From positions 1-32,733 of the forward strand of contig JAAYIG010000068.1 in the NCBI GenBank assembly GCA_012523595.1: a DNA stretch of 32,733 nucleotides, in the 5' to 3' direction. Position 1 is the first letter of the stretch, and each line of letters opens with the position of its first letter. Positions 1-32,733 of the stretch are shown one piece after another. Origin of the DNA: Fibrobacter sp. GTDB lineage: Bacteria; Fibrobacterota; Chitinivibrionia; Chitinivibrionales; Chitinispirillaceae. The notes below the pieces were generated by a model. It saw nothing but the letters and a program-made list of their open reading frames with translations. It had not been told where the DNA came from and made no database searches. The position numbers were made by a program, and so were the translations under genes.

Positions 1-83
1 AAATAATCCATACACCAACTATTCTGAGGTTTACACAAATTTTTCAGCACTCTCTTTAAGGCTGCGCAAGGTTGTTTCAACAA

Positions 84-233
84 TTCACCTGCGAGGTGAA
101 AAAATGAAATAAGGTAGAGTCTCCTAAAGGCACCTCTGGGGTAAAATAAGGATCAAAGATAAAGTCCTTAATTCTCCTCTGGGGTGAAATAGAGAGACCC
201 AAACCAGAATCCTTATTTCATCTCTGAGGTAAA
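84..233. repeat. Four-unit phased palindromic repeat (element A)
   Basis: Four copies of a short palindromic unit related to TTCACCTCAGAGGTGAA lie here, with unit centres near 92, 137, 180 and 225 (spacing 45, 43, 45). The first copy (84-100) is almost perfectly self-complementary. The block as a whole is also an imperfect palindrome about position 158.5: unit 1 pairs with unit 4 and unit 2 with unit 3, and an inner TAAGGA/TCCTTA stem (147-152 with 165-170) sits exactly at the centre. It lies beyond the 3' end of the minus-strand gene at 289-705. Related elements are at 822-885 and 1721-1784. Function is unknown; a BIME/REP-like repeat, a MITE remnant or an operator array are all possible. 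Confidence 0.75.
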
Positions 234-248
234 TCCCCTTAACGGGGA
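234..248 (-). terminator. Weak terminator-like hairpin
   Basis: TCCCC (234-238) and GGGGA (244-248) form a 5-bp stem with a 5-nt loop, 41 bases past the stop of the minus-strand gene at 289-705. On the minus strand it is followed by only three T residues, so it is a poor intrinsic terminator. It also abuts the palindromic element A. Confidence 0.25.
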
Positions 249-288
249 ATCCGACTTTCTGCCGCATCCCCCAGTTTACAATAAAAAC

Positions 289-705
289 TCAGAAGTTCCA
301 CTCATAATAGGTAGTTGTAGTGTGCCCTTCCTCATCAATTTCGTATTCTGCCAGAACAGGTTTTTTACACAGACGCTGCAGTTCCTCGGAATCCGAATTG
401 GTCATAGACTGCAATGTAAGCTGGACTTTACCCTCATACCCCTTTTTGGTGGAATACCCCATCCCGATGACATGGTAGGAGACATAATCCCCGTTTTCGG
501 TAAACATAACCGCCTCACCATCATCATACTCAACGCCTTCAGAATTGATTATCGCTCTGCTTGTTCCTGCTGCTTTAAATTCGATCCCCAGAATTTTCCC
601 TTTGTCCTTGAAGTCATATTCACATTTAGTATAATCCGCAGCAACCTCAAGTACCCGCATTCCGGTTATCATCCCCATGTCCTCTCCTATTTTTTCGGTA
701 TGCAT
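289..705 (-). CDS. Hypothetical protein, 138 aa
   Basis: I do not recognise this protein. It is a short, soluble, acidic sequence without signal peptide or membrane segment, rich in alternating hydrophobic and polar residues that suggest a beta-rich fold (for example GDYVSYHVIGMGYSTKKG and GKVQLTLQSM). It ends in an acidic and threonine stretch followed by YYEWNF. The ATG at 705 is chosen because it is preceded on the minus strand by AAGGGGG at good spacing; an internal Met-Gly-Met near residue 10 is a less likely start. It is divergent from the outer-membrane protein at 1110, and both the gap after it and the gap before it carry the palindromic repeat elements. A small lipocalin-like or ligand-binding barrel is conceivable but is only a guess. 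Confidence 0.65.
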   Translation of the reverse strand: MHTEKIGEDMGMITGMRVLEVAADYTKCEYDFKDKGKILGIEFKAAGTSRAIINSEGVEYDDGEAVMFTENGDYVSYHVIGMGYSTKKGYEGKVQLTLQSMTNSDSEELQRLCKKPVLAEYEIDEEGHTTTTYYEWNF

Positions 706-1109
706 ATTTCCCCCTTGTATTTACATAGAACTTTTACATAGTTAAAAATTTGGAAATGCCCAGCACCTTAAAGATTGCGATATGATTGCCAGAGGTATTG
801 TAGTGATCGAGATGTGCTTAATTTCACCTCAGAGAGGAAACCTTGACTTAAACCATTAAATCACTGAATCATCTCTGGGGTGAAAAAGAAGCAAACCCTA
901 CCCCGGGATTATGTCTATAAATCAAAATCCTTTTTTTTTTACCTGAACCCTCTCAACAGCAGCGAAATTTTGTATATTCAATAAAAGCACCAATCCAGAG
1001 ATATCGGGTATCTCACTTTCAGGCTTTCATTTAAAAACAGAAAAACAACTCAAACCACATCGGTCCCAAAAAAACCAAACAAACTCAACTTCACAAGATG
1101 GGAGGTTTT
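706..1109. other. 404-bp divergent intergenic region
   Basis: This gap separates the divergently transcribed 138-aa gene and the outer-membrane protein gene. It contains palindromic element B (822-885), a run of T residues (about 931-940) and a TATATT hexamer at 973-978 that could be a -10 box for the plus-strand gene. No convincing -35 partner is seen: the hexamer 17 bp upstream is CTCTCA. No credible small gene was found. Confidence 0.5.
822..885. repeat. Two-unit palindromic repeat (element B)
   Basis: Two units related to TTCACCTCAGAGGTGAA have centres at 831 and 876, 45 bp apart. The 64-bp block is an imperfect palindrome about 853.5: 822-835 pairs with 872-885, and a central stem pairs 844-851 with 856-863. 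One C-A mismatch in the inner stem (847/860) becomes a G-U pair if the minus strand is transcribed. It shares its geometry with element C at 1721-1784 although the sequence between the units differs. Confidence 0.75.
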
Positions 1110-1553
1110 ATGAAAAAAACGATGATGTCTATGCTTATCATCGGTGCCTTATGCAGTAGTGCGTTTCCATTAAAGCTCGGGCTGGAATTTCAGACCGGCT
1201 CCGATCATTTAGTAGGTGCAAACCTGCGTATAACAGACATGGTTGAATTAAAACCCCAGATAGGATTCCAGGCTTCTGATAACCATGGTGCATTTGGACT
1301 CGCTTTCAGCGGTAACTTCTATCTGCCAAATTTGGGAGATTTACAGCATTATGCAGGAGCTGGGTTCAGACTTGATTTCATTAAAGACTCGGACACACAA
1401 TTTGGATTGGATGGACACTATGGGGTACGTTATGATATTAACGATATCTTTGGTGTATTCGGAGAGCTAGGAGTGTTATTTGACCTTGCTCCTTCTTTCT
1501 TCATGTCTTCCTATAAAGCCGGTGTTGGTTGCACATTCTATTTAATCAGATAA
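1110..1553 (+). CDS. Small outer-membrane beta-barrel-like protein
   Basis: A 147-aa protein beginning MKKTMMSMLIIGALCSSAFP, a typical Sec signal peptide with cleavage likely after the Ala-Phe region. The mature part alternates polar and hydrophobic residues (GLAFSGNFYLPN, YAGAGFRLDF, GVRYDINDIFGVFGELGVLF) and ends in an aromatic-rich strand, as in small outer-membrane barrels. The ATG at 1110 is preferred over the in-frame ATG at 1098 because GGAGG (1101-1105) sits at ideal distance before it and the signal peptide starts there. A strong hairpin terminator follows 19 bases after the stop, so the gene appears monocistronic. A specific function cannot be named; a porin-like or structural barrel role in the outer membrane is inferred. 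Confidence 0.75.
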   Translation: MKKTMMSMLIIGALCSSAFPLKLGLEFQTGSDHLVGANLRITDMVELKPQIGFQASDNHGAFGLAFSGNFYLPNLGDLQHYAGAGFRLDFIKDSDTQFGLDGHYGVRYDINDIFGVFGELGVLFDLAPSFFMSSYKAGVGCTFYLIR

Positions 1554-1572
1554 TAACAGGCTAACGGGAATC

Positions 1573-1600
1573 TTTTCAGCAGCTTTTAAGCTGCTGAAAA
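1573..1600 (+). terminator. Hairpin terminator after the outer-membrane protein gene
   Basis: A perfect 13-bp stem (1573-1585 with 1588-1600) with a 2-nt central turn, flanked by T4 and A4 so that it could act in both directions. It lies 20 bases after the stop of the outer-membrane protein gene. Confidence 0.8.
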
Positions 1601-1720
1601 TTCCACTCTACAGAATTGACCGCCATAGCATTCCACCCCAGTAACATTTTGTAACACTTTTCCAACCAATAGCGTTTTTCCTGATAGAGAGCCTCTTTCC
1701 TGTGTTATTTTTCCTTTATG

Positions 1721-1784
1721 ATTCACCTCAGAGGTGAATTTGTGATTTAACGTGTTAAGTCATTCTTTCATCTCAGAGGTGAAT
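1721..1784. repeat. 64-bp near-perfect palindrome (element C)
   Basis: Two palindromic units (centres 1730 and 1775, 45 bp apart) flank a central stem GATTTAAC (1744-1751) / GTTAAGTC (1754-1761). The whole 64 bp is one palindrome about 1752.5, with 24 Watson-Crick pairs, 3 G-T pairs and 4 mismatches by direct pairing. Each outer unit is itself a palindrome, so the block can fold either as one long hairpin or as separate smaller ones. It ends 41 bases before the alpha-2-macroglobulin ATG and could lie in that gene's promoter or leader. Confidence 0.8.
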
Positions 1785-1825
1785 TTAAAAGCCTTAAACT
1801 CATCACCCCTCACCGGAACAAAACC

Positions 1826-4800
1826 ATGAAACAGAACAAATATCGCTATCTGATCAACAGCAGCCTCTTTGTCCTCCTTATCAGCCTCCCCCTGATATCG
1901 GTCGAAAAATCAACAACCAATAAGGCAGATATTTTTGCAGATACATGGCAGAGTGTTAATTCACTCATAGATGATGGACTGACAGAAACCGCATTCGATT
2001 CTGTCGAGAGCATTCATAAAAGGGCTAAAAAAGCAGGTAATGCCGATCAGGTGATAAAATCACTGATCTTCAGTTTCCAGCTCCTTTCCAGTAAAGAAGA
2101 GGATGCTTTAATAAAAGTCATCTCCCGGTTGAATTCTGAAATTAAAGAATCGAGCTTCCCTGTAAAACCGGTGCTGCATTCGATGTTGGCAGAGTGTTAC
2201 TGGAATTATTACCAGAACAACAGGTGGAGTATCTTTGATCGCACTCAGACAGACAGCCCGGTCTCTGAGGATATCCGGACATGGGATTTACGGACAATCA
2301 TGGAAAAAGTAATCAGTGAGTATTACCTTTCACTAAAAGATGAAGTAAAACTCAAGAAAACCCATATTGACATTTATGACGAGATTATTAAAGATCGTAA
2401 TCCTGATAAAAAACTGCGGCCCACTCTCTATGATCTCCTCGCCCACCGGGCATTGGATTTCTTCTCTGTGGATGATCACGAGTTGACAAAACCCTCTTTC
2501 GAGTTCACTATCAACAGCCCGGATTACTTTCTTCCATTCGACCGCTTTGCGAGAATCGATATCAAGACCGAGGATACAGCATCACTGAAGTTCCATGCCA
2601 TGCTTACCCTTCAGAACCTTATCTCATTCCATATAATGGATAAATCCCCCGATGCCCTTGTGGATACAGACTTGAAGCGACTCGCATTTGTCTACAGACA
2701 TTCGGTTCTCCCTGATAAAGACTCTCTCTACCTCTCGGCTCTTCTGTCACTTGAAAAAAGATTTCCAAACAGCCCTGCATCGACAGAGGTCATATATCAA
2801 ATAGCCCTCCTCAAACAACAATTGGGAAGCAGCTACATTGCCGGTGAGGATGAGAAATACAGATGGATGAATAAAGAGGCTTTAGAGGAATGTGAGAGGG
2901 CGATTAAAAGATGGCCAGACTCCTATGGTGCAGGTCAGTGCAAGGCACTGGCATCGAGGATCAAAACCAAAAACCTCGGCTTCAATGTGGAATCTGTTAA
3001 CCTGCCGAACAAGCCATTTAAAGTACTGCTATCATACAGAAATGTTGCGAAAGTTTATTGGCGGATTTTGGAAATCGATATAGACAAATACCAGAGCATC
3101 AAAAGCCATGCTCATGATGATAGTATCGCTGCTAAACTGGCTGCAATCAAGCCGATAATGGAATGGAAAACAAATCTTCCTCTGCCCCTGGATTATCAAA
3201 GCCATTCAGTAGAGGTCCAGATGCCTCCACTTACTCTGGGACATTACACGATTCTCTGCTCATCCAGTCCCGATTTCAGTATTAATGGTCAGGCTGTAGT
3301 TTTCGGATCGGTCCAGACCTCCCGCATGAGCCACATAAACCGTCAGAGAGAAGGAGGTGGGCAGGAGTTCCACATTCTCGACCGCCAAACTGGTCATCCA
3401 ATACAGGGTGTAACCGTGAAAGCCTGGAAACTTAATTATGATGAAAAACGACGTTCTTACCAAAGGGTACTCCATGGTAAATATCTCTCCGATAAGGATG
3501 GTTTTGTCTTTATCCCCCCGGAGGATGCTCTCCGGTACACAGAAACTTCAATCGAACTGATCAAAGGTGATGATCGGCTGCATGTAAACCGTCAGTATTC
3601 CCTGTACAAATTTAAAACTCAAAAGCCTAAAACGAGGCTGAGTACATTTTTTTTCACTGACCGGAAAATTTATCGTCCCGGACAGAAGATCTATTTCAAA
3701 GGTATAGTACTCAGAACCGATGGTGAGAGAAGCGAGATCGCTGCTGGATATGCCACTTCTGTCAGACTCAACAATGTGCATGGTCAGGAAGTCTCAAGGC
3801 TTGAACTGACAACTAACAAGTACGGCTCCATACACGGATCCTTTGTTGCTCCTGTCAATACACTTAACGGACAGATGAGTATTGTCGATGATCATGGCTA
3901 TGTCGGTTTTTCGGTGGAAGAATACAAACGGCCCGGATTCGAAGTTAAAATAGATCCTTTCAAGGGAACAAACCGTCTTGGAGAAAAGATCCGCGTTACG
4001 GGTCATGCCAAAGCCTATGCCGGCTCCCCGGTAGATGGTGCAATTGTGAAATACCGGGTTGTCCGTACAGCACGTTTTCCCGATTGGTGGTGGTGCTGGA
4101 GAAGACCTTCAAGATGGAGCAGACAGATGGAGATAAGCAGTGGAACTGCTGTAACAAACGATACCGGCGGTTTCTCCATTGATTTTACCGCAATAGCCGA
4201 CAAGTCAATTCCAGAATCAGAAAATCCCATATTCTCTTACAATGTTTCCTTTGATGTAACAGATATAAATGGTGAAACCCGCTCCGCATCAGGTACTGTC
4301 AATGTAGGATACGTTTCACTCACATTAAATGTAGACGTAGGGCAGCAGGTTAGCAAAGAATCACAGCTATCCTTTCCAATTAATACAGAAAACCTCAATG
4401 GTACATTTGAACCAGTCAAAGGAAATATCAAAATCCAGAGGCTGGAAAACCCGAAGACAATACACAGAAAGCGGCTCTGGCAAAAGCCAGATACAACAAT
4501 CCAGACAAAAGCCCGGCACGATGCACTCTTTCCGGAAGATATTTACAGCAACGAGGATGATATAACCACATGGCTCAGAGGTGAGGTAGCTTTTAAAGGC
4601 AATTTTGATACCCGGAATGATAAAAATCTGGATCTCACAAATGCAAAGAGGTGGAAATCAGGAGTATATGTACTGGAAGCAGAAGCTGAGGATCGCTCAG
4701 GGATTAAAGTGAAAGATACACGTTATTTCACGCTGTATTCGGAAAAAGAAAAAGTGCTCCCCTACCCTCAACCGGACTGGTTTGTACCTGTCAAATCAAG

Positions 4801-7800
4801 ATGTGAACCCGGAGACACAGCGGTGTTTCTGGCAGGATCCGGATACAGTGATGCAAAACTGCTTTACGAGATCGAGCACAGGAATCAGATAGTTAAAAAA
4901 GAATGGCTGGATTTGAATAAGATGCAAACACGTCTGCAAATTCCAGTCGAGGAGAAACATCGTGGTAATCTCTTCATCCATGTAACTTTTGTGCATTCTG
5001 GCCGTACGTATAATCACACAGCGGCAATTGAAGTCCCCTGGACAAACAAAGAACTTGATATATCATTTGAGACTTTCCGGAGCAGTCTCTACCCGGGAGA
5101 AAAAGAGGAATGGCGCCTGAAAGTAAGTGGGAAAGGAAAGGATAAAGTCGCTGCCGAGATGGTAGCAGCCCTGTATGATGCATCACTCGATGCCTTTACA
5201 CCTCATAACTGGTACTTCAGCATCTACCCGCATTTCAGTGCCGGACAAAAATGGAGATCCCATTCAACAGACCAGGTCGAATACACACGACTCTGCAGCC
5301 GTAACTGGAATCAACATTCAGAGTATCCTCGCAGAAACTATCCGTCACTAAACTGGTTCGGGTACCAGTTCCGGAAATTTATTGCCTATGCCCGTGGATA
5401 TGGAGGAGGCCTTGCTGCCGCATCTCCTGAACTCGAGTTTAAAAAAAGCAGCACTCCTGCGCCTGCCGGTTTGGCAAAAGAAAGAGTATTGACTAAAAGT
5501 CTGAAAAGTGAATCGTTCATGGGAGTAGATGCCATTGATGAATCTCATATAACAAGTGAACAGAAGGACAAAGCACACACTGAGAACCTGTCTGAGATTA
5601 AGGCACGGGTCAATCTCGATGAGACTGCATTTTTCTTCCCCTCACTTGAAACCAATGATAGAGGTGAGATCATAGTGAAATTTCAGGTCCCTGAAGCACT
5701 CACCAGGTGGAAAATGCTGGGATTTGCACACACGCGCGAATTGGAATACGGATTGACATCAAACGAGCTTGTAACCCGTAAAGACCTGATGGTGATGCCC
5801 AATCCTCCGCGGTTTTTCAGGGAAAATGACCGGATTACCTTTTCAGCCAAGATATCCAATCTCTCTGATGACAATTTGTCCGGCACAGCACAGCTTTTCC
5901 TTTTTGATGCTGCATCCATGAAACCGGTTGACAATGAATTCGGTAACGAAAAAGCAAAGGTACCATTTTCAGTAAAAAAAGGACAGAGTACTCCTCTGCA
6001 ATGGGATCTGAAGATCCCCGATGGAATCGGGGCAGTAAATGTCAAAGTAGTGGCAAGTGCAGGTAATTTCAGCGACGGCGAGGAACGGATTATTCCCGTA
6101 TTGTCAAACAGAACTCTTGTCACCGAAAGCGTTCCGCTCTCCATCAACAGGAAAGGAACGAAAAAGTTCACCATACCCGCTCTTCTGTCACAGAATGATT
6201 CCTCAAGCACCATTGTAAATCACAGATTAACCTTGGAGTTTACATCTAATCCTGCCTGGTATGCAATTGAGGCACTCCCCTATCTGATTGAATACCCCTA
6301 CGAGTGTTCAGAGCAGATATTCAGCCGCTTTTACGCAAATAGTCTCGCCGCGCATATTGCAAATTCATCACCGAAGATAAAAGCTGTTTTCGATCAGTGG
6401 AAAAACGAGTCTCCTGATGCGCTCCTTTCAAACCTGGAAAAGAACCAGGAACTTAAATCTCTTCTGCTGGAGGAAACTCCATGGCTTCTTGACGGGAAGG
6501 ATGAATCTGAAAGAAAAAAACGTGTAGGTCTGCTCTTTGACATTAACAGGCTCGCTAAAGAAAAAAAGAAAACCCTGGCAAGACTTAAAAAACTTCAGTT
6601 GAAAAACGGTGGGTGGCCCTGGTTTGAGGGAGGTCCGGATGACCGCTATATTACACAGCATATTGCCATCGGGCTTGGTCGACTGGATCATCTCGGAGTA
6701 CTTCAATTGCGCAGTAACCATAGCCTGAAAAACATGACAACAGATTTTCTCATGTATCTCGATGAACGGATCAGAGAGGATTATCAAAGGATAATGAAGC
6801 ATGCTGCCCCGGATAGCAATAATCTTTCTGAGATCCATATCCAGTACCTTTACATGCGAAGTTTTTTCAAAGATATGCCAGTGGAGAGAAAGAACAGAGA
6901 AGCATTTGAATATTTCCTCGGACAATCAAAGAAATACTGGCTCAAAAACCGCAGATATATGCAGGGGATGATAGCCCTGGCGCTAAACCGTTATGGCGAT
7001 AAGGTCTATCCCCAGAAAATCCTCACATCATTAAAACAAAACGCCATTGTCAGTGAGGAGATGGGTATGTACTGGAAAGAGATATATGAGGTAAGATCAT
7101 GGTGGTGGTACGATGCCCCGATAGAATCACAGGCACTGATGGTGGAGGTTTTCGAGGAATTAGGAAATGACCCGGTTTCGGTTGACAATCTCAAAACCTG
7201 GCTCATTAAAAGTAAACAAACACAGAACTGGAAAACTACCAGGGCTACTGCGGATGCTTGTTATGCACTGCTCCTGCGTGGAACTGACTGGCTGGCAAAT
7301 CCCTCCAATGTATCCATCTCTCTTGGAGATATAAAAATCAACGCCAAAGATGGAGGTAGGGTTAAAACAGAGGCTGGAACTGGTTATTTTAAAAAATCAT
7401 GGGCATCAGAGGATATCAGGCCTCAGATGGGAAATATCACTGTGACAAAACAGGAAAACGGAGTATCATGGGGAGCAGTTTATTGGCAGTATTTTGAACA
7501 GATGGACAAAATTAAAGCCGCTGAAACACCACTTAAACTGAAAAAAAGTCTCTTCGTTTCGAAAACAGCACACACAGGTAAAAAACTGTCACAAATTGAT
7601 AAAAGCACTATTCTGAAACCGGGTGACAAGATCACTGTGAGAATTGAGCTCAGGGTTGACAGGGACATGGAGTATGTGCACATGAAAGACATGCGGGCAT
7701 CTGGATTCGAACCTCTGAATGTATTCTCCGGTTACAGGTGGCAAGGCGGACTGGGGTATTATGAAAGTACCCGCGATGCAGCCACCAATTTCTTTTTCTC

Positions 7801-7957
7801 ATATCTGAAAAAGGGTACCCATGTCTTTGAATACCCACTTGTGGTGGCACATGCCGGTGACTTCTCAAATGGTATCACGACAATCCAATGCATGTACGCT
7901 CCGGAGTTCACGAGTCATTCGGAGGGAGTAAGAGTTGTTGTTACAGGTCGCAAGTAA
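1826..7957 (+). CDS. Alpha-2-macroglobulin family protein with thioester motif, 2043 aa
   Basis: Bacterial alpha-2-macroglobulins are secreted or periplasmic protease traps. The N-terminus has a basic start and hydrophobic stretch (residues about 7-25), read as a signal peptide or membrane anchor; there is no lipobox cysteine. About 580 residues of mostly helical, repeat-like sequence follow. An MG2-type domain begins near residue 608 (FFTDRKIYRPGQKIYFKG), and a Trp-rich segment near 755-765 is typical of bacterial members. A low-complexity Gly/Ala/Ser/Pro stretch at about 1190-1258 is a candidate bait region. The conserved A2M domain starts near 1259 (KARVNLDETAFFFPSLETND). The thioester motif CSEQ is at 1494-1497, followed by the thioester-domain helices (GGWPWFEGGPDDRY and WWWYDAPIESQALM) and a C-terminal MG10-like domain. 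It is longer than E. coli YfhM (about 1650 aa), mainly at the N-terminus. The usual partner pbpC is not in the window. The Shine-Dalgarno sequence is weak. Confidence 0.93.
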   Translation: MKQNKYRYLINSSLFVLLISLPLISVEKSTTNKADIFADTWQSVNSLIDDGLTETAFDSVESIHKRAKKAGNADQVIKSLIFSFQLLSSKEEDALIKVISRLNSEIKESSFPVKPVLHSMLAECYWNYYQNNRWSIFDRTQTDSPVSEDIRTWDLRTIMEKVISEYYLSLKDEVKLKKTHIDIYDEIIKDRNPDKKLRPTLYDLLAHRALDFFSVDDHELTKPSFEFTINSPDYFLPFDRFARIDIKTEDTASLKFHAMLTLQNLISFHIMDKSPDALVDTDLKRLAFVYRHSVLPDKDSLYLSALLSLEKRFPNSPASTEVIYQIALLKQQLGSSYIAGEDEKYRWMNKEALEECERAIKRWPDSYGAGQCKALASRIKTKNLGFNVESVNLPNKPFKVLLSYRNVAKVYWRILEIDIDKYQSIKSHAHDDSIAAKLAAIKPIMEWKTNLPLPLDYQSHSVEVQMPPLTLGHYTILCSSSPDFSINGQAVVFGSVQTSRMSHINRQREGGGQEFHILDRQTGHPIQGVTVKAWKLNYDEKRRSYQRVLHGKYLSDKDGFVFIPPEDALRYTETSIELIKGDDRLHVNRQYSLYKFKTQKPKTRLSTFFFTDRKIYRPGQKIYFKGIVLRTDGERSEIAAGYATSVRLNNVHGQEVSRLELTTNKYGSIHGSFVAPVNTLNGQMSIVDDHGYVGFSVEEYKRPGFEVKIDPFKGTNRLGEKIRVTGHAKAYAGSPVDGAIVKYRVVRTARFPDWWWCWRRPSRWSRQMEISSGTAVTNDTGGFSIDFTAIADKSIPESENPIFSYNVSFDVTDINGETRSASGTVNVGYVSLTLNVDVGQQVSKESQLSFPINTENLNGTFEPVKGNIKIQRLENPKTIHRKRLWQKPDTTIQTKARHDALFPEDIYSNEDDITTWLRGEVAFKGNFDTRNDKNLDLTNAKRWKSGVYVLEAEAEDRSGIKVKDTRYFTLYSEKEKVLPYPQPDWFVPVKSRCEPGDTAVFLAGSGYSDAKLLYEIEHRNQIVKKEWLDLNKMQTRLQIPVEEKHRGNLFIHVTFVHSGRTYNHTAAIEVPWTNKELDISFETFRSSLYPGEKEEWRLKVSGKGKDKVAAEMVAALYDASLDAFTPHNWYFSIYPHFSAGQKWRSHSTDQVEYTRLCSRNWNQHSEYPRRNYPSLNWFGYQFRKFIAYARGYGGGLAAASPELEFKKSSTPAPAGLAKERVLTKSLKSESFMGVDAIDESHITSEQKDKAHTENLSEIKARVNLDETAFFFPSLETNDRGEIIVKFQVPEALTRWKMLGFAHTRELEYGLTSNELVTRKDLMVMPNPPRFFRENDRITFSAKISNLSDDNLSGTAQLFLFDAASMKPVDNEFGNEKAKVPFSVKKGQSTPLQWDLKIPDGIGAVNVKVVASAGNFSDGEERIIPVLSNRTLVTESVPLSINRKGTKKFTIPALLSQNDSSSTIVNHRLTLEFTSNPAWYAIEALPYLIEYPYECSEQIFSRFYANSLAAHIANSSPKIKAVFDQWKNESPDALLSNLEKNQELKSLLLEETPWLLDGKDESERKKRVGLLFDINRLAKEKKKTLARLKKLQLKNGGWPWFEGGPDDRYITQHIAIGLGRLDHLGVLQLRSNHSLKNMTTDFLMYLDERIREDYQRIMKHAAPDSNNLSEIHIQYLYMRSFFKDMPVERKNREAFEYFLGQSKKYWLKNRRYMQGMIALALNRYGDKVYPQKILTSLKQNAIVSEEMGMYWKEIYEVRSWWWYDAPIESQALMVEVFEELGNDPVSVDNLKTWLIKSKQTQNWKTTRATADACYALLLRGTDWLANPSNVSISLGDIKINAKDGGRVKTEAGTGYFKKSWASEDIRPQMGNITVTKQENGVSWGAVYWQYFEQMDKIKAAETPLKLKKSLFVSKTAHTGKKLSQIDKSTILKPGDKITVRIELRVDRDMEYVHMKDMRASGFEPLNVFSGYRWQGGLGYYESTRDAATNFFFSYLKKGTHVFEYPLVVAHAGDFSNGITTIQCMYAPEFTSHSEGVRVVVTGRK

Positions 7958-7993
7958 GGGACTGTCTCGGTTGCCTTGACTTGCGACTGCAAC
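7937..7993. terminator. Bidirectional terminator between convergent genes
   Basis: CAGGTCGCAAGTAAGG (7944-7959) pairs with CCTTGACTTGCGACTG (7974-7989) with small bulges, extended by GTTG (7937-7940) and CAAC (7990-7993). The loop is about 14 nt and a T-rich stretch follows on the plus strand. It overlaps the alpha-2-macroglobulin stop codon and precedes the end of the convergent MFS gene, so it can serve both. Confidence 0.6.
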
Positions 7994-8004
7994 TTTATTT
8001 CTTC

Positions 8005-9216
8005 TCAGCTCCCTGAGATTTGATGTCGGATTGCAGGAATGAAGAAAGACACTATCCCCAGTACTGCAATCAAAATCCCGGCGATGAGAAATGCCTCAGG
8101 GACACCTGTCCGCTTTGCAAGAAATCCAGTAAACAGAAGACCTGTTATTGACGGTACGAGTGAAATGCTTCCATAAAATGAAAACACACGTCCCTGTGCC
8201 GATGGTTCAACGGTGGTCTGAAGAATTACCATAAAAGCACTGGAATATACAGTCATCGAGACCCCTCCCAGAAAAGTAAGTACCATAAAAGCATAGAATC
8301 CGCTCTCTGGCAGACGTCCTGAAAAGGCAAATGAAAGCCCGAGCAGAATGTACATGGTGTTAATCAGGATTACTTTGCTTATACGGAGTTTTTTGATCCC
8401 AAGAATAGCTCCACCAGCAAGCATCCCCACACCCCATGCTACCTCGATGATACTCACCTGGTAAGTTCCTCCCCCGAAATGATCCAGTGTCATAAGCGGG
8501 AAAAGTGCCGCAACAGGAAGTATAAAAAGCAAGGCTGCAACAGAGACTATGAAAAGCCAGAGTAAACCCCTATGGATATATATTTCATGAAGTCCCTCTT
8601 TCATTTCTCGAAATATATGCGGCGCAGGAGCATCTTCCCTTTTCTCAGGGTTGGGAATACGTACCAATAATAATGATGTACAGGCAATAACAGCCCCTGC
8701 GACATCGAACATAATAACCTTGGGCATATCGAGAACACTTATCAGAAATGCCGCAAGGGGAGGCCCGGCAATTATACTTCCGGACTGTATGATCTGATTA
8801 ACACCTGATATTCTCATCAGTTCCGATTCCGGGGCAAGCAGAGGTACAGATGCCTGCATAGCCGGGATGTGAAAAGCGTTTCCCACAGAGCGGAACATGA
8901 GAAGGATATAATACAGGGTGATATCTATCTCCCCTCTTAAAATCAGTATACTCATTACTGCGGAGCAGAGAGCTACAAACAGATCTGCAGAAATCATTAT
9001 GCTTTTCCTGTCCCACCTGTCGATCAACACCCCGGCAAAAGGGCCAAGCACCAGTTGAGGAAGCAGTGAAGAGATTGCAGCAAACGCCAGCACTTCCGGC
9101 GATCTGGTCTCTGTGCTGAGCCAGAATATTACGGCATAACCGACAGTAATACTGCTCAGGGTCGAAATAATCTGACCTGACCAGATAATTGCGAATATTT
9201 TTTTCCATTCAGTCAT
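8005..9216 (-). CDS. MFS transporter, DHA3 drug-efflux type
   Basis: A 403-aa major facilitator with about 12 hydrophobic segments, resembling the DHA3 branch (macrolide-efflux and EntS-like exporters). The loop between TM2 and TM3 carries the MFS signature GVLIDRWDRKSIMISAD, with the Asp-Arg and Arg-Lys pairs used in proton-coupled gating. It probably exports a hydrophobic compound from the inner membrane; the substrate cannot be told from sequence. The ATG at 9216 is chosen because GGATGG precedes it at usual spacing and the family normally starts just before the first membrane helix. An ATG at 9225 and a TTG at 9249 are alternatives. It is convergent with the macroglobulin gene and has no operon partner, so it looks independently transcribed. 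Confidence 0.88.
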   Translation of the reverse strand: MTEWKKIFAIIWSGQIISTLSSITVGYAVIFWLSTETRSPEVLAFAAISSLLPQLVLGPFAGVLIDRWDRKSIMISADLFVALCSAVMSILILRGEIDITLYYILLMFRSVGNAFHIPAMQASVPLLAPESELMRISGVNQIIQSGSIIAGPPLAAFLISVLDMPKVIMFDVAGAVIACTSLLLVRIPNPEKREDAPAPHIFREMKEGLHEIYIHRGLLWLFIVSVAALLFILPVAALFPLMTLDHFGGGTYQVSIIEVAWGVGMLAGGAILGIKKLRISKVILINTMYILLGLSFAFSGRLPESGFYAFMVLTFLGGVSMTVYSSAFMVILQTTVEPSAQGRVFSFYGSISLVPSITGLLFTGFLAKRTGVPEAFLIAGILIAVLGIVSFFIPAIRHQISGS

Positions 9217-9598
9217 TTTTTCCATCCATTCTGAAACAATAATAAACAATCGCTTTCCCGGTTTTAGCGGTATAAAAAATGCTAATCCAAATATGAAAAA
9301 CGTTCGGACTCTGAAAAGAAGATTCGGCTATATAGCCTTATTTATCGCGGAAATGAAAGGATGGATACATGCTCATGATGAGATAAACCTTTTTTAAGTT
9401 AACACCAAAATAATAAAATTCCGATAAAAAGTATATAAAAACAGAACAAATCCCCTGCAGTTACTTTCCGGATTGATTGGTTTATATGGTGCATAAAAAA
9501 ACGTGCAAACAGCCATAGGTATTACGAATTCAACTGTATGTCACGAATTATTTTCAATACCATTTCATGAATGGCAGATTTCATCGGGGAAACCATAG
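9217..9598. other. Divergent AT-rich intergenic region
   Basis: About 380 bases separate the minus-strand MFS gene and the plus-strand hydrolase. The region is AT-rich with runs such as TAATAAAATT and TATATAAAAA. I see no hairpin terminator, no copy of the palindromic repeat and no open reading frame with a ribosome binding site. It presumably carries the two divergent promoters, but no hexamer pair stands out. Confidence 0.4.
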
Positions 9599-10600
9599 TT
9601 GTTAATACAATCACTTTCGATCCTCTTTCTTTTTCCGGTTCTCGCATGGTCATTTGACATATCCGAGGTCGTGAAAGAAATCGGAGACCTCGACCTGCAG
9701 AAATGCCCTGTTTACTCATCGCATATCAATGATTATTTCAGATTTTACTCTCTTAACTTTACAGATCCTGTAAAGCATTACTTTGGATATGTAAAATCCG
9801 ACTCTTTCAGAATCGCTACCCATGTTTTTATTCCTCCTGCAAGTCAGGGAAGTGTTCTGATGACCCACGGTTTTTTCGATCATTCAGGGATTCTTAAAAA
9901 TCTTATAAAACTTTGCCTTGATCTGGACTACACCGTTGTCTGTTTCGATCTCCCCGGTCATGGATTGTCCTCGGGAGTGAGAGCATCGATTGATAACTTC
10001 TCTGAGTATGGAAGAGCATTAGCCTCTGTGCGTAAAAAAGCAGAGTCTGTCATTGACAGCAGTCTTATTATCACCGCACACAGTACTGGCTGCGCTGCTG
10101 CATTTGAATACCTGACACTTCCGGACAGGGCAGCGGTAAAAAAAATGATCATGATTTCTCCTCTGGTCAAGATGGCCTGGTATTTCCCTGCAAGGGCCGG
10201 ACTGGTAATTCTTTCACCTTTTACGCAAAGATCCATGCGTCTGTATCGTAATCAATCATCGGATAAAGAGTTCCTTCATTTCCTGAAAAACGACCCGATG
10301 CGGATCGATCACTTTCCCTTCCGCTGGGCCCGCTCTTATTTCTCCTGGTTTGACAAGACCCGATCATGGGAGATAAGGAAAGAACCGGAAATCTGTGTCA
10401 TTCAGGGCACAAAAGATGATGTGGTAAACTGGAGATATAACATTGATTTTCTGAAAAGTAAGTTCACAGACATTAGTATCCATTTGATTAAAGGTGCGCG
10501 ACATCAAGGGATGAATGAAGCAGGAGTTTTCAAGGAGGAATTTGAGAAGATCTTCAGGAATGAGCTGAAAAAAGTATCAATCTCTCATCCACACAGTTAA
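9599..10600 (+). CDS. Secreted alpha/beta hydrolase, lysophospholipase/monoacylglycerol lipase type
   Basis: A 333-aa serine hydrolase of the Hydrolase_4 family, which cleaves acyl esters such as lysophospholipids or monoglycerides. The oxyanion-loop motif is HGFFDHSG, followed by FDLPGHGLSSG. The nucleophile elbow is AHSTG with Ser162, so the usual first Gly of GxSxG is Ala. The acid is likely an Asp in GTKDDVVNW, and the catalytic His is in GARHQGMNE near the C-terminus. The start is unusual: a TAG stop lies directly upstream, and the first usable codon is TTG at 9599, preceded by GGGGA at 8-nt spacing. It yields a hydrophobic leader (LSILFLFPVLAWSF) that looks like a signal peptide. The enzyme would then act in the periplasm or at the cell surface. 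It is followed by typA after 116 bases. Confidence 0.82.
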   Translation: MLIQSLSILFLFPVLAWSFDISEVVKEIGDLDLQKCPVYSSHINDYFRFYSLNFTDPVKHYFGYVKSDSFRIATHVFIPPASQGSVLMTHGFFDHSGILKNLIKLCLDLDYTVVCFDLPGHGLSSGVRASIDNFSEYGRALASVRKKAESVIDSSLIITAHSTGCAAAFEYLTLPDRAAVKKMIMISPLVKMAWYFPARAGLVILSPFTQRSMRLYRNQSSDKEFLHFLKNDPMRIDHFPFRWARSYFSWFDKTRSWEIRKEPEICVIQGTKDDVVNWRYNIDFLKSKFTDISIHLIKGARHQGMNEAGVFKEEFEKIFRNELKKVSISHPHS

Positions 10601-10716
10601 ACTGACTCTTATTATCCTGATTAAGAATAAACTCCCTTATCCATCTGAAATCAAGGAATCAAATCTTAAACAGAATAACAGTGTTAAAGAAAAAAATCTG
10701 ATAAACGGGACAAAAA

Positions 10717-12555
10717 ATGAGGAAAAACGATTTTCGTAACATCGCTATCATAGCACATGTCGACCATGGTAAGACTACACTTCTTGACGGAATGTTAAAG
10801 CAGAGCGGAACCTTCCGAGAAAATCAGGTTGTAGCAGAACGGGTTATGGACTCCATGGATCTTGAAAGAGAACGCGGAATAACTATCGCAGCAAAGAATA
10901 CATCTTTTCATTACAAAGGTGTGAAAATCAATGTTGTGGACACACCCGGACATGCCGATTTCGGTGGTGAAGTGGAGCGCAGTCTCAATCTGGTAGATGG
11001 AGCGCTGCTTCTTGTAGACTCCAGTGAAGGCCCACTCCCACAGACCAGATTTGTACTTAAAAAAACGCTGGAAAAGAAACTGCCAATTATACTTGTAATA
11101 AACAAGATCGATCGTCCCGATGCCAGAATTGATGAAGTGATAAATGAGGTTTATGATCTGTTCATCGATCTTGATGCCACCGAAGAGCAGATTGATTTTC
11201 CAATCCTGTATACAAATGCCAAATCCGGTGTGGCACATCTTGACCTGAATGACAACTCGACAAATCTCCAGCCGCTGTTTGATAAAATTATCGAGTACAT
11301 TCCCGCTCCTCCGGCAAGCGATAACGACATACCACAGTTGCTTGTCACAAATCTCAGCTACGATCCCTACGTAGGACAGATAGCCATGGGCAGGCTTTCA
11401 AGCGGAACACTGGAAATGAACAAGTTTTACAGTCTCTGCGGAACAGATGGTATCAGAACCGGTATAAAGTTCTCAGCCTGCTATACTTTTCAGGGATTGC
11501 AGAGAATTCAGGTCCCCGAACTTATTGCAGGTGATATCATAGCAATTGCGGGAGTCGAAGGAGTGCAGATTGGAGATACGATTTCCGACAACGAAAATCC
11601 ACAGCCTCTCCCGCGGATAAAAATAGATGAACCAACCATCTCCATGATTTTCTATGTAAATAATGGCCCGTTTGCCGGCAGGGAAGGCACATTCCTGACA
11701 TCAAGACACTTAAAAGAACGGCTGGTGAGAGAAACTCTGGGTAATGTATCGATGAGAATAAGAGATATTGGGCGCCCGGATGCCTGGGAGATGTGCGGCA
11801 GAGGTGAACTTCAGATGGCTGTTCTGATAGAAACAATGCGCAGGGAAGGCTATGAGTTCATGGTTTCAAAACCCAGAGTGATCACAAAAGAGATCAATGG
11901 GAAAAAAATGGAACCGATGGAAACTGTTTACCTTGACATACCAGAAGATCGGGTAGGCATAGTTACTGAAAAACTCTCTGTACGTAAAGGGAAAATGATG
12001 TCGATGCACAATCATGGGCATGGACGGGTGGATATGGAGTTTCTGATCCCGTCACGCGGACTGATCGGCTTCAGAAGCCAGTTTTTGACTGACACCAAAG
12101 GTGCAGGCATAATGAACTCGCTTTTTAACGGGTATGCAGAGTGGTTCGGCCCAATCCCCCAGAGGACAAACGGCGCTCTTGTAGCCGACAGACCGGGAAA
12201 AGTAACTACCTATGCCAGTCTCGGGATGTCTGACAGAGGAGACCTGATTGTGACGGTAGGAACTGAAGTCTATGAGGGAATGATAGTAGGAGAAAGGAAT
12301 CGTTCCGAGGACCTTGTTATCAATATCACCAAAGAAAAGAAGCTTACCAATATGAGAAGCTCTACAGCAGAGGCAACTGTAGTGCTAAGGCCTCACCGGA
12401 ATCTCTCTCTGGATCAGGCTATAGAATTCATCGCCGAGGATGAGTTGATAGAAGTCACTCCCAGAAGCTTCCGTTTGAGAAAAATGGAACTGAGTGCCGC
12501 CAAAAGAGCTGTCGCACGTAGCAAGGAAAAAGCTGCTTTACTGGAAAATGCCTGA
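10717..12555 (+). CDS. typA: Translational GTPase TypA/BipA
   Basis: A 612-aa ribosome-associated GTPase of the EF-G superfamily, at the family's usual length. BipA helps ribosome assembly and translation under stress such as low temperature. The G1 loop AHVDHGKTT (13-21), switch region RERGITI, G3 DTPGHADF and G4 NKID are all present. The C-terminal half carries the EF-G-like domains and the BipA-specific domain with motifs such as GRGELQMAVLIETMRREGYE and the SRGLIGFRSQFLTDT stretch. The ATG at 10717 gives the canonical N-terminus; the ribosome binding site (GGGA) is weak. It converges with the aldolase-dehydrogenase gene, with only 6 bases between the two stops, so the transcripts probably overlap. 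Confidence 0.97.
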   Translation: MRKNDFRNIAIIAHVDHGKTTLLDGMLKQSGTFRENQVVAERVMDSMDLERERGITIAAKNTSFHYKGVKINVVDTPGHADFGGEVERSLNLVDGALLLVDSSEGPLPQTRFVLKKTLEKKLPIILVINKIDRPDARIDEVINEVYDLFIDLDATEEQIDFPILYTNAKSGVAHLDLNDNSTNLQPLFDKIIEYIPAPPASDNDIPQLLVTNLSYDPYVGQIAMGRLSSGTLEMNKFYSLCGTDGIRTGIKFSACYTFQGLQRIQVPELIAGDIIAIAGVEGVQIGDTISDNENPQPLPRIKIDEPTISMIFYVNNGPFAGREGTFLTSRHLKERLVRETLGNVSMRIRDIGRPDAWEMCGRGELQMAVLIETMRREGYEFMVSKPRVITKEINGKKMEPMETVYLDIPEDRVGIVTEKLSVRKGKMMSMHNHGHGRVDMEFLIPSRGLIGFRSQFLTDTKGAGIMNSLFNGYAEWFGPIPQRTNGALVADRPGKVTTYASLGMSDRGDLIVTVGTEVYEGMIVGERNRSEDLVINITKEKKLTNMRSSTAEATVVLRPHRNLSLDQAIEFIAEDELIEVTPRSFRLRKMELSAAKRAVARSKEKAALLENA

Positions 12556-12561
12556 TATCAA

Positions 12562-14658
12562 TTATCTCGGTGCTGCATCCGGCAATCCCCCGTCAACCGG
12601 TATTGTGGCCCCCGTGGTTGGTGTAAGGCGATTAGCAAAGAACAGTACAGCAGATGCCACATGTTCAGAGGTAATCCGGGCTTTCAGAAGATTTCTGTTC
12701 CGGTAGTACTCTTCAAGCCCCTTCTCATCCAGTCCTCTTGCCTTCATGCGGTCAGGTCCTACTGTACTCCACAGACCTGACCTGGTTTCTCCATGAGAGA
12801 AAACTGCATCCGGAGCCACCATATTAACACGCACACCTATTTCAGCAAGCTCAAGGCTCGCAATTCTGGCCAACTGATGAGAAGCAGCTTTGGTAGCACT
12901 GTAGGCCCCGAATTTCGCTCCCGGGGCAAATACATTCTTGGTGGAAATAAGCACAATATCACCACCTGTCTTCTGCAGGAAGAACAGACGGGCAGATTGA
13001 CGGAGCAAAAGAAGTGTGCCCTCTACATTTACCTTTTCAAGCTTCTGAAATGCTGAGGTATCCATGTCTGCAAGCGATGAGACATGCGCAAGGCCGGCAT
13101 TTATGACAACCAGATCTATCCCCCCCCACTTCTCTTTTACAGCCTCGAAACCTGCTTCTACCGATTCCGGTGAGGTAACATCGAGTGCAACAGCCATCAC
13201 CCTTTCAGCAAACCGCTCTCTGAGTGTCAATTCCAGAGACTCAAGAGGTTTTCCGGGAAGATCGGTAACAGCAACATGCCATCCCTCTTCCAGCAATCTC
13301 ACAGAAATTCCAGAGCCAATTGCTCCCGCTGCACCTGTGATAAGTGCAATCCCCTCTTTTTTGATTTCTGAGAACTGCTTTTTTACCTTCGCAGTCTGGA
13401 AACTGTGGTATTCCATGTCAAACAGATGATCCTCACTGAGTCCCTTGTATTTGCCACCGGTTCTGAATATAAGCTCCTTTACCCTTATAGCCTGCTCTGT
13501 AATATCCCTGGCGATGGAAGCATCTTTTGCAGTTGCCCCGACACAGATTACTCCCAGTCCGGGAAGAAAAACCACAAGGGGATAAGAATCAAATACTGCT
13601 GTGCCGGCTGACATCGAACCTCTATGCCTCCTTAAATACTCCTCATACTGAAGGACAAAGGATTTTACTGCATCAGATAATTGCTCCCGCAGATGGGCCA
13701 GATTCTGGTAATCGGGATTATCCAGCCACAATGAAAAAGGTCTGGTACGGATAAGATAATCAGGAGTCAATGGCGGCTGTAAAACAAGACTCCTGGCTTC
13801 AGGCATTTCCATGAACTTCTTCACCGTCTCATCCAGCAAAGGACAAAGTACGATTCTTTTCCGGGGATAATCCGCGTTTCCGGTAGGACTGGACAAAACA
13901 CCCCTGATAAGCGGTGCAATTTTTTTGTAATCCGGAATTGATTCAAAAGAAACAGGTACATGCTGAACAGGCCTGCTGATTTTTGAATTAAGGTACTCCT
14001 CTGCCCTGCTTACAAGATTGATTGTCTTTTCGTATGATTCCTGTGCAGTTTCTCCCCAGGTGATCAGTCCATGGTGAAGGAGAACCAGGGATGTGCACGA
14101 AGGGTACTTCTCTATTGTCTGCGACACAGTTTTTGCCAGTCCAAAACCGGCTTTTATATAGGGCACAGTGGGAACATCCTCCCCAAGTGCTTCTTTGACA
14201 GCAGTTACCCCGTTTTCCCTGTTCACAAGTGCAAGGATAGCAGATGGATGTGTATGATCGACAAATTTACCGGGTATAAACACATGCATCATCGCTTCCA
14301 CTGAGGGCACCGATTTGCTGAGTCTCAGCAGATGGGTCTGAAGTACCTCACGAAGAGATTCATCCGACATCTCTTTCAGCGAACGGAGCCCTGAAAGCCA
14401 TGCAAAATCAAGCAGTACAAGGTCATCTGCGGTCATATCCGCCAGATGGCACCCCGATGCCTTTACATAGATGGAAGGGACCTGCCTTCCTGTGATATCG
14501 GTAAAAGTGGACTTAACAGAGGTATTCCCTCCACCATAAAGCACCAGATCCTTTTCCATGCCCAGCAGGCGGCTTGAGTACAGACGCAATCCAGCATCCA
14601 CATTTTCACATTCCTTCTGAGCCTCTGCCGCCATCTCATCCTGCCATCTCGATTTCAT
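12562..14658 (-). CDS. Bifunctional class II aldolase / short-chain dehydrogenase
   Basis: A two-domain fusion, about 698 aa. The N-terminal part is a zinc-dependent class II aldolase/adducin domain: YGGGNTSVK binds phosphate, and HTHPSAI (His135, His137) plus LLHHGLITWG supply metal ligands. The C-terminal part is a Rossmann-fold SDR with TGAAGAIGSG (cofactor loop), a NAG motif and catalytic YSATK (Tyr586, Lys590). This matches the RhaD-like aldolase/dehydrogenase family, which cleaves a ketose 1-phosphate to DHAP and an aldehyde such as lactaldehyde that the SDR part then oxidises or reduces. The true sugar is unknown. The start at 14658 (MKSRWQDEM) fits the family start. An upstream in-frame ATG at 14745 would add 29 unconserved-looking residues and overlap the preceding gene by 29 bases. 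It forms an operon with the LsrF homologue upstream. Confidence 0.88.
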   Translation of the reverse strand: MKSRWQDEMAAEAQKECENVDAGLRLYSSRLLGMEKDLVLYGGGNTSVKSTFTDITGRQVPSIYVKASGCHLADMTADDLVLLDFAWLSGLRSLKEMSDESLREVLQTHLLRLSKSVPSVEAMMHVFIPGKFVDHTHPSAILALVNRENGVTAVKEALGEDVPTVPYIKAGFGLAKTVSQTIEKYPSCTSLVLLHHGLITWGETAQESYEKTINLVSRAEEYLNSKISRPVQHVPVSFESIPDYKKIAPLIRGVLSSPTGNADYPRKRIVLCPLLDETVKKFMEMPEARSLVLQPPLTPDYLIRTRPFSLWLDNPDYQNLAHLREQLSDAVKSFVLQYEEYLRRHRGSMSAGTAVFDSYPLVVFLPGLGVICVGATAKDASIARDITEQAIRVKELIFRTGGKYKGLSEDHLFDMEYHSFQTAKVKKQFSEIKKEGIALITGAAGAIGSGISVRLLEEGWHVAVTDLPGKPLESLELTLRERFAERVMAVALDVTSPESVEAGFEAVKEKWGGIDLVVINAGLAHVSSLADMDTSAFQKLEKVNVEGTLLLLRQSARLFFLQKTGGDIVLISTKNVFAPGAKFGAYSATKAASHQLARIASLELAEIGVRVNMVAPDAVFSHGETRSGLWSTVGPDRMKARGLDEKGLEEYYRNRNLLKARITSEHVASAVLFFANRLTPTTGATIPVDGGLPDAAPR

Positions 14659-14716
14659 CTTCTCTGCTGTTCCTTTAAACAAATGCGTAAGGGTTTGGAT
14701 TTGGTCCCGATTCCAG

Positions 14717-15613
14717 TCAGCGCTGTTTCCTCTTTTTCTCCTCATTCATGAGATCAAGGTAAAATTCATGCGCGTGCTGCGGACTCATGTTTTCGTGTAC
14801 AACTTTCCTGACAGCATGTATCATCGAAACAGGTGATTCCGACTGAAAGATGTTTCTTCCCATGTCAACACCCAGCGCACCCTGATCAATCGCGTTACGT
14901 GCCATCTTCAAAGCATCCAGTTCCGGCAATTTCTTCCCTCCTGCTATTACAACCGGAACCGGGCAGGAAGCGGTGACAGTCTCGAATTCTTTTTCCACAT
15001 AATAGGTCTTTACAAAAGCCGCTCCCAGCTCAGCACAGATACGGGTAGCAAGACGCATATACTTGGCGTCCCGGACCAGATCTTTACCCACCGCGGTCAC
15101 CCCTAACACTGGAATTCCATACCGGTTGCCGGCATCGACAAGCTTTGTCATATTTAATACGCTCTGGCTCTCAAACTCCCCACCGATAAAGACCTGAACG
15201 GCTACCGCAGACACATTCATCCTTACAGCATCTTCCATATCAACCGCAATCTGTTCATTCGACAATTCTTTAAGGATACTGGGTCCGCCGCTTGCTCTCA
15301 TGACAACGCTGTTTTTTACAGCAGGAGATATAAGGGAACGGAGAATACCTCTGGTAAGCATGAGCGCATCGGCATGAGGAACCAGAGGTTCAATTGTAAC
15401 ATCGATTCTTTCCAGACCTGTGGTCGGCCCCTGGAAATAGCCATGATCAAAAGCCAGCATCACTGTCTTTCCGGAAACAGGGTTGAAAATTCGCGCCAGA
15501 CGGTTCTTGAAACCCCAGTCGTGGTTATTTGATCCCTTGAGAAAAAAGGTTTCGTTTTTCTGAGGAATATCCAGGAAAAACTCCTTTTCCTTCTGAATGT
15601 CTACTTCCGGCAT
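14717..15613 (-). CDS. lsrF: LsrF-like class I aldolase/thiolase
   Basis: A 298-aa (beta/alpha)8 enzyme of the DeoC/LacD/DhnA class I aldolase group. It closely matches what I know of E. coli LsrF, which transfers an acetyl group from 3-hydroxy-5-phosphooxypentane-2,4-dione to CoA in AI-2 breakdown, giving DHAP and acetyl-CoA. Shared stretches include [41 protein letters not shown] and [12 protein letters not shown]. The Schiff-base lysine is Lys202 in VKTYYVEK, matching Lys203 of E. coli. The ATG at 15613 is used because GGAGGAAAAG precedes it; an upstream ATG at 15655 lacks such a site. No lsrK, lsrG, lsrR or transporter gene is present here. Its partner is the aldolase-SDR fusion, so the real substrate may be a related phosphorylated ketose or dione. 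Confidence 0.88.
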
Positions 15614-15818
15614 CTTTTCCTCCAATTCGCAGTAAGTTTTTAAATAACAGTCCAATAAAATAGGTCAATCCTTTTTGGAATGGGTATTTTTTTGAGGCCT
15701 CGCCACCTGAATCTGCTATTTAACCAAAGGAGGACTAAGACATTTTTGCATCCTCACCGAGAGTCTCTCCCTGTTTTATATTATCCCCTGCCCTGGAACC
15801 CGTTTTTATCGGCTCAGC

Positions 15819-15847
15819 TTGAATTTCCGGGGGCAGGATTGTATCAT
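15819..15847 (+). promoter_or_regulatory. Candidate sigma70-type promoter for glgM-glgE
   Basis: TTGAAT (15819-15824) and TATCAT (15842-15847) are separated by exactly 17 bases, giving reasonable matches to -35 and -10 boxes. Transcription would start near 15854, leaving a leader of about 47 bases before the ATG at 15901. Confidence 0.5.
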
Positions 15848-15900
15848 TAATCCCTAAAATAACCCGTTCTGGCCAGTGCCTTAATCTTAAGGACAACGGT

Positions 15901-17148
15901 ATGAAAGCAGCTATTCTGACCAATGAATTCCCGCCTAATATTTATGGCGGGGCTGGTACTCATGTCGATTTCCTCACCCGCGAACTGATAAAACACATAC
16001 CGGTCGATGTGTTCTGCTTTGGAAACCAGGACTACAGAGATCAGAATGGAAAATTCCCGCTTACTGTAAAAGGCTTTGACTGCAAAGATAAACTCTACGG
16101 TGCTCATGGCAAGCTGGAGAAAGTTTTCAGCACTCTGGAAAACGATCTTAAATTCGCTGCTGCCCTGCAGGATTGTGATATTGTACACTGCCATACCTGG
16201 TACTCCCACTGGGCCGGTCTTCTCTGCAAAATTCTTTACAAATTACCTCTGATTCTGACCACACACTCCCTCGAACCCCACCGTCCATGGAAATTTGAAC
16301 AACTGGGTACAGGCTACGATCTCTCAACCTGGATAGAAAATACTGCCTATGTGAATGCAGACGGTGTAATCGCTGTTTCCGCGGACATGGAAAAAGATGT
16401 AATTCAAATGTACAACGTCGATCCTGCCAGAATAAGAGTTATCCACAACGGGATTGACCTGAATTTTTACCAGCGTATTTATAAACAGGATGTCCTGAGG
16501 GAATACGGTATCGACCCGGATAAACCTTTTGTCCTTTTTGTCGGCAGAATCACACGTCAAAAAGGAATTTTTCATCTGATAAAAACTATCCCATATATCG
16601 ATGAGAGCGCTCAAATCGTCCTCTGCGCAGGCGCTCCGGATACTCCAGAAATCAAAGAGGAGGTGCAGTACGAAATCTCAAGGATGCAGCAATCAAGGAA
16701 AAATGTGATCTGGATCAGCCAGATGCTCGATCATCATATTCTCAGGGTTCTCTACTCCCATGCGGCTGTTTTTGTATGTCCCTCTCTTTACGAACCATTC
16801 GGGATTATAAATCTGGAAGCAATGGCATGCCACACACCGGTTGTAGGGACCTACGTGGGAGGGATCCCGGAAATCATAAAAGACGGAGAAACAGGGTTCC
16901 TTGTTTCCTTTGCCGCAGAATCCAAAATCAATTTCGAGCCAAAGTATCCTGAGATTTTCCAGCGTGATATGGCGGAAAAAATCAACCTGCTCATAAGAAA
17001 CCCCCAGTTGAGAAAACACATGGGGGAAGCTGCACGAAAAAGAGTCGAGGCGGAATTCTCATGGGAGAAAATCGCACTTAAAACAATAGAATTCTACCAG
17101 TTTGTGATCTCAAGAAAAAAAGAAAGGGAAAAGCAGTCAAATGAGTAG
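15901..17148 (+). CDS. glgM: GT4 glycogen synthase of the GlgM type
   Basis: A 415-aa retaining glucosyltransferase with two Rossmann domains. The N-terminal signature NEFPPNIYGGAGTHVDFLT and the C-terminal EX7E motif (Glu298-Glu306 in YEPFGIINLEA) are those of the actinobacterial-type glycogen synthases. These are now known to make maltose 1-phosphate from ADP-glucose and glucose 1-phosphate. KxGG-loop equivalents (GGAGTH) and the sugar-nucleotide segment GRITRQKGIFHLI are present. AAGGA lies 7 bases before the ATG. The gene overlaps glgE by 8 bases, which strongly supports the maltose-1-phosphate assignment over a classical GT5 glycogen synthase. No glgC or glgB is in the window, so ADP-glucose supply and branching must come from elsewhere. 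Confidence 0.9.
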   Translation: MKAAILTNEFPPNIYGGAGTHVDFLTRELIKHIPVDVFCFGNQDYRDQNGKFPLTVKGFDCKDKLYGAHGKLEKVFSTLENDLKFAAALQDCDIVHCHTWYSHWAGLLCKILYKLPLILTTHSLEPHRPWKFEQLGTGYDLSTWIENTAYVNADGVIAVSADMEKDVIQMYNVDPARIRVIHNGIDLNFYQRIYKQDVLREYGIDPDKPFVLFVGRITRQKGIFHLIKTIPYIDESAQIVLCAGAPDTPEIKEEVQYEISRMQQSRKNVIWISQMLDHHILRVLYSHAAVFVCPSLYEPFGIINLEAMACHTPVVGTYVGGIPEIIKDGETGFLVSFAAESKINFEPKYPEIFQRDMAEKINLLIRNPQLRKHMGEAARKRVEAEFSWEKIALKTIEFYQFVISRKKEREKQSNE

Positions 17149-18889
17149 TTTTCCTGAAAACCTCTCATACTTTGTCTTTGAAAATATTACTCCCCTTGTC
17201 AATAATGGAGAATATCCTCTGAAAAAAGAACCTGGTGATGAGGTCATTGTGGAAGCGGATATTTTCCGTACCGGACATGAAAAAATCGGTGCCAGACTGA
17301 TCTACAGAAAACAGGGCGATTCCGCATGGAAAAAATCTCCCATGGAGCATGTCAATAATGACCTCTGGCGGGGAAGCTTTAAAGTCGATCAGATCGGTTT
17401 TTATGAATATGGTCTTGAGGCCTGGACTCTTCCGGACAAAAGAAAAGTCACCAGATTTGAAAAAACGTTCAAGGTAAGGGTAGACCCCATTTACGCACGA
17501 TTCTCGACATGGTACGAGATGTTCCCCCGGTCACAGGGTAAATATGACGATAGAAGCGCAACATGGTATGACTGCATAGAAAGATTGAATGATATCAAAA
17601 ACATGGGTTTTGATACGATCTATCTTGTTCCTATCCACCCAATCGGAAAGAAAAACCGTAAAGGAAAAAACAACAGTCTCAAAGCTCTCGATGGAGAACC
17701 GGGATCACCTTACGCAGTTGGTAATGAACATGGCGGTCACTACGCGGTTGACCCTGATATCGGGACAATGGAGGAATTTGAGGAATTTGTAAAAGCCTGT
17801 AAAAAACACGGTTTTAAACTCGCGCTCGATATCGCCCTCAACAGCAGCCCTGATCACCCGCACGTAAAAGAGCACCCGGAATGGTTCTGCTATGAAAAGG
17901 ATGGTACTATAAAGTGTGCTGAGAACCCTCCAAAAAAATACGAAGATATCTATCCTTACGATTTCTTCAATCCCAAATGGAAGGAGCTGTGGACAGAAAT
18001 CAGGAATATTATCCTTTTCTGGGCAGATAAAGGCTTTACATTCTTCAGAATCGACAATCCACACACAAAACCCTTTATATTCTGGGAATGGCTTATAAAC
18101 GATATAAAAAAGAAGAGACCGGAGCTCGTATTTCTCTCTGAAGCATTTACAAGACCTAAAGTCATGCACCGGCTTGCCAAGCTGGGGTTTGACATGTCTT
18201 ATACCTACTTTACATGGCGAAACGAGAAATGGGAGCTTGAGGAGTACTTTAAAGAGCTTACCTCGTCACCCGCAAAAGAATACATGCGCGGTATGCTCTT
18301 CCCTACCACGCCTGATATTCTGCCGATCATACTCCAGAATGCCCCCAGGGAGGCATTTACAATGAGAGCCTTTCTGGCTGCAACTCTATCGAGCCTCTTT
18401 GGAATGTACAATGGATATGAGCTTTGTGAGACTGTTCCTTACCCTGGTAAAGAGGAGCTTCTGGACTCCGAAAAATATCAGTACAAAGCAAGAGACTGGG
18501 ACGCTCCGGGAAATGTAAAAAGCTTCATAAAAACACTTAATCAGATAAGAAACAATTATCCGGCATTCCATGAATACGACAATCTTTTTTTTCACTATTG
18601 TGAAAACAGGGAGATCATGGCTTACTCTAAAGTAGATAAGCGATCCGGATGTAAAATGCTATGTATTGTTAATCTGGATGTAAAAAACACCCAGTCAGGA
18701 TGGGTCGACCTTGATGTAGGTGCGCTTGGTCTGGAGCACTCCCGGGAATACCTGGTAAAAGATGTTTTGAACAATGATGAGACCTACAGATGGCAGGGTG
18801 GACGAAATTTTGTAATACTTGACCCGAAGAAAAGACCGGGACATATTTTTCAGATAATAGAGGAACATCCGGAGAGTATTGAACTCTGA
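17141..18889 (+). CDS. glgE: Alpha-1,4-glucan:maltose-1-phosphate maltosyltransferase GlgE
   Basis: A 582-aa GH13 enzyme that extends alpha-1,4-glucan by transferring maltosyl units from maltose 1-phosphate. An N-terminal beta-sandwich domain (about 1-110) precedes the catalytic barrel. GlgE-specific stretches include RFSTWYEMFPRSQGK, LVPIHPIGKKNRKGKNN, GGHYAVDPDIGT and DNPHTKPFIFWEWL. The nucleophile is Asp305 in FRIDNPHTKP and the acid/base is Glu334 in LSEAFTRPKVM. It is shorter than actinobacterial GlgE proteins (roughly 660-700 aa), although all key motifs are intact. It starts inside the end of glgM with an 8-base overlap, indicating translational coupling, and is followed after 17 bases by a small secreted protein gene. 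Confidence 0.93.
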   Translation: MSSFPENLSYFVFENITPLVNNGEYPLKKEPGDEVIVEADIFRTGHEKIGARLIYRKQGDSAWKKSPMEHVNNDLWRGSFKVDQIGFYEYGLEAWTLPDKRKVTRFEKTFKVRVDPIYARFSTWYEMFPRSQGKYDDRSATWYDCIERLNDIKNMGFDTIYLVPIHPIGKKNRKGKNNSLKALDGEPGSPYAVGNEHGGHYAVDPDIGTMEEFEEFVKACKKHGFKLALDIALNSSPDHPHVKEHPEWFCYEKDGTIKCAENPPKKYEDIYPYDFFNPKWKELWTEIRNIILFWADKGFTFFRIDNPHTKPFIFWEWLINDIKKKRPELVFLSEAFTRPKVMHRLAKLGFDMSYTYFTWRNEKWELEEYFKELTSSPAKEYMRGMLFPTTPDILPIILQNAPREAFTMRAFLAATLSSLFGMYNGYELCETVPYPGKEELLDSEKYQYKARDWDAPGNVKSFIKTLNQIRNNYPAFHEYDNLFFHYCENREIMAYSKVDKRSGCKMLCIVNLDVKNTQSGWVDLDVGALGLEHSREYLVKDVLNNDETYRWQGGRNFVILDPKKRPGHIFQIIEEHPESIEL

Positions 18890-18906
18890 TTCCCACAGGG
18901 TGGATT

Positions 18907-19398
18907 ATGTACCCAAAGCTACTACTGATCCTTATTATTAGCATGCCGGTATTTGCTGTCAATATTCCGGGACAATACCGGTGCAAAGCCTTAAGGTTGG
19001 TAAGAACAGCGGGCAGTGATGTCTACGTGAGAAGTTTTTCAACGCCCTCTCTTTTTCTCAATTTCCAGCCTGGAACTCTGACTCTGAGCGGAGAGCATTC
19101 AGAATTTCACTTATCAGAAAAATTCAATATATCGAAAGCTTCAGGTGATACCCTGTTTGCCGAAGTCAAATTATCGGACAGGACAGAGAAAGTACTCATG
19201 CTCTCCAGAGAAGATACCTTAATAATCGATTTCGCGTTCGAAAATGAGGAAGCATCCTTCAATGTCAATGTAATGATGCTCCTTGAGGCTGTAAAGCAGA
19301 ACCAGGTTACAACAGTGAGGAAATCCAGAACTGCCCGCGATACTGCTCAGTCAAGAGCGACAAGGAGGGATCTTCTCGGCAGAAGCAGAAGAAACTGA
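18907..19398 (+). CDS. Small secreted protein of unknown function
   Basis: A 163-aa protein with a clear signal peptide (MYPKLLLILIISMPVFA) and no recognised domain. The mature part looks beta-rich (SLFLNFQPGTLTLSG, DTLFAEVKLSDRTEKVLML) and ends in a very basic, Arg/Thr/Ser-rich tail (residues about 138-163) with several Arg pairs. The ATG at 18907 follows GGGTGG at close spacing. It lies 17 bases after glgE on the same strand with no terminator between, so it is probably cotranscribed with glgM-glgE. A periplasmic or envelope role is inferred only from the signal peptide; no link to alpha-glucan metabolism can be shown from sequence. Confidence 0.65.
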   Translation: MYPKLLLILIISMPVFAVNIPGQYRCKALRLVRTAGSDVYVRSFSTPSLFLNFQPGTLTLSGEHSEFHLSEKFNISKASGDTLFAEVKLSDRTEKVLMLSREDTLIIDFAFENEEASFNVNVMMLLEAVKQNQVTTVRKSRTARDTAQSRATRRDLLGRSRRN

Positions 19399-19555
19399 TT
19401 TTTCATCCTTACAAAATTCATTTCCATTCTCATCCCTGTTATTCTTTGCCGCCTCTCCGCACGCCCACTTCTTTATGTGAAATTTCCCTTCTGTATTCCT
19501 GCTTTCGCAAGATTTGACATGGAAGCAAAACAGTCACTTTGTAAAGAACATCTGT

Positions 19556-19583
19556 CAGGCATCATGCCTGTGAAAACAGGCAT
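19556..19583. repeat. Tripartite alternative-hairpin repeat
   Basis: CAGGCAT (19556-19562), ATGCCTG (19564-19570) and CAGGCAT (19577-19583) occur in a row. The middle arm can pair with either outer arm, giving two mutually exclusive 7-bp hairpins; the second has loop TGAAAA. The stretch CCTGTGAAAACAGGCATCCA resembles a widely dispersed bacterial REP-like repeat. It sits between two convergent genes and may act as their terminator. Confidence 0.5.
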
Positions 19584-19602
19584 CCAGGAGATTGGAAGAG
19601 AA

Positions 19603-20646
19603 TTACCCCTTCTCATCCGCAGTTATTTTCCTCCATCCCGCTATCCCGCACGTTTTACAATGCTTATTCAGCTTTCCTGAAATAATTCCATTACGGATAG
19701 CCACCATCTCTTCTCCGTTCAGGATCTCCTCCAGACTGCATTCATTCAGGTTCCCGAAAGAAACATATTGACAACAGGGGGCAACTGTCCCATCAGCATG
19801 ACAAAAGATAGTGACCCATGGTTCAGAACAGTCTCGTGTCTCATCCGGATGTTCTGAATACTGAGACTCTTTCTTCCCATCATCGCTGTGATCATTCTCC
19901 TTTTTCTCAACCCTTCTTTTAATACTGTCAATAAGCCCGTAAGGGAAAAAGACCCTTTTCCCATGCTTCTGAAGAACCGCAACTGCAGCATAGAAAAGAG
20001 CTGCTGCATATTGAAACTGATCATCTGGAAGTTCTGTAATGTGCCTGACCGGTACACCATCATACTTTATCAGATTGCAGAAATTATACGCCTCGATTCC
20101 ATATTGCATCCCCATTTTCACAAACTCTTCCAACCCGAAAACATTCTGGTCAGACAGAAGACAGCTAAAGGAAAAAATCGGTGGTTCCCTGTTTTCTCTC
20201 AATGCCCGGTTACGGATTTCGGCAATATTTCCGAGAAGACAGTTCAGGTCTGCTCCTCCTCTTAGTCTCCTGAACAGCTCCGGATCTGCTGTGTCGCAAC
20301 TTACTTCGATTGTACTGAAACGGGAAAAAGTGTGTGTTTCCTCATCTGTTAATTTTCTGGACATGTTCGTTATAATACCCAGTTTTATCCCATGATCAAG
20401 CATTTTCTGGCTGTAAAGATACCAGTTTCTGTAAAGTGTCGTCTCACCATGTCCGTTGATACAGACATAATTTGTCCTGTATTTGATTATGAAATCGATT
20501 ACACGATTTAACAGTTCCTCTGGCATGTCGAATGAGCGGTCATTCTTTACCAGGGTTTTGGCACAATAGGCACAACGTAGATTACAACGAGTAGTAAACT
20601 CAAGTAAAAGCCGCTGTATATCAGATGGGTTTATTGTGGGTTTCAT
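19603..20646 (-). CDS. Radical SAM protein with SPASM-type C-terminal cluster
   Basis: A 347-aa iron-sulfur enzyme. The radical SAM motif CNLRCAYC (Cys21, Cys25, Cys28) binds the [4Fe-4S] cluster that cleaves S-adenosylmethionine. The C-terminal region has cysteines in the arrangement expected of a SPASM-type auxiliary cluster: CSEPWVTIFCHADGTVAPCC, then CKTCGIAGWRK. Between the core and the SPASM part lies a charged, probably disordered segment near residues 248-275 (Lys/Glu/Asp/His/Ser-rich). SPASM proteins mature peptides or modify small molecules, but no precursor peptide gene is seen nearby, so the substrate is unknown. The ATG at 20646 follows AGGA at unusually close spacing. A promoter with a perfect TATAAT lies upstream. 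Confidence 0.88.
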   Translation of the reverse strand: MKPTINPSDIQRLLLEFTTRCNLRCAYCAKTLVKNDRSFDMPEELLNRVIDFIIKYRTNYVCINGHGETTLYRNWYLYSQKMLDHGIKLGIITNMSRKLTDEETHTFSRFSTIEVSCDTADPELFRRLRGGADLNCLLGNIAEIRNRALRENREPPIFSFSCLLSDQNVFGLEEFVKMGMQYGIEAYNFCNLIKYDGVPVRHITELPDDQFQYAAALFYAAVAVLQKHGKRVFFPYGLIDSIKRRVEKKENDHSDDGKKESQYSEHPDETRDCSEPWVTIFCHADGTVAPCCQYVSFGNLNECSLEEILNGEEMVAIRNGIISGKLNKHCKTCGIAGWRKITADEKG

Positions 20647-20700
20647 TCCTGAGAAATGGCGGTTCTCTTTTTACTTGGAATATTTTCGCTCTGAATCTTA

Positions 20701-20729
20701 ATTATAAGGTTTAAATCAATGAATGAGAA
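20701..20729 (-). promoter_or_regulatory. Candidate promoter for the radical SAM/SPASM gene
   Basis: On the minus strand, TTCTCA (20729-20724) and TATAAT (20706-20701) are spaced by 17 bases. The -10 box matches consensus exactly and the -35 box matches four of six. Transcription would start near 20694, about 48 bases before the ATG at 20646. Confidence 0.5.
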
Positions 20730-20807
20730 GGTATTACTCGGATTCATCTGCAGCTTTCAAATCCAGAACCTTCATATATGGATAGTTACGAAAGGCTCAA
20801 TACCAGG

Positions 20808-22034
20808 ATGAAATTTACTATAGCAGGTGGTGGTGCCGCAGGCATTTTCGCTGCAATCTCCTGTAAAGAAAAAAACAGTTCCACCGATGTTACGGTTCTT
20901 GAACAGGGAGATAAGCCGCTTGTAAAAGTGTCTCTTTCCGGAGGCGGAAGATGCAATCTCACAAATTCAATCACAGACCCTGTACAGCTCTCCACATTTT
21001 ACCCCAGAGGCAGCAGAGAGCTTATCGGTCCATTCCACCGCTTCAATTCTGCCGATACTGTCAACTGGTTTCAGTCACATGGTGTCCCTCTTAAAAGAGA
21101 ACCCGATGGACGGGTATTTCCGAAATCGGATGAATCAGAATCAATAGTAAAATGCCTTCTTGATACTGCCGAAAAGACTGGTGTCAAAATCAGAAGGAAT
21201 TGTGGACTGACATCGGCAATACCTTCACCTCAGAAAGGCGGCTTCGATCTGTTAACAAGCGATGGCAGCTCAGGATACTGCGATCTTCTGCTCCTGGCCA
21301 CAGGAGGCTCCCCTGATTCAGCAGGAATCAGGATAGCTGCCTTAGCGGGACACACTATAATCGATCAGATCCCCTCCCTTTTCTCTTTTGTGATCACAGA
21401 CAGTAGAATCTCATCCATCCCCGGAATATCGTTACAGAAAGCCTCAATCACTTTACCGCAAACCAGGTTTTCATCTGCAGGTCCGGTGCTTATCACTCAC
21501 AATGGGATCAGTGGTCCAGTTGTACTTAAACTCTCCTCTCTGGCCGCAAGGAAACTGTACGCAAAAAAATACAAGACAACCTGCCGGGTCGACTGGTTCC
21601 CTGACTCCACGCTTGAGCAGACTTTGCAGGTACTCTCCAGCAATCGTAAACTAATCGCCGGGAAAAGAATCTTTGGTGAACCGCCGCTTAAAATCCCCAG
21701 GCGGCTCTGGAACTCCCTTGCCGAAGCCTCAGGATGTGGCAGTGATCAACTCTGGGCTGATCTGTCAAAAAAACAGGCAGCAGAAATTGCAGCCCAGATC
21801 CACAAATGTGAATTAAAAATCACAGGGAAAGACAAAAACAAAGAGGAATTCGTGACTTGCGGCGGAGTAAAACTCTCTGAGATCTCTTTTAAAACCATGC
21901 AGAGCAAACTTTGTCCGCGCTTGTTCTTTGCCGGAGAACTGCTTGACATCGATGGACTCACTGGAGGATTCAACCTTCAGGCTGCATGGACCACTGGATG
22001 GATTGCAGGAGAGGGAATGGCTCTGTTTAAGTAA
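20808..22034 (+). CDS. BaiN/HI0933-family FAD-dependent oxidoreductase
   Basis: A flavoprotein of about 408 aa from the YhiN/HI0933/BaiN family, whose members bind FAD and NAD(P); few have a proven substrate. The FAD-binding loop GGGAAGIFAAI is at the N-terminus, followed by the family signature SLSGGGRCNLTN. The C-terminal signature ELLDIDGLTGGFNLQAAWTTG closes the Rossmann fold. The ATG at 20808 is chosen because the family starts just before the dinucleotide-binding strand (MKFTIAGGGAAG). An ATG at 20778 would add ten residues and has no better ribosome binding site. It is divergent from the SPASM gene and convergent with the long radical SAM gene, with 18 bases between stops. Confidence 0.9.
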   Translation: MKFTIAGGGAAGIFAAISCKEKNSSTDVTVLEQGDKPLVKVSLSGGGRCNLTNSITDPVQLSTFYPRGSRELIGPFHRFNSADTVNWFQSHGVPLKREPDGRVFPKSDESESIVKCLLDTAEKTGVKIRRNCGLTSAIPSPQKGGFDLLTSDGSSGYCDLLLLATGGSPDSAGIRIAALAGHTIIDQIPSLFSFVITDSRISSIPGISLQKASITLPQTRFSSAGPVLITHNGISGPVVLKLSSLAARKLYAKKYKTTCRVDWFPDSTLEQTLQVLSSNRKLIAGKRIFGEPPLKIPRRLWNSLAEASGCGSDQLWADLSKKQAAEIAAQIHKCELKITGKDKNKEEFVTCGGVKLSEISFKTMQSKLCPRLFFAGELLDIDGLTGGFNLQAAWTTGWIAGEGMALFK

Positions 22035-22052
22035 TAAACAAGTCAATCTCTG

Positions 22053-24584
22053 CTATACTTGCCATCCCACAGGCTCTCTTCCTGAAAAACATTGCTCGCG
22101 TATAACCTTGAAATCAGCCAACTCCATCTGCGGAAACAAGCCCTTTATCAGTTCCGAAGGTTTACAGGAATTCGTAGAAATCATCGATAAAAGCGCCTCG
22201 AAACCGCCCCCGGTAGATTTCAGTTCTATTATTCCGGGTCTTATGTCTTTCCGTCTGACCTCTCCACCCTTTTTGATCTCCACCTCTGCTGTGTCAAGTG
22301 AAAGCAATTGCCCGATTCTCTCCTCGATATCCCCCTCTTCCATCTCCTGGTATGGAGTAAACCTGTAGAGTGCCGAGGAGATGGAGGAATTCAAAGATGG
22401 TGTCCATTCCGGAAGTTCCCTGAACCCGATTACCTTTAAGTCATCCGGCAGCCATTTGTTTACAATAAGAGAGTCTGAAGAGAGCATTCCTGTCATCACA
22501 GTATCAAATGCCTCGCGCTCACCTATTATGCCTGATGGCAGAGGGGGCCCGAAAGACATCCTGGGGTGAGGATTGAAACCATTGGAGAAAGCTACAGGTA
22601 CCCCTGCAGCCAGAAACGCCCTCTGTATAACTGAAACCATGTCAAGATGGCCCAGATATCTCACCTGTTCACCCTTTCTGTACAAAAACCTGTACTGAAA
22701 GAGTTTTGTTTCCTTTTTCTGTGTAACACTGGTTCTTGATCTACTGTAAAGGATAAAACTTTTTTCATCCGGAATCTCTCTCCTGATACCGTTTACACAT
22801 ACACCACACGATGTACACTTTCCGGTTCGGCAGTCCTCTGTGGGCATCTCAAGCAGAGCCCGCCGCCTCTCCTCCATCAGATACGATTCCGAAACTCCGG
22901 TTGAGACTACTGACCAGGGAAGTTCCTGCTTCTCCGGAATTTCATCGAGGTAAGTATTCAAATCAATATTCAGTTCAGATGCCGCATCGATCCAGCGCTG
23001 AATGTCAAAACATTCATCCCACCCATCAAATCTGGCTCCCTTTCTCCAGGCTTGAAAGATAAGATCAGATACTCTCCTGTCACCTCTGGCCATCACAGTC
23101 TCCAGCATCGTTACCTGAGGATTGCGGTATGACACCTTGACATTCCTGAGTTTTCTCAGAACTGCTTTAATATGCGCTCCTTTACGTCCCAGAGAACCGG
23201 TGTCCTCCATTTTCTCTCGGCAGAATGGGGTATGGGGCTTTGGGGAGAAAGGTGAGATCGATACATGAATCATACGGCGTCTCTGCCTGGCCCTGACCAT
23301 CCCTGAAATCTTTGTTACCATCTGGATGATCGCCTCGATATCCTCATCCCTCTCTGTGGGCAGTCCGATCATGAAATAAAGCTTCAGCGTCTGCACATTA
23401 CCGGAAAGAAGCTTCTCAACAGTGCTGAAGATAGCCTCATCGGTGAAATCCTTGTTTATCACCCTGCGCAGCCTGGCACTGCCTGCCTCAGGTGCGATTG
23501 TCAGTGATGATGAAGCGGATACACGCCCCAGTTGTTCAAACTGCTCCTTAGTCAAGGCATCAACCCGGGTTGAAGGAAGTGCTATGGAAATGTGATACTT
23601 CTCCTTTAGCTCTGTAGCAGCTTCCAGAAGGCCGCTGAGACAGGTGTAGTCCGCAGTGGATAAACTCAGCAAACCAACATCCCGCCATCCCGTAGATTCA
23701 ACCCCGTCACGTATCTGCAGATATATTTCTCCGGGGCTCCGCTCCCTCACCGGTCTGTAATAAATACCTGCAGAACAAAACCGGCACCCCCTCGTGCATC
23801 CTCTCATAACCTCCACTGCCAGTCTCGAATGAACAGTCTCGATAAGAGGAACCAGCGGTTTCAGAGGATAGTATTCCCTGCAAAGGACCGGAACCTTTGC
23901 CGCAGTCACTCTTTTCCCTGCTGCAACAGTAAACTTTCCGCTCTTTTCCTCGCTGTAAAGAGATGGTACATAGATTCCCGGTATTTCTGAAATCGCCTTT
24001 AGTTTAGCCTCTCTTGATGATCCGGCTATCTTCTCCCTCTCCAGCACTCTGCATAGCGCGATAACGGTTTCCTCTCCGTCACCTATGGCAAAGGCATCGA
24101 TAAAGCGGGAAAGCGGCTCAGGGTTACCCGCACAAGGCCCCCCTGCTATTATTAGCGGATCACCATCAGAACGATCCCTGCTATAAACCTCCAAGCCGGC
24201 CAGATCGATCATGTTTACGATATTTGTGTATTGAAGTTCGTACTGAAGTGAAAAACCGATCCAGTCTGCATCCCTTACCTTCGACATATACTCGAGTGTA
24301 TAGAGCGGTATCCCTTCTCTGCGCATCACCTCTTCCGAATCAGCCCAGGGACTGAAGCTACGGGAGAGCGCCCAGTTCTTCTCTCGATTGACCAGATGAT
24401 AGAGAATCTGGAGGCCGTTATGAGACATACCGATATCATAGAGGTCCGGAAAACAGATCACACCATGAACAGTGATCTCACTGAGATCTTTTCTGATTAT
24501 ATTAAGCTCCGCCCCGGTGTACCTCAGTGGTCTTGACACATAGGGAAGAAGCCTGCTGTTGATGATATCTTTTAGGTTATGCAT
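22053..24584 (-). CDS. TIGR03960-type radical SAM protein fused to a DUF2344 domain
   Basis: An 843-aa protein made of two parts that are separate genes in some bacteria. The N-terminal part (about 1-600) is a B12-binding-like domain followed by a radical SAM core with the cluster motif CTRGCRFC (Cys263, Cys267, Cys270). A small cysteine group (CRTGKCTSCGVC) near residue 595 may hold another metal cluster. The C-terminal part (about 640-843; YRFLYRKGEQVRYLGHLDM, FNPHPRMSFGPPLPSG) is the TIGR03936/DUF2344 domain. The family is widespread and often lies near ribosomal or RNase E/G genes, but its reaction is not established to my knowledge. Here it is the second gene after a metallophosphoesterase, 60 bases downstream on the same strand. 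The ribosome binding site is weak. Confidence 0.92.
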   Translation of the reverse strand: MHNLKDIINSRLLPYVSRPLRYTGAELNIIRKDLSEITVHGVICFPDLYDIGMSHNGLQILYHLVNREKNWALSRSFSPWADSEEVMRREGIPLYTLEYMSKVRDADWIGFSLQYELQYTNIVNMIDLAGLEVYSRDRSDGDPLIIAGGPCAGNPEPLSRFIDAFAIGDGEETVIALCRVLEREKIAGSSREAKLKAISEIPGIYVPSLYSEEKSGKFTVAAGKRVTAAKVPVLCREYYPLKPLVPLIETVHSRLAVEVMRGCTRGCRFCSAGIYYRPVRERSPGEIYLQIRDGVESTGWRDVGLLSLSTADYTCLSGLLEAATELKEKYHISIALPSTRVDALTKEQFEQLGRVSASSSLTIAPEAGSARLRRVINKDFTDEAIFSTVEKLLSGNVQTLKLYFMIGLPTERDEDIEAIIQMVTKISGMVRARQRRRMIHVSISPFSPKPHTPFCREKMEDTGSLGRKGAHIKAVLRKLRNVKVSYRNPQVTMLETVMARGDRRVSDLIFQAWRKGARFDGWDECFDIQRWIDAASELNIDLNTYLDEIPEKQELPWSVVSTGVSESYLMEERRRALLEMPTEDCRTGKCTSCGVCVNGIRREIPDEKSFILYSRSRTSVTQKKETKLFQYRFLYRKGEQVRYLGHLDMVSVIQRAFLAAGVPVAFSNGFNPHPRMSFGPPLPSGIIGEREAFDTVMTGMLSSDSLIVNKWLPDDLKVIGFRELPEWTPSLNSSISSALYRFTPYQEMEEGDIEERIGQLLSLDTAEVEIKKGGEVRRKDIRPGIIELKSTGGGFEALLSMISTNSCKPSELIKGLFPQMELADFKVIREQCFSGREPVGWQV

Positions 24585-24644
24585 TTAAGAAAATTACAAT
24601 AAAGTAATAGGAAGGTGATGTCGGGAGATCAATATCGCTCCGAG

Positions 24645-25376
24645 CTACCGCCCTTTTTCCAGTCTCTCGGCCAGAAAAACCGGAAGACTATTCTCATGGA
24701 TCTTCTTCTGGGTCACTCTGTAGTCATAGGGAACCCTGACAATTGAAATCTCCATCTTTTCAGAATCATAGATTACGTAACAGGAACGGGAATCGAAATC
24801 CCTTGGCTGCCCGACACTGCCGACATTGATCAGATAATAATGATTCTCACTGAGTTTTATAAGATGATCCGAGTGAAGAATGATCCTGTCATTTTCCTGA
24901 ATCATTATCGATGGCCAATGGGTGTGTCCTATGAAATTGAGTCGATATATAAGGCTGTTGAATGCCTCGAATATGGCTTCCTCACTGTCGGGAAAAACGT
25001 AAACCCAGTCCTGAGGGTTAGAGGGTGAGGAATGGGTAAAGAACATGTCATCTTTTACGACTATAAGAGGAAGAGACCTGAGAAACTCCTTTCCGCTTTC
25101 CGAAAGGTTCTGTTTTGTCCACTCCATCGCAGCAAAGGCGTAGTAGGTAAAATTCTGAGTGTCTATCTTCCCTATCGCCGCGTAATCATGATTCCCGGCT
25201 ACACAGTAAGAAGCGCTCTTTTTAATCAGATCTATACAGGTCTCAGGATCAGGATAGTACCCTACAATATCTCCCAGGCAGATGGTCTGCTCTATATGAC
25301 GATCACTGATATCATTGAGAACAGCGTTCAGAGCTTCTGCATTGCCATGGATATCGGAAATTATCGCATATCTCAT
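24645..25376 (-). CDS. Calcineurin-like metallophosphoesterase
   Basis: A 243-aa phosphoesterase with the complete binuclear-metal motif set: SDIHGN at the N-terminus, LGDIVGY, AGNHDY, a lone His in FFTHSS, and GHTH. The sequence closely follows the bacterial YfcE/MJ0936-like branch, which hydrolyses phosphodiesters or phosphomonoesters; the physiological substrate is unknown. The ATG at 25376 follows GGGGA at 6-nt spacing. A strong promoter lies just upstream, and the TIGR03960-type radical SAM gene follows after 60 bases, so the two are likely cotranscribed. Confidence 0.9.
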   Translation of the reverse strand: MRYAIISDIHGNAEALNAVLNDISDRHIEQTICLGDIVGYYPDPETCIDLIKKSASYCVAGNHDYAAIGKIDTQNFTYYAFAAMEWTKQNLSESGKEFLRSLPLIVVKDDMFFTHSSPSNPQDWVYVFPDSEEAIFEAFNSLIYRLNFIGHTHWPSIMIQENDRIILHSDHLIKLSENHYYLINVGSVGQPRDFDSRSCYVIYDSEKMEISIVRVPYDYRVTQKKIHENSLPVFLAERLEKGR

Positions 25377-25414
25377 CAGTTTCCCCGGTGATTTCTTTCA
25401 TAATTGAATCATAT

Positions 25415-25443
25415 ATTATATTATGCAGTACTTTTTATTGCAA
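25415..25443 (-). promoter_or_regulatory. Strong sigma70-type promoter for metallophosphoesterase operon
   Basis: On the minus strand, TTGCAA (25443-25438) and a perfect TATAAT (25420-25415) are spaced by exactly 17 bases. Transcription would start near 25408, leaving a leader of about 32 bases with a GGGGA ribosome binding site before the ATG at 25376. Confidence 0.65.
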
Positions 25444-25503
25444 ATACAATCTCCCCGGTTCTTCAAAATCGTACCAGGAGTATTTAATCAGTAGCTGAAA
25501 TTT

Positions 25504-26550
25504 ATGTCAGAAACAAATATACCTCAGAGTGACAGTACAGATGACTTTCAAGAAAAAATCGAGTCATTTCGAGAACATATTCTACCCTCATCAAGTGTAC
25601 TGATACTCACTCATGATTATCCTGATCCCGACTGCCTTGCTTCTGCATTCGGTGTGTCGACTCTTCTCTCGTTCTGGGGTGTCAAATCATCCGTGATCTC
25701 ATTCGGGGGATTTGTGGGAAGAGCGGAAAACAGAGCAATGATACGTTTCCTCAATATCAAAACTATCCCCTTTGTGCTCACCGAAACAAGCGACTTTGAG
25801 AAAATAATTCTTGTCGATTGCTTTCCAGGAAGGGGAAATGTATCTCTACCAACAACAACGCCTGTTCATGCTGTAATAGATCATCATCCCAACAATTCTC
25901 TCCCCGGTGCCCATTTCTTCAGCGACATAAGAAAAGAATTCGGTGCCACCTCCACGATCATCACGAAATATCTTCTCCATGCAGGTTGTCAGATCGATCC
26001 CAAGCTGGCAACTGCTCTTTTTTATGGAATTAAAACCGATACCGGTGATATGCGCAGGGAGGGTTCCCCTGTGGATCTGGAGTGTTACAAGTTTCTTTTC
26101 GATATAATGGACCACCAGTTACTCTCCAGGATAGAAAATCCGGACCGGGATGTAGAATATTTTAAAATCCTCCACAGAGCCTCCGAATATGCTGTCACTT
26201 TTGATTCTGTCGGGTACACTCATCTGGGAAATGTGACCACTCCCGATTATGTCGCAGAAATGGCGGACCTGTTTCACAGCCTGGAGAAGCTTGAGTGGAT
26301 GGTGTGCTCTGGAATCTTTAAGAACCAGATCTTTTTCTCGATCAGATCCAAAAACAGTGACAAAGCCGGGATAAGCGCCGAGAAGATTGCATCGATATTA
26401 CATGGCAGCGGAGGAGGACACTCCAGAGTAGCAGCCGGGAAAGTACCTCTGGAATCAGATTCAGGAAATATCGACATAGAGAAATTCGAATTAACTATCA
26501 AGGTGGTCCTCGACATCCCACCGGATGTCAGGGCTGAGAAGCTGCTTTAA
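25504..26550 (+). CDS. DHH/DHHA1 family phosphoesterase, NrnA-like
   Basis: A 348-aa manganese-dependent phosphoesterase. Motifs run in family order: THDYPDPDCLAS (metal ligands), LVDCFPG, the name-giving DHHP (Asp126-His127-His128), a TDTGDMRREG segment, and the C-terminal DHHA1 signature GSGGGHSRVAAG. Relatives such as NrnA degrade very short oligoribonucleotides and dephosphorylate 3'-phosphoadenosine 5'-phosphate; cyclic dinucleotide cleavage is another activity in this superfamily. There is no membrane segment or PAS/GGDEF part, so it is a soluble stand-alone enzyme, most likely a nanoRNase/pAp phosphatase. The ribosome binding site before 25504 is weak. nifU follows 31 bases after the stop. 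Confidence 0.88.
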   Translation: MSETNIPQSDSTDDFQEKIESFREHILPSSSVLILTHDYPDPDCLASAFGVSTLLSFWGVKSSVISFGGFVGRAENRAMIRFLNIKTIPFVLTETSDFEKIILVDCFPGRGNVSLPTTTPVHAVIDHHPNNSLPGAHFFSDIRKEFGATSTIITKYLLHAGCQIDPKLATALFYGIKTDTGDMRREGSPVDLECYKFLFDIMDHQLLSRIENPDRDVEYFKILHRASEYAVTFDSVGYTHLGNVTTPDYVAEMADLFHSLEKLEWMVCSGIFKNQIFFSIRSKNSDKAGISAEKIASILHGSGGGHSRVAAGKVPLESDSGNIDIEKFELTIKVVLDIPPDVRAEKLL

Positions 26551-26581
26551 AGAGAAAAGAATAGCAAACCAGGAGCAAGGC

Positions 26582-27418
26582 ATGTGGGATTATACAGAAA
26601 AAGTCAGAGATCATTACCTTCATCCCAGAAATGTGGGAGAAATTGAAACACCGGATGGATTTGGTGAGATTGGGAATATTACCTGTGGTGACGCACTGCG
26701 GCTCACCTTTAAACTCGATGAAAACGGCAGGATTTCCGACATAAAATTCAAGACCTTCGGCTGTGGAAGCGCCATTGCGTCTGCGTCTGTTCTGACTGAG
26801 CTATGTAAAGGCAAAACACTGGAAGAAGTGAAAAAAATCACCAACAAAGATATCGCCGATGCACTGGGAGGTCTGCCAAGAGAGAAGATGCACTGCAGTG
26901 TCATGGGTGAGGAGGCTCTTGAAGCAGCTATAAATTTTTATGAAAGCGGTGGAAAGACATCACTGCCTCCGGAGAAACAAGGAACTATTGTTTGTAAATG
27001 TTTCGGTATCACCGACAAAGAAATTGAGCGGGCAATTATCGAAAATAACCTGAAAACCATAGAGGATGTTACAAACTTTACAAAGGCCGGAGGGGCATGC
27101 GGCGGATGTCACGGAGAGATACAGAAGATAATTGACCGGGTTACAGGTACTGTCAGAGAAACTCCCGGAGAGCCGGTCCGTCTCACTACTCTGCAGAAAA
27201 TTGACAAAATAAGGGAAGTACTTGTCTCCGACATCAATCCAGTGCTTTCTCAGGACGGTGGAGCATGTGAACTTGTCGATATCGATGGCAACGATGTTTA
27301 TGTGAAAATGAAAGGACACTGTTCCGGCTGTGCATTTTCCAGTATGACACTGCTTAATGTGGTGGAAAAAAAGCTGCGGGAAAAAGTCTCCGATCAGCTT
27401 GTAGTAAAGCTTTCCTGA
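26582..27418 (+). CDS. nifU: NifU, three-domain Fe-S cluster scaffold
   Basis: A 278-aa scaffold protein that assembles iron-sulfur clusters with a cysteine desulfurase. The N-terminal IscU-like domain has its three ligand cysteines (Cys35 in TCGDAL, Cys61 in FGCGSA, Cys105 in MHCSVMG). The central BFD-like [2Fe-2S] domain has Cys138, Cys140, Cys173 and Cys176. The C-terminal Nfu domain has CSGC (Cys247, Cys250). All cluster ligands are intact. The start at 26582 is chosen because AGGAG precedes the ATG and the family begins MWDYTEKV; an in-frame upstream start at 26525 would overlap the previous gene. No nifS is adjacent, which is unusual for this architecture. With many radical SAM enzymes nearby, it is probably the general housekeeping scaffold and not evidence of nitrogen fixation. 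Confidence 0.94.
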   Translation: MWDYTEKVRDHYLHPRNVGEIETPDGFGEIGNITCGDALRLTFKLDENGRISDIKFKTFGCGSAIASASVLTELCKGKTLEEVKKITNKDIADALGGLPREKMHCSVMGEEALEAAINFYESGGKTSLPPEKQGTIVCKCFGITDKEIERAIIENNLKTIEDVTNFTKAGGACGGCHGEIQKIIDRVTGTVRETPGEPVRLTTLQKIDKIREVLVSDINPVLSQDGGACELVDIDGNDVYVKMKGHCSGCAFSSMTLLNVVEKKLREKVSDQLVVKLS

Positions 27419-27430
27419 AGAGAATTTTAA

Positions 27431-28189
27431 GTGATAAGCGTAATCTCCTGCTCCCGCAAAGATCCCTCCTGGGATCTCCATCAGCGAAACGTTTCAAAAA
27501 CCGCAGGATCTCCTCATGAATATATCCGGATCGATAACCGTGATGGCCGGTTCGGACTCTGTGCTGCCTACAACAAAGGGGTATCCCTTGCTAATGGAGA
27601 GATCCTGGTGTTTATGCACGAGGATGTCTTCTTTATGGAAGGCAACTGGGGAACTGTATTGGAGAAAAAATTCAGCGATCCCTCTGTGGGGCTGGTCGGT
27701 GTTGCCGGAACACAATACCTGTTCAGAGATACGCCCGGATGGGTAGTGGCGGGCAGACCCTTTATTAAGGGTCATGTTGTGCATGAACTGAATAACGGCA
27801 ACATCTATCATCTCACTGTTTTTAACTGGGGTAAAGAAGACTCTGATGTTGTTGCAGTTGACGGGCTCTTTTTCGCGATCAGAAAAAGTCTCTTTGAGAG
27901 GATTAGATTTGATGAAGCTCTCTTCGACCAGTTCCACTTTTATGACCTGGATATCTGTATGCAGATCCGTCGCACCCACCGGCTGATCGTTACCTGGGAT
28001 ATTCTGGTGAAGCACCAGTCCGGCGGTTCATTTGACAAAACATGGGAGAAATACGCCCAGCGTTTCATACAGAAGTACCGTGACGAACTGCCTGCTTCAT
28101 GCACAGATAAAATCCCGGATCTGACAAAACGCATACCTTTCGAGAATTTTGATCTCAAGGGTAAAGCTCCTCAGATTACAATTGCCTGA
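27431..28189 (+). CDS. GT2-like glycosyltransferase (Glyco_tranf_2_5 type)
   Basis: A 252-aa soluble glycosyltransferase-like protein. It begins MISVISCSRKDPSW, keeps the GT-A features CAAYNKGVSLANGEILVFMHEDVFF (which contains the HED acidic motif) and VDGLFFAIRKSL, and has a downstream YDLDICMQIR segment. This matches the small GT2-related group often found in polysaccharide or tetratricopeptide glycosyltransferase clusters. Acceptor and donor are unknown. The start is a GTG at 27431, 12 bases after the nifU stop, with a GAAGAGA-like ribosome binding site overlapping the nifU end, so the two genes are probably cotranscribed. A metabolic link with nifU is not obvious. Confidence 0.8.
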   Translation: MISVISCSRKDPSWDLHQRNVSKTAGSPHEYIRIDNRDGRFGLCAAYNKGVSLANGEILVFMHEDVFFMEGNWGTVLEKKFSDPSVGLVGVAGTQYLFRDTPGWVVAGRPFIKGHVVHELNNGNIYHLTVFNWGKEDSDVVAVDGLFFAIRKSLFERIRFDEALFDQFHFYDLDICMQIRRTHRLIVTWDILVKHQSGGSFDKTWEKYAQRFIQKYRDELPASCTDKIPDLTKRIPFENFDLKGKAPQITIA

Positions 28190-28209
28190 GCTGTTTCTGA
28201 CTGCTTTTT

Positions 28210-28243
28210 GTTTGAAAACAAAATACCCGTTTCAAAATCAAAC
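28210..28243. terminator. Imperfect inverted repeat after the GT2 gene
   Basis: GTTTGAAAAC (28210-28219) pairs with GTTTCAAAATCAAAC (28229-28243) through a stem with bulges and a 9-nt loop. It lies 20 bases after the GT2 stop and about 150 bases before groES. It lacks a following T run, so it may be a terminator of low strength or an operator in the groE upstream region. Confidence 0.3.
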
Positions 28244-28394
28244 ACTGCCAAACTCTCTCTCTCCTGGAAACCCGCAATAGCACTCATTTTTACCATACCC
28301 CAATAATAGGCACGGCATTTGCTTTATTGAGAAGCCAAAAAATCGAATCTTTTTTTTTACACTTTTTCCTGTTTAATTTCAACGGAGGTCTTTT

Positions 28395-28679
28395 ATGAAC
28401 GTCAAACCACTTGAGGATCGCGTTTTATTAAAGCCTATGGAGGCTGAGCAGAAGACTGCCGGCGGAATCATCATCCCTGATAACGCCAAAGAGAAGCCCC
28501 AGAAAGGCGAAATAGTGGCAGTTGGCCCTGGAAAGATGAATGACAAAGGCCAGAGGATCGAAATGACCCTGAAAAAAGGCGACAAAGTCCTTTACGGAAA
28601 ATACTCCGGCACAGAAATAACCGTCGATGGTGAAGATTATCTTATTCTCCGCGAAAGTGATGTTCTTGCGGTTATCTGA
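28395..28679 (+). CDS. groES: Co-chaperonin GroES
   Basis: A 94-aa co-chaperonin that caps GroEL in the cytoplasm, at the usual family length. It begins [14 protein letters not shown] and contains the mobile-loop segment [20 protein letters not shown] and the C-terminal [26 protein letters not shown] is 8 bases before the ATG. It is followed by groEL after 45 bases in the standard bicistronic order. The upstream region has no complete CIRCE operator: only the half-site TAGCACTC at 28278-28285 is present. Confidence 0.98.
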
Positions 28680-28709
28680 TTTTTTCTCATTACTCGTGAA
28701 AATTCATGA

Positions 28710-30359
<1,650 letters not shown>

Positions 30360-30390
30360 TCTGAATTATATGACTTTATACTTAGTCACT

Positions 30391-30424
30391 CAGAGGCACC
30401 TTCTACGGTGCCTCTGCTGTTTTA
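30391..30424 (+). terminator. Rho-independent terminator of groES-groEL
   Basis: A perfect 10-bp GC-rich stem, CAGAGGCACC (30391-30400) with GGTGCCTCTG (30407-30416), a 6-nt loop and the T-rich tail CTGTTTTA. Confidence 0.9.
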
Positions 30425-30453
30425 CCAGCTCCATCGACACTAATAAATATCAA

Positions 30454-30623
30454 GAACCCGGGGTTCAGCCGATATCTGAGATTCCCTTCCTGCAATCCCC
30501 TACTTTACCGTTTTAAAAAAAAATCTTTCTTTCCTTTACGGCATCACATATCTTATTTGCATCTATAAACGGATTCCCGAAACGGGATCTTGATGTTTCA
30601 TTTTTTAGAAGAGGTTTTGCAGT
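30454..30623 (+). promoter_or_regulatory. Leader region of the cold-shock gene with hairpins
   Basis: The gap upstream of the cold-shock gene contains a 13-bp palindrome GAACCCGGGGTTC (30454-30466), an A-rich run near 30517 and a small hairpin with stem TCCCG/CGGGA and loop AAA (30575-30587). The hairpin lies 37 bases before the start codon. Cold-shock genes commonly have long structured leaders that respond to temperature. Whether this one does so cannot be seen from sequence. Confidence 0.35.
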
Positions 30624-30827
30624 ATGCCCACAGGTGTTGTCAAGTGGTTCAATGAGGCCAAAGGATATGGATTTATCTCACCGGATGACGGCTCTCGTGA
30701 TGTATTCGTCCATTTTTCCGCAATCCAGTCTAATGGTTTCCGGAAGCTGGAAGAAGGACAGAAAGTTCAGTTTGAAGTTGTCGATGGAGCAAAAGGTCCC
30801 AATGCTCAGAATGTAGTTCCTCAATAA
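30624..30827 (+). CDS. Cold-shock domain protein
   Basis: A 67-aa single cold-shock domain (OB fold), the normal size for CspA-family RNA chaperones. The RNA-binding motifs KGYGFI (RNP1) and VFVHF (RNP2) are both present, with [10 protein letters not shown] at the N-terminus. These proteins melt secondary structure in mRNA and single-stranded DNA. The ATG at 30624 follows GAGG at about 10-nt spacing. It is monocistronic, with a strong terminator right after it. Confidence 0.97.
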
Positions 30828-30849
30828 CTGCCTGAACATAAAAATGCAC

Positions 30850-30880
30850 AAAGGCCTGCGAAAATGCAGGCCTTTTTTTT
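30850..30880. terminator. Strong terminator after the cold-shock gene
   Basis: AAAGGCCTGC (30850-30859) pairs perfectly with GCAGGCCTTT (30866-30875) around a 6-nt loop and runs into T8 on the plus strand. It also lies directly past the stop of the minus-strand GT2 gene and is followed by a T-rich stretch on that strand, so it probably serves both. Confidence 0.92.
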
Positions 30881-32027
30881 ATCCCTGACGTTCGGTACTT
30901 GACCAAGCAGCAGATTTTATCCCCCGCAGGTACTGGAAAAGCCCCATTAACAGCGCCAGATTCATGGTCATGAAATAATAAACATGCCGGGTTATCCTCA
31001 ATGGCAGCAGTTTATAAAGTAGTCCTGCAGAAATAAAAATCGAACCGGTAGTAAATATCATTTTGTAAATGACCTTTTCTCCTTGCCAGAAAAGAAATCC
31101 GCAACTGAGCATCAAAGTCATGATAAACAAAGGTGAAAACCATCTTGTAACCTTATGTGATACAAAACAGAACCACGGCCAGCCATAACGGGGATTAAGA
31201 AAATGCACCAGCCAGAAGAAAGCCTGAAAATTCCCGGCTCCAATCCTCACACGTCTGGTAAACTCCTTGGCAACATTCCCGGTTGTGTCCTCTTCAGATA
31301 ACGCCTCCGGATCGTAAATCACTCTGTAGCCCTGACGAACAACATTCATCGGTATCAGCACATCGTCATTGGAATAGGAGTTTGGTGGAATGGGATGAAA
31401 GAGTTTTTTACGAATGGCATAGAACCCTCCAAACGCTGAGATAGTGCTGTGAAGCATGCCTTCCAGGATTTTCTGCCTCGACTCGAACCTCCTGTAAAGC
31501 TTCTCCCCGAACTCCTCCTCCCCTGTCTGGACATGTTCAATGTGCCCCGCCACCCCTCCGATCGTCTCATCCGCAAAATTTCTGGCAATCATTCTCAAGC
31601 AGTTACTGTTGTGCATCGTGTTGGCATCTGTAAAAAGTATTATATCAGCATCTATCTGAGGAGCCAGCTTGTTCAGCACACCTGTTTTCCCGCCCCGTTC
31701 GGAAGCCACCCAAAAATGTATTCGCGGATCATTGAAACTCCTCACCTCTTTCTCTGTACCGTCCGTTGAACAGTCAGATCCGATCCATACAGACAGTTTC
31801 GATTCCGGGTAGTCAAGAGAGAGCAGGTTTTCTATCTTTTTTCTGATTACGCGCTCTTCATTGTAGACAGGAACAAGAACACCGATCTCAGGAAAGAAGT
31901 TTTCGTCCCGTCTGACAGGCTTGTTACATCTCCGTGCAAAGAGAAATAGCAGAAACGGGTAGATAGTATAAGAATACAGCACGACAAAAAGGGAGAACCA
32001 GAACAGTATTTCAAAGACTGCAATCAT
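30879..32027 (-). CDS. Membrane-bound GT2 glycosyltransferase
   Basis: A 382-aa inner-membrane glycosyltransferase. An N-terminal membrane helix (about 5-30) is followed by a GT-A catalytic domain with VLVPVYNEERVI, GSDCSTDGT and the metal-binding DXD-type TDANT. Next come the acceptor-region SNDDVLIP and an RRVRIGAGNFQ segment that takes the place of the QxxRW motif of processive enzymes. Two to four more membrane helices lie in the last 120 residues. It resembles the group that adds sugars to lipid or polysaccharide carriers. The ATG at 32027 is 4 bases after the stop of the upstream radical SAM gene and lacks a clear ribosome binding site, suggesting translational coupling. Confidence 0.87.
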   Translation of the reverse strand: MIAVFEILFWFSLFVVLYSYTIYPFLLFLFARRCNKPVRRDENFFPEIGVLVPVYNEERVIRKKIENLLSLDYPESKLSVWIGSDCSTDGTEKEVRSFNDPRIHFWVASERGGKTGVLNKLAPQIDADIILFTDANTMHNSNCLRMIARNFADETIGGVAGHIEHVQTGEEEFGEKLYRRFESRQKILEGMLHSTISAFGGFYAIRKKLFHPIPPNSYSNDDVLIPMNVVRQGYRVIYDPEALSEEDTTGNVAKEFTRRVRIGAGNFQAFFWLVHFLNPRYGWPWFCFVSHKVTRWFSPLFIMTLMLSCGFLFWQGEKVIYKMIFTTGSIFISAGLLYKLLPLRITRHVYYFMTMNLALLMGLFQYLRGIKSAAWSSTERQG

Positions 32028-32031
32028 AGGA

Positions 32032-32733
32032 TCATTTTGTCTGCCCTGGGGAATTCAGCAGATATTTGAAAAGTGTTCTGCCTGCCTTCAATATTCTTTT
32101 GGCTTCGCCAGGATGAGTAATCATCTGGGTCATTTTTGACATGATGTACCCCGGGCGGAGGTAAAATTCCCGTCTGGCCCTGTCACAGAAGGCAACCAGG
32201 GTCTCGTAGCTCAGTTCAGGATTTGAAACCACAGAAGAGTGCAGCCCGTCATCTGTGAGCCACTTCCGGAAATTGTCAGTGACTATCCAGCCCTTCTCCT
32301 TGAAATACTTGAAATCACTTGTCCCGGGATAAGCCATAATGGGAAAAAACTGAGCAGTGTCAGGATTGAGATCCTTGGCAAAGCATAATGTTTTCCGGAG
32401 TGTCTCGGCAGTTTCTCCTCTGTTACCCACCATAAAACATCCGTGTACCAGTATTCCCGCCCGCTTTGCATTCTTCATGAATGCCCGTACCTGCTCTATG
32501 GTAAGTGATTTTTTAATGTTGTCAAGGATTCTCTGATCTCCACTTTCAAACCCTACGCAGAAAAGCCGGCACCCTGCCTTCCTCATCAGGACCATTGTCT
32601 CATAGTCAACATCTGCCCTGGAATTTGCCGACCAGGGTATTTTACATGCACCAGATTTTATCAGAGCCTCGGAAAACTCCCTGCAGCGCTTCTTGTCTGC
32701 AGTCAGAGTATCATCCTCGATCATGATCTCTCT
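32032..32733 (-). CDS. Radical SAM protein, C-terminal part (cut by window edge)
   Basis: The reading frame is open to the window edge, so only the last 233 residues are present. The visible part has the C-terminal half of a radical SAM barrel: EDDTLTADKKR near the edge (a DDTFT-like motif of B12-dependent radical SAM enzymes), FCVGFESGDQRILDNIKKSL, and GCFMVGNRGETAETLRKTL. It ends in a basic tail. The cluster cysteines and any B12-binding domain would lie outside the window. The neighbouring membrane GT2 suggests a role in lipid or surface glycan modification, but this is inference. Confidence 0.85.
   Translation of the reverse strand, partial: REIMIEDDTLTADKKRCREFSEALIKSGACKIPWSANSRADVDYETMVLMRKAGCRLFCVGFESGDQRILDNIKKSLTIEQVRAFMKNAKRAGILVHGCFMVGNRGETAETLRKTLCFAKDLNPDTAQFFPIMAYPGTSDFKYFKEKGWIVTDNFRKWLTDDGLHSSVVSNPELSYETLVAFCDRARREFYLRPGYIMSKMTQMITHPGEAKRILKAGRTLFKYLLNSPGQTK

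Follow-up and report, generated by a model that had tools for sequence, protein, structure and literature searches.

A dispersed palindromic repeat family linked to a RAYT/TIRYT-type transposase in a Fibrobacterota genome

The eight short palindromes near the start of the DNA analyzed here (hereafter the window; 32,733 nt, which is the entire contig C68 of a 4.1-Mb genome assembled in 260 contigs) very probably represent dispersed copies of the end of a RAYT/TIRYT-type element that is related to IS200/IS605 and encodes a Y1 (HUH) tyrosine transposase. Our searches showed this repeat family, termed P1, to be linked to a cognate transposase; its mobility and function we infer. P1 is a 17-bp imperfect palindrome (TTCAYCTCNGRGGTGAA), and the units of the window are spaced by 45, 43, and 45 bp in block 1 and by 45 bp in each of blocks 2 and 3 (Table 1). 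All eight units, their three blocks, and their spacings, as originally predicted, were recovered: at ≤3 mismatches the window held 17 P1 strand-matches versus 1.4 expected from dinucleotide shuffles, and none of 100 shuffles reached 17. The eight palindromes are not due to chance. As had also been predicted, the rest of the window contained no further convincing copy, a match at 28149 having 3 mismatches and lying inside an ORF.

The same prediction had the elements confined to three gaps, which was not the case. The genome-wide search proposed with it found further copies: at ≤2 mismatches there were 202 forward and 186 reverse strand-matches, versus 2 and 1 for a reversed-pattern control. 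Since P1 is nearly self-complementary, most sites are counted on both strands, and the number of separate sites is ~200. When the 45-bp unit was searched for with a covariance model, at least 164 strand-matches were obtained in this genome, with 150 of 2774 candidates scored. To characterize the copies we used 61 regions (305 kb), which were selected for containing P1 and whose counts are not a census; these held 247 units in 136 clusters, i.e., 61 singles, 51 dimers, and 24 clusters of three or more. Only 14 of the 247 units fell within ORFs of ≥150 aa, although such ORFs cover 69% of the sampled regions, and an intergenic bias of P1 was shown. P1 units without the transposase gene are found in numerous intergenic positions, be they single, dimeric, or in tandem arrays, and the genes that neighbor the window blocks (an orphan ORF, a small membrane-type protein, and a macroglobulin) appear to be incidental.

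Ten Y1_Tnp matches were found in the genome, nine of them with PF01797 above cut-off. The cognate subfamily, whose best NCBIfam match is REP_Tyr_transpos (E 1e-18 to 1e-20; NF047646 scores of 66-72 bits, below the curated cut-off of 80), is represented by seven 5' halves (on C44, C54, C205, C50, C58, C195, and C173), all cut at contig ends, and its copy number is about seven. Since every cognate copy is split in this way, no intact element was read in this assembly. P1 units lie upstream of all seven 5' halves, the innermost being ~107 bp before the start in C54, C205 (where it is degenerate), C50, C195, and C173, as judged from coordinates. Aligning the seven copies showed a common leader that begins in the last P1, with differing DNA beyond it. 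Six contigs (C25, C255, C214, C59, C129, and C231) have their start within the 3' region of the transposase or within its flank; on C25, a four-unit P1 array follows ~208 bp after the transposase stop, and this downstream array is matched by homology on C255, C129, C59, and C214. As a control for specificity, no P1 was found in the stretches surrounding three more distantly related Y1 genes (on C257, C16, and C105). Proteins of the group are ~320-345 aa long with a Y1 domain, and the own-genome copy has HYH and YIHFNP motifs, corresponding to the HUH motif and the likely catalytic Tyr of Y1 transposases.

Among relatives, the covariance model gave at least 149 strand-matches in G015, a species of the same genus, 7 in G014, 3 in G004, and 1 in G016, with no P1 matches in the other 19 genomes of the family; the P1 family was shown to be restricted mostly to one genus. 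Transposase relatives were present in 21 of 81 genomes, again with PF01797 above cut-off, and their loci held 23 P1-like sites versus 0 for the reversed pattern and 0.55 for shuffles. P1-like units accompany related transposases in several other genera, including close pairs (32-35 bp) near the gene in G004 and G016. G032 and G033, which are classified in other families of the order, have just one P1 ahead of the start (by 22-23 bp) and one that overlaps the stop, the two being of opposite polarity with the CCCC half outermost. Such an arrangement amounts to a minimal element in which P1 forms the terminal inverted repeats. P1 was not convincingly present alongside the more distant transposases of G020, G027, and G028. 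Conversely, G014 holds a four-unit 45-bp P1 array (L157:1790-1941, on C121) and no transposase relative was detected in that genome, for which a missing contig, contamination, or transfer could account.

Several relatives merit separate mention. Two full-length RAYT-like ORFs of G016 (L153:2466-3434 and L154:2234-3199) lack the HUH motif (NQYD/NQYN) and have Ala in place of the likely catalytic tyrosine, and both keep P1 pairs (34-35 bp) on either side; they possibly encode a catalytically dead, repurposed transposase. A transposase relative in G003 (L159:1748-2764) has an intact HYH and a His at the likely catalytic tyrosine, with P1-like sites (≤3 mismatches) downstream only. G015 corresponds to the MAG 'Fibrobacter sp. 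isolate AS06rmzACSIP_199' (a 100% identity match with the macroglobulin query), and among the sequences next most similar to its macroglobulin was that of a MAG from Chitinispirillaceae, a family in Fibrobacterota to which the genome of the window presumably belongs as well. The G015 region upstream of the macroglobulin gene was considered as an empty site and set aside, as it is not syntenic, has no P1, and is hence uninformative.

The association could conceivably have arisen the other way round, with the transposase elements only inserting preferentially in or near pre-existing P1 repeats that had been spread by other means. Other insertion sequences are known to target REPs (PMC8450116), and another IS adjoins block 1. 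However, P1-like sites have fixed offsets at either end of the gene in several genera, also where the covariance model finds few or no other copies in the genome; the leader common to the copies starts in P1; and unrelated Y1 genes of the same genome lack P1. We regard this alternative as extremely improbable, and take P1 to be a part of the element.

In the window, block 1 is 91% identical to C255:421-576 and 84% to C25:600-772, with a partial-length match of 87% to C129, and on C25 and C255 the transposase 3' region immediately precedes the block-1-like array. Ahead of block 1, window positions 1-54 match other places in the genome (96-100% identity), with 54/55 as the end point of most copies, and on C54 the same segment lies beyond a Transposase_mut (Mutator/IS256-type) ORF. 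Block 1 would be what forms the right end of a transposase element, into which a different IS would have inserted, either severing the gene part or separating it from the block. Dimers resembling block 2 are present elsewhere in the genome.

Table 1. P1 units and associated features in the window.
Feature	Position	Strand	Sequence or remark
IS256/Mutator-type IS end, outside P1 family	1-54		Adjoins block 1; contig starts there
Block 1, four-unit P1 array	82-238	+	Homologous to array downstream of cognate transposase gene
P1 unit 1, block 1	84-100		TTCACCTGCGAGGTGAA
P1 unit 2, block 1	129-145	+	GGCACCTCTGGGGTAAA
P1 unit 3, block 1	172-188	+	TTCTCCTCTGGGGTGAA
P1 unit 4, block 1	217-233	+	TTCATCTCTGAGGTAAA
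P1 unit 1, block 2	823-839	-	TTCACCTCAGAGAGGAA
Block 2 abutting arms of two extended units, inverted repeat	840-867		TGACTTAA..TTAAATCA
P1 unit 2, block 2	868-884	+	ATCATCTCTGGGGTGAA
P1 unit 1, block 3, perfect palindrome	1722-1738		TTCACCTCAGAGGTGAA
Block 3 abutting arms of two extended units, inverted repeat	1739-1766		TGATTTAAC GT GTTAAGTCA
P1 unit 2, block 3	1767-1783	+	TTCATCTCAGAGGTGAA

Aligned P1 sites showed that conservation exceeds the 17-bp core, the left arm reading TTAAGTCAYTAA and the right arm its complement, TTARTGACTTAA (~41-45 bp in total), and that two abutting units form an inverted junction, GTGACTTAAC nn GTTAAGTCAC. The DNA between units had been described as unconserved in the original prediction; it in fact consists of the degenerate GTGACTTAAC..GTTAAGTCAC arms of one extended 41-45-bp palindrome that is conserved family-wide, and block 1 in its entirety shares 84-91% identity with arrays elsewhere. 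As a family, P1 is polar and no perfect palindrome (left half TTCAYCTC, right half GRGGTGAA), and two half-sites with C at position 6 were paired together in 4 of 257 units versus ~20 expected from the marginal frequency.

Spacing in the 61 regions had a sharp peak at 45 bp (43 pairs), followed by 43-44 and 61-62 bp (19 pairs each), and some arrays (on C173, C119, C168, and C204) are near-identical 45-bp tandem repeats. Compared with shuffles, adjacent 45-bp pairs had a raised direct identity both in P1 (0.81 vs. 0.71) and in the flanks (0.62 vs. 0.49), and their inverted identity was not above shuffles. In the sister species G015, the mode was 60 bp (25 pairs), with 11 pairs at 61 bp and a second peak at 44-45 bp (24 pairs); as regards the 45-bp phasing that was to be checked in relatives, the main pitch there is 60-61 bp. 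Since neighbors are direct repeats and the pitch differs between congeners (45 vs. mainly 60-61 bp), the phasing reflects the length of a duplicated unit, and the 45-bp value is most simply the length of a unit duplicated head to tail. In the own genome, the 61-62-bp class forms a separate subfamily; its outer flanks are conserved, and its polarity, where resolved, is nearly always inverted (+ then -). It occurs at L028:1543 and 1991 as well as in L027, L037, L038, L040, L042, L115, L116, and L120, with outer flanks GGGTC.. and AAGGACATTACAGCCCTC and ~110 bp in all, and looks like a more recently spread composite element.

The constant phasing had been ascribed to a folding constraint or to cooperative protein binding; given the direct repeats, the shift in pitch, and the lack of a pairing excess (see below), neither is supported. 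It seems very unlikely that P1 is an operator and that cooperative binding by a regulator or nucleoid protein maintains the 45-bp phasing. A conserved sequence without stem covariation would suit protein recognition of double-stranded DNA; however, 45 and 60-61 bp amount to ~4.3 and 5.8 helical turns and so give no common helical face, array neighbors are plain direct repeats, singles make up about a third or more of the clusters (61 of 136), and the known associate of P1 is a transposase.

We give hardly any credence to the view that the blocks are kept mainly as RNA structures, i.e., terminators, attenuators, or transcript-stabilizing hairpins, whose fold sets the phasing. The three blocks do fold much better than shuffles (z -4.6, -6.0, and -8.0) and block 3 has a terminator-like site, but good folding is expected of any inverted repeats, since these must fold well. 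Pairing across the unit was 69.2% versus 69.0% in shuffles, i.e., no excess over column composition; only three of 14 flank pairs tested in 257 units (-3, -4, and -7) were slightly above shuffles; and isolated dimer partners showed no covariation beyond composition. Compensatory changes, which the original prediction had put forward as a check, are thus no more frequent than column composition gives, either within units or between dimer partners. Furthermore, the positions of the would-be hairpin loop are among the most conserved, although the search pattern itself favors them, and the pitch differs between species. By crude ORF-based gene calls (with 36 clusters unassigned), P1 had no terminator-type bias to gene ends and occupied codirectional, divergent, and convergent gaps roughly by gap length, and the occupation of divergent gaps in proportion to their length also tells against a role in transcripts. 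An Rfam covariance-model scan of the window found no known RNA family at the P1 blocks; its only match was to the cspA thermoregulator (30537-30879, + strand; 92 bits, gathering score 78). A role of P1 as a folded RNA or as a terminator is unsupported.

Returning to the transposon-end reading, we propose that the transposase would recognize P1 and move or copy P1 units in trans, leaving behind gene-less derivatives such as, perhaps, window blocks 2 and 3, and that the arrays may expand through slippage or unequal exchange and then degenerate by mutation. Because the ends of the element are arrays, no target-site duplications were established. How P1 is read is a further matter. A profile of eight sequences matched the DnaA C-terminal region (chains 2hcb and 1l8q) at the C-terminus of the transposase, a weak match (E 0.004), the own-genome copy being known in halves only, and the G033 protein gave sub-threshold matches to HTH_23 and Bac_DnaA_C. 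On this more tenuous footing, a DnaA-like C-terminal domain might recognize P1 as double-stranded DNA. It is conceivable, if rather doubtful, that P1 is a REP-like repeat read mainly in this way and not as a single-stranded hairpin; such recognition would explain why sequence and polarity are conserved without stem covariation or a GTAG guide, and P1 would then have spread by a route other than that of canonical REPs.

The original description of the elements as REP-like was right in kind, given that they are intergenic, high-copy, palindromic, and linked to a RAYT-type transposase. Like the REP, BIME, and REPIN elements that accompany RAYTs in E. coli, Pseudomonas, and Stenotrophomonas, P1 is a short, high-copy, intergenic palindrome that bounds a RAYT-type transposase and occurs in inverted dimers. 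Canonical REPs, which bound RAYT genes, carry GTAG/GTGG at the foot of the hairpin, whereas P1 has no such foot tetranucleotide on either side (oriented consensus of 178 units). P1 differs further in that its stems lack covariation beyond composition, head-to-tail arrays are prominent, and the transposase is multicopy with a C-terminal HTH. CRISPR arrays likewise have partly palindromic repeats at regular intervals, and this identity was considered and rejected: P1 repeats vary, their spacers are homologous arms, and they occupy dozens of dispersed, transposase-linked loci.

The closest likeness is to the TIRtrons of Di Nocera et al. (2013; PMC3733652), in which RAYT-like genes, named TIRYT, have terminal inverted repeats on either side. 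Several of these repeats share the sequence GGGGWSAS, some are self-complementary, and some are dispersed as singles, dimers, or clusters (PMC3733652). A 2018 survey assigns most TIRYTs to subclass 2.1, whose long proteins end in a DnaA-C or HTH region, and reports no REP-like sequences beside the genes of this subclass (PMC6006769). The P1-linked protein is likewise a tyrosine transposase (Y1/HUH) that exceeds RAYT in length and resembles DnaA in its C-terminal region; inverted repeats lie at both gene ends (in G032 and G033, and in the own genome as upstream P1 and a downstream array); and some repeats are self-complementary, with genomic copies as singles, dimers, and clusters. The agreement in sequence is partial, as the half-site GRGGTGA[A/C] is related to GGGGWSAS while exact GGGGWSAS is only sporadic near the genes. 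We file P1 as a family of the TIRtron/TIRYT kind that is unusually abundant and tandemly arrayed. It extends the RAYT/TIRYT-linked repeats by an abundant family from an uncultured lineage of Fibrobacterota and explains many assembly breaks in these genomes, and it bears on the question of whether large repeat families can be generated by subclass 2.1 (TIRYT) proteins, which appears to be the case here. From the one-P1-per-end elements of G032 and G033 to the large arrays of one genus, these genomes offer a natural series of a transposon end becoming a genome-wide repeat. What sets P1 apart from the TIRtrons described is its number (~200 or more copies), its exact tandem arrays at 45 or 60-61 bp, the presence of about seven transposase copies, and a host in the phylum Fibrobacterota.
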